DNA of 64,000 bases, from contig NZ_JAAWWK010000003.1 in NCBI RefSeq assembly GCF_012272835.1, forward strand, positions 62,001 to 126,000, written 5' to 3'. The DNA is from Spongiibacter thalassae (GTDB lineage: Bacteria > Pseudomonadota > Gammaproteobacteria > Pseudomonadales > Spongiibacteraceae). The notes below the pieces were generated by a model, which was not told the DNA's origin, did no database searches, and saw only the letters and a list, made by a program, of their open reading frames with translations. Positions 1 through 64,000 of the stretch are shown one piece after another. Each line of letters opens with the position of its first letter. The first letter of the stretch is position 1. Made by a program: the position numbers and the translations under genes.

Positions 1-345
1 GATGAGGCCTACCGGAGTGGTGAAGGTGACTGTACCGAACATGCATTGCTGTTGGCAGCACTGGCGCGCTCGGTGGGCATTCCGACCCGCATAGCAATGG
101 GGGTCGCCTACAACAACGAACGTTTTCTCGGCCGGCGTTTTGTCTTTGTGCCCCATATGTGGGTGCAGGCGTGGACGGGTGAGGTCTGGGAGAGCTACGA
201 CAGTGCTTTGGGGAGTTTTAATGCGGGCTATATTACCCTGGGGATCAGTCAGGGAGAGCAGGACGCCTATCTGGCAATAAATAACGCGCTGGTGAAGGCG
301 GATGTCTTGTCGGCGGTACAGCTCAGGCGCCGACCTTCGCCCTGA
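1..345 (+). CDS. Transglutaminase-like domain protein (5' truncated by window edge)
   Basis: The reading frame is open from base 1 and ends with TGA at 343-345, so only the last 114 residues are present. The fragment holds a transglutaminase-like core: GDCTEHALLLAALAR gives the nucleophile Cys (fragment residue 11), PHMWVQAW supplies the His (52), and ESYDSAL supplies the Asp (67). In bacteria such domains act as cysteine peptidases or amide-modifying enzymes, often on the envelope side. The N-terminal part, which would show a signal peptide or membrane segments, is outside the window, so location and substrate cannot be judged. It is convergent with the small minus-strand gene ending at 428. 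Confidence 0.8.
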   Translation, partial: DEAYRSGEGDCTEHALLLAALARSVGIPTRIAMGVAYNNERFLGRRFVFVPHMWVQAWTGEVWESYDSALGSFNAGYITLGISQGEQDAYLAINNALVKADVLSAVQLRRRPSP

Positions 346-350
346 GTGCA

Positions 351-371
351 GAGCCGGAAGGTCTCCGGCTC
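351..371. other. Perfect hairpin between convergent genes
   Basis: GAGCCGGA at 351-358 pairs perfectly with TCCGGCTC at 364-371 around a 5-base loop. It lies between the stop codon at 345 and the convergent gene ending at 428, where a bidirectional terminator is expected. Neither strand has a clear T-run after the stem, so intrinsic termination is not proven. Confidence 0.4.
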
Positions 372-427
372 CAACATATTACCCAGTGATTTTACCCGTC
401 AGACTTTTGCGGGTGGGGCATCTGGTG

Positions 428-646
428 TTATTCGTAGGCGACAGGCATTTCTGTCAGGCTGTCGTCGCCGGCTACGTCAATATCCGCGACATCGACGTTC
501 GCGCTGCCCCGCACTGCACCGATAACCGTCACCTCTTCGAGCAACAGTTTGGGCTCGTCGGCCTGGGCAAACAATGCCGCGCTGGTCAGAGTGAGTAGAG
601 CGCTGATTTTTAATGCCGATTGAAAAAGCGAAGCTGGTTTAAACAC
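428..646 (-). CDS. Small predicted secreted protein of unknown function (72 aa)
   Basis: I place the start at GTG 644-646 because AAGGGGA sits just upstream and the next residues form a clean signal peptide. A longer frame from ATG 730 has no such support. Residues 1-29 have a basic start, a hydrophobic stretch (ISALLTLTSAALF) and an AQA cleavage site. The predicted mature peptide is only about 43 residues, acidic, and contains LLEEVTVIGA, which resembles the N-terminal TonB-box region of TonB-dependent receptors, though no plug or barrel follows. I do not recognise a family. It could be a periplasmic peptide or the remnant of a receptor N terminus. Confidence 0.55.
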   Translation of the reverse strand: MFKPASLFQSALKISALLTLTSAALFAQADEPKLLLEEVTVIGAVRGSANVDVADIDVAGDDSLTEMPVAYE

Positions 647-878
647 TATATTTCCCCTTGGCTGCCTATGCAGGCCACATTCCATATGTACGTGATAGGT
701 GTACGCAACTGGTACGGTAAGCAAGTTCATCGAGCGCCGAGCGCCGATATTTGCGAGCGTGGGCAGTATCCCTGATTAATGTTACGAAGATATGAAGGAA
801 ATATTTCAAAGGGCGTTTTTGTATGAATTTGTCATGAAATTTTTAATTTCGTGACACGATAACGTCAATAATGTGTTG
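647..878. other. Intergenic region, AT-rich, with a long inverted repeat
   Basis: This 232-base gap separates two minus-strand genes. No further gene is visible. Bases 770-878 are AT-rich and would carry the promoter of the small secreted protein. They include the inverted repeat at 830-856, listed separately. Confidence 0.6.
830..856. repeat. Imperfect 12+12 bp inverted repeat, candidate operator
   Basis: The left arm TGTCATGAAATT (830-841) and right arm AATTTCGTGACA (845-856) match at 11 of 12 positions around a TTT centre. The arms are AT-rich and no T-run follows in either direction, which favours a protein-binding site over an intrinsic terminator. It lies downstream of the VOC-protein gene and upstream of the small secreted protein gene. 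Confidence 0.5.
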
Positions 879-1310
879 TTAAAGCCGGACATCCAGTCGG
901 GTGCCGGGTTCGGCTGGCCCCTTGAGTTCAATGATATTGCCTTCAGGGTCGGTGATGTACAGGGACAATCCAAAACCCTCGGCACCGTAGCGGCGTTCTA
1001 CAGAGCTGTGCTCGATGCCGTGCTCCGAACAATAGGCGAGCAGGGCGTCGCCCTCGAATCCGGCCACTTGCAGGCAAAAGTGATCGACGTTATGGCGCTG
1101 GTGGTCCGGTGGATCGCCGCCGGCGCGTCCCAGCGGGCTGTCGACCGGCACAATATCAATCAAGCTGGTGCCCGCCCGCAGCTGATATAAACCGGCGTCG
1201 GCTTCGCAGCGCTCCAGGCTGAGGTTGAGGTGCTGCTGGTAGAATTCCAGCATGGCGTCGAGTTTGCGGGTACGTAATACGATATGGTCGAGGCCGCGAA
1301 TATGAATCAT
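879..1310 (-). CDS. VOC superfamily (glyoxalase/bleomycin-resistance fold) protein
   Basis: The 143-residue product has two beta-alpha-beta-beta-beta modules of the vicinal oxygen chelate fold. It opens with GLDHIVLRT (His9), the second module begins NVDHFCLQV (His77), and it closes with DPEGNIIELKG (Glu128). These three residues occupy metal-ligand positions, so it is probably a metal enzyme. The family covers glyoxalase I, ring-cleavage dioxygenases and antibiotic-resistance proteins, and the substrate cannot be told from sequence. A strong AGGAGG ribosome site precedes the ATG. The upstream yaeQ gene ends 22 bases away, so the two are probably co-transcribed. Confidence 0.85.
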   Translation of the reverse strand: MIHIRGLDHIVLRTRKLDAMLEFYQQHLNLSLERCEADAGLYQLRAGTSLIDIVPVDSPLGRAGGDPPDHQRHNVDHFCLQVAGFEGDALLAYCSEHGIEHSSVERRYGAEGFGLSLYITDPEGNIIELKGPAEPGTRLDVRL

Positions 1311-1332
1311 TGCTCAGCTCCTCCTGAACGCG

Positions 1333-1893
1333 CTACCGAGGTGGTGGAGTGATATCGCCGCACCATACCGTCGGTGTGATTTCAATATTGGCATCTGGGC
1401 TGGAGACCCAAATGCTGCTGTCTTCAAGGGTGAATTGCAGACGCATCCCCCGTTGAGCCATTGCCGCGAGGGCCTGGGACGCGGTGGGGTCAATATCGAC
1501 CACGCTCAGTCGGGGATCGCGGCTCAGCTCCGACGATTTCTCCTGCCACCACTGCTGACTCGAGCGACCGCCGTAGCTGAAAACCACGATGCGGCGGCTG
1601 AGAGAGCGGGCACGGCGCAGACGCTTGTCACTGGGTTGACCCAGCTCCAGCCACAGTTCGATGTCGCCGTTTAAACCGTGTTGCCAAAGGTCTGGTTCGT
1701 CGTCGTTGCTCAGGCCGCGGGTGAAACTCAGTCCCTCATCCGCAAACATGGCAAAGGCCAGCAGGCGCAGCATCATCCTTTCGTCGGTTTCAGAGGGATG
1801 CCGGGCCAGAGTGAGTTTATGGGACTGATAGTAGTGACGGCGCAGGTCACTGATGTCGATTTCGGCTTTGAATATACTTGCGGTGAGTGCCAT
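1333..1893 (-). CDS. yaeQ: YaeQ family protein
   Basis: The 186-residue product matches the YaeQ family in length and layout. It has a start like MALTASIFKAEIDISDLRRH, a central LSFTRGLSNDDEPDLW segment, and a WLELGQPSDKRLRRA stretch. YaeQ has a PD-(D/E)XK nuclease-like fold, and the E. coli copy was isolated for its effect on RfaH-independent haemolysin expression, but the molecular function is not settled. The gene sits 17 bases downstream of the yqaA-like gene in a minus-strand run. Confidence 0.9.
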   Translation of the reverse strand: MALTASIFKAEIDISDLRRHYYQSHKLTLARHPSETDERMMLRLLAFAMFADEGLSFTRGLSNDDEPDLWQHGLNGDIELWLELGQPSDKRLRRARSLSRRIVVFSYGGRSSQQWWQEKSSELSRDPRLSVVDIDPTASQALAAMAQRGMRLQFTLEDSSIWVSSPDANIEITPTVWCGDITPPPR

Positions 1894-1910
1894 TACCGGG
1901 CCCTTTAAAA

Positions 1911-2342
1911 TTATAGTGCATTATACCCGAGTATGAGCATGGCGTAGCGTACGCCCTTTCCGAGTGCGACGAGCACGAAAAAGGTCAGTAGAGGAATGCG
2001 CATAATGCCGCCGACCACCGTCAGTGCATCGCCACCGAGGGGTAGCCAAGACATCAACAGCGTCCACTTCCCATAGCGACCGAACCAGCCCTGCGCCCGC
2101 TCCAGATCCTTGGGCCGGGCGGGAAACCAGCGCCGGTCGGCATAGTGACTTAATTTCAGCCCAATTAGCCAGTTGACTCCGGCACCGAGGGTGTTCCCTG
2201 CACTGGCAAAGGCCCATAACCACAGCGGTGGCAGCCCCGCCTGTAATTGGCTCACCAGCAGAATTTCGGAGTAAAACGGCAGCAGTGTCGCCGCGCCGAA
2301 AGAGGCGAAAAACAGCAGTATGTAGTCGCCGAGTGGTGTCAT
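1911..2342 (-). CDS. yqaA: YqaA family inner-membrane protein (SNARE-associated/VTT type)
   Basis: The 143-residue product is hydrophobic, with about four membrane segments. It contains the family's AGNTLGAGVNWLIG stretch and the sequence GDALTVVGGIMRIP near the C terminus. It is the short YqaA form of the DedA/VTT superfamily, whose members act in lipid scrambling or envelope homeostasis. Its start ATG overlaps the stop of the glutamine amidotransferase gene by 4 bases (ATGA at 2339-2342), so the two are translationally coupled. That may link it to the amidoligase set upstream. Confidence 0.85.
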   Translation of the reverse strand: MTPLGDYILLFFASFGAATLLPFYSEILLVSQLQAGLPPLWLWAFASAGNTLGAGVNWLIGLKLSHYADRRWFPARPKDLERAQGWFGRYGKWTLLMSWLPLGGDALTVVGGIMRIPLLTFFVLVALGKGVRYAMLILGYNAL

Positions 2343-3019
2343 GCGCTCGCCACCTTGACCAGCCGTCGGAACAGCGCGCCCTGTTGTGAAAGTTGTGGCA
2401 GGTATTCAGGGTGCCACTGTACACCCAGTCGAAAGGGGTGCTCGGGATTTTCTACCGCCTGTACGATACCATCGAGGTCGCGTCCGCTGATCGTCATGCC
2501 GTCGCCCAAACGATCGATTGCCTGGTGGTGCAGGCTGTTGATATGGCATTCATCGGTGCCGAGAATCTCCTGTAGCTGGCTGGCGGGCTCTACTTTAAGG
2601 ACTTTACGTGGCAAGAGTACACGTTTATTGCTGGTTAATTTGCGCAGGCTGCTCAGTTCGGGGTGCAGCGAACCGCCTAGCACTACATTCAATAATTGTG
2701 CCCCTCGACAAATACCGAGCACCGGCAAGTTTCGCGGCAGCAATTTTTCCAGGGCCATCACTTCAAAGCGGTCTCTCGCTGGGTTGACGGGCGCTTTTTC
2801 GTCGTTAACCGGCAGGTAAAGGCTTTGGTCTATGTCGTCGCCACCACTGATTACAATGCCGTCGAGGTGGGTGGGGATGACCCCGCGCCCCGGGGTAAGG
2901 CGAATGGCATTGGCGCCTGCGCGACGCAAGGCCCAGCGAATAAACCACCAGGCCGTCGCGATGTGACCGTCTTCACCGGTAACCCCTATGGTTGGCCGCG
3001 AGTCCGACATTGTGGGCAT
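2339..3019 (-). CDS. Class I glutamine amidotransferase / gamma-glutamyl hydrolase (peptidase C26) family
   Basis: The 226-residue product has the class I GATase triad: nucleophile Cys104 in GICRGAQ, and His203 with Glu205 in GVQWHPEY. The NSLHHQAI stretch and ISGGDD place it with PuuD-like gamma-glutamyl hydrolases. Family members hydrolyse gamma-glutamyl amides or deliver ammonia to a partner. AGGAGG lies 12 bases before the first ATG (3019); an inner ATG at 3010 is further from it. The next gene upstream encodes an amidoligase 55 bases away. Such GATase-amidoligase pairs are a described neighbourhood for ATP-dependent amide synthesis, so this enzyme may supply or trim the amide made by its partner. 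The partner link is inferred from proximity. Confidence 0.85.
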   Translation of the reverse strand: MPTMSDSRPTIGVTGEDGHIATAWWFIRWALRRAGANAIRLTPGRGVIPTHLDGIVISGGDDIDQSLYLPVNDEKAPVNPARDRFEVMALEKLLPRNLPVLGICRGAQLLNVVLGGSLHPELSSLRKLTSNKRVLLPRKVLKVEPASQLQEILGTDECHINSLHHQAIDRLGDGMTISGRDLDGIVQAVENPEHPFRLGVQWHPEYLPQLSQQGALFRRLVKVASA

Positions 3020-3074
3020 GGCTGAATGTTGCCTCCTGTATTTGCGAGAGCGAATTAGATTCCTGTTTGGATTG

Positions 3075-4094
3075 TTACAGTAGCTCGGAGATCAGCCAGC
3101 GACTGACGCCCTCAGACCAGTCCTTGAAAAAGGCCGCGGCCGGACTGTCGAGATGCTTGCGGTAGGCCCGGCAAATCAACTCGAGCCGTCTTGGATCGTT
3201 GGCGAGGCCATCCACCTGTAACCAGTCCCGCCAGGGAATAATCAGCCCCCATTGGCTGTTGTCGATAAGACTGTTGGGCAGGCGATAGTGCAGGGTAGGC
3301 CGAGCTTTCACTCTGGGATCGTCGATGACTTCGCGTAGGCGGTCATTGTCGATATGGGCAAACAGTGGCAGCAAGTCCAGAGCGCGGTTGCGGGTCGGGT
3401 TGTAGTGGAGGTAGTCGTCCATCAGGGTGGCCATGTCCGGCTGATATTCAGCCTGTAATACATGGCGAACATAGTCCCGCTTGAAGGGGTCGATATAGGT
3501 GGTAAAGCGCCGGCTGATATCCAGTTTGCTGCGCCATTTCAGCCAATCGTAAAGACAGAGAAAGGCGCGCAAATAATTGAGCACGGTTTGCGCGCTGCAG
3601 TCCGGCATCTCCGGATTCAGCTGCAAACCAAAGGCGTTTTTCGCCGAGGCTTCGGTGCCCTTTGCGCCTTCCATGCGTAAACGAAGGAACATGTCTTCCA
3701 GTTGCCACAGCTCGGACATGGCGATAGGCGGGCAAACAATTTCAAAGGGCACCAGTTGTTTGGCCACCAGTCCGACGACAGATTCGGTAATATCGTCAAA
3801 GTCGTTACTGCCCTCGGCTTGCCGTCGCTCCCGGCCGAGTCGTTTGACATAGGCAGAGTCCAATTCGACGACAAAATCGCCGTGCCGGGTATCAGCGACC
3901 TTCAGTTCGTAGTCAGACAGCTGGTGCACTTCCCCGCCAAAACAATCCTTGACGATCTGTGCGATAGGCTCGATGTCGAGCCCGGTGAACTCTATCTCGA
4001 CCCCCAGTCGTCGTTCGGTATTGGCGCTGGTTTTGAGTACCTGAGGCAGGGGCCACAGGTGTTTGCGATAGCCATCATCAAGATCGGGTTGCAT
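3075..4094 (-). CDS. Amidoligase family protein (Amidoligase_2-like)
   Basis: The 339-residue product looks like the amidoligase family of the glutamine-synthetase-like COOH-NH2 ligase fold. It has an early acidic strand motif GVEIEF (31-36), VELDS (76-80), EIVCPP (118-123) and FGLQLNPE (155-162), the positions where this family places ATP- and metal-binding residues. The predicted reaction is ATP-dependent amide formation between a carboxylate and an amine. The substrate is unknown. An AGGAG sequence precedes ATG 4094 by 9 bases, and the start overlaps the end of the AI-2E permease gene by 17 bases. A glutamine amidotransferase gene follows. The function is inferred from fold motifs and neighbours. 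Confidence 0.75.
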   Translation of the reverse strand: MQPDLDDGYRKHLWPLPQVLKTSANTERRLGVEIEFTGLDIEPIAQIVKDCFGGEVHQLSDYELKVADTRHGDFVVELDSAYVKRLGRERRQAEGSNDFDDITESVVGLVAKQLVPFEIVCPPIAMSELWQLEDMFLRLRMEGAKGTEASAKNAFGLQLNPEMPDCSAQTVLNYLRAFLCLYDWLKWRSKLDISRRFTTYIDPFKRDYVRHVLQAEYQPDMATLMDDYLHYNPTRNRALDLLPLFAHIDNDRLREVIDDPRVKARPTLHYRLPNSLIDNSQWGLIIPWRDWLQVDGLANDPRRLELICRAYRKHLDSPAAAFFKDWSEGVSRWLISELL

Positions 4095-5163
4095 AGTTGG
4101 GTTCTCCTAATATACGGGCAAGAGGGGTCAGGCGTTCGGTATGGCGACACAGCACTTGAAACAGGGTTAACAATGGCACGGCCAACAGCACTCCGGCGGC
4201 GCCCCACAGCCATCCCCAAAAGAAAATCCATAGAAAAACAATAATGGGGTTCAGGCTGAAGCGAAATCCGTGAACAAAGGGGTCGACGATCTGGCCGACA
4301 AGGGCGGTAAACAGCGCGTAGCCCATTGGCGCCGCTACAACCAGCGCCATAGTCTGATACGTTGTGGCACTGACAATGGTCAACAGCATGACCGTGATGC
4401 TGACGCCGAGATAGGGGATGTAGCGCAAAATGCCGGCGAGGGCACCCCACAGTGCGGGGTCGGGGAAGTCCAGTAGATATAGTGCCAGCGCAGTCACCAG
4501 ACCGACCCCCGAGTTGACCATGGTGATGGTCATCAAATAGCGGGACATTTGCTGTTGAGCCTGCCGGGCGAGTTCTTTCACGGTGTTTTTATCTCGGGAG
4601 GTCGGCAGTCCGTCGATAAAACGCCTGAGCAATTCTTCTCCCGAGCTCAATAAAAAAAACAGTAAAATGACGCTCAAGGTACCGTAGCCACCGATATTGG
4701 TCGCGAGATTCCACATATCGTCGCGCCAGCCCGCGTCGGTAATAATCACCCGCTCGACACCGGGATTGGCCGGCGCACTGAGTTCTTTGGCCAGGGAATC
4801 GAGGCCGCGGGTGGCGGCGTCGACATTACTGCTCTCGGTATCGACGCTCCCAAGGTGGCTGCGAAGGTGGTCGACGGCCTCCGGTGTTTTGCTAAGCCAC
4901 TCGGCCGCCGGGGAGGCCAGTGCATAGAAGCCTGCGGCCAATAGGGTTACCGCGCCGCTGAGAATCAGCATAGCTGCCATGCTGCGGGGGAGGTGCCAAC
5001 GTTGCAGGCGAGCCACGGCGGGAGCCAGTAATAAACTGAAAATAAACGCCAGGGTGATGGGGAGCATCACATCCTTGGCGACTTTGAGGGTGTACAGTAC
5101 CGCCAGTATCGCCAGCACTTTCAACGCCCAATCATCGTAATATTTACGGGTTTGTGGCGGCAT
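4078..5163 (-). CDS. AI-2E family transporter (PerM-like permease)
   Basis: The 361-residue inner-membrane protein has the AI-2E/PerM topology: two N-terminal hydrophobic segments (residues about 15-60), a soluble stretch rich in charged residues, then a run of C-terminal segments including LWGALAGILRYIPYLG and the re-entrant PIIVFLWIFFWGWLWG region. Members export small molecules or ions; AI-2 export is shown only for some. I choose ATG 5163 because it overlaps the mgtC-like stop (TAATG), implying coupled translation. A start at 5190 lies inside the upstream gene. Its 3' end overlaps the amidoligase start, so it may export or be controlled together with that enzyme's product. Confidence 0.85.
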   Translation of the reverse strand: MPPQTRKYYDDWALKVLAILAVLYTLKVAKDVMLPITLAFIFSLLLAPAVARLQRWHLPRSMAAMLILSGAVTLLAAGFYALASPAAEWLSKTPEAVDHLRSHLGSVDTESSNVDAATRGLDSLAKELSAPANPGVERVIITDAGWRDDMWNLATNIGGYGTLSVILLFFLLSSGEELLRRFIDGLPTSRDKNTVKELARQAQQQMSRYLMTITMVNSGVGLVTALALYLLDFPDPALWGALAGILRYIPYLGVSITVMLLTIVSATTYQTMALVVAAPMGYALFTALVGQIVDPFVHGFRFSLNPIIVFLWIFFWGWLWGAAGVLLAVPLLTLFQVLCRHTERLTPLARILGEPNYATRS

Positions 5164-5609
5164 TATTTTGCGACTCCGCGGGAGGCCCATTTTTTAACCG
5201 GCACCAGGGCGCGCAGCGTGATAAAGGTAATGAGCGAAACAACGATGGCGATTTCGTAACGCTGCCATGCCACTGCCGCACCGATGGTGCCCGTGGCCCA
5301 GATCGCTGCTGCGGTGGCCGTGCCGCTGACGGAATCGTTCTGCTTGATAATGGCGCCGCCACCGATAAAGCCTATGCCGCTCATTAATCCGTACAGCATC
5401 CGTGCATGGGCTTCATCGGTGCCCAGGACGTCGCGGCCTATCAGCAAAAATGCGCAGCAGCCAATTGCTACCAGTGGGAAGGTGCGCAGGCCTGCGCCCT
5501 GGGATTCGGTTTCGCGATTAAAACCGATCGGCAGAGCGAGGGCATAGGCAATGGCAAGCTGACTGAGGTGGTGTGCAATCAGCGGCCAGTTTAGATCTAG
5601 CACGGGCAT
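5163..5609 (-). CDS. MgtC/SapB family membrane protein
   Basis: The 148-residue protein carries the MgtC membrane domain: four to five hydrophobic segments with PIGFNRE near residue 30, GLRTFPLVAIG, and the signature GIGFIGGGAIIK. It lacks the C-terminal ACT-like domain of virulence MgtC, so it is the short SapB-type form. MgtC in enteric bacteria modulates the F-type ATPase and magnesium stress; the role of short forms is not established. The stop codon overlaps the start of the AI-2E permease gene (TAATG). Confidence 0.85.
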   Translation of the reverse strand: MPVLDLNWPLIAHHLSQLAIAYALALPIGFNRETESQGAGLRTFPLVAIGCCAFLLIGRDVLGTDEAHARMLYGLMSGIGFIGGGAIIKQNDSVSGTATAAAIWATGTIGAAVAWQRYEIAIVVSLITFITLRALVPVKKWASRGVAK

Positions 5610-5672
5610 AGTTAATGGGCTCGGTAGCTGATGGAGGTGTCGGGCGCCGCGAAGGGTTTCGTCGACGAGGGG

Positions 5673-5855
5673 TCAGCGACCCCGCGGCCCCATTACAAAC
5701 CAGATAATCAGACCGATCACCGGCAAGAAGAGAATCAGAAGAATCCACAGGAGTTTGGTACCTGTAGAGGTAGGACTTTGCACGACGTTCAGTACTGCCC
5801 AGATGTCGGCGATTAATATGAGTAGGCCAAGCAGGCTGCTAACGGGTAATTCCAT
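5673..5855 (-). CDS. PLD nuclease N-terminal (PLDc_N) domain small membrane protein
   Basis: I place the start at ATG 5855, preceded by AGAGGGA at good spacing. An upstream extension to 5957 has no hydrophobic or family character. The 60-residue product has two membrane helices, LGLLILIADIWAVLNVV and LLWILLILFLPVIGLIIWFV, ending in GPRGR. This matches the short PLDc_N family, found both at the N terminus of cardiolipin synthases and as stand-alone small proteins. Its role alone is unknown. Confidence 0.8.
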   Translation of the reverse strand: MELPVSSLLGLLILIADIWAVLNVVQSPTSTGTKLLWILLILFLPVIGLIIWFVMGPRGR

Positions 5856-5975
5856 TTTCGCTCCCTCTTGTCGGACATATCGTTCATCGATACTGCCTAA
5901 CATAGAGTGCGATTTAGCGGAGGAGTTCCACCGAGGGCGGCATTGGCCCGGGCGCAATGCCCGGGCCGAAGGGGA

Positions 5976-7013
5976 TTAATTGTGCGCGTGAAGCATGTCG
6001 TTTAAGGCGATAGCGGACTTGTTCGTCAGTACCTCAATAGCGCCATTTGTTGAATTGCGGCGGAAGAGCAGGTCTGATTGACCAGCGAGGTCGCGGGCTT
6101 TTGCGGTGCCGGCCTGCTCGCCCTTGTCGTCGATCATGCTGACAACGGAACCGGCGGTAATATACAAACCGGCCTCGATAGTGCAACGGTCGCCCAGAGG
6201 AATGCCTACACCGGCGTTGGCGCCGATCAGACACTCCTTGCCGACAGAGATAATGATGTTATTGCCGCCGGAAAGGGTGCCCATGGTGGAACAGCCGCCG
6301 CCGAGGTCGGAGCCGGCGCCAATCATCACACCTGCTGAAATTCGGCCTTCGATCATGCCTGGGCCTTCAGTGCCCGCGTTAAAGTTGACAAAACCCTCGT
6401 GCATGATGGTTGTCCCTTCGCCGAGGTAGGCTCCCAGACGTACTCGAGCGGTGTGGGCGATACGTACGCCTGCCGGCACAACGTAGTTGGTCATTTTGGG
6501 GAATTTATCCACCGACATGACTTCCAGTAGCTGGCCTTCCATACGGGCCTTCAGTTGGCGCTGGGGAAGCTCGCGCAGGTCAATCGCACCCTGATTGGTC
6601 CAGGCGACATTGGGCAGCACACCGAACAGACCGTTAAGGTCGAGGCTATGGGGTTTGGCCAGGCGGTGGGACAGCAAATGCAGCTTCAGGTAGCCCTCGG
6701 GCACTGATTGTGGCGCGCTGTCTTCGGCAAGGATCGTAATCACCAGGGGCTGTGTGCTGGTGGTCAGTTGCGCGGCGATTTCCGCCTGGGCATTATTGCC
6801 AGCCGCTTTCAGTGCCTCGGCCACCCGTCCCATGGTTTCGCTGTTTACGGTAATTGCCGCGTTGCCACCGCTGTATTCAATAATCGGTGCCACAGCTGCC
6901 GCCAGCTTGGCATCGGCTTTCATCAGTGGTTGGGGGTAAAACACATCCAGCCATTCACCCTTGTTGTTGTGGGTGCCAAGGCCAATGCCGAAACTGAAAA
7001 TAGTGTCACTCAT
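5976..7013 (-). CDS. dapD: 2,3,4,5-tetrahydropyridine-2,6-dicarboxylate N-succinyltransferase
   Basis: The 345-residue enzyme transfers succinyl from succinyl-CoA to tetrahydrodipicolinate, the first committed acylation in the succinylase branch of lysine and diaminopimelate synthesis. It is the long DapD form found in pseudomonads and related bacteria, with an extra N-terminal domain (about residues 1-150) before the left-handed beta helix. The hexapeptide region includes LGEGTTIMHEGFVNFNAG and AGVMIGAGSDLGGGCSTMG. A GAGAGAG ribosome site precedes the ATG. It lies downstream of an ArsC-like gene and in the same direction as dapC. Confidence 0.95.
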   Translation of the reverse strand: MSDTIFSFGIGLGTHNNKGEWLDVFYPQPLMKADAKLAAAVAPIIEYSGGNAAITVNSETMGRVAEALKAAGNNAQAEIAAQLTTSTQPLVITILAEDSAPQSVPEGYLKLHLLSHRLAKPHSLDLNGLFGVLPNVAWTNQGAIDLRELPQRQLKARMEGQLLEVMSVDKFPKMTNYVVPAGVRIAHTARVRLGAYLGEGTTIMHEGFVNFNAGTEGPGMIEGRISAGVMIGAGSDLGGGCSTMGTLSGGNNIIISVGKECLIGANAGVGIPLGDRCTIEAGLYITAGSVVSMIDDKGEQAGTAKARDLAGQSDLLFRRNSTNGAIEVLTNKSAIALNDMLHAHN

Positions 7014-7055
7014 GCTTGAATCTCTCTCGCGGGCTTTAAGTGTTATTGCTGATCC

Positions 7056-7415
7056 TTAAAGCGTGTGGTGGGAAAATAAACGGTCGTAGTCCTCGGCTTT
7101 GAAACCAAGGTGCAAGGCCTTGCCGGTGTCCAGCAATGGCCGCTTCATCAGGGTGGGGTGTTCCAGCAACAGTTGTACGGCACTGTTGTTGTCCAGGCTC
7201 GCACGTTGCTCGTCGCTCAGCTGTTTCCAGGTGGTGCTGCGCTTGTTCACCAGTTGGGCGACTCCCAGGGTGTCCAGCCAGCTACTGAGCTGCTCGGCGG
7301 TCAAGGCCTCGTCGCGGACGTCTTGAAAACGGTGCTCAATACCGTTGTTGTCCAACCAGCGGCGTGCGGAACGAACGGTATCGCAGTTTTTTATACCGTA
7401 GAGGGTGATGCTCAT
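7056..7415 (-). CDS. ArsC-like (YffB/Spx-type) protein
   Basis: The 119-residue product starts MSITLYGIKNCDTVRSAR and has the thioredoxin-like ArsC fold with a single N-terminal cysteine (Cys11) and the family tail HPTLMKRPLLD. It resembles YffB, which sits next to dap genes in many gammaproteobacteria. Arsenate reduction is unlikely for this subgroup; a glutathione-dependent thiol role has been suggested for YffB. I use ATG 7415 because the family alignment begins there. The frame can be read further upstream to 7631, but that would run into the nth gene. Confidence 0.85.
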   Translation of the reverse strand: MSITLYGIKNCDTVRSARRWLDNNGIEHRFQDVRDEALTAEQLSSWLDTLGVAQLVNKRSTTWKQLSDEQRASLDNNSAVQLLLEHPTLMKRPLLDTGKALHLGFKAEDYDRLFSHHTL

Positions 7416-7497
7416 AGTCAGGTGCCTGCCTGCGAAAAGCTCGGCATGATAGCAAAAAACCTCGCCGGGATCACCGCAGCACCACCGTTGCCTTTGC

Positions 7498-8193
7498 TCA
7501 GGCTTTTTTTGTCTTCTTTGCGGCGCGACGATTGGGGTAACAGTGGCGGCAGATTTCGCACACGGTGCCGTCGCAGCCCCGTGCGCTGCAATACTCCCGC
7601 CCGTAGTAAATAATCTGCAAATGCAGCGCATTCCAGCTGTCCCGAGGAAAGAGCCGTTTCAGGTCTTTTTCCGTCTGAGTCACATTCTTGCCATTGGTGA
7701 GCCCCCAGCGCTGGGCGAGACGGTGGATATGGGTGTCTACCGGGAAGGCGGGTACACCGAAGGCCTGGGACATCACCACGCTGGCGGTTTTGTGGCCGAC
7801 ACCGGGTAGCTCCTCCAGTGCGTCCATGTCCTGGGGCACCACGCCGTTGTACCGCTCTACCAGAATCTCCGACAGCCGCTGAATGGCTTTGGATTTCTGT
7901 GGTGACAGGCCACAGGGGCGAATAATCGCGCGGATGTCATCGACACTTTGCCGGGCCATGTCGAAGGGGTTGTCGGCCAGGGCAAACAGTGCGGGTGTTA
8001 CCTGGTTGACCCGCTCGTCGGTACACTGGGCTGAGAGCAGTACCGCCACCAGAAGGGTGTAAGGATCCTTGTGATCCAGTGGTATCGGTTGCTCCGGATA
8101 CAATTCCTGCAAGCGGTTAAGGATATAGGCTACGCGCTCTTTTTTTGGCAATGGCTTGAGCGCGGGGCTGGCGGCAGTGGCAGATAGGGTCAT
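7498..8193 (-). CDS. nth: Endonuclease III family DNA glycosylase/AP lyase, divergent subtype
   Basis: The 231-residue enzyme removes oxidised pyrimidines and cuts the abasic site. Visible are the helix-hairpin-helix ELPGVGHKTASVV with the catalytic Lys and PVDTHIHRLAQRW with the catalytic Asp. The C-terminal iron-sulphur region has cysteines at 202, 207, 212, 215 and 218, not the C-x6-C-x2-C-x5-C spacing of classical Nth, so cluster ligation may differ. The start is ATG 8193, which overlaps the dapC stop by 4 bases (ATGA), tying this repair enzyme to a lysine-synthesis operon. It looks unlike pseudomonad Nth and may have come from another lineage. Confidence 0.9.
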   Translation of the reverse strand: MTLSATAASPALKPLPKKERVAYILNRLQELYPEQPIPLDHKDPYTLLVAVLLSAQCTDERVNQVTPALFALADNPFDMARQSVDDIRAIIRPCGLSPQKSKAIQRLSEILVERYNGVVPQDMDALEELPGVGHKTASVVMSQAFGVPAFPVDTHIHRLAQRWGLTNGKNVTQTEKDLKRLFPRDSWNALHLQIIYYGREYCSARGCDGTVCEICRHCYPNRRAAKKTKKA

Positions 8194-9389
8194 GGTGTGA
8201 GTGAGGCTAGTGACGTGACATAGTTTTTGATACGACGAGCGGCTTCCAGACAATTGTCCAGTTCTGCTACCAATGCCATGCGCACGTAGCCATAGCCGGG
8301 GTTTTCACCGTCAACCTCACGGGAGAGGTAGGAACCGGGCAGCACGGTGACGTTGAACTGCTTAAACAGACCGCGGGCGAAGTCTTCGTCGGCGATGGGA
8401 GTTTTAGCCCATAAATAGAATGAGGCGTCAGGTTGGGAGACGTCGAGACAACCGTCGAGCTCGGCCAGCACCTGAGCGAATTTGAGACGGTACAGGTCGC
8501 GATTCGCCCGAACGTGGGTTTCATCGGCCCAGGCTGCCGCACTGGCCAGTTGGGTTTGTACCGGCATGGCACAGCCATGGTAGGTGCGATAGAGCAGGAA
8601 GTCGGCCAGTATTTCGGCGTCGCCGGCGACAAAACCCGAGCGCAACCCCGGCAGATTGGAGCGTTTGGACAGGCTGTGAAATACCACGCAGCGGCGGTAG
8701 TCGTCGCGGCCAAGTTCTGCGCAGGCCTGCAGCAGGCCTGGAGGTGGTGCCTCTTCGTCGAAGTACAATTCGGAATAGCATTCATCACTGGCAATGACAA
8801 AGTCATACTTATCCGCCAGAGCGATCAGCTTTTTCAACGTCTCCAGATCACACACTGCGCCACTGGGGTTGCCCGGTGTGCACAGATACAGGAGTTGGCA
8901 GCGCTGCCACAGTTCTGCGGGCACGGCGTCGTAGTCGGGAATAAATCCATTGTCGGCGCGACAGGGCAAAAAGCAGGGCTGGGCACCGGCGAGGAGGGCA
9001 GCGCCCTCGTAGATTTGATAAAAGGGATTTGGGCTAAATACCAGGGCATCGTCGCTCGGAGATACCACCGCCTGGGCGAAGGCGAACAGTGCCTCTCGGG
9101 TGCCGTTGACCGGCAGGACTTGATGCTCCGGGTCCAGGTTGTTGAGTGAAAAGCGGGTCGTCGCCCAGTTAGCGATGCTGGTGCGCAGGGCGGGAAGCCC
9201 CTTGGTGGTGGGGTAACTGCTCAGACCGCCAATTTCTGCGCAGAGCCGCTCCGCGACAAAGCTCGGGGCGGCGTGCCTGGGTTCGCCAATGGACAGCGGA
9301 ATGTGGGGCAGAGAACTGTCGCTGCTGCCGAGCAGGGCACGCAACTTTTCAAAGGGGTAGGCTTGCAGGGCCTGAAGGCGTGGGTTCAT
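8190..9389 (-). CDS. dapC: Succinyldiaminopimelate aminotransferase
   Basis: The 399-residue class I/II aminotransferase is predicted to make N-succinyl-L,L-2,6-diaminopimelate by glutamate-dependent transamination. The PLP lysine lies in HSLSKRSNLPG, with LCTPGNPSGAVC and DECYSELYFDE typical of the fold. Its place between glnD and a dapD-proximal block supports DapC over a general aspartate-family enzyme. The start overlaps the glnD stop by 4 bases and the stop overlaps the nth start by 4 bases, so the three are likely translated as a coupled unit. Confidence 0.92.
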   Translation of the reverse strand: MNPRLQALQAYPFEKLRALLGSSDSSLPHIPLSIGEPRHAAPSFVAERLCAEIGGLSSYPTTKGLPALRTSIANWATTRFSLNNLDPEHQVLPVNGTREALFAFAQAVVSPSDDALVFSPNPFYQIYEGAALLAGAQPCFLPCRADNGFIPDYDAVPAELWQRCQLLYLCTPGNPSGAVCDLETLKKLIALADKYDFVIASDECYSELYFDEEAPPPGLLQACAELGRDDYRRCVVFHSLSKRSNLPGLRSGFVAGDAEILADFLLYRTYHGCAMPVQTQLASAAAWADETHVRANRDLYRLKFAQVLAELDGCLDVSQPDASFYLWAKTPIADEDFARGLFKQFNVTVLPGSYLSREVDGENPGYGYVRMALVAELDNCLEAARRIKNYVTSLASLTP

Positions 9390-12055
9390 ATCGCTTGGTG
9401 ACTCGCTTGTTCATCCAGTTCACGGCAGATCGCCTGTTGTATTTCCTCGCACAGAACCGCGTCTTTGATCGGTTGGTTTTCCTCGTCGGTGACAAAGAAA
9501 ACGTCTTCGACCCGTTCGCCGAGGGTGGCGATTTTGGCGTTCTGTAACCGAATGCCGTATTTGTTGAAGATCAGCGCCAGGCGGGCAAGCAGGCCGGGGC
9601 GATCCGGTGTAATCACCTCCAGCACGGTGTGGCCCTTGTTCAAATCCGTGGCCATGCTGGTGCGCGTTGGCGTGGAGAACAAGCGCATTTGCCGGGGCAT
9701 ACGCCGTTGCACATCCTCGGGAGAGCCCTCGGCCAGCTTGAGCTGTTCCTTGAGGAATTTGATGATGTGGTCGATACGTGCCTGATCGTCGCCGATAGGT
9801 GTGTTGTCGCAGCCGAGTACGTAGAAAGTGTCCAGGGTATAGCCTGTGCCGGCGTTGTAAATTCGGGCGTCTTGTATACTCAGGTCCAGCTGCTCCAGTG
9901 CACCGGCCAGCAGGGCGAACAAACCCTTGCGTGCGCGAGTGTGCACGAAGATCTGGGTGGCGCCCTCATGGTCCAGCAGGCCACCCTCTTTAACCAGAAC
10001 AATAGGTTCGTCGGCGGAGGTGCGCTGGGCAATGGCGCGGGCGTGCCAGACGATGTCGTCAATTTGCTCGCGGATAAAGTAATCTTCGCCGGTTTCGCCC
10101 CACAACTCGCGAATTTCAGCTTCGGTAAAGCCATAGTCCTCCAGCTTTTCAATCGCGCCCAGCTGGGTTTCGGCGATCCACTCCTGCTTGTCGATGGGGT
10201 TTTCCAGTCCGCGGCGCAGGGCGCGGCGGGTTTCCGCATAGAGCTGGCGCATCAGCGACGCCCGCCAGGAGGTCCACAGGTTGGGGTTGGTGGCGTTGAT
10301 GTCGGCAATGGTCAGGCAGAACAGGTAGTCGAGGTGCTGCTGGTCACCCATGGTCAGCGCGAAATCGCGAATTACATCGGGGTCTTGTATATCCTTGCGC
10401 TGGGACACCGACGACATTTCCAGGTGTTTTTCAACCAGCCAGGCGACCAGGTTGCTGTCGCGTTTGTTCAGCCCCAGATACTGACAAAATTCCAGTGCAT
10501 CAACAGCGCCCAGGCTGGAGTGGTCGCCCCCGCGGCCTTTGGCAATGTCGTGGAACAGTCCCGCCAGAAACAGCAATTCAGGCTTGGGCAGGCGCTGCAT
10601 AATTCGGCAGGCCATCGGGAAGTGTTTCACCATATCCGGGTAGCGGAAGCGGCTCAGGTTTTTGATCAATTCCAGGGTATGGGCGTCAACCGAGTAGATG
10701 TGAAACAGGTCGTGTTGCATCTGGCCGACGATTTTGCCGAAAGCCGGAATAAACTTGGCCAGCACGCCAAAGCGCTTCATGCGCCGCAGGTTAAGTGCCA
10801 CTCGGCTGGGCGCGCGCAGCAGGTCGAGAAAATAGCGCTTGTTGCGAGGGTCGGCGCGGAATTTGGCGTCGATTAAATGACGGGACTTCCGAATAAGGCG
10901 AATGGTACTGGCGCGAACCCCGTCGATTCCGTCGTGATGGGCCATCAGCACGAAAATTTCCAGTAGGGCTGACGGGGTCTTTTCAAAGACCTTGTCGTTG
11001 CAAACTTCAATATGCCCATTGCGAATACGGAAGCGCGGATTCAGCTCGAGTACGGTTTCGGCCTCGCAGGCGCGCAGAATTGTCTCGTCAAAATGCTGCA
11101 TCAATACATCGTTCAGCTCGCCGAGTTGTTGCGCCCAGCGATAGTACTGTTGCATAAAGCGCTCTACCGCCAGTTTGCCGTCGTCGTCTTCATAGCCGAA
11201 CTGCCGGGCCAGAGTGCGCTGGTGGTCGAACAACAGGCGATCTTCTTCCCGTCCGGCGATCAAGTGCAGGGCGAAGCGCAGTCTCCATAGAAAGTTTTGC
11301 CCGTCTTTCAGGGTATCCAGCTCCTCCTGGCTGAGGAACAGCCTTTCCTTTAGTTCGTCGATGGACTGGGCGCCGAAATGCCTTTTGACCACCCAGCCGA
11401 TCATCTGGATATCGCGCAGGCCACCTGGTGAACTCTTGATGTTCGGCTCAAGGTTGTATTCGGTGTTGGCAAATTTTCGATGACGGTGGATTTGTTCGTC
11501 CCACTTGGCGCGGAAAAATTCCGCGCTCGGCCAGATCTGGTCTGGCCCGACGAGTCCCATCAGCTCGGCGTGCAGATCGCTGTTACCGACCAGTACCCGC
11601 GACTCCATCAGGTTGGTGGCAATGGTGATATCTTCGGCAGCCGCAGCGACGCACTCGCTGATCGAGCGCACACTGTGGCCTATGTCCAGACTGATGTCCC
11701 AGAGCAGGGTAATCAGCGATTCGATATTGGCGGCGTAGTCGTGGTCCTGGTCACGGCTCAGAATTAACAGGTCAATATCGGAGTAGGGGTGAAGTTCCCC
11801 GCGACCATAGCCGCCGACGGCGACAAGGGTAATGTCGTCGTTCCAGCTATAGTTCGACCAGATGCTTCGCATCAGGGTATCGAGGCGATCGGAGCGCAGA
11901 CTGACGAGGTTTTGTATCGGCTCGTCGGCGTAAAAGCGCTCGTTGAGCTCTTCGCGAAGCTCGCTCAGATAGCTTTTGTAGGTTTTAATCAGGTTGCTGG
12001 AGTCGGCGACGGCGCTCTGCAGGCCCTCGCGACTCAATATGGCGCGGCTGTTCAT
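9386..12055 (-). CDS. glnD: Bifunctional uridylyltransferase/uridylyl-removing enzyme
   Basis: The 889-residue sensor adds UMP to PII proteins when glutamine is low and removes it when glutamine is high. The nucleotidyltransferase motif GGYGRGELHPYSDIDLL lies at 81-97 with the catalytic Asp pair. The HD hydrolase motif LFHDIAKGRGGDHS is near residue 500. Two C-terminal ACT domains (about 700-880) bind glutamine; HTVLEVITPDRPGLLARLA opens the second. Length and domain order are normal. It is 2 bases from map upstream and overlaps dapC downstream. Confidence 0.97.
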   Translation of the reverse strand: MNSRAILSREGLQSAVADSSNLIKTYKSYLSELREELNERFYADEPIQNLVSLRSDRLDTLMRSIWSNYSWNDDITLVAVGGYGRGELHPYSDIDLLILSRDQDHDYAANIESLITLLWDISLDIGHSVRSISECVAAAAEDITIATNLMESRVLVGNSDLHAELMGLVGPDQIWPSAEFFRAKWDEQIHRHRKFANTEYNLEPNIKSSPGGLRDIQMIGWVVKRHFGAQSIDELKERLFLSQEELDTLKDGQNFLWRLRFALHLIAGREEDRLLFDHQRTLARQFGYEDDDGKLAVERFMQQYYRWAQQLGELNDVLMQHFDETILRACEAETVLELNPRFRIRNGHIEVCNDKVFEKTPSALLEIFVLMAHHDGIDGVRASTIRLIRKSRHLIDAKFRADPRNKRYFLDLLRAPSRVALNLRRMKRFGVLAKFIPAFGKIVGQMQHDLFHIYSVDAHTLELIKNLSRFRYPDMVKHFPMACRIMQRLPKPELLFLAGLFHDIAKGRGGDHSSLGAVDALEFCQYLGLNKRDSNLVAWLVEKHLEMSSVSQRKDIQDPDVIRDFALTMGDQQHLDYLFCLTIADINATNPNLWTSWRASLMRQLYAETRRALRRGLENPIDKQEWIAETQLGAIEKLEDYGFTEAEIRELWGETGEDYFIREQIDDIVWHARAIAQRTSADEPIVLVKEGGLLDHEGATQIFVHTRARKGLFALLAGALEQLDLSIQDARIYNAGTGYTLDTFYVLGCDNTPIGDDQARIDHIIKFLKEQLKLAEGSPEDVQRRMPRQMRLFSTPTRTSMATDLNKGHTVLEVITPDRPGLLARLALIFNKYGIRLQNAKIATLGERVEDVFFVTDEENQPIKDAVLCEEIQQAICRELDEQASHQAI

Positions 12056-12057
12056 AC

Positions 12058-12849
12058 TTAGCCCTTGTAATACGGCTCATCGGGACGTGCGGTAAGGACT
12101 TCTACGCCGGTTGCGGTGACCGCCAGCGTGTGCTCCCACTGTGCGGACAGGCGGCGGTCTCGAGTGGTTACCGTCCAGCCATCTTTGGTGTTCAGCTTGG
12201 TTTGTTTTTTGCCTGCATTGACCATCGGCTCGATGGTAAAGGTCATACCTTCAGCAAGAACCAGGTCATTGGCGCGGTTGTAGCCCTCGCCGTAATGCAG
12301 CACCTGGGGATCTTCGTGAAAGCCGCGGCCAATACCGTGGCCGCAGTATTCCTCTACCACACTGTAGTGGTTGCCACGGGCGTGTTTGGCGATCACTGTG
12401 CCAATATCGCTGAGGCGGCAACCGGGTTTGACCAGGTCGATAGCTTTATAGAGGCATTCCTGGGTGACAACGCACAGACGCTTGGCATGTTCCGGCACAT
12501 TGCCCACGTAAAACATGCGGTTGGTATCTCCGTGCCAGCCGTCTTTAATCACCGTAACGTCGATATTGAGCAGGTCGCCGTCCTTTAGCACCTTCTTGTC
12601 AGAGGGAATGCCGTGGCAGATAACCTCATTCACCGAGGTGCAGATAGATTTGGGAAAACCGTTGTAATTCAGTGGTGCGGGAATGGCGTCCTGCACATTG
12701 ACAATATAGTCGTGGCAAATCTGGTCCAGCTCGGCGGTGGTGACGCCGGGTTTGACGTATTCGGCGATCATTTCCAGCACGTCGGCGGCCAATCTGCCGG
12801 CGACACGCATCGCCGCGATTTCTTCGGGGGTTTTGATGCTAACAGTCAT
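12058..12849 (-). CDS. map: Type I methionine aminopeptidase
   Basis: The 263-residue cytosolic enzyme removes the initiator Met from new proteins. The two-metal site is complete: the Asp pair in LNIDVTV and GDTNRMF, His in GHGIGRGFHEDP, and Glu in FTIEPMV and WEHTLAV. It is divergently transcribed from rpsB across a 287-base gap, as in many gammaproteobacteria, and is the first gene of a run with glnD, dapC and nth. Confidence 0.97.
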   Translation of the reverse strand: MTVSIKTPEEIAAMRVAGRLAADVLEMIAEYVKPGVTTAELDQICHDYIVNVQDAIPAPLNYNGFPKSICTSVNEVICHGIPSDKKVLKDGDLLNIDVTVIKDGWHGDTNRMFYVGNVPEHAKRLCVVTQECLYKAIDLVKPGCRLSDIGTVIAKHARGNHYSVVEEYCGHGIGRGFHEDPQVLHYGEGYNRANDLVLAEGMTFTIEPMVNAGKKQTKLNTKDGWTVTTRDRRLSAQWEHTLAVTATGVEVLTARPDEPYYKG

Positions 12850-13136
12850 AGTGCGAAGGTCTGCCCTGGGGGTCGGTAAATCAGCAAAGGGTCTGCATTG
12901 TAGACCATCGTCGCAGTATAGGCGAAGACTGCGTAGAAAACGCGTATCAGGCTTTATGTCATGTAGGGCTTGTGGTATAAATACGCGCCCCGAAAGTGCC
13001 GGCCCTGTCGCCGGTTCTCTCTGGGCACTAACGACGCGTACTCACCGACACGTAATCCCGGGTGCTGCAGCAAAGCTGTGGTTGGGTTGCGGGGTGTGTA
13101 CAAGTTCATAACCCGATGAAAATCAAGGAAATTATT
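12850..13136. promoter_or_regulatory. Divergent map/rpsB control region with candidate S2 leader
   Basis: No gene is visible in this 287-base gap. A TATAAA element at 12976-12981 is a plausible rpsB -10; the -35 is weak. The following leader has an AGTGCC/GGCACT outer stem enclosing a GCCGG/GCCGG inner stem (about 12994-13029). In E. coli the rpsB leader is bound by S2 to repress rpsB-tsf, and this leader is a candidate for the same control. The map promoter must read out of the left side. Confidence 0.5.
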
Positions 13137-13883
13137 ATGTCTCATGTAAGCATGCGTGAAATGCTGCAAGCCGGTGTTCATTTCGGTCACCAAACCCGTT
13201 ACTGGAACCCCAAAATGGCACCGTATATCTTCGGTGCGCGTAACAAGATTCATATCATCAACCTCGAGCACACTGTTCCTGCAATGAACAGCGCCCTCGA
13301 CGCCGTTGCCAAACTGGCCGCCAACAAGAACAAGGTTCTGTTTGTCGGTACCAAACGCGCTGCCGGTAAAATCATTGCCGAACAGGCAAATCGCGCGGGC
13401 ATGCCCTTCGTGAGCCACCGCTGGTTGGGCGGAATGCTGACCAACTACAAAACCATTCGTCAGTCAGTACGTCGTCTGCGTGAGCTGGAAACCCAGGCTC
13501 AGGACGGTACTTTTGACAAGCTGACCAAGAAAGAGGCGCTGATGCGTCGCCGCGACATGGAAAAGCTCGAGCGTTCCATTGGTGGTATCAAGGAAATGTC
13601 TGGCCTGCCTGACGCGCTGTTCGTGATTGACGTTGACCACGAGCGTATCGCCATCCAGGAAGCCAACAAGCTGGGTATCCCGGTTATCGGTATCGTCGAT
13701 ACTAACAGCAACCCCGATGGTGTGGACCACATCATCCCCGGTAACGACGATGCGATCCGTGCGATCAAGCTCTATGTTACTGCGGTAGCTGACGTGATTA
13801 TCAATGCCAGTGCCAATGCTGCGGTAGCTGCCGACGAGTTCGTCGAAGTCGCTCCCCAGGAAGGCGAGGCCGCTGCGGAATAA
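13137..13883 (+). CDS. rpsB: 30S ribosomal protein S2
   Basis: The 248-residue product starts [19 protein letters not shown], exact for the S2 family, with AAGGAA upstream of ATG 13137. In-frame codons upstream are not part of the protein. S2 joins the small subunit late, near the S1 site. It is co-transcribed with tsf, with a strong terminator-like hairpin in between. Confidence 0.98.
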
Positions 13884-13904
13884 TTTCCCGGCCCAACTGG
13901 TAGT

Positions 13905-13929
13905 AAAGGGGGCGAGGCCCCCTTTTTTT
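13905..13929 (+). terminator. Intrinsic terminator/attenuator between rpsB and tsf
   Basis: GGGGGC (13908-13913) pairs with GCCCCC (13917-13922) around a GAG loop and is followed by seven T residues. It lies 22 bases after rpsB and about 65 before tsf, so it probably lowers tsf expression relative to rpsB by partial termination. Confidence 0.85.
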
Positions 13930-13993
13930 GGATATTTACTGCGCAGGCCGAGACATCTGGCCGAAGATGAGCCCAATACAAGAGGATTTTACG

Positions 13994-14857
13994 ATGGCTG
14001 TATCAGCTTCAATGGTTAAAGAACTCCGCGACCGCACCGGTCTCGGTATGATGGAGTGTAAAAAAGCACTCAACGAAGCGAATGGCGATATCGAACTGGC
14101 AATTGAAGAGCTGCGTAAGTCAAGCGGCATGAAAGCGGCCAAAAAAGCCGGTCGTACCGCAGCAGACGGTGTGGTTGCGACTAAAGTTGCTGAAGATGGC
14201 AGCTACGGCATTCTGGTTGAAGTGAACAGCGAGACTGACTTCGTTGCCCGCGACGAAGGCTTCCTGGCCTTTGTTCAATTGGTTGCTGACAAGGCCTTTG
14301 CCGACAAGCAAACTGACGTGGCGGCGCTGATGTCCGGTGATCTGGAAACGGCCCGCGAAGCACTGGTGCAAAAAATCGGTGAAAATATTTCAGTGCGTCG
14401 CATTGAGGTTCTTGCGGCAGAGAGCGGTGTGGTAGACAGCTATGTGCACTCCAACAACCGCATTGCGGTATTGGTTGCGCTGAAGGGTGGCGACGCTGAA
14501 CTGGCTCGCGATGTTGCCATGCACGTTGCTGCGGTTAACCCCCGCGTTGCCCGTGGCGAAGACATGCCAGCGGAAGTGATCGAGAAAGAGCGCGAGATCT
14601 TTACTGCCCAGGCAGCTGAAAGCGGCAAGCCAGCTGAGATCATTGAAAAAATGATCGAAGGTCGGATTCGCAAGTTCCTGTCTGAGAACGCGCTGGTTGA
14701 TCAGGCCTTTGTTAAAGACCCTGAGCTGACTGTGGGCAAGCTGCTGAAAAATGGCGGAGCCGATATTCAGACATTTATCCGCTACGAAGTGGGTGAGGGT
14801 ATCGAAAAAGAAGAGGTCGATTTTGCGGCCGAAGTGGCTGCACAGCTGAAGGGCTGA
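13994..14857 (+). CDS. tsf: Elongation factor Ts
   Basis: The 287-residue guanine nucleotide exchange factor for EF-Tu begins [20 protein letters not shown], the conserved UBA-like N-terminal domain, followed by the [13 protein letters not shown] core motif that contacts EF-Tu. An AGAGGA ribosome site precedes ATG 13994. Expression follows rpsB through the intervening attenuator and ends at the terminator at 14869. Confidence 0.98.
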
Positions 14858-14868
14858 GTCACGCTGAG

Positions 14869-14891
14869 CGGGGCCTGCGGGCCCCGTTTTT
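14869..14891 (+). terminator. Intrinsic terminator after tsf
   Basis: CGGGGCC (14869-14875) pairs with GGCCCCG (14880-14886) and is followed by TTTTT. It closes the rpsB-tsf unit before pyrH. Confidence 0.85.
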
Positions 14892-14941
14892 CATTGGGTC
14901 ATTCGCAGGCCTTGGCACAGTGGGATTTGATGGGGTGAAAC

Positions 14942-15682
14942 ATGTCCAGCCAGAGTCGGGACAAAAAGTACAAGCGTATTCTACTTAAGTTGAGCGGTGA
15001 GGCCCTGATGGGGCAGCTCGGTTTCGGTATCGACCCAAAGGTACTGGATCGCATGGCCCTGGAAGTGGGGCAACTGGTCGGTATCGGCGTACAGGTTGGT
15101 TTGGTTATTGGCGGCGGCAATTTGTTCCGCGGCGCGGCCTTGCAGACAGCGGGCCTGGACCGCGTGACCGGCGACCATATGGGTATGCTGGCGACGTTAA
15201 TGAATGCGCTGGCCATGCGCGATGCGCTTGAACGCAGCAATATTAAATCCTCGGTGATGTCGGCGATTCCCATGAGTGGCGTTGTCGATCACTACGACCG
15301 GCGCAAGGCGATTCGCCTGCTGGGACGTGGCGAAGTGGTGATCTTCGCTGCCGGCACCGGTAATCCCTTTTTTACGACGGACTCGGCAGCGTGTTTGCGC
15401 GGCATAGAGGTTGACGCCGATCTGGTATTAAAAGCTACCAAAGTCGATGGCGTTTATAATGCCGACCCGATGCGTGATGCCGACGCGAAAAAATACGATC
15501 GACTCAGTTATGATGAGGTCCTGGACAAAAAGCTGGAAGTCATGGATCTGACAGCGATTTGCCTGTGTCGCGACCACAATATGCCGCTGCGGGTATTCGC
15601 GATGGAGCAGCAGGGCGCGTTGCTCAGCATCGTTGTGGGCGGTAATGAAGGAACCCTGGTTTCAGCAACACCGAGCTGCTGA
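14942..15682 (+). CDS. pyrH: Uridylate kinase
   Basis: The 246-residue bacterial UMP kinase phosphorylates UMP to UDP. It belongs to the amino-acid-kinase fold, with [13 protein letters not shown] at the N terminus, [11 protein letters not shown], and the nucleotide region [12 protein letters not shown]. Members are hexameric, activated by GTP and inhibited by UTP. It begins the pyrH-frr-uppS-cdsA-dxr run, 22 bases before frr. Confidence 0.97.
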
Positions 15683-15703
15683 GCCCTGTAAGGAGAAACA
15701 TAC

Positions 15704-16261
15704 ATGATTGATGAATTAAAACAGGACGCCAAAGAGCGTATGGCCAAGGCGATTGAAGCGCTGGGGCACAACTTCAACAAAATTCGCACCGGTCGGGCGC
15801 ACCCCAGTTTGCTGGAAGGCATACGCGTTTCCTATTACGGTTCCGAAACGCCGTTGAGCCAGGTCGCCAATATCGGTGTGGAAGATGCGCGTACCCTGAC
15901 TGTGACGCCCTGGGAAAAGAACATAGTGCCGGATGTTGAAAAGGCGATCATGAAGTCTGATCTGGGTTTGAACCCCAGCACCGCAGGCAGCGTTATCCGC
16001 ATTCCCATGCCGATGCTTACTGAAGAAACCCGTAAAGGCTACATCAAGCAAGCCCGCCAGGAAGCGGAAAGTGCGCGGGTGTCGATCCGCAGTGCTCGCC
16101 GTGAAGTGCTGGCAGATATCAAAGAGCTGCTGAAGGAAAAGGAGATCAGTGAAGACGAGGAGCGTCGTGCACAGGATGACGTGCAAAAAATCACCGATCA
16201 CTATGTTGCCGAAGTGGACAAAGCCTTGGCGGTCAAAGAAAGCGATTTGATGGAAATCTGA
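15704..16261 (+). CDS. frr: Ribosome recycling factor
   Basis: The 185-residue protein, of standard length, splits post-termination ribosomes with EF-G. It shows the family start [20 protein letters not shown], the [12 protein letters not shown] motif and the GDVS-class C-terminal helix [21 protein letters not shown] precedes the ATG. It lies 20 bases from uppS. Confidence 0.98.
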
Positions 16262-16281
16262 TCGGCAAAGAAGCGGTTGTC

Positions 16282-17040
16282 ATGGCAGTTGAAAACGGGT
16301 CGCAGACCCAGGAACCCTCCGCGGTGCCCCGGCATGTTGCCATTATTATGGATGGCAACAGCCGCTGGGCGAAGAAGCACGGACTGAACACCGCAGGTGG
16401 GCACCGAGCGGGCGTCGAAGTGATTCGAGGTCTGCTGGAATACACTCGGGAACGCGGCATTGAGATCGTCACTTTGTTCGCGTTTTCCAGCGAGAACTGG
16501 CAGCGCCCGAGTCTAGAGGTTCAGGCGTTGATGAAGCTGTTCTCAACCTATCTCGATAAAGAAACCAAACAATTGAACGAGGACGGTGTGCGGCTGCGGT
16601 TTATCGGCCGCCGGGATCGTTTTTCCAGTAGTTTGCGCAAGCAAATGGACTACAGCGAACAGGCCACCCGGTTCAATCGCAAAAGTCAGCTGGTGCTGGC
16701 AGTCGATTACGGTGGGCAGTGGGATATCGCCAATGCCACTCGGCAACTGGCGGAAAAGGTGGCGCGGGGCGAAATGCGCAGCGACGAGATCGACGAAGCG
16801 GCGCTGGATAGCTTTATGTCGCTGGCAGATGTGCCCAAGCCGGATTTGTGTATTCGCACCGCCAACGAACAGCGCATCAGTAATTTTTTGCTGTGGCAGT
16901 TGGCCTACAGCGAGTTGTACTTTTGCGACTGCCTGTGGCCTGATTTTAATGAGGCGGAAATGGCGAAAGCCCTCGACGCTTACGCTCGTCGCGACCGGCG
17001 CTATGGCAGCCGGGATAATGATAATCACAGCGATAAGTGA
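16282..17040 (+). CDS. uppS: Undecaprenyl diphosphate synthase
   Basis: The 252-residue cis-prenyltransferase adds isopentenyl units to farnesyl diphosphate to make the C55 lipid carrier for peptidoglycan and O-antigen. The catalytic loop HVAIIMDGNSRWAKK carries Asp24, and the C-terminal DLCIRTANEQRISNFLLWQ motif is diagnostic; the usual Gly-Glu is Asn-Glu here, a mild change. It lies in the conserved frr-uppS-cdsA-dxr order. Confidence 0.97.
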   Translation: MAVENGSQTQEPSAVPRHVAIIMDGNSRWAKKHGLNTAGGHRAGVEVIRGLLEYTRERGIEIVTLFAFSSENWQRPSLEVQALMKLFSTYLDKETKQLNEDGVRLRFIGRRDRFSSSLRKQMDYSEQATRFNRKSQLVLAVDYGGQWDIANATRQLAEKVARGEMRSDEIDEAALDSFMSLADVPKPDLCIRTANEQRISNFLLWQLAYSELYFCDCLWPDFNEAEMAKALDAYARRDRRYGSRDNDNHSDK

Positions 17041-17060
17041 ATTCCGGAGAATAGCTTTTT

Positions 17061-17894
17061 ATGCTTAAACAGCGAGTAATTACCGCCGTGGTTATTGTAG
17101 CAGCGCTGCTGGCCGCGCTGATGTATTTAACTGGACCGCAGCTATCCCTGGTATTTGCCGTACTGGTCTCGGTCGCCGCCTGGGAGTGGTCAGACTTGAG
17201 TGGCGTAAGCAGTGCCATTGGTCGCGCTGTCTTTGTCGGTGTCTGTGTTGGCCTGATGGGGTTGGTGGCCTGGCAGGGTGCAATCTACGCCGATACCAAT
17301 GTCGCGCTGGTTCGTGAGTTACTGACAGCGGCCTGCGTGTGGTGGGCCATTGCCTTGTTGTGGGTGAAGTCCTATCCCGCCAGTGCTGCCCTTTGGGGTA
17401 CGGTAGCAATGCGGGTGCTTATGGGCTTTTTGGTCCTGGTGCCGGCTTGGCTGGCGGTGACCTATTTGCGGCTTCTTGCTGACGGGGTTTACCTGATATT
17501 AATGCTTATTGCGCTGGTTGCGGCAGCTGACATCGGTGCCTATTTCTTTGGCCGGGCCTTTGGTAAAAGCAAGCTGGCGCCGGCGGTGAGTCCAGGCAAA
17601 TCGTGGGCGGGCTTCTGGGGAGGGATGCTCTGTAGCACCAGCCTGATGGCGGCGTTGTGGTATTTGTGGCCCGGCGGCATGTCGGTGGCACTGCTGCCGA
17701 TGATGGTGCTGGCGGCGATTACGGTGTTGGCCTCGGTGCTTGGGGACTTGCTTGAAAGCATGGTTAAGCGTCATCGCGGTATCAAGGACAGCGGCAATCT
17801 GTTGCCCGGACACGGTGGCTTTATGGATCGTCTGGATAGCCTCACGGCAGCCTCGCCAGTGTTTACCCTTGGTATGATGTCGGTGGGCTGGTAG
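17061..17894 (+). CDS. cdsA: Phosphatidate cytidylyltransferase
   Basis: The 277-residue integral membrane enzyme makes CDP-diacylglycerol from phosphatidate and CTP, the branch point of phospholipid synthesis. About eight hydrophobic segments precede the C-terminal signature with KDSGNLLPGHGGFMDRLDS, the CDS family hallmark. It begins 20 bases after uppS, and dxr follows 3 bases after its stop. Confidence 0.97.
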   Translation: MLKQRVITAVVIVAALLAALMYLTGPQLSLVFAVLVSVAAWEWSDLSGVSSAIGRAVFVGVCVGLMGLVAWQGAIYADTNVALVRELLTAACVWWAIALLWVKSYPASAALWGTVAMRVLMGFLVLVPAWLAVTYLRLLADGVYLILMLIALVAAADIGAYFFGRAFGKSKLAPAVSPGKSWAGFWGGMLCSTSLMAALWYLWPGGMSVALLPMMVLAAITVLASVLGDLLESMVKRHRGIKDSGNLLPGHGGFMDRLDSLTAASPVFTLGMMSVGW

Positions 17895-17897
17895 TAA

Positions 17898-19067
17898 ATG
17901 GAAAAGGTTACCGTACTCGGCTCAACGGGCTCCATAGGTGTTAGTACTCTGGATGTATTGAACCGGCACCCCGAACGCTTCGAAATCTACGCTCTCGCGG
18001 CGAATCGCAGTGTTGATATTATCTTTGACCAGATTCTGGCCTGTTCGCCTCGCTACGCCGTGTTGCGTGATGAGCAGCAGGCCGAAGTGCTGGCGGAGCG
18101 CCTGCGTGAAACCGACTCATCGACCCAGGTGCTTGCCGGAGAAGCGGAACTCTGTCGGGTAGCGGCAGAAGCGGACACGGTAATGGCCGCGATTGTTGGC
18201 GCAGCCGGGCTGCTGCCCACCATGGCGGCGGTAGAGGCGGGGGCCAAGGTACTGCTGGCCAATAAAGAGTCGCTGGTCATGGCTGGCGCCCTGTTTATGT
18301 CTGCGGTTGAACGTTCCGGAGCGCAGTTACTGCCTATCGACAGCGAGCACAACGCGATATTTCAATGCTTGCCCGAAAACCACCGTCAGGGTCTGGCGGC
18401 CCAGGGGGTTAAGCGAATTCTGCTAACCGGCTCCGGTGGGCCGTTCAGGCAAACCCCACTGTCGGAACTGGTGGGGGTTACCCCGGATCAGGCCTGTGCC
18501 CATCCGAATTGGTCAATGGGACGCAAAATCTCCGTTGACTCGGCGACAATGATGAACAAGGGGCTGGAGTTGATCGAAGCCTGCTGGTTGTTCCACTGTC
18601 AGCCTGAGCAGATCGAGGTTGTGGTGCACCCCCAGAGTGTGATCCACTCGATGGTTGAATATGTCGACGGGTCAGTATTGGCGCAAATGGGCCAGCCGGA
18701 CATGCGTACTCCGATCGCTCACGCCCTCTCCTGGCCATCACGGATGGTCTCGGGGGTTGCGAGCCTCGATTTGATACTGCAAGCCAGACTGGACTTTGAA
18801 GCGCCTGATGTCGAACGTTTTCCCTGTCTGCGCCTGGCCCGGGAAGCGGCGGAGGCCGGGGGGATAGCCAGTGCAACCCTCAACGCCGCCAACGAAATCG
18901 CGGTGGAGGCCTTTTTGGGCGGAAAGCTGTCTTTCACAGATATTCCTGTAGTGCTTGAGCAGGTTATGGCGAGGCTGGATAATAGGGAACCCCTTGCGCT
19001 GGCAGATGTCCAAGACGCCGATGCACGTGCGCGCGTGGCAGCCTCTGCCTTACTAGCCAAACTCTAA
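17898..19067 (+). CDS. dxr: 1-deoxy-D-xylulose 5-phosphate reductoisomerase
   Basis: The 389-residue NADPH enzyme forms 2-C-methyl-D-erythritol 4-phosphate, the first committed step of the MEP isoprenoid pathway. It has the Rossmann motif [16 protein letters not shown], the metal-binding [15 protein letters not shown] and the flexible loop [19 protein letters not shown]. ispG of the same pathway lies further along at 43674. Confidence 0.97.
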
Positions 19068-19079
19068 GAGGAACGGGAA

Positions 19080-20438
19080 GTGTTAGACCTCTTGCAAACA
19101 ATTATTGTCACCGTGCTTACCCTTGCTATTTTAGTGGCGGTGCATGAGTTTGGGCACTTCTGGGTGGCGCGGCGCTGCGGTGTTAAGGTCCTGCGTTTTT
19201 CTGTCGGATTCGGCAAGCCGCTGCTGTCCTGGTCTGACAAAAGTGGCACGGAATATGTTGTCGCCGGTATTCCTCTCGGCGGCTATGTCAAAATGCTTGA
19301 TGAGCGTGAGGGCGAGGTGCCCGAGGAACTGCTCGATCAGGCCTTCAATCGAGCTTCCCCTCCCAGGCGCATTGCCATTGCCGCAGCGGGACCCTTTGCC
19401 AATTTTGCTTTGGCGATCGTGGTGTATTGGTGCATTTTTCTCAACGGCGTTAACGGCGTGGCGCCGGTGATTGGCAGCGTTGAGCTGGGCTCGCTGGCCG
19501 ATCGTGCGGGGCTTCAGGCCGGTGCCGAGATCACCGCCGTAGATGGTGTTGAAACGCCGACCTGGGAAAGCCTGCAAATGCAGTTGCTGGAGCGAATCGG
19601 GGAGAGCGGTGACCTCACCATGACAGTCAAGCCCGCCGGTTCCAGCCTGGTAACCACCAAAACCCTGCGGCTTGATGGCTGGATGCAGGAAGTGGCTGAT
19701 CCCAATCCCCTTAGGGAGCTGGGAATTCAATTGTACGTGCCCAAGGTTTTGCCGAAAATTCAAAACGTTATGCCTGATAGCGCTGCGCAGAAAGCAGGCC
19801 TTCAAGCCGGCGATCTGGTACTCTCTGTCGATGGCGTAGAAATGCCGGACTGGGATTCCTGGGTCAATATCGTTCGCGCCAGCCCTGAACAGCCGCTGAG
19901 CGTGGTAGTGGATCGTGATGGACGGCAGCTGCCGCTCACACTTACACCCGCGCGAACGCTCGACGACTCGGGTGTTGCGATCGGGTTTGTCGGTGTTGGT
20001 GTTGAGCCGCCGAGTTGGCCGGAGGAGATGGAGCGCAAGGTTGCCTACGGCCCCATCGCGGCATTGGTCGCAGCAGCAGACAAGACCTGGAAGATGAGCG
20101 CGTTCACACTGGAATCAATCAAAAAAATGATTACCGGTATGTTGTCGCCGAAAAACTTGAGCGGCCCGATAACGATTGCTAAAGTGGCGAGCTCTTCAGC
20201 GCAGTACGGTTTTTTTGCCTGGATGAGCTTTCTGGGGCTGTTAAGTATCAGTCTGGCGGTGCTTAATCTGCTGCCGATACCGATTCTCGACGGGGGACAT
20301 ATTATCTATGCCTCGATCGAGTGGGTGATTGGAAAACCAGTGACAGAGCAGATCCAATTATGGGCGAATCAGCTCGGTTTGGCGCTGGTGGTGTGTGTTA
20401 TGGTTTTCGCTTTGTATAACGACGTATTGCGCCTCTGA
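19080..20438 (+). CDS. rseP: Site-2 intramembrane zinc metalloprotease RseP
   Basis: The 452-residue inner-membrane protease cuts anti-sigma factor RseA after DegS, releasing sigma-E under envelope stress. The zinc motif HEFGH is at 22-26 in the first membrane segment. Two PDZ domains follow (about 115-190 and 200-290), and the third ligand lies in PIPILDGGH near the C-terminal segments. The start is GTG 19080 with AGAGGAACGGG upstream. Its place just before bamA and lpx genes fits envelope control. Confidence 0.97.
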   Translation: MLDLLQTIIVTVLTLAILVAVHEFGHFWVARRCGVKVLRFSVGFGKPLLSWSDKSGTEYVVAGIPLGGYVKMLDEREGEVPEELLDQAFNRASPPRRIAIAAAGPFANFALAIVVYWCIFLNGVNGVAPVIGSVELGSLADRAGLQAGAEITAVDGVETPTWESLQMQLLERIGESGDLTMTVKPAGSSLVTTKTLRLDGWMQEVADPNPLRELGIQLYVPKVLPKIQNVMPDSAAQKAGLQAGDLVLSVDGVEMPDWDSWVNIVRASPEQPLSVVVDRDGRQLPLTLTPARTLDDSGVAIGFVGVGVEPPSWPEEMERKVAYGPIAALVAAADKTWKMSAFTLESIKKMITGMLSPKNLSGPITIAKVASSSAQYGFFAWMSFLGLLSISLAVLNLLPIPILDGGHIIYASIEWVIGKPVTEQIQLWANQLGLALVVCVMVFALYNDVLRL

Positions 20439-20528
20439 TTTTTTAGACTTCGCGATATTTATTTTATTCTGTGTGGCGCTGCCTGAGATTGTTGCGGGCA
20501 GGCCGCTAGCCTTGGTTGCTGGTTTTTG

Positions 20529-23111
20529 ATGAAACGCTTTTTCCTTGTTGCACTAATTGTCTGTCTGTTCAGCCCATTTGCGTTGGCGCAATATCGTATC
20601 AGCGATATTCGGGTCGAAGGTCTGCAACGTATCGCCGCTGAAACCGTTTTTTCGGCGCTGCCTTTGAGTGTCGGCGACGAACTGACACCCGAGGCAACGG
20701 CCAAGGCCTCACGCGCACTTTTTGCTACGGGCAATTTCGACGATATCCAGATCGGTATTGACGGCGATGTGCTGGTGATCAAGTTGGTGGAACGTCCGGC
20801 AATCAGCGAAATCAATATCGAGGGTAACAAGGCGCTGGCAACCGACGCGCTGCTGGACGGTTTGAAGGGCGCAGGTCTTGCGGAAGGGCAGGTGTTCAAG
20901 CGTTCTACCCTCGAAGGTATGCGCATGGAATTGGTGCGCCAGTACGTGTCTCAAGGGCGCTATGATGCCAGTATCGAAACCGACGTGGTCGCCGAACCAC
21001 GCAACCGGGTGTCGATATCTATCAATATCGACGAGGGCAGTACTGCCACCATCAAACATATCAATATTGTGGGTAACAAGGTTTTCGACGACGAAACCCT
21101 GCTTGACCAGTTCGAGCTCAAACCCAGCGGATTTTTCTCCTTTTTCAGCAGCAGCGACAAATACTCCCGTGAGAAACTCAAGGGCGACCTTGAAAAGCTG
21201 AATTCCTACTACCTGGATCGCGGTTACTTGCTGTCAAATGCCGAGTCTGTACAGGTGTCTATCGGGCCGGAGCGCAAGTCGGTCTACATCACTGTCAACG
21301 TCATTGAAGGTGAGAAATATACCGTCAGCAGTGCGGAGCTCTCCGGTGACCTGGTGTTGCCGGAGGATGACCTGAAACGCTTTGTTTTGGTGTCGGAAGG
21401 ACAGGTTTTCTCGCAGGCTCTGGTCACCAGTACCGAAGAGTTTTTGGTCAAACGCCTGGGCAACGAAGGTTATAACTTCGCCAAGGTTCGCGGTATTCCG
21501 GAAATAAACGAAGACGATAAAACCGTCGCCATGAAGTTTTTTATCGACCCCGGTAAGCGCACCTATGTGCGTCGTATCAGCTTTGAAGGCAACTCCAGAA
21601 CCTCCGACGAAGTGCTGCGCCGTGAAATGCGCCAGATGGAAAGTGCGCCGGCCTCGGCGGATAAAATCGAGCTGTCGCGGGTGCGCCTGGAGCGTTTGGG
21701 CTATTTCAAGGAAGCCAAGGTAGATACCCTTGAAGTACCTGGCACCGATGACCTGATCGACCTGACTTACAGTGTGGAAGAACAAAGTTCAGGTAGTTTG
21801 GGTGCTAGTCTGGGCTTCTCCCAGGACAGCGGCCTGTTGCTCAGCGCCAATATTCAACAGAACAACTTCCTGGGTACCGGTAAGCAGGTTGGTTTTGGAA
21901 TATCGCGCAGCGACTTCCTGACCAGTGCTAGCTTTAATTACCTCGATCCGTACTTTACCGAAGATGGTGTCAGCCGCGGTTTCTCGGTGTTCTACCGGGC
22001 AACGGATTTCGAGGAAATCAACGTTGCGAGCTATACCACCGACACCTACGGTTCCAGTGTGAACTTTGGCTACCCCATTTCCGAAACCGAACGCCTCGGC
22101 TTTGAATTGGGCTACGCGGTGACCAGTATCGATGCCGGGGTGCGCGCGGTAAAAGAGATCAAAACCAGTCCGCGTATTTTCAGTGCGATCGACAGTTATT
22201 TTGAAAGTACCCGTGACCCGGAAACCGGGCGCTACACCACCGCTGAGGTGTTGCAGAGTATCGACAATCTGCCGGCTGATGCCTTGGCACAAAGTGACGA
22301 GCCGGGTTTTCTTGACCGCTATGGTGACGAGTTCGGCAACTTCACCGCCGGTATCTCCTGGCGTCAATCGACCTTGAACCGCGGTTTGTTGGCGACCCGT
22401 GGTGCATCGCAATCGGTGTCGCTGGAGGCGTCAGTGCCGGGCTCCGACCTGGAATATTACCGGGTGACCTACAACGGTCAGTTGTACGTGCCGCTGACCA
22501 ATTCCTTTACGCTACGCTTTAAAACCGAGCTGGGCTACGGCGACGGCTATGGCAACCTTGATCAGCTGCCGTTCTTTGAGCATTTTTATGCCGGGGGCTT
22601 CAGCTCGGTGCGCGGCTTCCGCAGCAATACCTTGGGGCCACGCAGTTCACCAGCGGATATTTATCGCATCAGCCGAGCGGCCACCGCCGTAGATGAAAAC
22701 GGTAACGCTACCGCACTGTCCGCCCAGGCCGGTTATGTACTGGACCCGGTGACCGGTGCCCTGATTATCGATACCGCGGCGTCAGTAGGTGATGAAGCTG
22801 ACCCCTTCGGCGGCAACGTGTTAATGGAAGGCAGCATGGAGTTGTTGTTTCCGTTGCCCTTCGTAAAAGATCAACGTTCGGTGCGTAGCGGCCTGTTCTT
22901 CGATGCCGGTAATGTCTTCAGCACAAGCTGTAGTTCCACCCAGATCAACTGCTCGTCACCAGACCTTGGGCGTCTGCGTTACTCAGCGGGGGTAGGGGTG
23001 ACCTGGATTACCGGGTTTGGTCCTCTGACCTTTAGTCTTGGGCGTGCGCTGAATGACGAGCAAATCGACGAGACCGAGATCTTCCAGTTCTCACTCGGTC
23101 GTACTTTTTAA
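20529..23111 (+). CDS. bamA: Outer-membrane protein assembly factor BamA
   Basis: The 860-residue Omp85 protein inserts beta-barrel proteins into the outer membrane. Residues 1-20 are a signal peptide (MKRFFLVALIVCLFSPFALA), five POTRA domains follow to about 420, and a 16-strand barrel fills the rest, with the conserved GGFSSVRGFR motif of loop 6 and a terminal Phe. I use ATG 20529 over the TTG one codon before. The preceding 90-base gap after rseP is AT-rich and could hold its own promoter. bamB lies at 46807. Confidence 0.98.
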   Translation: MKRFFLVALIVCLFSPFALAQYRISDIRVEGLQRIAAETVFSALPLSVGDELTPEATAKASRALFATGNFDDIQIGIDGDVLVIKLVERPAISEINIEGNKALATDALLDGLKGAGLAEGQVFKRSTLEGMRMELVRQYVSQGRYDASIETDVVAEPRNRVSISINIDEGSTATIKHINIVGNKVFDDETLLDQFELKPSGFFSFFSSSDKYSREKLKGDLEKLNSYYLDRGYLLSNAESVQVSIGPERKSVYITVNVIEGEKYTVSSAELSGDLVLPEDDLKRFVLVSEGQVFSQALVTSTEEFLVKRLGNEGYNFAKVRGIPEINEDDKTVAMKFFIDPGKRTYVRRISFEGNSRTSDEVLRREMRQMESAPASADKIELSRVRLERLGYFKEAKVDTLEVPGTDDLIDLTYSVEEQSSGSLGASLGFSQDSGLLLSANIQQNNFLGTGKQVGFGISRSDFLTSASFNYLDPYFTEDGVSRGFSVFYRATDFEEINVASYTTDTYGSSVNFGYPISETERLGFELGYAVTSIDAGVRAVKEIKTSPRIFSAIDSYFESTRDPETGRYTTAEVLQSIDNLPADALAQSDEPGFLDRYGDEFGNFTAGISWRQSTLNRGLLATRGASQSVSLEASVPGSDLEYYRVTYNGQLYVPLTNSFTLRFKTELGYGDGYGNLDQLPFFEHFYAGGFSSVRGFRSNTLGPRSSPADIYRISRAATAVDENGNATALSAQAGYVLDPVTGALIIDTAASVGDEADPFGGNVLMEGSMELLFPLPFVKDQRSVRSGLFFDAGNVFSTSCSSTQINCSSPDLGRLRYSAGVGVTWITGFGPLTFSLGRALNDEQIDETEIFQFSLGRTF

Positions 23112-23141
23112 TCCATCCAGAATAAAATGTGGGAGTTGTAC

Positions 23142-23651
23142 ATGAAGGCTTTTAAGTTGTTGGTAATGGTAGTCGCGATGGTATGGGGCTCTACTGCTCT
23201 GGCAGAGGGGCGTATCGCGGTGTTTGATATCGAAGCAGCGGTTCTGAATACCGATCTCGCGAAATCGCGTCTGAACGCCCTGAAAAACCAGCGCGAATTC
23301 AAGGATAACCTCGCTGAACTTGAGCGGGTGCGTAAAGACTACGAGAAGTTGGTCGAGCAGTTCCAGAAAGATATTGAAATTCTGAGTGCTGAACAGCGTC
23401 AACTGGCGAAAAACAAAATTGACTCCAAGCGGGCAGACGGCGAGCACCTGGCGCGCAAGATAGAGGGTGCGCAGCAGCAGGAAGTGCAAAGCATCATGCA
23501 AGAGATTGGTCCCAAGTTGCAAAAATTGCTGCCGCAAATCGTGAAGGAAGAGAATATTGGTTTGCTGCTCCCCGCCAAGGCGGTAATGCACGCCGATGCC
23601 AGCTATAACATCACTGCGAAAGTCGCTGACAAACTCAACCAGGCAAAATAA
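23142..23651 (+). CDS. skp: OmpH/Skp family periplasmic chaperone
   Basis: The 169-residue product has a signal peptide (MKAFKLLVMVVAMVWGSTALA, 21 residues) and a long central coiled coil (about 45-125) rich in Glu, Lys and Gln, which forms the tentacles of the trimeric chaperone. Skp holds unfolded outer-membrane proteins on their way to BamA. I choose ATG 23142 because GGGAG lies just before it; an ATG at 23127 would add five residues. It is co-oriented between bamA and lpxD, the classical position. Confidence 0.93.
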   Translation: MKAFKLLVMVVAMVWGSTALAEGRIAVFDIEAAVLNTDLAKSRLNALKNQREFKDNLAELERVRKDYEKLVEQFQKDIEILSAEQRQLAKNKIDSKRADGEHLARKIEGAQQQEVQSIMQEIGPKLQKLLPQIVKEENIGLLLPAKAVMHADASYNITAKVADKLNQAK

Positions 23652-23652
23652 T

Positions 23653-24699
23653 ATGGCGCGACAAAAGGCGCTGCGCCTGAAAACTGTGGCGTCAATGCTG
23701 GGCCTGCCCATGGAGGGGGATGGTGAGCTGCTGCTTAACGGTATCTCCACCCTGGACAGCGCAGGCCCTGACGAGCTCAGCTTTTTGTCCAACCCCAAGT
23801 ACCGCAAACTGTTGAAAGATTCCAACGCGGGTGCGCTGATTGTGCACCCCAGCGTGGCTGAAGACGTGCGCGGGGCTTGCATTATTGCGGATGATCCCTA
23901 TCTCGCCTTTGCCCGGGCCAGCGCATTGTTCGATCCCTTTGAGCGGCCCCGTGATGGAATACACCCCACGGCGGTGGTCGCCGCGGAAGCCGTGCATGCC
24001 ACTGCCTCGATAGGGGCCAATGCGGTCATTGAGGTGGGCGCCGTTATCGAAGAAGGCTGTGTAATCGGGCCTGGTTGTGTGGTCGGCGCGGGAAGCACCA
24101 TTGGTGCCCACTCGTTGTTGCACGCCAATGTCACGGTGTATCACGGGGTGAGTATCGGCAGGGCCTGCGTTATCCATTCAGGCACGGTTATTGGTGCAGA
24201 TGGCTTTGGTTTCGCGCCTTCGGCCGAGGGATGGCAGAAAATTCATCAGTTGGGTGGGGTATCGATTGGCGACAATGTCGAAATCGGAGCCAATTCCTGT
24301 ATTGATCGCGGCGCCTTGAAAGATACCCGTATCGGCAGCGGTGTAATACTTGACGATATGACTATGGTTGGTCACAACGTCGAAATTGGCGATGGCACGG
24401 CCATGGCGGCGGGCTGCCAGATAGCGGGTAGTGCGAAAATTGGTAAAAACTGTACTTTGGCCGGTAATGTAGGGGTAGTGGGACACATCACCATAGCTGA
24501 CGGGGTGCACCTCACCGCCCGCAGTCTGGTGTCTAAATCCCTGGATGCCGCGGCGTCTTATTCCAGTGGTGGCACGCCCCTGATGGAGACCCGCCAGTGG
24601 CGCAAAACCACTGCGCGTTTGCCCAAGCTGGATGAATTGTATCGCCGGGTGCAGACCCTGGAAAAAATGATCAGAACAATACAAGAGGATTCAAACTGA
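23653..24699 (+). CDS. lpxD: UDP-3-O-(3-hydroxyacyl)glucosamine N-acyltransferase
   Basis: The 348-residue enzyme adds the second hydroxyacyl chain in lipid A synthesis. An N-terminal uridine-binding domain (1-100, with LSFLSNPKYRK) precedes a left-handed beta helix of hexapeptide repeats, with catalytic His241 in MVGHNVEIG. It starts at ATG 23653, one base after the skp stop. A C-terminal helix closes the trimer. Confidence 0.97.
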   Translation: MARQKALRLKTVASMLGLPMEGDGELLLNGISTLDSAGPDELSFLSNPKYRKLLKDSNAGALIVHPSVAEDVRGACIIADDPYLAFARASALFDPFERPRDGIHPTAVVAAEAVHATASIGANAVIEVGAVIEEGCVIGPGCVVGAGSTIGAHSLLHANVTVYHGVSIGRACVIHSGTVIGADGFGFAPSAEGWQKIHQLGGVSIGDNVEIGANSCIDRGALKDTRIGSGVILDDMTMVGHNVEIGDGTAMAAGCQIAGSAKIGKNCTLAGNVGVVGHITIADGVHLTARSLVSKSLDAAASYSSGGTPLMETRQWRKTTARLPKLDELYRRVQTLEKMIRTIQEDSN

Positions 24700-24702
24700 G
24701 CC

Positions 24703-25143
24703 ATGATAATGGACATAAACGAAGTACAGGAATATCTGCCTCACCGCTATCCCTTTTTGCTTGTTGACCGGGTGATTGAGCTAAATCTCGGCGAATCTAT
24801 CGTTGCCATCAAGAATGTTACGGGTAACGAAAATCACTTCAACGGTCACTTTCCCGGTTTGCCTATTATGCCGGGGGTATTGATTATCGAAGCAATGGCC
24901 CAGGCTGCCGGTATTCTCGGGTTTAAAACCCTGGATAAGAAGCCCGCCGACGGCTCCATATACATGTTTGCCGGTGTGGATAATGCGCGTTTCAAGCGGC
25001 AAGTCGTGCCCGGCGACCAGTTGATCCTCAAGGCCCAGTATGTGTCTGACAAAAAAGGTCTGTGGAAATTTAACTGCCAGGCCTTTGTCGACGATGTGCT
25101 GGCCTGCAGTGCGACCATTCTTTGCATAGACCGGAAGAAATAA
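24703..25143 (+). CDS. fabZ: 3-hydroxyacyl-ACP dehydratase FabZ
   Basis: The 146-residue hot-dog enzyme dehydrates 3-hydroxyacyl-ACP in fatty acid elongation and competes with LpxA for hydroxyacyl-ACP. The catalytic pair is His49 in [15 protein letters not shown] and Glu63 in [12 protein letters not shown] second in-frame ATG two codons in (24709) is equally possible. It lies 3 bases after lpxD and 1 base before lpxA. Confidence 0.97.
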
Positions 25144-25144
25144 C

Positions 25145-25942
25145 GTGCCCGGATTTATCGACCCCAGCGCTGTTATTGACCCCCGCGCCATCATCGACCC
25201 CACTGCGATCATCGGTGCCAATGTAAAAATTGGCCCGTGGACCCTTGTTGGCCCCGAGGTGGAGCTGGGTGAGGGCTGCGATATTCGCTCTCATGTGGTG
25301 TTGAAAGGGCCGACTAAAATCGGCGCACGCAATACCATTTATCAGTTTTCGACAGTGGGAGAAGACACTCCCGACCTGAAGTATCGCGGCGAGCCTACCC
25401 AGCTTATTATGGGCGATAACAATATCGTCCGCGAAGGGGTCACCATTCACCGGGGTACGGTACAGGACCAGGGTAAAACCGTTATCGGCAGCAACAATTT
25501 GCTGATGGCCTATGTGCATATAGGCCACGATTCCGTCGTGGGTGATAATTGTATCCTGGTGAATAATGCCTCATTGGCCGGCCACGTTGTGGTTGGTGAT
25601 TGGGCGATACTCAGCGGCTATTCGCTGGTTCACCAATACTGTTTGATCGGTGCCCACAGCTTTGCCGGCTTCGGTTGCCATATTAGTAAGGATGTCCCAG
25701 CCTACGTCACCGTAAGTGGCAGCCCGGCAGAGGCCAAAACGATCAACGTCGAAGGCTTGAAGCGCCGGGGGTTCAGTGGCGATGCGATAGCGGCGATTCG
25801 ACGTGCTTACAAAATCATCTATCGGCAGAACAACACTGTTGATGAAGCACTGGCGGCCCTCGCGCCCATCGTCGCCGATTTCCCTGAAGTACAGCTGCTG
25901 GTGGACTCCCTTAAGCAGTCTCAACGCGGCATTGTTCGTTAA
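25145..25942 (+). CDS. lpxA: UDP-N-acetylglucosamine acyltransferase
   Basis: The 265-residue trimer transfers 3-hydroxyacyl from ACP to UDP-GlcNAc, the first step of lipid A synthesis. A beta helix spans about 1-190. Catalytic His128 lies in VHIGHDS, matching E. coli His125 with a three-residue offset. With the same offset, the hydrocarbon-ruler position (Gly173 in E. coli) is Phe176, so a chain shorter than C14 is predicted. The start is GTG 25145. Confidence 0.97.
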   Translation: MPGFIDPSAVIDPRAIIDPTAIIGANVKIGPWTLVGPEVELGEGCDIRSHVVLKGPTKIGARNTIYQFSTVGEDTPDLKYRGEPTQLIMGDNNIVREGVTIHRGTVQDQGKTVIGSNNLLMAYVHIGHDSVVGDNCILVNNASLAGHVVVGDWAILSGYSLVHQYCLIGAHSFAGFGCHISKDVPAYVTVSGSPAEAKTINVEGLKRRGFSGDAIAAIRRAYKIIYRQNNTVDEALAALAPIVADFPEVQLLVDSLKQSQRGIVR

Positions 25943-25982
25943 CCCTTGATACAGGGTCGGTTGTTGCCGACATAACGCCTAC

Positions 25983-27146
25983 ATGACTCCATTACGAATC
26001 GGATTGATTGTCGGGGAGGCGTCGGGGGATATTCTCGGCGCTGACCTGATTCGCGCAATAAAAGCCCGCCACCCCGATGCGCAATTTGAGGGGATCGGCG
26101 GCCCGCTAATGCTTGAGCAAGGCTTTCATTCGATTTGCGAGATGGATCGCCTGTCGGTAATGGGCCTGACCGAGCCACTTAAACGGCTGCCGGAATTGTT
26201 GCGCATACGCCGACATATAAAACGCCATTTGCTCGCCTGGCAGCCGAATGTCGTAGTGGGTATTGATTCGCCGGACTTCACTCTGAACGTCGAAGCCTAT
26301 CTGCGCGCACAGGGTATAAAAACCGTGCACTACGTCAGCCCGTCGGTGTGGGCCTGGCGTCAGGGTCGTATCGCCAAAATTGCCAAAGCGGTGGACCATA
26401 TGCTGACCCTGTTCCCCTTCGAAGAGGACTTTTATCGGGATCATGGTGTGCCGGTAGATTGTGTCGGCCACCCGCTTGCTGATCAAATCCCCCTTGAGGA
26501 CGGTCGCGCCGAGGCGCGCCTGGCCCTCGATGTCGATGGCGACCATCCTGTTGTTGCGTTAATGCCGGGCAGTCGCAGTGGTGAGGTCGATCAGCTTATC
26601 GGCAGTTTTCTGGAAACCGCCCAGTGGCTTCGCCAGCGCGTACCCAACGTCGAATTTCTTATCGCCGCGGCCAACAAGGAACGCCGGGAGCAAATACTGC
26701 AAGCGATCGCCGCGTTGACCTCGGACTTGCCGGTGAGGGTGATACTCGGCGAGTCGCGCACCGTAATGGCGGCATCCGATTCAGTCATCATGGCATCGGG
26801 CACGACTAGCCTTGAGGCGCTGTTACTGCAGCGGCCGATGGTGGTGTGCTACCGCTTTGGTAAATTGTCCTTCGCGCTGCTGTCGCGGCTGGTTAAAGCA
26901 CCGCATTTTTCCCTGCCGAACCTATTGGCCAAGCGAGCGCTGGTACCTGAGTTGTTGCAGGATGAGGTGTGTGCCGAGGTCATTGGACCGCTGGTGCTGG
27001 AACAACTCAGCAATGACAATCATCGCGAAACCCTTGTCGCGGAATTTCGCGAAATCCACCTTAGCCTGGCGCGTCAGGCCAGTGAGCGGGCTGCCGGCGT
27101 TGTTCTCGATCTGGTCGAGCCCGCTTCCCCGCCGCGAGCGAGCTGA
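25983..27146 (+). CDS. lpxB: Lipid-A-disaccharide synthase
   Basis: The 387-residue GT-B glycosyltransferase joins lipid X and UDP-2,3-diacylglucosamine. It starts with [18 protein letters not shown], the family N terminus, and contains [13 protein letters not shown] and a nucleotide region with [13 protein letters not shown]. It ends 4 bases before rnhB, the usual order lpxA-lpxB-rnhB-dnaE. Confidence 0.97.
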
Positions 27147-27150
27147 CACG

Positions 27151-27765
27151 ATGTCCCAGACCCTGGATATGTTTGCTACGGACGACTACCCTGCGTTGAC
27201 TGCCGGGGTTGATGAAGTAGGGCGCGGCCCGCTGTGTGGCGACGTCGTGGCAGCGGCGGTGATACTCGATCCCAATCGGCCGATAATGGGCTTGAATGAC
27301 TCAAAAAAATTGACAGAGAAGCGACGAGAGCGACTTTTTGATGAAATTCAGCAAAACGCCCTGGCTTTTTGTATCGCGCGCGCCAGCGTTGCGGAAATCG
27401 ACGAACTGAATATTCTCCACGCCAGTATGCTGGCGATGAGTCGCGCGGTCGACGGGTTGCAGCGGGCCGGCGAGTCCGTAAAGCCCGAGTTTGTGCTGGT
27501 CGATGGTAACCGTTTACCGAAGTGGCACTATCCCTCTGAAGCGGTGGTAAAGGGAGATAGCAAGGTGCCTGCCATTGCAGCGGCATCGATACTGGCCAAG
27601 GTGTGCCGGGATCGGGAAATGTGTGAACTGGACAAGAAGTATCCCGGTTATGGTCTGGCCGGACACAAGGGTTATCCCACCAAGGTGCATCTGGAAGCAC
27701 TGAAAACACTCGGGGTAACCGATATTCACCGGCGCAGTTATGGGCCGGTCAAGGCATTGCTCTAA
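27151..27765 (+). CDS. rnhB: Ribonuclease HII
   Basis: The 204-residue enzyme nicks RNA in RNA-DNA hybrids and removes single ribonucleotides. The [12 protein letters not shown] motif gives Asp21 and Glu22, and VDGNRLP with [15 protein letters not shown] completes the active site. I place the start at ATG 27151, 4 bases after lpxB; any upstream extension lies within lpxB. Confidence 0.96.
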
Positions 27766-27803
27766 CCTGGCAGTGTGGCAAAAGTCAGCAAAGAGGCGAG
27801 GCT

Positions 27804-30800
27804 ATGTTGCAGGAAAAATTTGTTCATCTTCGCGTGCACTCCGAGTACTCGTTGGTCGATGGCCTGGTGCGGGTCAAGGCGCTGTGTAAAGAAGCAGCGG
27901 CAATGGGAATGCCCGCGGTAGCACTGACCGATCTGTGTAATTTCTACGCGCTTATCAAGTTTCAAAAAGCGGCCCAGGGCGCCGGGCTTAAGCCAATTTA
28001 CGGCAGCGATCTGCTGGTGCGGGACGACGACGACCCCGATCACATCAGCACCCTTTGCCTGCTGGTACAAAATGAGCAGGGTTATCACAATCTTACTGAA
28101 CTGATTTCCAAGGCCTATCTTGAAGGCCAGTGGCAGGGCAAGGCCTATGTTTACCGCAGCTGGGTTGAGCAGGCGAGTGAAGGCCTGATACTCCTTTCCG
28201 GTGGTCGTGAGGGGGATGTTGGTCAGTTGCTGGTGTCGAATAAAATCGATGCCGCACGGGCCAGCCTTGATCGCTGGATGTCGGTGTTTTCCGATAGGTT
28301 TTACCTGGAATTACAGCGAACTGGCCGTGAACACGAGGACGCCTATATCCATGCAGCGGTTGCCCTTGCCGCCGAATTCTCCTGTCCGGTAGTGGCGACC
28401 AACGATGTTCGCTTCATCAGCGCGAAAGAATTTGAAGCCCATGAGGCCAGGGTGTGTATCCGCGATAGCCGAGTGCTGGATGATCCGCGGCGGCCCAAAA
28501 ACTACAGTGCCGAGCAGTATTTGCGCAGCCCGGAGGAAATGGCGGAACTGTTTTCCGATATTCCCGAGGCGCTGGAAAACAGTGTTGAAATCGCTCGGCG
28601 CTGCAATCTTACCGTTAAGCTGGGTACCTACTACCTGCCGGACTATCCGATTCCCGAGGGAATGACCCAGGAGCAATTTTTCCGGGAGATATGCCACAAG
28701 GGCCTCGATGATCGGCTGGATTTTCTGTTTGATCGCAGTGCCCCGGATTTTGCCGAGAAAGAAAGGGAATACCGCGAACGACTCGATTTTGAGTTAAACG
28801 TAATTCTGCAAATGGGTTTCCCCGGTTACTTTCTGATCGTTATGGACTTTATTCAATGGTCCAAGGATCACGATATTCCGGTTGGGCCGGGGCGGGGCTC
28901 CGGTGCAGGTTCTCTTGTTGCCTACGCCCTGAAGATCACCGACCTGGATCCACTGGAATACGATCTGCTCTTCGAACGTTTCCTCAACCCGGAGCGGGTG
29001 TCGATGCCCGACTTCGATGTCGACTTCTGTATGGAAGGTCGCGACCGGGTCATCAGTTATGTGGCCGATAACTATGGTCGCGACGCGGTCAGTCAGATTA
29101 TCACCTTCGGCACCATGGCGGCGAAGGCGGTAGTGCGCGACGTTGCCCGGGTGCAGGGCAAGTCCTACGGTCTTGCCGATAAATTGTCCAAGCTGATTCC
29201 CTTTGAAGTGGGTATGACCCTGGAGAAGGCAATAGAGCAGGAGCCCGCCCTCAAGGAGTTTCTCGACAACGACGAGCAGGCCGGCGAAATCTGGGAAATG
29301 GCCCTCCAGTTGGAAGGCGTGGTGCGTGGCGTAGGAAAGCACGCCGGGGGGGTGGTTATCGCTCCCTCCAAGTTGACAGACTTTGCACCGCTGTACTGCG
29401 ACGAAAGCGGCGGTGGACTGGTTACCCAGTTCGACAAGAACGATGTGGAAGATGCGGGGCTGGTCAAGTTCGACTTTCTTGGCCTGCGTACGCTGACGAT
29501 AATCGACTGGGCTCTGAAAATCGTGAATGCCCAGCGGACCAAAAAAGACGAAGCGCCGTTGAATATAATGGCGATTCCGCTGGACGATACTCGCACCTTC
29601 AATTTGTTGAAGTCGGCGGAAACCACAGCGGTATTCCAGCTGGAATCCCGGGGCATGAAAGAGCTGATTAAAAAGCTGTTGCCCGACTGTTTTGAAGACA
29701 TCATCGCATTGGTGGCGCTGTTCCGCCCCGGCCCCCTGCAGTCCGGTATGGTTGACGACTTTATCAACCGGAAGCACGGTCGCGCCGAGCTGGCCTATCC
29801 TCACCCGCAATATCAGCATGAATGCCTCAAGCCAGTGTTGGAGCCGACCTACGGCATCATCCTGTATCAGGAACAGGTTATGCAGATCGCCCAGGTGATG
29901 GGCGGTTACACCCTCGGTGGTGCCGATTTGCTGCGCCGGGCGATGGGTAAGAAAAAACCCGAAGAGATGGAAAAACAGCGGGTATTGTTTCTCGAGGGGG
30001 CGATCAAGCAGGGCTTCGACAAGGAGCTGGCGTCGAATATCTTTGACCTGATGGAAAAGTTCGCAGGTTACGGGTTTAACAAATCCCACTCCGCAGCCTA
30101 CGCCCTGGTGTCCTACCAAACCGCTTGGTTAAAGACCCATTATCCCGCGCCCTTTATGGCAGCGGTAATGAGCTCGGAACTCGACAACACCGATAAAATC
30201 GTGGTGTTTATCGAAGAATGCCGGGAGATGAAGCTGGACTACAAATTGCCCTCGGTGAACGAGGGTGAGTATATGTTCACTGTCAACGACCAGGGGCAGA
30301 TTGTCTACGGTCTTGGCGCGATAAAAGGCCTGGGTGAGGGCCCGGTAGAAAGTATTATTGCCGCGCGCAACAGTGGTGGCCCCTTTAAAAACCTGTTTGA
30401 TTTTTGTGAGCGCACCGACCCCCGCAAAGTTAATAAGCGCGCTATAGAAGCGTTGATACGCAGTGGTGCCTTTGACGATCTGGGCGAAGACCGCGCGGTA
30501 CTGATGGCGGCAATGCCCGAAGCGGTGCAGGCGGCGGAACAGTCGGCCCGCAATCAGGAAATCGGTATTAACGACCTGTTTGGCGGCGCCCTGGCTGCGG
30601 ATGACAGCGATGTCTATGCCGCCTTCCGCAATGTACGGCGCTGGACCACCAAGGAGCGCTTGCAGGGGGAGAAGGATACCCTCGGCCTTTATGTAACCGG
30701 TCATCCAATCGATGATTACGAGGCTGAATTGCGCCGCTTTGTGCCCAAGCGCATAGTGGATCTCAACCCCGAAAAGCACAGTCAGACGATTGCGGGTCTG

Positions 30801-31286
30801 GTCATCAACTCGCGCACTATGAAGAACAAGCGCGGTGATACGATGGCCTTCCTGTTACTGGATGATCGCAGCGCGCGTATTGAAGTTGCCCTGTTCAGCG
30901 ATGTCTACGAAGAGTGTCGCGACCGAATCGTCAAGGACGCGGTGCTGGTGGTTGAAGGGGTGTGCAGCTTTGATGAATACAGCGGTGGCAAGAAAATGCG
31001 CGTTAAGTCCCTGCGCAGTCTCGCCGAAGCGCGGGAGCACCACGCCAGGGAGCTGGAGCTTACCCTGCACAATGAGCGCAGTAGCGGTGAGCAGATTGCG
31101 CGCCTCAAATCGGCGCTGACCACGGTGAGGGGCGGAAACTGTCCGGTGGTCATTCGCTACCAGCGAGACGATGCCGAGGTCAGGTTGCGGCTCGCCAGCG
31201 ATTGGAAAATTCTGCCACAGGAGGAAGTTTTAATCCGCTTGCGTGAAGACTGTGGCGCAAATAACGTGGTCATAAAATACGATTAA
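27804..31286 (+). CDS. dnaE: DNA polymerase III alpha subunit
   Basis: The 1160-residue replicative polymerase has an N-terminal PHP domain (FVHLRVHSEYSLVDGL, about 5-280), the palm with catalytic acidic motif MPDFDVDFC, GRGSGAGSLVAYAL, fingers with YGIILYQEQVMQIAQ, a helix-hairpin-helix and a C-terminal OB domain around residue 1000. The length matches E. coli DnaE. It is followed 85 bases later by accA, as in E. coli. Confidence 0.98.
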   Translation: MLQEKFVHLRVHSEYSLVDGLVRVKALCKEAAAMGMPAVALTDLCNFYALIKFQKAAQGAGLKPIYGSDLLVRDDDDPDHISTLCLLVQNEQGYHNLTELISKAYLEGQWQGKAYVYRSWVEQASEGLILLSGGREGDVGQLLVSNKIDAARASLDRWMSVFSDRFYLELQRTGREHEDAYIHAAVALAAEFSCPVVATNDVRFISAKEFEAHEARVCIRDSRVLDDPRRPKNYSAEQYLRSPEEMAELFSDIPEALENSVEIARRCNLTVKLGTYYLPDYPIPEGMTQEQFFREICHKGLDDRLDFLFDRSAPDFAEKEREYRERLDFELNVILQMGFPGYFLIVMDFIQWSKDHDIPVGPGRGSGAGSLVAYALKITDLDPLEYDLLFERFLNPERVSMPDFDVDFCMEGRDRVISYVADNYGRDAVSQIITFGTMAAKAVVRDVARVQGKSYGLADKLSKLIPFEVGMTLEKAIEQEPALKEFLDNDEQAGEIWEMALQLEGVVRGVGKHAGGVVIAPSKLTDFAPLYCDESGGGLVTQFDKNDVEDAGLVKFDFLGLRTLTIIDWALKIVNAQRTKKDEAPLNIMAIPLDDTRTFNLLKSAETTAVFQLESRGMKELIKKLLPDCFEDIIALVALFRPGPLQSGMVDDFINRKHGRAELAYPHPQYQHECLKPVLEPTYGIILYQEQVMQIAQVMGGYTLGGADLLRRAMGKKKPEEMEKQRVLFLEGAIKQGFDKELASNIFDLMEKFAGYGFNKSHSAAYALVSYQTAWLKTHYPAPFMAAVMSSELDNTDKIVVFIEECREMKLDYKLPSVNEGEYMFTVNDQGQIVYGLGAIKGLGEGPVESIIAARNSGGPFKNLFDFCERTDPRKVNKRAIEALIRSGAFDDLGEDRAVLMAAMPEAVQAAEQSARNQEIGINDLFGGALAADDSDVYAAFRNVRRWTTKERLQGEKDTLGLYVTGHPIDDYEAELRRFVPKRIVDLNPEKHSQTIAGLVINSRTMKNKRGDTMAFLLLDDRSARIEVALFSDVYEECRDRIVKDAVLVVEGVCSFDEYSGGKKMRVKSLRSLAEAREHHARELELTLHNERSSGEQIARLKSALTTVRGGNCPVVIRYQRDDAEVRLRLASDWKILPQEEVLIRLREDCGANNVVIKYD

Positions 31287-31371
31287 CGTATAATTGCCCC
31301 CAAGCGATGGTTGCCCCGCCAGCGGCGGACAACCTGGGACCTGGCCAAAACTGAGCGAATAAAGCAGAGCA
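31287..31371 (+). promoter_or_regulatory. Candidate accA promoter region
   Basis: TATAAT at 31289-31294 is a perfect -10 hexamer just after the dnaE stop. No good -35 is visible at 16-18 bases. A GGTTG/CAACC stem follows further down, without a T-run. Confidence 0.35.
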
Positions 31372-32322
31372 ATGAATCCCAATTATCTCGATTTTGAACA
31401 ACCTATAGCGGAACTTGAAGCGAAGATCGAAGAACTTCGTCTAGTTGGTAATGACAACGAGCTCAATATTAGCGACGAAATCGCTAAATTGAAGGAAAAA
31501 AGCAGCAAGCTGACCGAGAAAATTTTCTCGTCGCTGCGGCCCTGGGACGTGGTAAAAATTGCCCGTCACCCCATGCGGCCCTACACGCTGGACTACATCC
31601 GCCGCATTGTTACCGACTTTGATGAGCTCCATGGCGACCGTCATTTTGGCGACGATCCGGCCATTGTTGGCGGTATCGGTAAAATCGACGGTATGCCGGT
31701 GATGATTATCGGCCAGGAAAAGGGGCGCGGAGTCACCGAGAAGGTGAAACGCAACTTTGGTATGCCCAAACCGGAGGGTTACCGCAAGGCCCTGCGCCTG
31801 ATGGAAATGGCCGAGCGCTTCAAGCTGCCTATCGTTACCCTTATCGACACACCTGGGGCCTACCCCGGTATCGATAGTGAAGAACGTGGTATCAGTGAGG
31901 CCATCGCCCAGAACCTGGCGGTGATGTCACGACTCAAAACGCCCATTGTGTGCATTGTTATCGGTGAAGGCAGTTCCGGTGGTGCACTGGGTATCGGTGT
32001 CGGCGATCACATTGCCATGCTGCAATACTCGACTTACTTCGTTATTTCGCCGGAAGGCTGTGCGAATATTATTTGGAAAAGCACCGAGTTCGCACCGGAT
32101 GCGGCCGAGGCGATGGGTTTGACCTCAACGGTACTGGAAGAATTGGGCATCGTGGATGCCACTATCTCCGAACCGGCGGGCGGTGCCCATCGCGATATCG
32201 ACGAATGTGCTGCACGGGTAAAAGAGCATATTGTTGATCAGCTCACCAGGTTGAAGGCCATGCCTGAAAATGAGCTGCTCGATACTCGCTACGAGCGCCT
32301 GATGTCCTACGGCACCGTATAA
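31372..32322 (+). CDS. accA: Acetyl-CoA carboxylase carboxyltransferase subunit alpha
   Basis: The 316-residue subunit pairs with AccD to transfer carboxyl from biotin to acetyl-CoA. It shows [19 protein letters not shown] at the start, then [17 protein letters not shown] and [16 protein letters not shown], the crotonase-fold oxyanion glycine motifs. It lacks the zinc finger, which is on AccD. It is likely transcribed from its own promoter and through from dnaE. Confidence 0.98.
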
Positions 32323-32333
32323 GTTCTGATGCC

Positions 32334-33662
32334 GTGGTAGAAACTGAGCCGCTGGTCAACACACTGCGCAGTGAGTTGGCAGCGGTCTCTGCAAGCCGCT
32401 ACTGGCTGGCCTTTAGCGGCGGCCTCGACTCACGTGTTCTCCTCGATTTACTACTGCGTTGTCGCGAGTACGATGACAACTTTCCCCCTGTGCACGTGGT
32501 GCATGTCAATCATCAGCTCCAGAGTGAAGCCTTGCAGTGGGCGGCTCAGGCCGAGAGTCTGTGCGCCACGTTGAATATTCCCTGTGAAATAGCCACGGTC
32601 ACCGTAGGGAGTGCGGGTGTGGGTATCGAGGCGGCGGCGCGGGCTGCGCGCTATCGCGTCTTTGAGTCGCTGTTGGTTGAGGGTGATGTTCTGCTAATGG
32701 GGCATCATGGCGACGACCAGGCGGAGACGGTTTTGATGCGCCTGCTGCGCGGAGCTGGTGTCGACGGGCTGGCTGCAATACCGCAGACTCGTCCGTTGGG
32801 GCGCGGATGCTTGTTGCGGCCGCTATTACATACGCCGCGGACCGAGTTGGCCCGTTATGCCCAGGCTCATCGGCTGGACCACGTTCACGATCCCAGTAAC
32901 GACGACAATCACTACGACCGTAATTTCCTGCGCAATCGCATTGTGCCGGTATTGCGCGAGCGCTGGCCCGATGTGGGCGATCGGTTGGTGCGAACCGCCC
33001 GTCAACAGCGAGAGGCGGCCCTGCTACTGAACGAGTATCTTGACGCTGATCTTGCCCGAATCAGCGACGCTGACAGCCTCGATCTGACTGCGCTATGCGG
33101 CTTGCCAGAGGGGCGTCGAAGACCATTGCTGAAGCGTTATTTGCAAGGCGTGGGTCTCTCCCTCGAGGAGCGGCAGTTGGCCGATTTTTATCGCCAGTTT
33201 GTACTGTCTGCCGACGATGCTGAACCCCGTTGGCCCTTCGAAGAGCAAGAGTTTTATCGCTACAGGGGGCGCTTGCACCACGACCGCCTACGCGAGCCCA
33301 TTGCCGGGAGGTGTGCCAAATCGAGCGACGGCGAATGCTGGGCCTGGATGCCGGGCGAGGTGCTGGAGCTTCCCGGTGGTCGTTTAACGGCCTCACCTGG
33401 TGGCCGGTTTGCGCCATCGGGGCGGTTGCAGATACGGCTGCGACAAGGGGGCGAGCGTTGCACCCTCGCCGGAGAGTCGCACAGTCGTTCCCTGAAAAAG
33501 CTGTTACAGGAGTGGGGCGTGCCACCTCATCGGCGTGGCGAATTGCCATTGATCTACAGCGGGGGCGTCCTCGCCGCTATTGCCGACCTGGCGATTTGCG
33601 AGGGTTACGTTGCGGTAGGGGGTGAGGAGGGGTGGCAATTGCGGTGGACGCCCAAACGCTGA
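32334..33662 (+). CDS. tilS: tRNA(Ile)-lysidine synthase
   Basis: The 442-residue enzyme modifies C34 of tRNA-Ile(CAU) to lysidine, changing both codon reading and charging. The PP-loop SGGLDS is at 28-33, followed by HVVHVNHQL and GHHGDDQAETVLMRLLRG. The C-terminal domain ends near GEEGWQLRW. The start is GTG 32334, since an ATG five bases earlier is out of frame and stops at once. Confidence 0.96.
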   Translation: MVETEPLVNTLRSELAAVSASRYWLAFSGGLDSRVLLDLLLRCREYDDNFPPVHVVHVNHQLQSEALQWAAQAESLCATLNIPCEIATVTVGSAGVGIEAAARAARYRVFESLLVEGDVLLMGHHGDDQAETVLMRLLRGAGVDGLAAIPQTRPLGRGCLLRPLLHTPRTELARYAQAHRLDHVHDPSNDDNHYDRNFLRNRIVPVLRERWPDVGDRLVRTARQQREAALLLNEYLDADLARISDADSLDLTALCGLPEGRRRPLLKRYLQGVGLSLEERQLADFYRQFVLSADDAEPRWPFEEQEFYRYRGRLHHDRLREPIAGRCAKSSDGECWAWMPGEVLELPGGRLTASPGGRFAPSGRLQIRLRQGGERCTLAGESHSRSLKKLLQEWGVPPHRRGELPLIYSGGVLAAIADLAICEGYVAVGGEEGWQLRWTPKR

Positions 33663-33714
33663 CCCCGCGCACAGGCTCTGTTAGAATGCGCCGCGTTATA
33701 ACAAGGCGCTGACT
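33663..33714 (+). promoter_or_regulatory. Candidate trmJ promoter
   Basis: TAGAAT at 33683-33688 followed by GCGC resembles a -10 element in the 52-base gap after tilS. No convincing -35 is visible. A similar CTATAATGCGC string occurs after trmJ at 34513-34523. Confidence 0.3.
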
Positions 33715-34509
33715 ATGACTACTTCCTCGAATCCCCTCAATAACATTCGCATTGTGCTGGTGAATACCTCTCATCCCGGCAATATCGGCGCGGTGGCGCG
33801 GGCTATGAAGAATATGTGCCTGTCCCAGCTATATCTGGTGGCCCCACAGAAATTTCCCCACGACGAGGCTGTGTGGCGCGCGGCCAGCGCGGCAGACGTG
33901 CTGGATTCGGCGGTGGTCTGCGAGACCCTGGACGAGGCGATTGCCGACTGCCAGTTGGTTATTGGCACCAGTGCTCGCGAGCGCACGGTACCTTGGCCGC
34001 TACTCGATCCGCGCAATTGTATGCAGGAAGCCTACAAGGAGGCCGCAGGGGGGCACAAAATCGCGGTGGTGTTCGGGCGTGAGGACCGCGGACTGACCAA
34101 CGAAGAGCTGCAGCGCTGCAATCTCCACGTGCATATTCCGTCAAACCCCGAATACAGCTCATTGAATCTGGGAATGGCGGTGCAGGTGATGGCCTATGAG
34201 CTGCGTATGTTCCAGGTGTCGGGAGAACTGGACGGCAATGCCCTGGCTGACTGGGATCAGCCTCCCGCCAATGCCGAGGCGCTGGAGCGCTATCTGGTCC
34301 ATCTGGAGGAAACCCTCGCCGAAATCCGCTTCTTGCGGCCGGAGGCGCCTAAAAAGTTGATGCTGCGTCTGCGCCGCCTTTATCAGCGCACCCGGCTGGA
34401 TGAGATGGAGGTGAATCTGTTGCGCGGCATTCTGACCTCGACCCAGTACTGGGTGCGCAAGGCCAAGGCCGCCGAAGAGGGCGAGGAGCGTGGTCAGCAG
34501 GGGGATTAG
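33715..34509 (+). CDS. trmJ: tRNA (cytidine/uridine-2'-O-)-methyltransferase
   Basis: The 264-residue SPOUT enzyme methylates the ribose at position 32 of tRNAs. It opens with IRIVLVNTSHPGNIGAVARAMKNM and has the knot motifs VFGREDRGLTNEEL and NPEYSSLNLGMAVQVM. In many gammaproteobacteria trmJ lies directly upstream of iscR or cysE-iscR; here iscR follows after a 165-base control region, but the upstream neighbour is tilS. Confidence 0.95.
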   Translation: MTTSSNPLNNIRIVLVNTSHPGNIGAVARAMKNMCLSQLYLVAPQKFPHDEAVWRAASAADVLDSAVVCETLDEAIADCQLVIGTSARERTVPWPLLDPRNCMQEAYKEAAGGHKIAVVFGREDRGLTNEELQRCNLHVHIPSNPEYSSLNLGMAVQVMAYELRMFQVSGELDGNALADWDQPPANAEALERYLVHLEETLAEIRFLRPEAPKKLMLRLRRLYQRTRLDEMEVNLLRGILTSTQYWVRKAKAAEEGEERGQQGD

Positions 34510-34615
34510 TCTCTATAATGCGCAGCCCAGCATCGGTGGCGCTTGCCGCCACCGTGCCCCGCCTTGGATCGAATGCTTCCCTCGCGACAAAAGACCTACT
34601 GTTTTTATCGGGTAT

Positions 34616-34640
34616 ATAGTTGATAGAAACACTCGGTTAT
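34616..34640 (+). promoter_or_regulatory. Candidate IscR type 1 binding site
   Basis: This 25-base element agrees at 21 of 25 positions with the type 1 IscR consensus ATASYYGACTRWWWYAGTCR followed by RSTAT. It overlaps the -35 region of the iscR promoter, where holo-IscR binding would block RNA polymerase and give autorepression. The match was counted by eye against the recalled E. coli consensus. Confidence 0.7.
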
Positions 34641-34648
34641 TGCATAAT
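34620..34648 (+). promoter_or_regulatory. iscR promoter (-35 and -10)
   Basis: TTGATA (34620-34625) and CATAAT (34643-34648) are separated by 17 bases, close to the sigma-70 optimum. Transcription would start near 34655, about 20 bases before the iscR ATG, and the IscR site overlaps the -35. Confidence 0.7.
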
Positions 34649-34674
34649 TAGCCCTACGGAGATTGGGTACGACT

Positions 34675-35151
34675 ATGCGACTGACAACGAAAGGACGATA
34701 TGCCGTGACGGCGATGTTGGACTTGGCGCTTTATGGCGACCGAGGCCCCATCAGTCTGTCTGATATTTCCAGTCGTCAGGATATTTCATTGTCCTACCTG
34801 GAGCAGCTGTTTGCCAAATTGCGCCGCCGTGAGCTGGTGCAGAGCATTCGCGGTCCGGGTGGCGGTTATCGCCTGAGTCGTCCCGGAGAAGATATTTTCG
34901 TCGCTGAAATCATAGACGCCGTTGATGAGCGCGTAGACGCCACAGGCTGCTCTGGTCACAGCGACTGCCAGGACGGTCACACCTGCCTGACCCACCATTT
35001 GTGGTCGGATCTGAGTGACCAGATACATCACTTTTTGAGCGATATCAGCCTGGCGAGCCTTGTGCAGCGGCGCGATGTGCAGGTTGTGTCTGCGCGGCAG
35101 CGTCAGCGCCGTTTTGACGATGGCGCTATAGTGCTGACCGCCGTCGATTAA
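34675..35151 (+). CDS. iscR: Iron-sulphur cluster regulator IscR
   Basis: The 158-residue Rrf2-family regulator represses isc when it holds a [2Fe-2S] cluster and controls suf and others in the apo form. The winged helix is at 1-65 ([19 protein letters not shown]), and the cluster ligands Cys92, Cys98, Cys104 and His107 are at exactly the E. coli positions. ATG 34675 is chosen over a start four codons earlier by the family N terminus. The candidate binding site just upstream supports autoregulation. Confidence 0.97.
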
Positions 35152-35240
35152 CCGGCTGTTTGAATGAGATTAAAAACCCGGCGGCAGCGTCGTCGGGTGC
35201 ACGGTGGGGCAAGGGTTCCGCCGCAACGTAGGAGAGAGAA

Positions 35241-36455
35241 ATGCAGTTGCCGATTTACCTGGATTACTCTGCGACCACGCCAGTAGACCCGCGTGTTGCC
35301 GAGAAGATGATGGCATGCCTGACCACCGATGGTGTGTTTGGTAATCCCGCGTCGCGCTCCCACCTGTTTGGTTGGAAGGCGGAAGAGGCGGTAGAGAATG
35401 CCCGTCGTCAGGTGGCAGACTTGCTCAACGCTGATCCACGGGAAATTGTCTGGACCAGCGGTGCTACCGAGTCCAACAACCTCGCGATCAAAGGTTCTGC
35501 CCACTTTAACAGCAAGAAGGGCAAACACATCATTACTTCAAAAATCGAGCACAAGGCCGTATTGGATACTTGCCGTCAGCTCGAGCGCGAAGGTTTTGAG
35601 GTGACCTATCTCGATCCCACTCCGGAGGGTTTTATTACTCCGGAAGCAGTGTCAGCTGCAATGCGTGATGACACAACCATCGTCAGCATCATGCACGCCA
35701 ATAACGAAATCGGCACGATTAATGATGTAGCGGCGATTGGCGAACTGTGTCGCGAACGTAAAATCGTCTTCCACGTCGATGCCGCGCAAAGCGCGGGCAA
35801 GCTGCCGCTGGATATGGAAGCAATGAAAATCGACCTGCTGTCGATTTCTGCCCACAAGCTTTATGGCCCCAAGGGGATTGGCGCACTGTATGTACGCCGC
35901 AAGCCGCGGGTGCGCCTCGAAGCGCAAATGCACGGTGGTGGCCACGAGCGTGGTATGCGCTCTGGCACGCTGCCAACCCACCAGATTGTGGGTATGGGCG
36001 AAGCCTGTGAAATTTGCCGTCAGGAAATGGCCAAGGATGCCGAGCATTCCCTAGCCCTGCGCAAGCGCTTCTGGGATGGCTTGAAAGACATCGAAGAGGT
36101 TCACGTAAATGGCGATGCTGAGCGTCGCCTGCCCGGTAACCTCAATGTGAGCCTTGCCTTTGTTGAAGGGGAGTCGCTCATTATGTCGCTGAAAGATCTT
36201 GCGGTGTCTTCCGGCTCGGCCTGCACCTCGGCGAGTCTGGAGCCGTCCTACGTACTACGGGCTCTGGGCTTGAACGACGAGCTTGCCCACAGCTCACTGC
36301 GCTTTTCCTTCGGGCGCTTTACCACCGAGGAAGAGGTGGACTATGCGGTGGCTCAGGTGCGTAAGGCGGTAGAAAAACTGCGCGACTTATCGCCGCTTTG
36401 GGATATGTACAAAGATGGCGTCGATCTGGACAGTATTGAATGGGCGGCCCACTGA
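35241..36455 (+). CDS. iscS: Cysteine desulfurase IscS
   Basis: The 404-residue PLP enzyme takes sulphur from cysteine and passes it to IscU, TusA, ThiI and others. The PLP lysine lies in [18 protein letters not shown], and the active Cys is in [21 protein letters not shown] near residue 328. Length equals the E. coli enzyme. AGGAGAGAG precedes the ATG. It lies 89 bases after iscR. Confidence 0.98.
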
Positions 36456-36481
36456 GGCGGCTCTGATCAGGAGAGTATGAT

Positions 36482-36868
36482 ATGGCTTACAGCGAAAAAG
36501 TACTGGATCACTACGAGAATCCCCGTAACGTCGGCAAATTTGATGATGCCGACAGCGAAATCGGTACGGGTATGGTGGGTGCGCCGGCCTGCGGCGACGT
36601 AATGCGCCTGCAAATCAAGGTCAACGATCAGGGCATTATCGAAGACGCCAAATTCAAAACCTACGGTTGCGGCTCGGCAATTGCCTCCAGCTCCCTGCTG
36701 ACCGAGTGGGTAAAAGGTAAAACTCTGGAAGAGGCCGAGCATATCAAGAACACCGAAATTGCTCAGGAGCTCGCCCTGCCGCCGGTGAAGATTCACTGCT
36801 CGGTACTGGCCGAGGACGCCATCAAGGCCGCAGTATCGGATTACCGCAAGAAAAAAACCAGCGCATAA
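36482..36868 (+). CDS. iscU: Iron-sulphur cluster scaffold IscU
   Basis: The 128-residue scaffold on which [2Fe-2S] clusters are built has Cys37, Asp39, Cys63 and Cys106 at canonical positions, and the LPPVK motif at 99-103 that is bound by HscA. It is 26 bases after iscS with a GGAGAG ribosome site. Confidence 0.98.
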
Positions 36869-36888
36869 CGCTGGCTACGGGAGTGGAT

Positions 36889-37212
36889 ATGAGGATAGCA
36901 ATCACCGATTCGGCGGCTGAGCACATCAAGCGACAGATCGCGGGTCGCGGACGTGGCCTGGGTATCCGTCTGGGAGTGAGAACCTCCGGCTGCTCTGGCA
37001 TGGCCTATGTGTTGGAGTTTGTCGATGAGCCCCAGCCCGAAGATCAGGTCTTCGAAAATGGCGGTGCGTCGGTTTATATCGACCCCAAAAGCCTGGTGTA
37101 CCTCGACGGCACCGAGTTGGACTTTGTTAAAGAAGGCCTGAACGAAGGTCTTAAGTTCAATAACCCCAATGTGTCAGCCGAGTGTGGCTGTGGTGAAAGT
37201 TTTACCGTTTAG
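36889..37212 (+). CDS. iscA: Iron-sulphur assembly protein IscA
   Basis: The 107-residue A-type carrier has Cys35, Cys99 and Cys101 at the exact E. coli IscA positions (TSGCSGMAY and ECGCGESF). It helps make or carry [4Fe-4S] clusters. CGGGAG lies 5 bases before ATG 36889; a GTG two codons upstream overlaps this site and is less likely. A strong terminator follows 18 bases after the stop. Confidence 0.97.
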
Positions 37213-37230
37213 TACCAAGCGAATCTGTGT

Positions 37231-37273
37231 GGCGCGCCGCGGTAACAATTCCGAGCGCGCCTTTTGTTTTTTT
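37231..37273 (+). terminator. Intrinsic terminator between iscA and hscB
   Basis: GGCGCGC (37231-37237) pairs with GCGCGCC (37255-37261), with a possible inner CGG/CCG pairing, followed by TTTTGTTTTTTT. It divides the isc operon into iscRSUA and hscBA-fdx-iscX and probably sets lower expression of the second half. Confidence 0.85.
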
Positions 37274-37320
37274 AAGCAGGGGTTTTGGCAAACCCGAATG
37301 ACAGCGGAGCACGGCGGCCA

Positions 37321-37860
37321 ATGACCGAGATAGATCACCGCGACGACCACTTTGCCCTGCTGGGCTTGCCCCGTCAGTTTGACCTCGATCAGGGGGCATT
37401 GACCGCCGCCTACCGCGAATTACAGCGCAGCGTTCACCCGGATCGATACGCCGGTAAGTCAGAGCGCGAGCGCCGGATTGCCGTGCAAAAATCTTCTCAG
37501 ATCAACGAAGCCTACGACACACTGAAATCTCTCACTCGCCGTGCCGCCTACCTGCTGAAACTCAGTGGTCACAGTGTCGATGGTAGCAATACCTCCTTTA
37601 CCGACTCGAATTTTCTGATGCAACAGATTACCTTGCGCGAGGAGTTGGCGGAGCTGGAAGGCGCCAGCGACCCTGAGGCGGCTCTGGATGCCTTCTATCG
37701 TGATGTTGATGGCGCTATCGCTGAGCATACAGCGGCGTTTCAGCGGGGCTTTGAGGACGGTGACTACGCGGCAGCCAAAGATGAATACGCCAAGCTCCAG
37801 TTTCTCGAAAAGCTGCGTAGCGAGGCCGAACGCAAAGAAGGCGAGCTGCTCGACTACTGA
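37321..37860 (+). CDS. hscB: Co-chaperone HscB
   Basis: The 179-residue J-type co-chaperone brings IscU to HscA. The J domain has HPD at 39-41 in the QRSVHPDRY stretch, and the C-terminal three-helix domain binds IscU. I start at ATG 37321; a TTG 12 codons upstream would make it unusually long. It follows the terminator by 47 bases with only a weak ribosome site. Confidence 0.95.
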
Positions 37861-37919
37861 GCGGCAGCGGCCGACAAATGCAAGCGGCGGCCTGTGCTGC
37901 CCAAAGATGGACAGAAGTT

Positions 37920-39770
37920 ATGTTGATGCAAATAGCCGAGCCGGGGCAAAGCCCGGAACCCCATCAGCGCAAGCTGGCGGTGGGTATTGACCTCGGTACC
38001 ACCAATTCACTGGTGGCCAGCTTTCGCAATGGCCGTCTGCAAACCCTGCGCGATGCGGCGGGGGAACAGCTGCTGCCCTCTGTGGTGTACTACGGTGAAA
38101 ACGCCCGAGTGCTGGTGGGCAAAGAGGCGGAGGCGATGGCGGCGGCTGACCCTGCCAATACGCTGGCCTCAGTCAAGCGTCTGATGGGACGCAGCTATAA
38201 CGATGTCACCCTGTCACCGGCGCTATCAACCTACGACCTGGTGGACTGCGGCGAAGATATGGTCAAGCTGCAAACCCGCGCGGGTGCCTTGTCACCGGTG
38301 CAGGTATCGGCGGAAATTCTCAAGGTGCTGGCGGCCCGAGCGCAAGAAAGCCTGGGCGGCGAACTTGTCGGGGCGGTGATTACCGTGCCGGCGTATTTCG
38401 ACGACGCCCAGCGCCAGGCCACCAAAGACGCCGCAAGGTTGGCTGGCTTAAAGGTGCTGCGGTTGCTGAATGAACCTACCGCTGCGGCGGTGGCCTACGG
38501 CCTCGATGAAAAGGAAGAGGGCGCGATCGCGGTGTTTGACCTCGGTGGTGGCACCTTCGATATTTCGGTATTGCAGCTTAGCAAGGGCGTGTTCGAGGTG
38601 CTGTCCACCGGTGGCGATTCGGCGTTGGGTGGAGACGACTTCGATCAGGCAATAGCCGCCTGGTTTATGCAGAGCGTTGGCCTTGGGGAATTGTCGGCGG
38701 TAGAGCGGCGTCAGCTGCTCACAGCCTGTCGTGCCGCCAAAGAAGGGTTGAGCGACGCCGAGCAAGTAGATGTCGCACTGGGACAGCACTTGCTGAGTCT
38801 GACCCGCGAAGTATTTAACGACCTCGTTGATCCCTTGATTGACAAGGCGATTCGGGCCTGCAAGCGGGCACTGCGGGACGCGCGGCTAAGTCACGACGAT
38901 ATTCAGAATGTTGTTATGGTCGGCGGTTCTACCCGTGTTCCCAGGGTGCGGGAGCGCGTGGGTCAGTGGTTCGGTCGAGAACCCTTGGTGGATATCGATC
39001 CGGATACCGTGGTGGCCATCGGCGCGGCCTCCCAGGCTGAGCAATTGGCTGGTAATCGCAGCGGTGAGGACACCCTGCTGCTGGACGTGATCCCCCTTTC
39101 GCTTGGCGTTGAAACCATGGGCGGTCTTACTGAAAAGATTATTCATCGCAATACCACGATCCCGGTGGCGATGGCCCAGGAATTCACCACCTTCAAGGAC
39201 GGGCAAACCGCGATGGCGATCCATGTGGTTCAGGGCGAGCGGGAGCTGGTGGATGACTGTCGCAGTCTGGCAAAGTTCGAACTGCGGGGTATCCCGCCGA
39301 TGGTCGCCGGAGCCGCGCGGATCAAGGTGACCTTTCAGGTGGATGCCGACGGTCTGTTGCAGGTGTCGGCCCGGGAAGAAACCACCGGCACCGAGAGTCA
39401 GGTGCAAGTCAAGCCTGCCTATGGGCTCAGCGATACCGATATTGCCGATATGCTGACAAGTTCCTATGCGGCGGCGGGGGAAGACAAGGAAGCGCGCGCA
39501 CTGCGCGAGCAGCAGGTGGAGGCAGAAGCTTTGCTGCAAGCCCTGTCAGCGGCCTTGCTAGCCGACGGCGAGGCGTTACTCAGTGAGGACGAGCAAAAGG
39601 ATTTACTGTCAAAAATGGAAGTACTTCACCAGCAGAAGCAGGATGGTAGCGCTGCCGACATCGCAAGACATATCGAGATTGTCGGTGCGGCGAGCGAAGC
39701 CTTCGCCGAGCGGCGGATGGATGCCAGCATTAAAAAAGCCCTTGCCGGACGGCAAGTCGACGAGATTTAA
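37920..39770 (+). CDS. hscA: Fe-S protein maturation chaperone HscA
   Basis: The 616-residue specialised Hsp70 binds LPPVK of IscU and drives cluster release by ATP hydrolysis. It begins [20 protein letters not shown] and then [12 protein letters not shown], paralleling E. coli HscA with the same total length, which supports ATG 37920 over an in-frame codon further upstream. The nucleotide domain spans about 20-390 and the substrate domain follows. Confidence 0.97.
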
Positions 39771-39781
39771 GGAGCGTAGCA

Positions 39782-40120
39782 ATGCCACGCCTTGTAATAC
39801 TGCCAAATGAAAACCTGTGCCCCGAGGGCGATGTGCTGGAGGTGGCCAGTGGTGTCACAGTATGCGATGCCATGCTTGCCAATGGCATAGATATTGAACA
39901 CGCCTGCGAAAAATCCTGTGCCTGTACGACCTGTCACGTCATTGTCCGCGAAGGCTTTGACTCCCTCGAGGAAGCCGATGAGCTGGAAGAGGATATGCTC
40001 GACAAGGCCTGGGGGCTTGAACCTGAGTCGCGGCTGAGCTGTCAGGCAGTGGTTCAGGATGAAGACCTGGTAGTGGAAATTCCACGCTATACCATCAATA
40101 TGGTGTCTGAGCGCCACTAG
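39782..40120 (+). CDS. fdx: ISC-type [2Fe-2S] ferredoxin
   Basis: The 112-residue adrenodoxin-type ferredoxin donates electrons for cluster assembly. Cluster ligands Cys42, Cys48, Cys51 and Cys87 match E. coli Fdx. AAGGAG precedes the ATG. It sits 11 bases after hscA and 8 before iscX. Confidence 0.98.
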   Translation: MPRLVILPNENLCPEGDVLEVASGVTVCDAMLANGIDIEHACEKSCACTTCHVIVREGFDSLEEADELEEDMLDKAWGLEPESRLSCQAVVQDEDLVVEIPRYTINMVSERH

Positions 40121-40128
40121 GGGGAGTT

Positions 40129-40329
40129 ATGGGATTGAAATGGACTGACGTGCTGGATATTGGCATCGAGCTTGCGGAGAAATTCCCGGACCGGGATCCG
40201 ACCTATATTAATTTCGTTGATCTGCATCGCCTGGTCACTGAACTCGACGACTTCGACGACGACCCCAAGCGCAGTGGCGAGAAGATTCTGGAAGCCATTC
40301 AGGCAGCTTGGCTGGAAGAACGCGACTGA
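40129..40329 (+). CDS. iscX: Fe-S assembly protein IscX
   Basis: The 66-residue acidic protein begins MGLKWTDVLDIGIELAEKFP and ends with an IQAAWLEERD helix, exact for IscX/YfhJ. It binds IscS and iron and tunes cluster assembly. GGGGGAG precedes the ATG. It closes the isc operon. Confidence 0.97.
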   Translation: MGLKWTDVLDIGIELAEKFPDRDPTYINFVDLHRLVTELDDFDDDPKRSGEKILEAIQAAWLEERD

Positions 40330-40491
40330 GTGAGGCGATTTTTGTTCGGTTTACGACGTACCCGGCAAAACCAAATCGCCTGACTGGAGTCTGACCGCAG
40401 CGCGCGTACCTATTTCGACTGAATGCGCGTATAATTCCACGATTTTTCGGGGCCTGTCCCCATTTTTGAACTGAAAGCCGGAGATAGACTA
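40330..40491 (+). promoter_or_regulatory. ndk upstream region with candidate -10
   Basis: TATAAT at 40430-40435 is a perfect -10 hexamer 56 bases before the ndk ATG. The -35 is not clear. A GGGGCCTGTCCCC hairpin follows near 40451, without a strong T-run. No gene is visible. Confidence 0.45.
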
Positions 40492-40920
40492 ATGGGCGTT
40501 GAACGCACCCTTTCCATTGTTAAACCTGATGCCGTTGCCAAAAATGTTGTCGGTGAAATTTACAGCCGCTTTGAAAAAGCCGGTTTGCAGATTATCGCTG
40601 CCAAAATGCTGCGCCTGAGCCGCGAGCAGGCTGAGGGTTTCTACGCCGAGCACAAAGGCCGTCCTTTTTTCCCCGCTCTGGTTGACTTCATGACTTCCGG
40701 CCCGGTAACTGTGCAAGTTCTGGAAGGCGAGGGTGCCATCCTGAAAAACCGTGAGCTGATGGGCGCGACTAACCCCAAGGAAGCCGCTGCTGGCACGATT
40801 CGCGCTGATTTCGCCGAGTCTATCGACGCCAACGCAGTACACGGTTCCGACTCCGAGCAGTCAGCTGCCCGTGAAATCGCCTTCTTCTTCGCGACCAGCG
40901 AGCTCTGCGAGCGCGCCTAA
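40492..40920 (+). CDS. ndk: Nucleoside diphosphate kinase
   Basis: The 142-residue hexameric enzyme moves the gamma phosphate among nucleotides through phospho-His117, which sits in [10 protein letters not shown]. The start [12 protein letters not shown] is canonical. It lies 13 bases before rlmN, a common pairing. Confidence 0.98.
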
Positions 40921-40933
40921 GGGGCACCCGGGC

Positions 40934-42091
40934 ATGGAATTTCAACCAGCAACGACGGCGCAAGAGCGGGTAAACCTGCTCGGCATGAGCCGGAAGAAAA
41001 TGGAAGCCTATCTGGTATCCATTGGCGAAAAGCCATTTCGTGCCCAGCAGATCCTGAAGTGGATTCACCACTTCGGGGTCGATGATTTCGATCAAATGAC
41101 TAACCTCGGCAAACCTCTGCGCGCCAAGCTCGCAGAGGTCGCCGAGGTGCGTCCACCCAATATTGTACGCCAGCTCGACTCCAAGGACGGCACCCGTAAA
41201 TGGGCCGTAGAAGTCGGCGGCGGCAATCTGGTGGAAACTGTATTGATTCCCGATGGCCAGCGCGCCACTCTCTGCGTGTCCTCGCAGGTGGGGTGTAGCC
41301 TGGATTGCAGCTTTTGCTCCACGGGAAAACAGGGTTTTATGCGTGACCTTACCGCCGCTGAAATTATCGGCCAGGTGTGGTTGGCAATAAAATCCTACGA
41401 TGCCTTCGGCCCGGGTAAAAACCGCGTAGTGACCAACGTGGTGATGATGGGTATGGGCGAACCCCTGCTTAATTTTGACAATGTGGTTGATGCCACCAGC
41501 CTGATGATGGACGACTTCGGTTATGGTCTGTCCAAACGACGGGTGACCTTGAGTACCTCCGGGGTCGTGCCCATGCTGGATAAGCTGGGTGACGTCTCCG
41601 AGGTGTCGCTGGCGGTATCCCTTCACGCGCCCAACGACGCACTGCGCGACGAACTGGTGCCGATTAATCGCAAATATCCCATCGCCGAATTGCTCGCGGC
41701 TTGCCGCCGCTATCTCGACAAGCAGCCGGACAAACATCGGGTGGCAACCATTGAATACACCCTGATTGCCGGGGTGAATGACAGTATGGATCAGGCGCGG
41801 GAGCTGGCGCAGGTATTGCGTGAATTGCCGTGCAAAATCAATCTTATACCGTTTAACCCCTTCCCGTTGTCAGATTACCAACGGCCATCAAAATCGGCGA
41901 TTAACCGGTTTTGGCAGGTGCTTACTGACGCGGGCTATGTCACGACCGTGCGCACCACTCGGGGTGATGATATCGACGCCGCCTGCGGGCAGTTAGCCGG
42001 CCAGGTGCAGGATCGCACCCGCCGCGCCGAGCGTCACCGTCGCCGCGCCGAGGAGGTGCAAGCCGTGACCATAATTGGGGGGGCAGGATAA
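40934..42091 (+). CDS. rlmN: Dual-specificity 23S rRNA/tRNA adenine C2-methyltransferase
   Basis: The 385-residue radical SAM enzyme methylates A2503 of 23S rRNA and A37 of some tRNAs. The cluster motif CSLDCSFC gives Cys121, Cys125 and Cys128; the methyl-transfer pair is Cys351 in DAACGQLAG with the upstream methylation-related segment near Cys114. I start at ATG 40934 after the ndk stop. The C-terminal tail is rich in Arg, fitting RNA binding. Confidence 0.96.
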
Positions 42092-42097
42092 CTCGCT

Positions 42098-42895
42098 ATG
42101 GGCAATGGAATCGGGTTTTACCGCAACAGGCGCGCACTCTTTCTAACGATATGCAGCGCCTTTCTCTCTGCCTGCGTCACCACCCACAGTGGCGGTTTTG
42201 CCGAAAAAGCCGATGAAAAAAAGGCCTTTGAGACCTCTGTGCAACTGGCCAAGACCTATATCGCCCAGGGTAACTGGGAACAGGCAAAACGCCACCTGCA
42301 ATATGTTGAATCGGTTGACCGTAGCAATGCGGAAACGCTGGAAGCACTGGCGCTGGTGCACCAGAATACCGGCGAGCTGGAACACGCCGAAGACTACTAT
42401 CGCCGCGCTATTCGACAGGCGCCGAACACGGTGCGCATCCGCAATAATTACGCGGTGTTTCTCTATGCCCAGGAGCGCTTTGCCGAGGCGGCGGAGCAAC
42501 TGGAAGTCGTCGTACAGGAATTGCTCTACGAGCGCCGGGTGGAAGCCTTTGTGAACCTGGGGCGCTGCTATTTAAAACTGGATGAACTCGATAAGGCGGA
42601 AAACGCTTTCAAGCGGGCCCTGTTAATGCAGAATGATAACCCTTTGGTATTGATCTCGATGGCCGAGGTCGCCTTTCGGCAGAAGCAGCACGCAGAATCC
42701 CAGCGCTTTTACGACGCCTATGTCGCCAAGACCAAGCGGCCGTCGGCGGCCTCGCTGTGGTTGGGTATTCGCCTAGCCGACGTCTTTGACGACGACAATG
42801 CCTTTGCGAGTTACGCGCTGGCCTTGAAAAATCTCTATCCCAAGTCTGAGGAATACCTGTTGTATAAAGCGTTTATCGCAGAACGGGCGAAGTGA
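42098..42895 (+). CDS. pilW: Type IV pilus biogenesis/stability lipoprotein PilW (PilF)
   Basis: The 265-residue protein has a lipoprotein signal with Cys26 in FLSAC and about six TPR repeats from residue 45 on, for example NYAVFLYAQERFAEAAEQLE. It is the outer-membrane pilotin that helps PilQ secretin assembly. The order rlmN-pilW-rodZ-ispG-hisS is conserved. Its stop overlaps the rodZ GTG start by 4 bases. Confidence 0.93.
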   Translation: MGNGIGFYRNRRALFLTICSAFLSACVTTHSGGFAEKADEKKAFETSVQLAKTYIAQGNWEQAKRHLQYVESVDRSNAETLEALALVHQNTGELEHAEDYYRRAIRQAPNTVRIRNNYAVFLYAQERFAEAAEQLEVVVQELLYERRVEAFVNLGRCYLKLDELDKAENAFKRALLMQNDNPLVLISMAEVAFRQKQHAESQRFYDAYVAKTKRPSAASLWLGIRLADVFDDDNAFASYALALKNLYPKSEEYLLYKAFIAERAK

Positions 42896-43677
42896 CAGAG
42901 AGTATGAAAGAGTCGCATAACGACATCTACAGTGGACCGCCGGGATCGGTGTTGCAGGAGGCGCGCCTGCAGGCAGGTAAGTCTGTTGCCGAAACCGCCG
43001 AGGCGCTCAACCTGTTGAAAACCTATGTAGAGGCTCTGGAGCGCAACGACTACACGCGTTTTAATTCGCCCCTGTTTGCCCGTGGCTATATTAAAAGTTA
43101 CGCGCGTTACATGGGTCTTGAAGAAGCACCCTTACTGCGGGATTGCGACCGAATTTGTCGCCGCGACGATGAGGCTGCATCGAAACGCTCAGTGAAGCCG
43201 GGGTCGAGAGCGCCTGGTCATGCCAAGGCCTATTTATTGTGTGCCGCCGCACTGTTGCTGTGGGTCTGCAGCTATTTCTTCTTTGGTATGGGCAACCGTT
43301 CTGATGTCGACGTCACGGTGATGAGTGAACGTTACGCACCCCTGCCGGAGCTGCGTGCACAGCCCAGCCTGGGCGAAACTTTGTTGCAAATGCCGGCTCT
43401 TGAAGAGGGTGATACCTCAACCGAGGACGGCACTCCGGCGGTGATCGAATTTACGGTTGCTGAAGATGTCTGGATTGAGCTGCGAGACATACACGGCAAA
43501 GTGGTACTAAGCGGTATTCGCCCCGCGGGTGAGCAGCACAAAATGACGGTAGACGGCCCCGTGCAATTGACTATGAGCTACTGGCCGGCAGTATCGGTGC
43601 AGTATAACGAGCAGCCGGTGGATTTATCGGCGGTGGCGGAAAGCAACGCCGTACGTGTGCAGATAGGTGAATTATGA
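42892..43677 (+). CDS. rodZ: Cytoskeletal protein RodZ
   Basis: The 261-residue bitopic protein has an N-terminal Cro-like helix-turn-helix (about 17-80) that binds MreB, a membrane segment at about 112-133, and a C-terminal DUF4115-type beta domain (about 170-261) in the periplasm. It guides cell elongation. It is clearly shorter than E. coli RodZ (337 aa), mainly in the linker. Start may be GTG 42892 (coupled to pilW) or ATG 42904. Confidence 0.9.
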
Positions 43678-44786
43678 AGATGGAATCGCCGATCAAGCGG
43701 CGTAAGTCGCGGCAAATATACATTGGCAAGGTCGCTGTAGGCGGCGATGCGCCAATCTCAGTGCAAAGCATGACGAACACCAACACCTGTGATGTCGAGG
43801 CAACTGTCGCGCAAATTCGGCGGCTGGAAGCTGCCTGTGCAGATATAGTGCGGGTGTCGGTGCCGAGTATGGAGGCGGCGGAAGCCTTTCGTCAAATTCG
43901 CGCCCAGGTGAATGTGCCGCTGGTGGCAGACATCCATTTCGACCACAAAATCGCGTTGAAAGTGGCCGAATACGGTGTTGACTGCCTGCGGATCAATCCG
44001 GGCAACATTGGCCGGGAAGATCGCGTGCGTGCGGTAATCGACGCGGCCAAGGACAAAAATATTCCGATTCGTATCGGCGTCAATGCCGGTTCTCTTGAAA
44101 AGGATTTACAGCGCAAATACGGCGAGCCGACGCCGGAAGCGCTGGTCGAGTCCGCCATGCGCCATATTGATATTCTCGATCGACTGGACTTCCAGGACTA
44201 TAAACTGAGCGTTAAGGCCTCCGACGTGTTTATGGCGGTGGCCGCCTATCGGCTGATTGCCAGTCAGATAGAGCAGCCTCTGCATCTGGGTATTACCGAG
44301 GCGGGTGGACTGCGCGGTGGCACCGTCAAATCATCGGTGGGGCTGGGTATGCTACTGATGGACGGTATTGGCGATACGATTCGTATCTCTCTTGCCGCCG
44401 ATCCAGTGGAAGAAGTCAAAGTCGGCTACGAAATTCTGAAAAGCCTGAAACTGCGCAGCAAAGGAATCAACTTTATTGCCTGCCCGAGTTGTTCACGGCA
44501 GAACTTCGACGTGATCGGCACGATGAATGAGCTGGAGTCGCGTCTTGAGGATGTCACCACACCGCTTGATGTGGCGGTGATCGGTTGTATCGTCAACGGC
44601 CCCGGCGAAGCCAAGGAAGCCGATATCGGCTTGACCGGCGGCACGCCAAACAACCTGGTCTACGTGAATGGCCAGAAAGATCACAAGGTGCAGAACCCCG
44701 AGCTGGTGGACCACCTTGAAAACCTCATCCGCGAGAAAATCGCGCTCAAAGAACAGCAGGATAAGGACCTGATCGCGCGCGCCTGA
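43674..44786 (+). CDS. ispG: 4-hydroxy-3-methylbut-2-enyl diphosphate synthase
   Basis: The 370-residue [4Fe-4S] enzyme converts MEcPP to HMBPP, the penultimate MEP-pathway step. A TIM barrel carries [19 protein letters not shown], and the C-terminal part has [11 protein letters not shown] and [16 protein letters not shown] with three cluster cysteines and the ligand Glu. The ATG overlaps the rodZ stop by 4 bases. Confidence 0.97.
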
Positions 44787-44820
44787 GGGCGTCGCGAATG
44801 GGCAGTAACCAGGTATTAAT

Positions 44821-46104
44821 GTGGGTCGAATTCAATCAATTCGTGGGATGAATGATCTTCTCCCCGAAGCATCACCGTTGTGGCAGTATCTCGAAGGGCG
44901 GGTCGCCGACCTGCTAAAACGCTATGGCTATCGGGAAATCCGTTTTCCTATTGTTGAGCAGACTGAGCTGTTCAAGCGCTCTATCGGTGAAGTCACCGAT
45001 ATCGTCGAGAAGGAAATGTACACCTTCGCCGACCGCAATGGCGACAGCCTGACGCTGCGCCCTGAGGGCACTGCGAGCTGCGTGCGCGCCTGTGACCAGA
45101 ATGGTTTATTGCACAATCAAATTCAGCGCCTGTGGTATGCAGGGCCGATGTTCCGCCACGAGCGCCCGCAAAAAGGCCGGCTGCGCCAGTTTCATCAGAT
45201 CGGTGTCGAAACCTTTGGTATGAACGGCCCGGATATCGATGCTGAATTGATCGCCATCAGCGCTCGACTTTGGCAAGACCTTGGTATTGACCATGCCCTG
45301 ACACTGGAATTGAACAGCATCGGCAGCAGTGAATGCCGCGGCCGCTACCGTCAGGCCCTGATTGACTATCTGAGCCAGTTTGAAGCCCAGCTTGACGCCG
45401 ACAGCCAGCGCCGTTTGCACACCAACCCAATGCGCATTCTCGACAGCAAGGTGCCCGAGACCCAGGCTCTGTTGGCCGATGCCCCGGTGCTCAGCGATTA
45501 CCTTGACGAGGCTTCGCGCAGCCATTTCGACGGTTTATGCGCCCGTCTGGATGCGATTGGGGTCAGCTACACATTTAATCCCAAATTGGTGCGGGGACTG
45601 GATTATTACGGTCTCACAGTGTTTGAATGGACAACCACCGCTCTGGGGGCCCAGGGAACCGTTTGTGCCGGTGGCCGTTACGATGGTTTGGTGGAGCAAC
45701 TTGGTGGCAAGCCGACCCCCGCGGTGGGCTTTGCTATGGGGCTTGAGCGACTGGTGCTATTACTGCAAGCATTGGAGGCCACGCCGGAATCCGAAGCCCT
45801 CGCCGATGTCTATATTATGGCCAGTGGTGAGGCGGCCGAGGTACAGGCGTTGGCGATCGCGGAAAAGCTGCGCGGGCAAAGCGACGACCTGAAGGTGCTG
45901 CTCCACTGCGGCGGTGGCAGCTATAAAAGTCAGTTCAAAAAAGCTGACAAAAGTGGCGCGAGTCTGGCTATCATCCTCGGTGAGGATGAGCTGGCCAATG
46001 GTGAGGTCAGTGTGAAAGACCTGCGTGGTCAAAGTGAACAACAGCGGGTTGCGATCGCCGAGCTCAGTCAATTTATCAGTCAATTTCGGGCCGGCCAGGC
46101 CTGA
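44821..46104 (+). CDS. hisS: Histidyl-tRNA synthetase
   Basis: The 427-residue class II synthetase has motif 1 around [15 protein letters not shown], motif 2 in [18 protein letters not shown], the histidine loop [15 protein letters not shown] and motif 3 near [12 protein letters not shown], with a C-terminal anticodon-binding domain (from about 330). The start is GTG 44821, where the family N terminus begins. Confidence 0.97.
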
Positions 46105-46124
46105 ATCAGGGTTAGAGGAATAAC

Positions 46125-46796
46125 GTGGAAACCTTCCGTACAGAAGAAGAACAGGTAGAGGCGATCAAACGCTGGTGGCAGGAAAATGGTAAGTCAACCG
46201 TGTTGGGCGTGGCCATTGCCATGGCTGCAGTATTTGGCTGGCGCGGCTGGAATGACTACCAGCGCGAGCAGGCGGCTGAGGCGTCGGTGATCTACGACAA
46301 CCTGTTGCAAGCCGATGCCGCCCTGGCCAACGATGCCAGCAAGCGTTCTACCGCCGAGCACCTGGCGGAAACCTTGAAGTCGGCGTACAGCGGTTTGGAC
46401 TACGCCCAATACGCGGCCTTGATGAAGGCGAAATACGCAGTTGCCGATGGCGATTACCCCACGGCGGAAATGGAGCTCGAATGGGTACTGGCGCAGAAAC
46501 CCGAGATGGCTATCCGTATTCAGACAGAAATGCGCTTGGCCAAGGTCAAGGCCGCCAGCGGTGACAACGCCGCCGCATTGGCACTGATAGCTAAACTGGA
46601 AAACACCCCGGTAGCGCCCCTTGCGGCGGAACTGCGCGGCGATATTCTGCACGCCGAGGGCAAACCTGCAGAAGCGCTGGCGGCCTATGAGCAGGCCAGG
46701 GTGCTTGGGCGCCGTCAGGAAAGCCCAATGAACAACCCATTGCTGGACATGAAAATCAACAGTCTGGCGGCTTATAAAGTCGCCGCTGGCCAATAA
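46125..46796 (+). CDS. yfgM: YfgM family ancillary SecYEG translocon protein
   Basis: The 223-residue protein begins METFRTEEEQVEAIKRWWQE, has one membrane segment at about 24-42, and a periplasmic TPR-like domain. YfgM pairs with PpiD at the Sec translocon and modulates the Rcs response. It starts at GTG 46125 with AGAGGA before it, between hisS and bamB as in E. coli. Confidence 0.92.
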   Translation: METFRTEEEQVEAIKRWWQENGKSTVLGVAIAMAAVFGWRGWNDYQREQAAEASVIYDNLLQADAALANDASKRSTAEHLAETLKSAYSGLDYAQYAALMKAKYAVADGDYPTAEMELEWVLAQKPEMAIRIQTEMRLAKVKAASGDNAAALALIAKLENTPVAPLAAELRGDILHAEGKPAEALAAYEQARVLGRRQESPMNNPLLDMKINSLAAYKVAAGQ

Positions 46797-46806
46797 GGGA
46801 CTTCCC

Positions 46807-47958
46807 ATGAATACACTCCGGCTTACGTCCCTCGTTCTGCTAACACTGTCGATGATTGCCTGTTCATCGACACCGAAAAGCAGTGATCCGGCACCGTTGA
46901 CGGAAATCAGTGAAACCCGCTCCCTGAAAAAAGTGTGGTCGACTTCGGTCGGCGACGGCCAGGGTACAGCCTATTACCGCATTACGCCGGTGATCGATGG
47001 CGACGAGCTGTTTGTGGCCTCTGCCGATGGTGTGGTGGCCGCCTACAACAAGAAGACTGGCGAGCGGCTGTGGCGAAAAAACCACGAGCTGAATATTTCC
47101 GGTGGTGTGGGGCTTGATCGCAATCGCCTGTTTGTGGGTACCGCCGACGGAGAGCTGGTGGTGCTGGATCGCAATGGCGGCAAAATACTGTGGCGCGCAC
47201 CGGTAAACGGCGAAGTGCTGGGTGCTCCGGCCAGTGATGGCAGCATTGTTGTGGTGCAAACCTACAGTGGCTTGATTCATGGTTTTAGCTTGGACGACCA
47301 GCAGCGCAAATGGACCTATTCCGCACAGGTGCCGCGCTTGAGTCTGCGCGGTACCAGCAGCCCGGTGATTACGCGGGGTGTGGTGCTTGCGGGTCTGGCC
47401 AATGGTCGACTGGTGGCGCTGGACGTAGACAGTGGTACTGCACGCTGGGAACAGCGGGTCGCCGTTCCCCAGGGAAGCACCGAGATCGAGCGTCTGGTGG
47501 ATGTTGATGGCCGTTTGCTGCTGATTGAAAATGGTCAGCTGGTGGTCGCCAACGGTTATCAGGGCAAGGTATTGGCGGTAGATGTGCGCAGCGGTCGGCC
47601 TATCTGGTCGAAGGACAATTCAAGCTACGTCGGCGCAACGGAGTCGCTGGGCAACATCTACGTGGTCGATGCCGAAGGCGGTGTCAGCGCGATTGCCGAC
47701 GGCGGACAGAATATCGCGTGGACGCAAACGGTTTTGGCGCGCCGTCGCCTCACTGAGCCAGCCGCTCTGTCAGGGGTAATCGTTGTGGGTGACTTCGAGG
47801 GTTATCTTCATCTGATCGGTCAGCTCGATGGCCAACTGCAAGGGCGTACCCGCCACGACAGCGATGGTCTGCGTGCGCCGATGCTGGTCGATGGTAAACT
47901 GCTTTATGTTTATGGCAACAGCGGTAAGCTGGCGGCCTATAAAGTTCAGGACAAGTAA
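46807..47958 (+). CDS. bamB: Outer-membrane assembly lipoprotein BamB
   Basis: The 383-residue lipoprotein has a signal ending at Cys19 (SMIAC) followed by an eight-bladed beta propeller of PQQ-like repeats such as GVVAAYNKKTGERLWRKN and GELVVLDRNGGKILWRA. It binds BamA POTRA 2-3 and aids substrate delivery. AAGGGAC precedes the ATG. der follows 39 bases after the stop. Confidence 0.96.
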   Translation: MNTLRLTSLVLLTLSMIACSSTPKSSDPAPLTEISETRSLKKVWSTSVGDGQGTAYYRITPVIDGDELFVASADGVVAAYNKKTGERLWRKNHELNISGGVGLDRNRLFVGTADGELVVLDRNGGKILWRAPVNGEVLGAPASDGSIVVVQTYSGLIHGFSLDDQQRKWTYSAQVPRLSLRGTSSPVITRGVVLAGLANGRLVALDVDSGTARWEQRVAVPQGSTEIERLVDVDGRLLLIENGQLVVANGYQGKVLAVDVRSGRPIWSKDNSSYVGATESLGNIYVVDAEGGVSAIADGGQNIAWTQTVLARRRLTEPAALSGVIVVGDFEGYLHLIGQLDGQLQGRTRHDSDGLRAPMLVDGKLLYVYGNSGKLAAYKVQDK

Positions 47959-47997
47959 GGCCTCAGGCCGACAATTGCGTTTTCAGGTGAGAGAAGT

Positions 47998-49428
47998 ATG
48001 GTTCCGGTAATCGCCCTTGTTGGCCGACCGAACGTCGGTAAATCGACATTATTTAATCGTTTAACGAAAAGCCGCGATGCACTCGTGGCGAATTTCCCCG
48101 GGCTGACCCGCGACCGCCAATATGGGGAAGCGACCCTCGGCGACCGCCGCTTTATGCTGATTGATACCGGCGGTGTCAACGGCGACGAAGAGGGCATCGA
48201 CGAAGCGATGGCCCAGCAGTCCATGCAGGCCATCGACGAGGCCGATGCTGTGGTGTTGATGCTCGACGCCCGTGCGGGTCTGATGCCCGCGGATCAGGGC
48301 CTGATTCATCATCTGCGCAGCTGCTCCAAACCCGTATTTATCGTTGCCAACAAAATCGACGGCGCGGATCCCAATGTCGCGATGGCGGAGTTCTATCAAA
48401 CCGGTGCCGCGAATATTTACCCCCTCACCGCCAGCCACGGCAAGGGAGTGCGCAAGCTGGTAGAAGACGTGCTTGAGCTGTTCCCCGAAGCGGAGGAGGC
48501 CGACGGCCCCGGTGCCAAGGCAACGGGCAAAAAGATTGCGGTGGTCGGACGGCCCAATGTCGGAAAATCCACCTTGGTCAACCGAATGCTTGGCGAAGAA
48601 CGAGTGGTGGTCTACGACCAACCGGGCACGACCCGCGACAGTATTTATATTAATTACGAGCGCGAAGGCGAACCCTATACCATCATCGACACTGCGGGGG
48701 TGCGCAAGCGCCGCTCAATAAGCGAAACCGTCGAAAAATTTTCCATTGTCAAAACCCTGAAAGCCATCGACGATGCCAATGTGGTTATTCTGGTGATGGA
48801 TGGTCGGGAGAATGTTGTCGATCAGGATCTGCACCTGCTGGGACAAGTGATTGATTCCGGTCGCGCGGTGGTCGTTGCCATTAATAAGTGGGACGGCCTC
48901 AGTGCCGATCAGAAAAACCGGATTAAGACCGAATTGGATCGTCGTCTGCAGTTTATCGACTTCGCCGAAATACATTTTATCTCTGCTCTGCACGGTACTG
49001 GCGTGGGACATCTTTACGAGTCCATCGAGAAGGCCTATCGCTCGGCGACCATGGCGCTGCAAACCCGCCGCTTAACCATGATTCTCGAAGGCGCGGTGCA
49101 CGACCACGCGCCGCCGATGATTAACGGGCGGCGCATCAAGCTGCGTCTGGCTCATCCCGGTGGCCACAATCCGCCGATTATCGTCATCCATGGCAATCAA
49201 ACCAGCAAGGTGCCGGGCAGTTACACCCGCTATTTGGAAAAAGTGTTTCGCCGCGAACTGGATATGGTTGGCACGCCCCTGCGTATTGAATTCAAGACCT
49301 CTGAAAATCCCTATGAGGGCAAGAAAAATCCGCTGACCAAGCGCCAGCAGGAACGCAAGCAGCGACTGGTGACGTTTACCAAGAAGGCCGACAAGAAAAA
49401 GAAAAACGCGCCGCGTAAGGGGCGCTGA
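47998..49428 (+). CDS. der: GTPase Der (EngA)
   Basis: The 476-residue protein has two tandem GTPase domains, each with a P-loop GRPNVGKS (about 9-16 and 184-191), and a C-terminal KH-like domain. It is needed for 50S subunit maturation. The basic tail [15 protein letters not shown] is typical. bamB-der adjacency is conserved. Confidence 0.98.
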
Positions 49429-49475
49429 GGCGACACCGTTTTCGTCAGCGACCGGACAAGCCTGGACTATCGCTT

Positions 49476-49865
49476 ATGACAGATGCTGCCCCTAAACCGG
49501 ATATGGATAGCCCCGAGGCCATTGGCGAATTCGTCGAGGCCTTCTACGAGCTGCTGTTAAAAGATGAGCGCCTGGCGCCGATTTTTTTCGATGTGGCGGA
49601 TATCGATATTCGCGAACACTTCCCCCGTATTCAGGCCTATTGGGAAAAGCTTCTGCTTGGCGGCAGCGATTATCAGCGCCACACCATGAATATTCACCGG
49701 GAAGTGCACGAAAAGCAGCCGCTGGAAGCCGCTGACTTCGAACGCTGGCTGGCCTATTTTGAACAGGCTGCCAACACCCATTTTGCCGGGCCGAAAACCG
49801 AGCGCGCCAAAGTGGTTGCTGCGCGCATCGCCGACAATATGGCAAAGGCCCTGGGTAGTCGCTGA
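49476..49865 (+). CDS. Group III truncated haemoglobin
   Basis: The 129-residue 2-over-2 globin has the group III features FVEAFYELLLKDERLAPIF near the start, the short region RIQAYWEKLLLG, and NIHREVHEKQPLEAADFERWLAYF, which holds the proximal region. Group III globins bind oxygen or NO, and their role is not settled, though oxygen or NO chemistry at low oxygen is likely. It stands alone after der, convergent with the DUF454 gene. Confidence 0.9.
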   Translation: MTDAAPKPDMDSPEAIGEFVEAFYELLLKDERLAPIFFDVADIDIREHFPRIQAYWEKLLLGGSDYQRHTMNIHREVHEKQPLEAADFERWLAYFEQAANTHFAGPKTERAKVVAARIADNMAKALGSR

Positions 49866-49902
49866 TCTAGCCTGTTGGCAGGTGTCGGTGTTTGCACGGG
49901 CG

Positions 49903-50298
49903 TTATTCCTCAGGCGTCGGCAGCCGTAAAATATACACGCTCACCAATCCAGCAATGGAGCACATCACCAGTGTCACCCAGGGAATTCGTACGATCACCA
50001 GGGCACTGCTCAAAATCATCACCCACAACATACCCAGTACCAAAAACTTGACCCGCCTGGGCATGCCTTTGCCTTCGAGATAATAGCGCACGTAAATCCC
50101 GAACCAGCGGTGGTTGACCAGCCAGTGATAAAAGCGCGGGGAGCTGCGTAAAAAGCAGGCGGCGCTGAGTATCAGAAAAGGGGAGGTGGGTACTACCGGT
50201 AACAGCAAACCAATCATACCCAATACAAAGGACAGCCAGCCCAGGGCGAGAAGGCTGTAGCGCACCAAGGGGTTGGCGTGTTCGTAGGGTTCCTTCAT
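49903..50298 (-). CDS. DUF454 (YbaN-like) inner-membrane protein
   Basis: The 131-residue protein has three to four membrane segments and the family motif LPVVPTSPFLILSAACFLRSS followed by FYHWLVNHRWFG. YbaN-type proteins are small inner-membrane proteins of unknown function. It is the only minus-strand gene between 13137 and 59192, divergent from the catabolic cluster. Confidence 0.88.
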   Translation of the reverse strand: MKEPYEHANPLVRYSLLALGWLSFVLGMIGLLLPVVPTSPFLILSAACFLRSSPRFYHWLVNHRWFGIYVRYYLEGKGMPRRVKFLVLGMLWVMILSSALVIVRIPWVTLVMCSIAGLVSVYILRLPTPEE

Positions 50299-50484
50299 GG
50301 GCGCGATGTCATCCTTCTATGGGGGTGTTAAAGGGGTGATCGTTTTTGTCAGCACAGTGATCTGCGGCGACATTGTGCACTCTCGGTGCGGTGGCGATAC
50401 TCGAAATCATACTCGATTCGCAGCGTATTCGACCCTGCCGTGTGCACTGCGACCGAACTTTGACCTTCATCAAGGAGATTCGGC
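50299..50484 (+). promoter_or_regulatory. Control region of the acyl-CoA cluster with repeated motifs
   Basis: No gene is visible in this 186-base gap. Two exact copies of ATACTCGA (50397-50404 and 50409-50416) and a variant GTATTCGA (50425-50432) lie in a row, flanked by two GTGCAC palindromes (50375-50380 and 50442-50447). This is a plausible regulator-binding region for the cluster that starts at 50485. The ribosome site AAGGAGA is at 50473-50479. Confidence 0.45.
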
Positions 50485-51462
50485 ATGTCCTCATCGGCTG
50501 AGATTTTAAGTCAGGCCTTTACCTTGGGGTATACCTATACCCGCACCACGGGCCCTGTTGTCGGGCAGTTTCTCACGGGGCTGCGTTCGCGCAAAGTCCT
50601 CGGCATCAAGGGTAGCGACGGCAAGGTGCTGATGCCGCCGGTGGAATACGACCCCCATACCGCAGAGGCCCTGTCTGAGTTTGTCGATGTTGCCGACTGC
50701 GGCACGGTCACCACCTGGGCCTGGGTTAGCCAGCCGCGCAAGGCCCACCCCAGTGACAAACCCTTTGCCTGGGCGTTGATTACTCTCGACGGTGCCGATA
50801 CGCCAATGCTGCACTGGGTGGACGCGGGTGAGATCAGTGCAATGAAAACCGGTATGCGGGTAAAGGTGCGCTGGGCGGCCCAGACCAAGGGGCTTATCGG
50901 CGACATCAATGGATTTGTTCCCGAGGATATGGACTTGACCACGGAGCTGGAGGAGAACACCAGCACCGAGCCGGTTACCGGCATCGATGCACCGAGCTAT
51001 CTGACTTATAACTTTACCGCCGGGGGCGCTACGGCGCGTTATCTGGCTAAGCTTAAGCAGGGCAAGCTCGTGGGTCAACGCTGCCCCTCGTGCAGCAATG
51101 TCTATATCCCGCCACGGGGTTCCTGTGCGGCCTGCGGTGTTGCCACCACTGACGAAGTGGAATTGACTGACAAGGCCACAGTGGAGTCTTTCACCATTGT
51201 CCACATTCCTATTCCCAATAATCCGATCAAGCCGCCGTACGTCATTGCCAACCTGGTGCTCGACGGCGCCAATATCAGTTTTCTGCACCTGCTGAGCGAA
51301 TGTAATAACAGCGATGTGCGCATTGGCATGCGTGTACAGGCGGTGTGGAAGCCCGCGGAGGAGTGGGGCTACGCCATGGAAAATATTTTGTACTTCAAGC
51401 CATTGGACGAACCGGATGTGCCCGTGGACCAAATTGGCAAACTCGCCGAAGGAGGGCGTTAA
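50485..51462 (+). CDS. Tandem DUF35 (rubredoxin-like zinc ribbon plus OB-fold) protein
   Basis: The 325-residue protein has two DUF35 units. The second (about 182-310) has a zinc ribbon with Cys200, Cys203, Cys214 and Cys217 (RCPSCSNVYIPPRGSCAACG) and an OB domain with FTIVHIPIPNN. The first (about 22-145) keeps the OB part (WAWVSQPRKAH) but its ribbon has lost the cysteines. DUF35 proteins partner with thiolase-fold enzymes and bind acyl-CoA; in steroid degraders one forms an aldolase with Ltp2. The next gene is such a thiolase-fold protein, 1 base away, so a complex is likely. Confidence 0.82.
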   Translation: MSSSAEILSQAFTLGYTYTRTTGPVVGQFLTGLRSRKVLGIKGSDGKVLMPPVEYDPHTAEALSEFVDVADCGTVTTWAWVSQPRKAHPSDKPFAWALITLDGADTPMLHWVDAGEISAMKTGMRVKVRWAAQTKGLIGDINGFVPEDMDLTTELEENTSTEPVTGIDAPSYLTYNFTAGGATARYLAKLKQGKLVGQRCPSCSNVYIPPRGSCAACGVATTDEVELTDKATVESFTIVHIPIPNNPIKPPYVIANLVLDGANISFLHLLSECNNSDVRIGMRVQAVWKPAEEWGYAMENILYFKPLDEPDVPVDQIGKLAEGGR

Positions 51463-51463
51463 G

Positions 51464-52522
51464 ATGCGCGATATCGCCATAGTGGCCTTTGCCCAATCGA
51501 ACTGCGTTCGCGATGCGGGTGCGAAAAATGAAGTTGAATTGATTATGCCGGTGCTCACAGAGGTGTTTGCCCAGGCCGGTATTAACAGTGCTCAGGATGT
51601 AGATTTCACCTGTTCCGGCAGCTGTGACTACCAGCAGGGCGCAGCCTTTGCCTTTGTCGCTGGTGTTGATGCCCTCGGCGCGGTACCGCCGATAAAAGAG
51701 TCTCATGTTGAAATGGACGCCGCCTGGGCACTCTACGAAGCCTGGCTGAAAATGCAGGCGGGGGACGCCGAGTCGGCACTGATTTATGGTTTTGGCAAAT
51801 CTTCGCCTGGTGAACTACCCATCGTACTGTCGCAACAACTTGACCCCTATTACCTGGCGCCCCTGTGGGTAGACACCATTGCCTTTGCGGCGATGCAGGC
51901 CCGCTATATGCTCGATCAGGGTTTGATTACCGAACGGGATATGGCCGAGGTGGTTGCTCGCTCGCGGCGTAACGCCATGAATAACCCCCACGCCCAGTTA
52001 AAGGCTGAGGTCAGCGCCGACCAACTGCTGACAGAAGCCCACTATGAGGCGCCGCTGCGTCGCCACGATTGCTGTCCGGTTTCCGATGGCGCTTGCGCGA
52101 TGATCGTATGCACAGTCGAGAAAGCCCGTGAATGGGGCAAGCCCTACGCGGTAATTAAAGGCATCGATCATCGTATCGAAACCCACCATATAGGTTCACG
52201 GGATCTCGCCCGTTCTGTGTCTGTTGAGCAGTCGGCGCAGGCGCTTGGAGTGAGCAATGGGCCGGTCGATATCGCCGAACTGTATGCGCCATTCAGCCAT
52301 CAGGAAATTGTGCTCAGTCGCGCTTTGGGGCTGGACGAGCGTACGGTGGTTAACCCTTCCGGGGGCGTGCTCGCGGGCAATGTCATGATGGCCTCGGGTC
52401 TGTCTCGCATTGGTGAAGTGGCGATGCGCCTGATTCGCAAAGAGGGACGGCGGGGAGTCGCCCATGCGACCTCTGGGCCGTGCCTGCAACAAAACCTGCT
52501 TACCGTATTGGAGGCCGAATAA
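51464..52522 (+). CDS. Thiolase-fold (SCP2/Ltp-like) protein lacking the usual catalytic residues
   Basis: The 352-residue protein has the SCP2-type thiolase fold, seen in HDCCPVSDGACAMIV and NPSGGVLAGN. The nucleophile Cys position appears to be Asp85 (SHVEMDAAWAL) and the GHP histidine is replaced (GNV, 305-307), so thiolytic cleavage is unlikely. It may be a non-catalytic or aldolase-type partner. The start is ATG 51464, just after the DUF35 stop, and the stop overlaps the next thiolase start (TAATG). Confidence 0.85.
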   Translation: MRDIAIVAFAQSNCVRDAGAKNEVELIMPVLTEVFAQAGINSAQDVDFTCSGSCDYQQGAAFAFVAGVDALGAVPPIKESHVEMDAAWALYEAWLKMQAGDAESALIYGFGKSSPGELPIVLSQQLDPYYLAPLWVDTIAFAAMQARYMLDQGLITERDMAEVVARSRRNAMNNPHAQLKAEVSADQLLTEAHYEAPLRRHDCCPVSDGACAMIVCTVEKAREWGKPYAVIKGIDHRIETHHIGSRDLARSVSVEQSAQALGVSNGPVDIAELYAPFSHQEIVLSRALGLDERTVVNPSGGVLAGNVMMASGLSRIGEVAMRLIRKEGRRGVAHATSGPCLQQNLLTVLEAE

Positions 52523-53685
52523 TGGCTCAACTTGCTGCTGTGGTCGGTGTCGGCCAAACCAAATATAAAACCAAGCGCAAAGATGTTTCGATTGCCGGTC
52601 TGGTGCGAGAAGCTGCCCAAAACGCGCTGGATGACGCGGGCCTGTGCTGGAACGATATCGATGCCGTAATTCTCGGCAAAGCGCCGGATATGTTTGAGGG
52701 CGTGATTATGCCCGAGCTCTATTTGACCGACGCCCTTGGTTGCAATGGCAAGCCCATGCTGAGGGTGCACACCGCCGGTTCCGTGGGCGGCTCTACCGCT
52801 ATAGTGGCCGCGTCCTATGTGCAGAGCGGCGTGTTCAAGCGTATTTTAACGGTGTCCTTCGAGAAGCAGTCGGAGTCCAATGCCATGTGGGCATTGTCGA
52901 ATCCGCAACCGTTCTCACCTCACCTGAATGCCGGTGCCGGCGGGTATTTCGCGCCGATAATTCGCGAGTATGTGCGCCGCGCCAATGCGCCCACCGATGC
53001 GGGTATCAAAGTTGCGGTAAAAGACCGCTTACATGGCGCGCGCAATCCCCTGGCGCATTTGCAGCTTGGTGAAATTACCATGCAGGAAGTGGCGGACAGC
53101 CCGATGCTCTGGGAGCCACTGCGCTTCCTTGAAGCCTGCCCGTCATCTGACGGTGCCTGCGCGATGGTGATTGCCAACGAAGAACTCGCCGGGCAATCAC
53201 CGGGCAAGCCTGCGTGGATTCGCGGCTGTGCAATGCGCTCGGAGCCGACCATGTACGCTGGACGGGAGCAGGTTAGTCCGCAAGCGGGTATCGATTGTGC
53301 GAAAGATGTATATCGTCAGGCAGGTATACACCACCCTCGCAAGGACTTTGACTGCGCCGAAATCTATGTGCCGTTTTCCTGGTACGAGCCCATGTGGCTG
53401 GAAAATCTCGGTTTCGCCGATGAAGGCAAGGGCTGGGAACTGACCATGAGCGGTGCGACGTCGCTGGACGAAGGCGGCGACATTCCGTGGAATTGCTCCG
53501 GCGGGGTGTTGTCGTCAAACCCTATCGGAGCCTCCGGAATGATTCGTTTTGCCGAAGCGGCCCAGCAGGTACGCGGGCTTGCTGGCGGGCATCAGGTCGA
53601 TGGCGCAAAAACCGCCCTCGGCCACGCCTACGGTGGCGGTGCGCAGTTTTTCTCAATGTGGGTGGTGAGCGCCGACAAGCACTGA
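52522..53685 (+). CDS. Second thiolase-fold (SCP2/Ltp-like) protein
   Basis: The 387-residue protein begins MAQLAAVVGVGQTKYKTKR and aligns with lipid-transfer-type thiolases. By alignment the catalytic Cys position reads Ser87 (HTAGSVGGSTAI), the GHP motif reads SNP (332-334), and the C-terminal CxG region reads HAYGGG with Tyr370. All three classical thiolase residues are therefore missing, as in Ltp2-type retro-aldolases. It is coupled to the preceding thiolase gene, and the pair plus DUF35 probably form one complex. Confidence 0.85.
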   Translation: MAQLAAVVGVGQTKYKTKRKDVSIAGLVREAAQNALDDAGLCWNDIDAVILGKAPDMFEGVIMPELYLTDALGCNGKPMLRVHTAGSVGGSTAIVAASYVQSGVFKRILTVSFEKQSESNAMWALSNPQPFSPHLNAGAGGYFAPIIREYVRRANAPTDAGIKVAVKDRLHGARNPLAHLQLGEITMQEVADSPMLWEPLRFLEACPSSDGACAMVIANEELAGQSPGKPAWIRGCAMRSEPTMYAGREQVSPQAGIDCAKDVYRQAGIHHPRKDFDCAEIYVPFSWYEPMWLENLGFADEGKGWELTMSGATSLDEGGDIPWNCSGGVLSSNPIGASGMIRFAEAAQQVRGLAGGHQVDGAKTALGHAYGGGAQFFSMWVVSADKH

Positions 53686-53850
53686 ATCGGCGCGATCCTC
53701 TGTGGCTCGTCCCTTGGGAGGAGGCGCAGGGGCGGCGGACCTTGCTATGGTTACGGTGTCGTTACTCAATGCGCCGATGGATCGAGCTGCAGGGTAACTT
53801 TCCACAATAAGTCGGTGCCCGAGGGGCACCTGGTGCTACAGGAAGCCACT
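53686..53850. other. Gap with a perfect 7-bp hairpin before the acyl-CoA synthetase
   Basis: GGTGCCC (53814-53820) pairs with GGGCACC (53824-53830) around GAG. There is no T-run, so it is more likely an RNA structure or operator than a terminator. No gene is visible in these 165 bases. Confidence 0.4.
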
Positions 53851-55482
53851 ATGAGTATGCATTTCAACCTAGCCGATCTGTTTGAAGCCGTTGCCGACAA
53901 GGTGCCGGAGCGAGAGGCTCTGGTCTGTGGCGACAGCCGCTCAACCTTCAGCGAACTCGATCGCGGTGCAAATCGCATGGCGCACTATTTGCGCAGCCGG
54001 GGTGTTGCGGCGGGGGATCATGTTGGTCTGTATATGTATAACTGCAACGAATACCTTGAGGCGATGTTGGCCTGCTTCAAAATTCGCGCAGTGCCGATCA
54101 ATGTTAACTACCGCTACGTCAACGACGAGCTGCTGTATATCTTTGACAATGCCGATATGGTGGCCTGTATTCACCATCGCGAGTTTGTACCCCATATTGC
54201 CAGAGTGCGTGACGGTGCGGAAAAATTGCGTTTGTTCGTCGCGGTTGATGACAACAGTGGCGAAGACCTTGCGGCCATTGGTGCGGTGGACTATGCCGAG
54301 GCGGCCGCGGGGCAGAGCGACGCCCGCGACTTTGGCGAGCGCGCCGACGATGACTATTTTGTGCTGTACACCGGCGGAACAACGGGCATGCCCAAGGGCG
54401 TAATGTGGCCGCACAAAAACGTCTTTTTTGCGGCGATGGGCGGTGGTGGTCACTTCTCGCCGCTGGGGCCCTGTACCACCCCTGAAGATATTCGTGAGCG
54501 GGTGGGCGAACATCCCCTGGTGGGTATTGCACTGGCACCCCTGATGCACGGCGCGTCCTGGTGGTATGCCTGTATTCAGCTGTTGGCCGGCAATAAATTG
54601 GTACTCAACCACAACCGCTCCTTTGACGGTGAGCAGGTCTGGCAGATTGTGGCCGACGAAAAGGTCAATGCGGTACAGATTGTTGGCGACGCGATGGCGA
54701 TCCCCTTACTCGATGCGCTGGACGCCAACCCCGATCGCTGGGATCTCAGCGCGGTGTTCAATGTGGGTTCCGGCGGCGCGATTTTCTCCGACGCCAAGCA
54801 GGACGCTTTCAAACGCCATTTCCCCAATGTGTTTATCACCAATGCCTTTGGTTCCTCCGAGGGCGGACAAATGGGAATGGACAATGGCAGTCGCAAGAAT
54901 ACGACTGGCTTGGGTAATGTCAGCCGTACCGATTATATGGACGTGATAATCGACGAACCCGATCAGCCCCGTCGTCATGCCAAACCAGGGGAAACCGGTA
55001 TCTTCGCGCGGTCGGGTTATATCCCGCTGGGTTATTACAACGACCCGGAAAAAACCGCTAAAACCTTTGTCGAGGTGGATGGTAAAACCTGGCTCCTCAC
55101 CGGGGATGCCGCAACTTTGGAAGAGGATAACTCCATTACGGTATTCGGACGGGGTTCAAACTGCATCAACAGTGGCGGCGAGAAAATATTCCCGGAAGAA
55201 GTGGAGGACGCCCTTAAAGCCCATGAAGGGGTGTTCGACGCGCTGGTGGTGGGTGTGCCGGATGAACGTTGGGGCAGCCGGGTTTCGGCGGTTATTCAAG
55301 CCCGCGCCGGTGTCCAGCTCGACCTGGCCAGTGTTCAGGAGCATTGCCGCAAGCATATCGCCGGTTACAAGGTGCCCCGTGAAATTCACCTGATCGAAGT
55401 GGTACCGCGTGCGCCCAGTGGCAAGCCCGATTACAAAACGGCGAAGGCCTTTGCCCTCGCGGGCGACGGTCGCGTCGTCTGA
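53851..55482 (+). CDS. Acyl-CoA synthetase (AMP-forming, FadD-like)
   Basis: The 543-residue ANL-superfamily enzyme activates a carboxylic acid to its CoA ester. The P-loop YTGGTTGMPKGVMWPHKN is at about 173-190, and the C-terminal part has NCINSGGEKIFPEEVE and the catalytic Lys525 in PSGKPDYKTAK. I choose ATG 53851 (MSMHFNLADLFEAVAD) as the family N terminus over an upstream frame. The substrate is unknown but, from the neighbours, is probably a branched or cyclic acid. Confidence 0.92.
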   Translation: MSMHFNLADLFEAVADKVPEREALVCGDSRSTFSELDRGANRMAHYLRSRGVAAGDHVGLYMYNCNEYLEAMLACFKIRAVPINVNYRYVNDELLYIFDNADMVACIHHREFVPHIARVRDGAEKLRLFVAVDDNSGEDLAAIGAVDYAEAAAGQSDARDFGERADDDYFVLYTGGTTGMPKGVMWPHKNVFFAAMGGGGHFSPLGPCTTPEDIRERVGEHPLVGIALAPLMHGASWWYACIQLLAGNKLVLNHNRSFDGEQVWQIVADEKVNAVQIVGDAMAIPLLDALDANPDRWDLSAVFNVGSGGAIFSDAKQDAFKRHFPNVFITNAFGSSEGGQMGMDNGSRKNTTGLGNVSRTDYMDVIIDEPDQPRRHAKPGETGIFARSGYIPLGYYNDPEKTAKTFVEVDGKTWLLTGDAATLEEDNSITVFGRGSNCINSGGEKIFPEEVEDALKAHEGVFDALVVGVPDERWGSRVSAVIQARAGVQLDLASVQEHCRKHIAGYKVPREIHLIEVVPRAPSGKPDYKTAKAFALAGDGRVV

Positions 55483-55538
55483 GCCTGTGGTGGGCCGCCC
55501 GTCCCCACTACTAATAGATAATAAAACAGGAGCAAGTC

Positions 55539-56354
55539 ATGCCCACTGAACTGCCCATTAGCACGGCAAACTGTATTGTCGAACAGGACGGCCACGTATT
55601 AATCGTTACCCTGAACCGCCCCGAGGCCAAAAACGCCTTTAGCCCGGAAATGCTGCTGGGCATGTACCGGGCGTGGCGTCTGCTCGACGAAGACGACAAT
55701 CTTCGCTGCGCTATTCTCACCGCCAACGGCGATACGTTTTGTGCAGGAATGGACCTCAAGGCTGGGGAAAACCAGCGCAGCACAGAGGAATTTATGAATG
55801 TGATGGCCACCGTGCCCAATGTGCATTGGCAGGCATTGCTGCGGGAGAACCGCCCCTGTAAACCGCTCATCCTTGCCGTTGAGGGTTATGCCCTTGCGGG
55901 GGGGACTGAAATTCTACAAGGCACTGATATTCGGGTTGCCGCTGAAGATGCCGTTTTCGGTGTGACTGAGGTCAGTCGCGGCCTGTACCCAATGTCCGGG
56001 TCAACTATTCGTCTGCGCAAGCAGATTCCGTACTGTATCGCCGCCGAAATCCTGTTGCTGGGTGAGCACGTCAGTGCACAACAGGCTCTGCAAATCGGCC
56101 TGATAAACCGCGTTGTTCCCAAGGGAGATACCCTCGCGGAAGCGAAAAAAATCGCGGAAAAAATTTGTGCCAATGGCCCCCTTGCGGTGAAGGCGGTGAC
56201 GCGCTCGCTGCGGGAACACACCGAACACCTTAACGAAGACGAAGCTATGCAGCGCTCCGATGAACTTGCCGGACCGGTGTTTGCGTCCAGGGATGCCAAG
56301 GAAGGAATGCGTGCATTCAAGGAAAAGCGCCCCGCCCAATTTGTCGGAGAATAA
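55539..56354 (+). CDS. Enoyl-CoA hydratase/isomerase (crotonase) family protein
   Basis: The 271-residue crotonase has the two oxyanion-hole segments CAGMDLKAG and GYALAGGTEILQG. The first catalytic Glu position is kept in FGVTEVSRGL, but the second is not obvious (PMSGST), so activity may be hydration or a variant such as isomerisation or hydrolysis. AGGAGC precedes the ATG. It sits between the synthetase and the CoA-transferase. Confidence 0.9.
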   Translation: MPTELPISTANCIVEQDGHVLIVTLNRPEAKNAFSPEMLLGMYRAWRLLDEDDNLRCAILTANGDTFCAGMDLKAGENQRSTEEFMNVMATVPNVHWQALLRENRPCKPLILAVEGYALAGGTEILQGTDIRVAAEDAVFGVTEVSRGLYPMSGSTIRLRKQIPYCIAAEILLLGEHVSAQQALQIGLINRVVPKGDTLAEAKKIAEKICANGPLAVKAVTRSLREHTEHLNEDEAMQRSDELAGPVFASRDAKEGMRAFKEKRPAQFVGE

Positions 56355-56422
56355 GACCATTTAGAGAAACTCCCGGTCGTCAAGCGATCGGGTACGGGCG
56401 AGAGTAGGGTAAGGAGAGGGCA

Positions 56423-57577
56423 ATGGCGGGTCCACTGAGTGGTCTGCGGGTAGTTGAAGTGGCCGGTGTCGGCCCCGGGCCATACGCGTGTATGCTGTTG
56501 TCTGACCTCGGCGCGGAAGTTGTACGTATTGATCGCAGCAGCGGCGGCATGGGGAATATCAGCGGAGATGTGACCCATCGCGGGCGCCGCTCCATTGTCA
56601 TCGACCTGAAGCGTGAGCAAGGGCTTGCTGCTGCCCGGCGCTTGATTGACAGTGCCGATGTACTGGTTGAGGGCTTTCGTCCGGGGGTGATGGAAAAGCT
56701 CGGTCTTGGCCCCGATACTTTCACCGAAAGTAATCCCGGTCTGATCTATGGACGAATGACCGGCTGGGGTCAATATGGGCCGCTGGCGCAGCGGGCCGGA
56801 CACGACCTGAATTATATCGCCATAAGCGGTGTGTTAGGTGCGATGGGTGGGGCCGATCAACCACCGCCGGTACCGTTGAACGTGGTAGGTGATCTCGGTG
56901 GCGGGTCGATGTTTCTGATTATGGGCATACTCTCGGCACTGTATGAGCGGGGGCGCTCTGGCCTGGGACAGGTTGTGGACGCCGCGATCTGTGACGGTGC
57001 CTCGTCGCTGATGACCACGGTACACAGCTTGCAAAACGTTGGCTTTTGGGAGTCCGAGCGGGAGAGCAATATCCTCGACGGTGGTGCTCCGTTTTATCGA
57101 AACTATCCCTGTAAGGACGGCCGGTATTTGTCGCTGGGCGCGATAGAGCCGCCCTTTTATGCGGAACTGTTGCGCCTCCTCGAGCTCGACTTTGGCGGTA
57201 CTGACTACAGCGTACAAATGAACAAGGCGCTGTGGCCCCGGCAACAGGCGGAGATCGCCGCACGAATCCGCGAGAAAACCCAGGCGGAGTGGTGTGATAT
57301 TTTTGCCGACAGTGATGCCTGTGTTGCACCGGTGCTGGACAGTACGCAGGCCGTCAGGCACCCCCACAATCGTGCCCGCGGTAATCTCACTATGCACGAC
57401 GGCGTTTTGCAAGCCGAGGTAGCACCGCGCTTGTCGCGAACACCCGGGGCAATCCAGTCGCCCCCGGTCACGGCAGGTTGTCACAGTAGCGAGGTGCTTG
57501 GCGAATTGGGTTATAGCGATAGCGATATTCAAGCGCTGCTGAGTAGTGGAGCCGTGCACGGGGTGAAGGAATCATGA
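56423..57577 (+). CDS. CaiB/BaiF family CoA-transferase (alpha-methylacyl-CoA racemase-like)
   Basis: The 384-residue type III CoA-transferase family member begins GPLSGLRVVEVAGVGPGPYACMLLSDLGAEV and has the active Asp in GLGQVVDAAICDG (about residue 186). It is closest in layout to alpha-methylacyl-CoA racemases, which invert 2-methyl acyl-CoA stereocentres and are needed for branched or sterol side chains. Family members can instead move CoA between acids. Its end overlaps the nitroreductase start by 4 bases. Confidence 0.9.
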   Translation: MAGPLSGLRVVEVAGVGPGPYACMLLSDLGAEVVRIDRSSGGMGNISGDVTHRGRRSIVIDLKREQGLAAARRLIDSADVLVEGFRPGVMEKLGLGPDTFTESNPGLIYGRMTGWGQYGPLAQRAGHDLNYIAISGVLGAMGGADQPPPVPLNVVGDLGGGSMFLIMGILSALYERGRSGLGQVVDAAICDGASSLMTTVHSLQNVGFWESERESNILDGGAPFYRNYPCKDGRYLSLGAIEPPFYAELLRLLELDFGGTDYSVQMNKALWPRQQAEIAARIREKTQAEWCDIFADSDACVAPVLDSTQAVRHPHNRARGNLTMHDGVLQAEVAPRLSRTPGAIQSPPVTAGCHSSEVLGELGYSDSDIQALLSSGAVHGVKES

Positions 57578-58251
57578 GTTTTTCACGACCCTCGACCTTT
57601 GCTGACGTTGTTCGCCATCGGCGCTCGGTGCGTGGTTTTCTATCGCAACCAGTGCCCAAAGACATTCTTGAGCGGGTATTTGAACTGGCTCAAACCGCGC
57701 CGTCGAACTGTAATACCCAGCCCTGGTTTTGCGCGCTGGTGAGCGGTGACAAGCTGGAGACACTGCGGGAGAGGATTCCCGCAGCCTTCACTGCGGGGGA
57801 GTGGTCGATGGATTTCTCCTACGACGGGCAATACCAGGGGGTCTACCGCGAGCGTCAGACACAGGCCGCCGCTGAACTTTATCGCGCAGTGGGCGCTCGC
57901 CGAGAAGACAAGGCACTTCGGCATAAGCAATTTATGCGTAATTTCAGTTTTTTTGGTGCACCCCACGTTGCTTTCATCTTTTTGCCGGAACCCTTTGGTC
58001 TGCGCGAAGCCGCAGACTGCGGCATGTTTGCCCAGAACCTGATGCTCGCCCTGAGCGCAGAGGGTCTGGCCAGTTGTCCGCAGACGGCTTTGAGTTTTAC
58101 CGCCGACCCGGTTCGCGAAGTACTGGGCTTGAGTGGGGAATACCGACTGCTATTTGGCCTTTCACTGGGTTATGAAGACCGCAGCGACCCCGCGAATCAA
58201 TGCCGTACTGAGCGCGCGGGGGTTGGCGAGGCGGTGGTGTTCTACGACTAA
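57574..58251 (+). CDS. Nitroreductase family flavoprotein
   Basis: The 225-residue FMN protein begins with RRSVRGFLSQPVPKDILERV and APSNCNTQPWFCA, the FMN-binding signature, and ends with GLSLGYEDRSDPANQ. Members reduce nitro groups, quinones, or unsaturated bonds with NAD(P)H. Coupling to the CoA-transferase gene (ATGA) suggests reduction of an unsaturated CoA intermediate, but this is inference. Confidence 0.9.
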   Translation: MSFSRPSTFADVVRHRRSVRGFLSQPVPKDILERVFELAQTAPSNCNTQPWFCALVSGDKLETLRERIPAAFTAGEWSMDFSYDGQYQGVYRERQTQAAAELYRAVGARREDKALRHKQFMRNFSFFGAPHVAFIFLPEPFGLREAADCGMFAQNLMLALSAEGLASCPQTALSFTADPVREVLGLSGEYRLLFGLSLGYEDRSDPANQCRTERAGVGEAVVFYD

Positions 58252-58287
58252 TGGCTGCCTGAATCCTTCACCGGGAATATTGAGCGA

Positions 58288-59055
58288 ATGAGTGATACCG
58301 TACTGCAACAACTCGATCCACAGGGCGTGTTGACCCTGACCCTGAATCGTCCTGACAAGAAAAATGCGTTCAGCAACGAACAGTGGCGGACTTTTCGAGC
58401 AGCCTTGCTTTCAGCACAAGAGGACCCCGCCGTGGCCTGCGTGCTGGTTACCGGGGCGGGTAAGGATTTTTCCAGCGGCGTAGATTTAAATGATTTTAGT
58501 CAAGGCAATGAGGAACACCCCTTTGAAGCCGCAGCGCGGACATTGGTGGATTTCGACAAGCCAGTAGTCTCCGCTGCCAGGGGGATTGCGGTAGGCGGCG
58601 GCGCTACCCTGTTGCTGCACACAGACGTTGTCTACGTGGGTGACAGTTTGAGACTGCGTTTTCCGTTTACCGCTCTGGGGCTGGTGCCGGAGTGGGGAAG
58701 TAGCTATCAGCTACAGGCCATCATCGGCGCGCGCCGGGCGGCAGAGTTGATGTACAGTTCAGAGTGGCTGGGGTCGGAAAAAGCGGTGGACTACGGTATC
58801 GCCAGTGCCGCCTTTAGCGACGACGAAGTGTTGCCAGCGGCGCTGGCCAAAGCTCGGGAAATTGCTCAATGGCCGATCAGCTCACTGGTGGAAACCAAAC
58901 GCCTGCTGCGGGATGTGCACCGTCAGCGTATCCATGCGGCGATAGATGCTGAGCAGGCCGGTATGGCTCGCCTCGCCGGGACCGCAGAAAATATCGAAGC
59001 GGTGATGGCCATAATGGAAAAACGCGCACCGGATTTTAGCCAGTTCCGGCGCTAG
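58288..59055 (+). CDS. Second enoyl-CoA hydratase/isomerase family protein
   Basis: The 255-residue crotonase has FSSGVDLNDFSQG and the second oxyanion segment ARGIAVGGGATLLLH. The FTALGLVPEWGSSYQL segment keeps one candidate catalytic Glu in the PEWGSS position, as in enoyl-CoA isomerases. It is likely the last gene of the catabolic cluster, 36 bases after the nitroreductase. Confidence 0.9.
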   Translation: MSDTVLQQLDPQGVLTLTLNRPDKKNAFSNEQWRTFRAALLSAQEDPAVACVLVTGAGKDFSSGVDLNDFSQGNEEHPFEAAARTLVDFDKPVVSAARGIAVGGGATLLLHTDVVYVGDSLRLRFPFTALGLVPEWGSSYQLQAIIGARRAAELMYSSEWLGSEKAVDYGIASAAFSDDEVLPAALAKAREIAQWPISSLVETKRLLRDVHRQRIHAAIDAEQAGMARLAGTAENIEAVMAIMEKRAPDFSQFRR

Positions 59056-59116
59056 CGGCCGCTGAATAGGGGGTGATTCCAGACTGCCCCTTAATATAAT
59101 CTCCGGTGATAATAAA

Positions 59117-59151
59117 CTCCCGTCTCCCGTCTCCCGTCTCCCGTCTCCCGT
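59117..59151 (+). repeat. Five tandem copies of the heptamer CTCCCGT
   Basis: Five exact 7-base units lie end to end in the 137-base gap between the crotonase and the EAL gene. The gap holds no gene. A 7-base unit outside a coding frame can change in copy number by slippage. No spacers separate the units, so it is not a CRISPR. Confidence 0.95.
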
Positions 59152-59192
59152 TTAATCAACGCGCGAAGTGGGATTTCTGAACTTTCGGGGCC

Positions 59193-59969
59193 TTACTGAG
59201 GGGAGGAGTAAACGTGCTCGGATACGACAGCCTGGGCCTGGAAGGCGGGTTTAGCGAAGTAAAAGCCCTGTAACAATTCTATGCCGAGGTCGCGCAGTGT
59301 CGCCATTTCCTCGTAGGTTTCGACACCTTCGGCGATGACCTGGACACCGAGATCGGCGCAGAGCTGCAGAATTCCCTTGACGATGTGCTGGCGGGTAGGA
59401 TGGCTATCGACATTTCTGATCAGAATCATGTCCAGTTTGACAAAATCCACGGGGATGTCGGCCAATAGATTCAGGCCGGAATAGCCCGCACCGAAGTCGT
59501 CAATGGCGGTTTTAAACCCTCGCTGTTTGTAGTCTGCGATTATGTCGCTTAGGTGAGAGGGGTCGTCAACCTTTTCGACTTCGTTGATCTCGAAAATAAT
59601 ATTGCTGATCGGGTATCCAAACTCTTCGGCGGCCGCGAGAGTTGTGCGAATGCACAGCTCCGGGCGATAGACCGCTCTGGGGAGGAAGTTAATGCTAAGG
59701 AATCCCTCGATGCCGATTTGCGCGGCGGTTTTAAGTGCGGTGACGCGGCAGGACTGGTCGAAGCGGTAGCGGTTGCCGTCGTTGACCTGGCGGAATATAT
59801 GCGCAGCGCTTTGATTTTGTGGGCCGCGAACCAGCGCTTCCTGTGCGAACATCTGCTTTTTCTGCACATCGACAATGGGTTGGTAAGCCATTGATATTTC
59901 GAATCCCAGCCCAGCCCCCCCGGCGCATTCGGCACAGCTGAGTGTGGTGAAGTTCTCTACCTTTGTCAT
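59193..59969 (-). CDS. EAL-domain c-di-GMP phosphodiesterase with N-terminal CxxC
   Basis: The 258-residue protein is a stand-alone EAL domain. EAL at 44-46 (QEALVRG), then SINFLP, FEINEVEK, IDDFGAGYSG, VKLD, AEGVET and LLQGFYFAKP supply a full active site, so hydrolysis of cyclic di-GMP is likely. The first 25 residues contain CAEC (Cys12, Cys15), which could bind metal or sense redox state. There is no GGDEF or membrane segment. I start at ATG 59969; a start 17 codons further upstream is possible. Confidence 0.88.
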   Translation of the reverse strand: MTKVENFTTLSCAECAGGAGLGFEISMAYQPIVDVQKKQMFAQEALVRGPQNQSAAHIFRQVNDGNRYRFDQSCRVTALKTAAQIGIEGFLSINFLPRAVYRPELCIRTTLAAAEEFGYPISNIIFEINEVEKVDDPSHLSDIIADYKQRGFKTAIDDFGAGYSGLNLLADIPVDFVKLDMILIRNVDSHPTRQHIVKGILQLCADLGVQVIAEGVETYEEMATLRDLGIELLQGFYFAKPAFQAQAVVSEHVYSSPQ

Positions 59970-60075
59970 CCAATGACCCTGTCTCGTCCGTTTTATAAGC
60001 CCATAATACGAGGGTTTCAAAAAAAAGTAATGGGTTTGCTGCGACCCTTGGCAGATGCTGGCTGGTTTGTCCTGT

Positions 60076-60720
60076 TCAGGCCCGGTGTGCAGAGAGGAGC
60101 CAGACGTGCTCTAGCGCGGCACACGTCCCCTTTAAACCACCGGCAACCTCTTTGATCTGTAGTGAGGTAATATCGTAATCTTGGTGGTAGAGTCTGGCCA
60201 ACTCGTCGTGGTTAATCGCGAAGGGAGGCCCGGCAAGTTGCTGCTGATCATATTCAAAGCAGATGACCAGTTGCGAAGCCCGGTCGGTAAGTTTTACCAG
60301 TTGACGGGCATATTGGTCGCGCATGGCCTCGGGCAGGGCCACCAGCGCCGCACGGTCGTAGAGGGCGTCGACTTCCCCCAATTGGGACGGCGACAGGTCA
60401 AGAATATCGCCAACAAAGATGTCGAGGTTTGTCGCAGAAAAACGGGTGAGCTTTCCCGCTGCTGTTACGGTGGGTGTTAGCGCGAGTTCGTCAAATAAGG
60501 CCTCGATCGCCAGTGGGCTTAATTCGGCGCCTGCTACCCGATACCCCTTACTCAGGAGCCAGGCGATGTCACGGGACTTACCGCACAGAGGAACAAAAAT
60601 GCGGTCACCGGGCTGCACCGGCAGTGTTTCGAGCCAGCGGACGAGAAGGGGGTTGGGTTGCAATTCATGAAAGGCGATATCTTTCTGCGCCCATTTGTTA
60701 TGCCAGAATGCTGCATCCAT
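60076..60720 (-). CDS. tpm: Thiopurine S-methyltransferase
   Basis: The 214-residue SAM enzyme starts MDAAFWHNKWAQKDIAFHE, the family N terminus, and has the SAM-binding FVPLCGKSRDIAWLLSKGY with GAELS. Bacterial TPMT can methylate thiopurines and also selenium and tellurium compounds. ATG 60720 fits the family better than ATG 60744. It lies in the same direction as leuA but after the leuA terminator, so it is probably transcribed separately. Confidence 0.93.
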   Translation of the reverse strand: MDAAFWHNKWAQKDIAFHELQPNPLLVRWLETLPVQPGDRIFVPLCGKSRDIAWLLSKGYRVAGAELSPLAIEALFDELALTPTVTAAGKLTRFSATNLDIFVGDILDLSPSQLGEVDALYDRAALVALPEAMRDQYARQLVKLTDRASQLVICFEYDQQQLAGPPFAINHDELARLYHQDYDITSLQIKEVAGGLKGTCAALEHVWLLSAHRA

Positions 60721-60791
60721 AAGCCGCTTGCCGTCCTTGTCCATTAACTAAAGAAGTGCGCGCCACGTAGTTGCCACTGTATTTTATCGAC

Positions 60792-60826
60792 AAAAAAAGC
60801 ACCCCGCTCGTTGAAAACGGAGTGCT
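60792..60826 (-). terminator. Intrinsic terminator of leuA
   Basis: On the minus strand AGCACTCCG pairs with CGGGGTGCT (one G-T pair) and is followed by seven T residues. It begins about 18 bases after the leuA stop. Confidence 0.85.
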
Positions 60827-60844
60827 CTCGAAGAGGTTGCGGGA

Positions 60845-62545
60845 TCAGCCGGCTTGGCTTTCCAGCACTTCTTCTTGTTCTTGTCGTTGGTGTAACGACT
60901 GCGCCGCCGCGTTGATAACCGCCTGGAGCGAGGCGCTTACGACATCGCGGTGGCGGGCAATGCCGATGTAACGCTGACCGTTAATGGACAGCAGTATATA
61001 GGCAATGGCCAGTGACTCGGTGCCGGAGTTCATCGCGTGTTCACTGTAGTCGATAATTTCTACGGTGTCGCCAAAACGTTGCCGCCAGCCATTCACCAAG
61101 GCACTGATTGCACCTTCGCCGGTGCCGGTCACGGCAATCTCACTGCCAAATTGATTGAAGTGCAGGGTAAGCTGGTCGCGCCCGCCATGCTTGTCGTTGT
61201 TCTGTCTAAGGCTGTAGTCGTGCAGCGCGCAATGTTCACTGACAGCCAGATAGTTGTCTTCAAACACTGACCAGATCTGCTTGGGGCTGAGCTCACCGGA
61301 GCGGGCCTCGGCCTCGGCCTGAACTTTGCGGCTGGCGTCGATTTGCAGCCAGCGGGGCATTTGCAGACCAAAGTCGTTTTCCAGTACCCAGGCGACGCCG
61401 CCCTTGCCTGACTGACTGTTGATACGGATCACTGCCTCGTAGCTGCGGTTAAGGTCGGCAGGGTCGATGGGAAGATAGGCGACCTGCCAATGCTCATCGT
61501 CGCGCTGTCTGGCCATACATTTTTTGATCGCATCCTGATGACTGCCGGAAAAGGCGGTAAAGACCAGGTCTCCCGCATAGGGATGCCGTGGATGCAGGGG
61601 GATTGTAGTGCAGTGTTCCACAACGGCGATAATTTCATCCATATTGGAGAAATCCAGCTTGGGATCGACCCCCTGGCTGTACAGGTTCATCGCCATGGTA
61701 ACGATGTCCATATTGCCGGTGCGTTCACCGTTGCCGAGCAGCGTGCCCTCTATGCGATCGGCGCCCGCCATCACTGCCAGTTCAGCGGCAGCAACGCCGC
61801 AGCCGCGGTCGTTGTGGGTATGTATCGATACCCGGTAGTCGCTGCGGTAGCGACTGTTGCGGCAAAAGTATTCCACCTGGTCGGCAAAAATATTGGGTGT
61901 GGCGCATTCTACCGTGGCCGGCAGGTTAATAATCAGCGGGCGGCCGCTGTCGCGCCACTGTTCGATAACGGCATCGCAAATTTCTACAGCGTAGTCCACT
62001 TCGGTGCTGCTGAAGCTTTCCGGTGAGTATTGGAAAGACCACTCGGTGTCGGGATTCTGCGCTGCATAGTCACGCACCCATTTGGCTCCTTGCACGGCAA
62101 TGGCGGTGATGCCCGCCTTGTCCATGCCGAATACCCGTTCGCGCTGAACCGGGCTGGTCGAGTTGTAGACGTGCACGATGGCTTTTTTAGCCCCGCGCAG
62201 GGCCTCGAAACTGCGCACGATCAGTTCTTCCCGAGCCTGCACCAGTACCTGAATCGTCACATCGTCAGGAATCCGGTCGCCGTCTATCAATGCTCGAACA
62301 AAGTCGAAGTCCGGTTGTGAGGCAGAGGGAAAGCCGACTTCGATTTCTTTAAAGCCGAGCTTGACCAGCAAATCCCACATCCGCAGCTTTTGCTGAACGG
62401 TCATGGGTTCCACCAGTGCCTGATTACCATCGCGCAGGTCTACCGAGCACCAGTCAGGGGCGCTGGTAATAACGCGGGACGGCCATTGGCGGTCGGGAAT
62501 GGCGATTTGTGCGGCGGGGCGGTATTTGCGGTGGTCAAAGCTCAT
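60845..62545 (-). CDS. leuA: 2-isopropylmalate synthase (long LeuA form)
   Basis: The 566-residue enzyme condenses acetyl-CoA with 2-oxoisovalerate, the first step of leucine synthesis. The TIM barrel holds SVDLRDGNQALVEP (Arg38, Asp39) and the metal HxH in SIHTHNDRG, and the C-terminal leucine-binding regulatory domain spans about 430-566. The length marks the LeuA2-type form seen in pseudomonads. No leucine-rich leader peptide is visible upstream. A divergent Lrp/AsnC regulator lies 310 bases away. Confidence 0.96.
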   Translation of the reverse strand: MSFDHRKYRPAAQIAIPDRQWPSRVITSAPDWCSVDLRDGNQALVEPMTVQQKLRMWDLLVKLGFKEIEVGFPSASQPDFDFVRALIDGDRIPDDVTIQVLVQAREELIVRSFEALRGAKKAIVHVYNSTSPVQRERVFGMDKAGITAIAVQGAKWVRDYAAQNPDTEWSFQYSPESFSSTEVDYAVEICDAVIEQWRDSGRPLIINLPATVECATPNIFADQVEYFCRNSRYRSDYRVSIHTHNDRGCGVAAAELAVMAGADRIEGTLLGNGERTGNMDIVTMAMNLYSQGVDPKLDFSNMDEIIAVVEHCTTIPLHPRHPYAGDLVFTAFSGSHQDAIKKCMARQRDDEHWQVAYLPIDPADLNRSYEAVIRINSQSGKGGVAWVLENDFGLQMPRWLQIDASRKVQAEAEARSGELSPKQIWSVFEDNYLAVSEHCALHDYSLRQNNDKHGGRDQLTLHFNQFGSEIAVTGTGEGAISALVNGWRQRFGDTVEIIDYSEHAMNSGTESLAIAYILLSINGQRYIGIARHRDVVSASLQAVINAAAQSLHQRQEQEEVLESQAG

Positions 62546-62855
62546 GGTATTTCCTGTCAGTGGGCTTGGCCCATCATTGTGTTGGGGATGGCGCTCGCCG
62601 GGGTGTGGCGTCTGTCAATTCGGCGGCAGGCGGGGTGGTCTGCCGCAGTGGGCGCGGTGGGCTGGCGGGGTAATGCCGGCTTTCGGCCCGGTCGCAGAAG
62701 TGGGTAGGCTTCTGAAACCTTGGAGCTAGTCTATCGAAGGCACTGGAGCAGGGGATTGCTAAGTGTTGGGTTAAAAAGTTTTATTTTCTAGAATATTGCT
62801 AAAAAATGAGAAATATTGAAATAATATGGCGCTAGTAATATTAATGGTGGATTTT
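62546..62855. promoter_or_regulatory. Divergent leuA/Lrp-family control region
   Basis: No gene is visible in this 310-base gap. The leuA side (62546-62755) is G+C-rich and has a GCGGCAG/CTGCCGC stem on the leuA strand, without a T-run. The other side (62770-62850) is AT-rich. TAGAATATTGCTA at 62789-62801 resembles a shortened Lrp consensus (YAGHAWATTWTDCTR), and AATATT recurs at 62792, 62812 and 62837, the first two 20 bases apart, or about two helical turns. This is a candidate binding array for the adjacent Lrp/AsnC protein. Confidence 0.5.
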
Positions 62856-63317
62856 ATGAAGATCGATCGCTACGATCGCGCTATTCTGAGTGCTCTGCAA
62901 ACGGATGCGCGCCTCACCAACCAGGAATTGGCAGATCGGATTGGGTTATCGCCTTCGCCCTGTCTGCGACGGGTCAGGCGGTTGGAGGAGTCGGGTCTGG
63001 TTGCGGGGTATCGCGCCATACTGGACGCGCGGGCGCTGGGTTTAAGTCTGATGGCGTTTATACAGATTCGCATGGACCGCCACACCCCGGAGCGCTTTGA
63101 AAATTTTGAGCGCCATGTGTCTGCTTGCCCCGAGGTGCTGGAATGCCATTTGATTACCGGCCAGGACGCCGACTATCTGCTCAAGGTGATTGTGCAAGAC
63201 ATGGACGGCTTTCAGGCATTGCTGTTGGAGCGCATCACTCGAATTGAAGGGGTGAGCGGAGTACACTCTAGCTTCGTCATGAAATCGCCCTTGGCGAAAA
63301 CGGCTTTACCCCTGTGA
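62856..63317 (+). CDS. Lrp/AsnC family transcriptional regulator
   Basis: The 153-residue regulator begins MKIDRYDRAILSALQTDARL, the standard Lrp helix-turn-helix start, with NQELADRIGLSPSPCLRRVRR as recognition part (written here in two blocks: NQELADRIGL and SPSPCLRRVRR). The RAM ligand-binding domain follows from about residue 65. I choose ATG 62856 by the family N terminus; a start ten codons upstream is possible. Divergence from leuA suggests it senses an amino acid, but the ligand is unknown. Confidence 0.92.
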   Translation: MKIDRYDRAILSALQTDARLTNQELADRIGLSPSPCLRRVRRLEESGLVAGYRAILDARALGLSLMAFIQIRMDRHTPERFENFERHVSACPEVLECHLITGQDADYLLKVIVQDMDGFQALLLERITRIEGVSGVHSSFVMKSPLAKTALPL

Positions 63318-63329
63318 CAGGAGAGTCTT

Positions 63330-63698
63330 ATGGCTGGTCAGATCATTGCAAGTGTAGAAGAAGTAAAAGAAAACGAGTTTCTGGTGCGCGAAGCCAACGG
63401 TAAGAAGATTTTGCTCAGCCGTGTTGATGGCCAGATTGCTGCCATCGAAAACCGCTGTCCTCATCTGGGCTTGCCCCTGGCCAAGGGCAAGATTTGCGAT
63501 GGTGTGGTGGTTTGCCCTTTTCACGGTTCCAGTTTTGATCTGTTGACCGGCGATAATATCGACTGGACCAATGCCTTTTTTGGCAAGGCGCTGCCGGGCT
63601 GGAGCCATAAGTTGGTGGCGCTGGGGAAAAAGCCGACACCGGTGGCCACAGTGGCTATCGAGTGTGTTGATGGCAATGTCGTGTTGCGCCAGGACTAA
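63330..63698 (+). CDS. Small Rieske-type [2Fe-2S] protein
   Basis: The 122-residue protein is a single Rieske domain. The cluster ligands are Cys43 and His45 in CPHLGLPL and Cys62 and His65 in CPFHGSSF. Such proteins serve as ferredoxins for Rieske oxygenases or as small electron carriers. No oxygenase gene is adjacent. It begins 12 bases after the Lrp-family gene, with AGGAGAG upstream, so the two are probably co-transcribed. Confidence 0.92.
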   Translation: MAGQIIASVEEVKENEFLVREANGKKILLSRVDGQIAAIENRCPHLGLPLAKGKICDGVVVCPFHGSSFDLLTGDNIDWTNAFFGKALPGWSHKLVALGKKPTPVATVAIECVDGNVVLRQD

Positions 63699-63761
63699 AG
63701 ATAAAAACCTGCGGATGGCGTTCAGGTTAACGTCGATTCAACTTAGTAAGTAAGGACCTTC

Positions 63762-64000
63762 ATGGCAGCGGACATTGCTGTAGTGACCATCACCCATGCC
63801 ATTCAGCAGGCGGTGGCTCCGGTATTCCTACTGGCGGGTATCGGCGCGATACTCAATGTGCTGGCCGGGCGCCTGGCGCGAATTATCGACCGCTCCCGAG
63901 CGCTGCACAGTCGTCTGGAGTCGGCAACGGGTGACAGAGCCGCGGGAATGCGCGACGAGCTGGTGATTTTGACTCGCCGGGCCAGAGTCGTAAATCGTGC
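63762..64000 (+). CDS. DUF2721 family membrane protein (3' truncated by window edge)
   Basis: ATG 63762 is followed by an open frame to the window end (79 complete codons). The start, MAADIAVVTITHAIQQAVAP, with LLAGIGAILNVLAGRLARI and IDRSRAL, matches the DUF2721 family of small inner-membrane proteins. The remaining membrane segments lie beyond the window. An AAGGAC ribosome site is present. Function is unknown. Confidence 0.85.
   Translation, partial: MAADIAVVTITHAIQQAVAPVFLLAGIGAILNVLAGRLARIIDRSRALHSRLESATGDRAAGMRDELVILTRRARVVNR

Follow-up and report, generated by a model that had tools for sequence, protein, structure and literature searches.

A tandem DUF35 protein and two thiolase folds lacking the nucleophilic cysteine in Spongiibacter thalassae: a probable Ltp3-Ltp4-type aldol-lyase

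What reaction would be carried out by a gene set that encodes two thiolase folds without thiolase catalytic residues next to a double DUF35 protein? The question is raised by a locus of Spongiibacter thalassae within the window, the 64,000-nucleotide stretch of DNA analyzed here. A preliminary description proposed a heteromeric aldolase with one active and one structural half. The trio and the genes that follow it in the same direction are listed by window position.

50485-51462, + strand: DUF35 tandem, 325 aa; two OB folds in series, with zinc-ribbon cysteines confined to the C-terminal unit; Rv3521-type
51464-52522, + strand: thiolase fold A, Ltp4-like (PRK07937), 352 aa; Glu83/Asp85 in place of the nucleophile, Asn306 in place of the GHP histidine, Tyr274 where the catalytic Tyr would lie
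52522-53685, + strand: thiolase fold B, Ltp3-like (PRK08313), 387 aa; Gly86 in place of the nucleophile, Tyr282 matching the catalytic Tyr of Ltp2/Sal, Asn333 in place of the GHP histidine
53851-55482, + strand: FadD19-type acyl-CoA synthetase, PRK07798 over cut-off
55539-56354, + strand: EchA19-type crotonase, PRK07799 over cut-off
56423-57577, + strand: class III CoA-transferase, a candidate for re-thioesterification after cleavage
57574-58251, + strand: nitroreductase-family protein, with the set in 26/48 pseudomonadotal loci
58288-59055, + strand: a second member of the crotonase/enoyl-CoA hydratase family, found alongside the set in 21/48 pseudomonadotal loci

A 1-base gap separates the DUF35 tandem from A, and A runs into B through a TAATG stop/start overlap. 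Longer open reading frame starts are possible for A (51314) and B (52480); the internal ATGs were chosen and are supported by homologues. Promoter and terminator scans gave matches at chance level only. NCBIfam models were exceeded by A (PRK07937, lipid-transfer protein; 482.5 bits, cut-off 419), B (PRK08313, thiolase domain-containing protein; 652.4 bits, cut-off 514), the FadD19-type gene (PRK07798; 684.5, cut-off 543) and the EchA19-type gene (PRK07799; 347.5, cut-off 316). The EchA19 equivalog model gave the same crotonase 342.3 bits, under its cut-off of 400. We take PRK07937 to be Ltp4 and PRK08313 to be Ltp3 from naming and gene order rather than from comparison with the Rhodococcus proteins.

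The thiolase fold of B was assigned by sequence. The counterpart of Gly86 is Cys in 6hsj, 7yvy and 7pxp and in a Cys-bearing thiolase of the host genome. B is present in 78 loci, and after exclusion of two partial sequences the remaining 76 all have Gly at the nucleophile position and an invariant RVHTAGSVGGST (76/76). Tyr282 is found in 75/75 ungapped B sequences and aligns with the YDxF Tyr of an Ltp2-like protein from the same genome. That Tyr corresponds in turn to Tyr294 of Ltp2 and to the YDCY motif of Sal (Tyr302), and the match of Tyr282 to Ltp2 and Sal is made through this intermediate sequence. Both the Ltp2 and the Sal tyrosines have been shown to be catalytic. The second catalytic residue of these enzymes (Tyr344 in Ltp2, Cys304 in Sal) is missing from B, which has Asn333 and Pro284 instead.

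At the nucleophile position of A, Glu83 aligns with Cys without gaps (6esq, 7yvy) and Asp85 aligns with it when gaps are introduced; a helix begins at residue 86 of the predicted model. Glu83 and Asp85 are both present in 81/81 A sequences. Asn306 occupies the GHP histidine position, yet His is found there in 8/81. The ESHVEMD motif is invariant in 81/81, a partly selected count because the 81-locus set was retrieved in part with the peptide VEMDAAW. In sets retrieved without this peptide the motif occurs in 18/18 family loci, at least 2 of which are genomes also within the 81-locus set, and in the 4/4 plasmid records examined among 6 found. A scores under the Pfam thiolase cut-offs and is the shorter protein, and its model has the thiolase fold, superposing on 6et9_C with Z 45.3 and rmsd 2.1 over 346 aligned positions. 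The alignments bear out the claim that neither fold has the nucleophilic Cys or the GHP His, and no sequence has Cys at the nucleophile position (0/81 for A, 0/76 for B). Of the residues first named there, Asp85 of A holds only with gaps, and Ser87 of B is replaced by Gly86. An active thiolase was rejected because neither A nor B has Cys at this position.

The same residues bear on a Claisen-type acyltransferase complex like PhlABC, in which the thiolase-like pair and DUF35 would move an acyl group. PhlC hits B with E 3e-15, the hit of PhlB on the DUF35 tandem is weak (E 0.0083), and the layout of two thiolase-superfamily subunits plus DUF35 is equal. However, PhlC requires Cys88 (PMC6392133), whereas Gly fills this position in all 76 B sequences and Glu83 and Asp85 are invariant in the 81 A sequences, and an acyltransferase of this type is very improbable. 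Even less credence is given to a role in lipid transfer or sterol binding without catalysis, which the old name and the NCBIfam description of A would imply. Thiolase folds assigned by sequence (B) or model (A) and conserved pocket loops argue against this role, and Ltp2, which shares the naming, is reported to be an aldolase.

Pocket loops are more conserved than the rest of the protein in both folds. Conservation is 0.84-0.96 in the loops of B versus 0.76 elsewhere (33 sequences), and 0.80-0.95 in those of A versus 0.67 elsewhere (38 sequences), where the selection peptide partly accounts for the nucleophile-loop value and the unselected part of that loop gives 0.84. Position 274 of A, the catalytic-Tyr position, is Tyr or His in 81/81 sequences. 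Both folds might therefore be active, in two steps or on two stereoisomers, with no structural half; this is unlikely, although compatible with the explanation preferred below. The short length and low Pfam scores of A count against a second active fold, as does the division of position 274 into Tyr (35/81) and His (46/81). The proposed split into one active and one structural half is not settled by these values.

Pfam detects two OB_ChsH2_C stretches and one zf-ChsH2 domain in the DUF35 tandem, the latter in the C-terminal unit, in agreement with the fused double unit with zinc cysteines in one half that was described initially. The predicted model repeats one strand/helix order twice, and its closest fold is 6ok1_B, the DUF35 chain of the Ltp2-ChsH2 aldolase (E 4.1e-08). 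Two DUF35 units are present in 79/81 loci, fused in 37 and as separate genes in 42; in the other two (L101 and L104) the second unit alone was detected, beside the contig start. The idea that the fusion is unique to the S. thalassae genome was rejected on these counts. A strict CxxC-CxxC test, which scores Asp or His sites as absent, found the zinc C4 motif in 0/79 N-terminal units and in 35/81 C-terminal units. The window C-terminal unit has the full motif, and by the same strict test 27/37 fused relatives do not. Zinc in one unit as a sign of the active half is weakened because the motif is absent from 46/81 C-terminal units.

The order DUF35-A-B on one strand was found in 78/81 loci, and in the other 3 the contig stops after A. 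A is present in 18/21 genomes of the host's family; genome scoring considered up to five candidates per genome. A quick tree groups the window with Spongiibacter and Zhongshania within a starred pseudomonadotal group, with weak deepest forks (67), and a recent transfer from Actinomycetota is not supported by this nesting. DUF35 tandem-A-B also occurs in four Saccharopolyspora loci. S. hirsuta is not among these; its Rv3521 homologue (F1721_32655), ltp4 (F1721_32660) and ltp3 (F1721_32665) have been reported. FadD19-like and EchA19-like genes lie in the retrieved flanks of 29/48 and 26/48 pseudomonadotal loci, respectively, with truncated contigs counted. The host genome has four KshA_C matches over cut-off; a KshA family match, below cut-off, also occurs in Corynebacterium glutamicum, one of the PF19298 control genomes. 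Next to the best KshA_C match, aldolase/dehydrogenase genes of the HsaF/HsaG type exceed their cut-offs, and those resembling HsaC and HsaA stay below theirs. The carboxylase wanted by the published pathway (PMC6678751) was not found in the operon, and the five carboxyltransferase matches of the genome lie elsewhere.

These neighborhoods bear on the substrate. The same heteromeric retro-aldolase chemistry could act on another branched 3-hydroxyacyl-CoA, for example of a bile acid, hopanoid or isoprenoid acid, rather than on a C24-branched sterol. Ltp2 and Sal are reported to differ in the chain length acted on, and the CoA-transferase, nitroreductase and second crotonase of the operon accompany the set in 0/30 actinobacterial loci at the score thresholds used. 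Such a substrate is nevertheless improbable given the FadD19- and EchA19-like neighbors in both Actinomycetota and Pseudomonadota and the steroid-ring genes of the host. The trio is also present in Sterolibacterium metagenome-assembled genomes, and a member of this genus has been reported to use beta-sitosterol.

The trio probably encodes an aldol-lyase of the heteromeric Ltp3-Ltp4 type, acting in side-chain breakdown of C24-branched sterols and including a paired DUF35 scaffold. Two residue-poor thiolase folds and two DUF35 units, with a predicted DUF35 fold closest to that of Ltp2-ChsH2, would best be read as the heteromeric steroid-type aldolase first suggested. The direct results are the gene order, the families, the missing thiolase residues, a conserved Tyr282, fold predictions for A and the DUF35 tandem, co-occurrence and steroid-ring genes elsewhere in the genome; from these we infer complex, activity and substrate. 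The chemistry is most likely that of a heteromeric retro-aldolase to which the Ltp3-like subunit supplies Tyr282. The FadD19-like and EchA19-like enzymes would activate and hydrate a sterol with a C24 alkyl branch to give a tertiary 24-alcohol, which cannot be oxidized to a ketone for ordinary thiolysis. Tyr282 would then deprotonate the 24-alcohol, breaking the C24-C25 bond and releasing an acyl-CoA. The Ltp4-like subunit would sit in the same complex, either paired with B in a heterodimer or as a homodimer that DUF35 bridges to a B homodimer, the PhlABC arrangement, and each DUF35 unit may clamp one thiolase fold. The heterodimer is only one option because the thiolase-superfamily subunits of PhlABC homodimerize.

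A more detailed version of this aldol-lyase is held tentatively. The enzyme could be an obligate assembly of two unequal thiolase and two unequal DUF35 folds, one DUF35 being dedicated to each thiolase and the N-terminal DUF35 zinc-free throughout. A composite site would combine Tyr282 of Ltp3 with the acidic Ltp4 loop residues that replace the nucleophile, and Rv3521-type proteins would be the missing subunit in Actinomycetota and Pseudomonadota. It was given lower weight because in PhlABC each thiolase-superfamily subunit dimerizes with its own kind.

One known system for comparison is the benzoylsuccinyl-CoA thiolase BbsAB. A and B score with the BbsB model and the DUF35 tandem with the BbsA model, each falling far short of the cut-off; in the 7pxp sequence, unlike the window proteins, the nucleophile position is occupied by Cys. 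BbsAB contains one kind of each subunit. Like the window, PhlABC and the archaeal thiolase/HMG-CoA synthase complex, with which MucABC is grouped, have two different thiolase-superfamily subunits plus DUF35. In PhlABC and the archaeal complex the thiolase subunit retains its active Cys and is accompanied by an HMG-CoA-synthase-like subunit, whereas neither A nor B has this Cys. In the solved PhlABC structure DUF35 joins two different thiolase-superfamily subunits, each homodimeric, and only PhlC residues take part in the reaction (PMC6392133). Ltp2-ChsH2 (6ok1) and Sal-Shy (9myr) share with the window, in genes and fold, a thiolase fold without nucleophilic Cys, a Tyr at the catalytic position and a DUF35 partner. 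In Sal-Shy, and in Ltp2-ChsH2 which it resembles, the thiolase chain and the DUF35 are each of a single kind; the window has two kinds of both, and at the second catalytic position B has the residue of neither Ltp2 nor Sal.

The set is already known in kind from the actinobacterial Ltp3-Ltp4 region. The layout had been thought undescribed, but a review names Ltp3-Ltp4 a heteromeric aldol-lyase for C24-branched sterols (PMC6678751), genes of the Rv3521 type adjoining ltp4 are reported as hypothetical proteins (PMC9782250), and PhlABC has a similar composition. ltp3/ltp4 are reported to be essential for C24-branched sterol breakdown in Rhodococcus. The literature searched included accessible text of PMC10398937, PMC6273163, PMC6429209, PMC12329534, PMC11061730, PMC5790920, PMC6392133, PMC4761994, PMC6678751, PMC7807495, PMC9782250 and PMC8708139, with subscription papers mostly outside it, and within this scope no statement was found that the DUF35 pair is a third part of the Ltp3-Ltp4 complex. 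The window shares with Ltp3-Ltp4 (Rv3523, Rv3522; Rhodococcus/Mycobacterium) and Rv3521 the family models, the order DUF35 tandem-Ltp4-Ltp3 and FadD19- and EchA19-like genes nearby (fadD19/echA19). It differs in belonging to a gammaproteobacterium of the Spongiibacter/Zhongshania group with codirectional genes, in the added class III CoA-transferase, nitroreductase and second crotonase, and, relative to most fused members of the set, in the full zinc C4 of its C-terminal DUF35 unit. Comparison of relatives at the sequence level suggests that the DUF35 pair belongs to the Ltp3-Ltp4 set, and Rv3521-type proteins, now labeled hypothetical or suggested to be DNA binders, gain a likely role from the window set.

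The genes encoding a DUF35 protein and two thiolase-fold proteins, A and B, lie in a same-strand run in the window:

50485-51462, plus strand, DUF35 protein of 325 residues, a tandem unit and first of the trio
51464-52522, plus strand, thiolase fold A of 352 residues, second of the trio
52522-53685, plus strand, thiolase fold B of 387 residues, third of the trio
downstream to 59055, all plus strand, FadD19-type acyl-CoA synthetase, EchA19-type crotonase, class III CoA-transferase, nitroreductase-family protein and second crotonase

The trio genes nearly abut, the A stop and B start overlap as TAATG, and a GGAGG lies shortly upstream of both the A and B starts. The DUF35 gene(s)-A-B order on one strand was present in 78 of 81 loci, a sample made up of the window and, from named genome contigs, the best 80 of 533 relatives, and skewed to near relatives. 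The contig stops after A in the three others (L089, L106 and L107). These results identify the trio as a real, strictly conserved set. The DUF35 pair is fused in 37 loci and encoded by two genes in 42; in the other 2 of the 81, only the second DUF35 unit was detected, adjacent to the contig start. A quick tree of A and B (76 rows, 74 of known state) has at least five changes between fused and separate forms. Because there are two DUF35 units for two thiolase folds, joined or separate, we infer a one-to-one pairing.

The preliminary description placed Asp85 (A) and Ser87 (B) at the position of the thiolase nucleophile. The Cys is indeed absent from both proteins, but the aligned residue in B is Gly86, with Ser87 the next one, in alignments with 6hsj, 7yvy, 7pxp and a Cys-bearing thiolase from the host genome. 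In A, gap-free alignments (6esq and 7yvy) put Glu83 at the Cys position and one gapped alignment puts Asp85 there; Asp85 is plausible because a predicted helix begins at residue 86. The GHP histidine is missing from both folds, as first described, and is replaced by Asn333 in B and Asn306 in A. B is present in 78 loci, and with two partial sequences excluded Gly86 is found in 76/76 and Asn333 in 74/74 ungapped relatives. Glu83 and Asp85 are found in 81/81 A sequences, a set chosen in part via the peptide VEMDAAW, and position 306 is Asn in 73/81 and His in 8/81. Loci found without this selection carry ESHVEMD in 18/18 cases in the host's family and in 4/4 plasmid records examined (six found), two with Gly replacing the following Ala.

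The DUF35 protein was correctly recognized as a fused double unit with zinc cysteines in one half only: Pfam detects two OB_ChsH2_C stretches versus one zinc ribbon. The C4 zinc motif occurs in 0/79 N-terminal units and 35/81 C-terminal units; therefore, a zinc-free N-terminal unit is a trait of the entire sample, and the motif of the C-terminal unit is often incomplete. The predicted model (22 sequences) repeats an identical strand and helix series within residues 9-146 and 166-306. Its local confidence is high (mean pLDDT 88.4) and its global score modest (pTM 0.56), a combination suggesting that the units may shift relative to one another in a lone chain. The top Foldseek match (E = 4.1e-08) is the DUF35 subunit in the structure of the Ltp2-ChsH2 aldolase, 6ok1_B. 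Two tandem DUF35 genes on actinobacterial plasmids (L156:3039-3968 and L157:2970-3989) are annotated as OB-fold nucleic acid binding domain proteins, and PMC9782250 names Rv3521-type proteins 'hypothetical conserved' and suggests DNA binding. Given the two thiolase genes alongside, the nucleic-acid-binding name of the plasmid tandems is probably misleading.

A scores over the PRK07937 cut-off and B over the PRK08313 cut-off (NCBIfam). FadD19-like genes occur in 22/30 actinobacterial loci and EchA19-like genes in 20/30, in many cases near the trio on the opposite and the same strand, respectively. This layout fits the region listed in PMC6429209 as Rv3515c (fadD19), Rv3516 (echA19), Rv3521, Rv3522 (ltp4) and Rv3523 (ltp3). 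The Rv3521 homologue, ltp4 and ltp3 have consecutive locus tags in Saccharopolyspora hirsuta (PMC9782250, PMC8708139), and four loci from other Saccharopolyspora species have the order DUF35 tandem, A, B. Because the family cut-offs and both gene orders agree, A is classed as Ltp4-like and B as Ltp3-like, by family models and gene order and not via the Rhodococcus proteins themselves. The set, whose layout was initially not recognized as described, is of a kind already published at the gene level. This analysis adds the spread of the set in marine-type Gammaproteobacteria and the recognition of the DUF35 pair, by co-occurrence and predicted fold, as its likely third component.

A is present in 18/21 genomes of the host's family, and among 398 genomes spread across the phylum only the host exceeds the PRK07937 cut-off. 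The trio was also found in MAGs of Sterolibacterium, one member of which uses beta-sitosterol (PMC11061730). The related genome G399 (contigs C20 and C42; loci L050, L052 and L054) has a second A copy, 55% identical to the window's A, which with its own DUF35 genes and B forms a diverged second set. Locus L096 is titled a Klebsiella pneumoniae MAG and its gene set groups in the tree with Pseudomonadales and uncultured gammaproteobacterial MAGs; the record title or bin may be wrong.

The host genome is oxygenase-rich, with 25 P450 family matches over cut-off (some being two pieces of one gene) and four KshA C-terminal family matches over cut-off; 1/14 control genomes also has a KshA match, below cut-off. 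The best KshA match lies within G000:C7:290000-309000 (L053), ~180 kb from the trio on the same contig. Beside it, a dioxygenase scores best with the models for biphenyl-diol dioxygenase (274.2 bits) and HsaC (269.7 bits), short of either cut-off, and an HsaA-like monooxygenase also falls short (365.4 against a cut-off of 450); a 4-hydroxy-2-oxovalerate aldolase and an acetaldehyde dehydrogenase there score over their cut-offs. By these family matches, the group is likely a 9,10-seco-type steroid ring cluster. Sponges are a source of isolated steroid degraders of the Spongiibacteraceae and Halieaceae (PMC5790920). Elsewhere in the host genome, L139:8837-10473 encodes a thiolase fold with the motif YDGF and Ltp2 (6ok1_A) as best PDB match, adjoining a small gene whose product matches DUF35 weakly (18.2 bits); it is a candidate second aldolase.

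In Rhodococcus rhodochrous, both ltp3 and ltp4 have been reported as essential for degrading the side chains of C24-branched sterols. A review describes Ltp3-Ltp4 as a heteromeric aldol-lyase that cuts the C24-C25 bond once FadD19 has activated the side chain and desaturation, carboxylation at C28 and hydration have followed (PMC6678751). Two observations count against the same role here. FadD19-like genes occur in 29/48 and EchA19-like genes in 26/48 of the fetched pseudomonadotal flanks (contigs ending early counted in), and the window operon has no carboxylase for the C28 step; five carboxyltransferase matches in the host genome all lie away from the operon. Downstream of the synthetase and crotonase genes lies the class III CoA-transferase gene (56423-57577). 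In the published pathway, cleavage is predicted to leave an acid, and this transferase could convert it back into a CoA thioester.

The catalytic residues are Tyr294 (base) and Tyr344 (acid) in Ltp2, and Tyr302 and Cys304 in Sal (PMC12329534). Tyr282 of B, found in 75/75 ungapped relatives, corresponds in alignment to the YDxF Tyr of a host protein resembling Ltp2, which itself aligns with 6ok1 and 9myr. B thus keeps the catalytic Tyr, whereas its partner positions are Pro284 and Asn333. The matching place in A is Tyr in 35/81 and His in 46/81 sequences, and its acidic loop is conserved. The set had been proposed to have one active and one structural half. Pocket loops are more conserved than the remainder in both A (38 sequences; its nucleophile loop partly through the selection peptide) and B (33 sequences), which argues against A as a mere structural half. 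Taken with the architecture of Sal-Shy, in which two DUF35 domains flank a central dimer of thiolase folds, these data suggest that Tyr282 of B would act as the base on a tertiary 24-alcohol and that each thiolase fold would carry one DUF35 domain. A and B may pair as a heterodimer; alternatively, each may dimerize with itself, with DUF35 as the bridge, as PhlA and PhlC do in PhlABC (PMC6392133).
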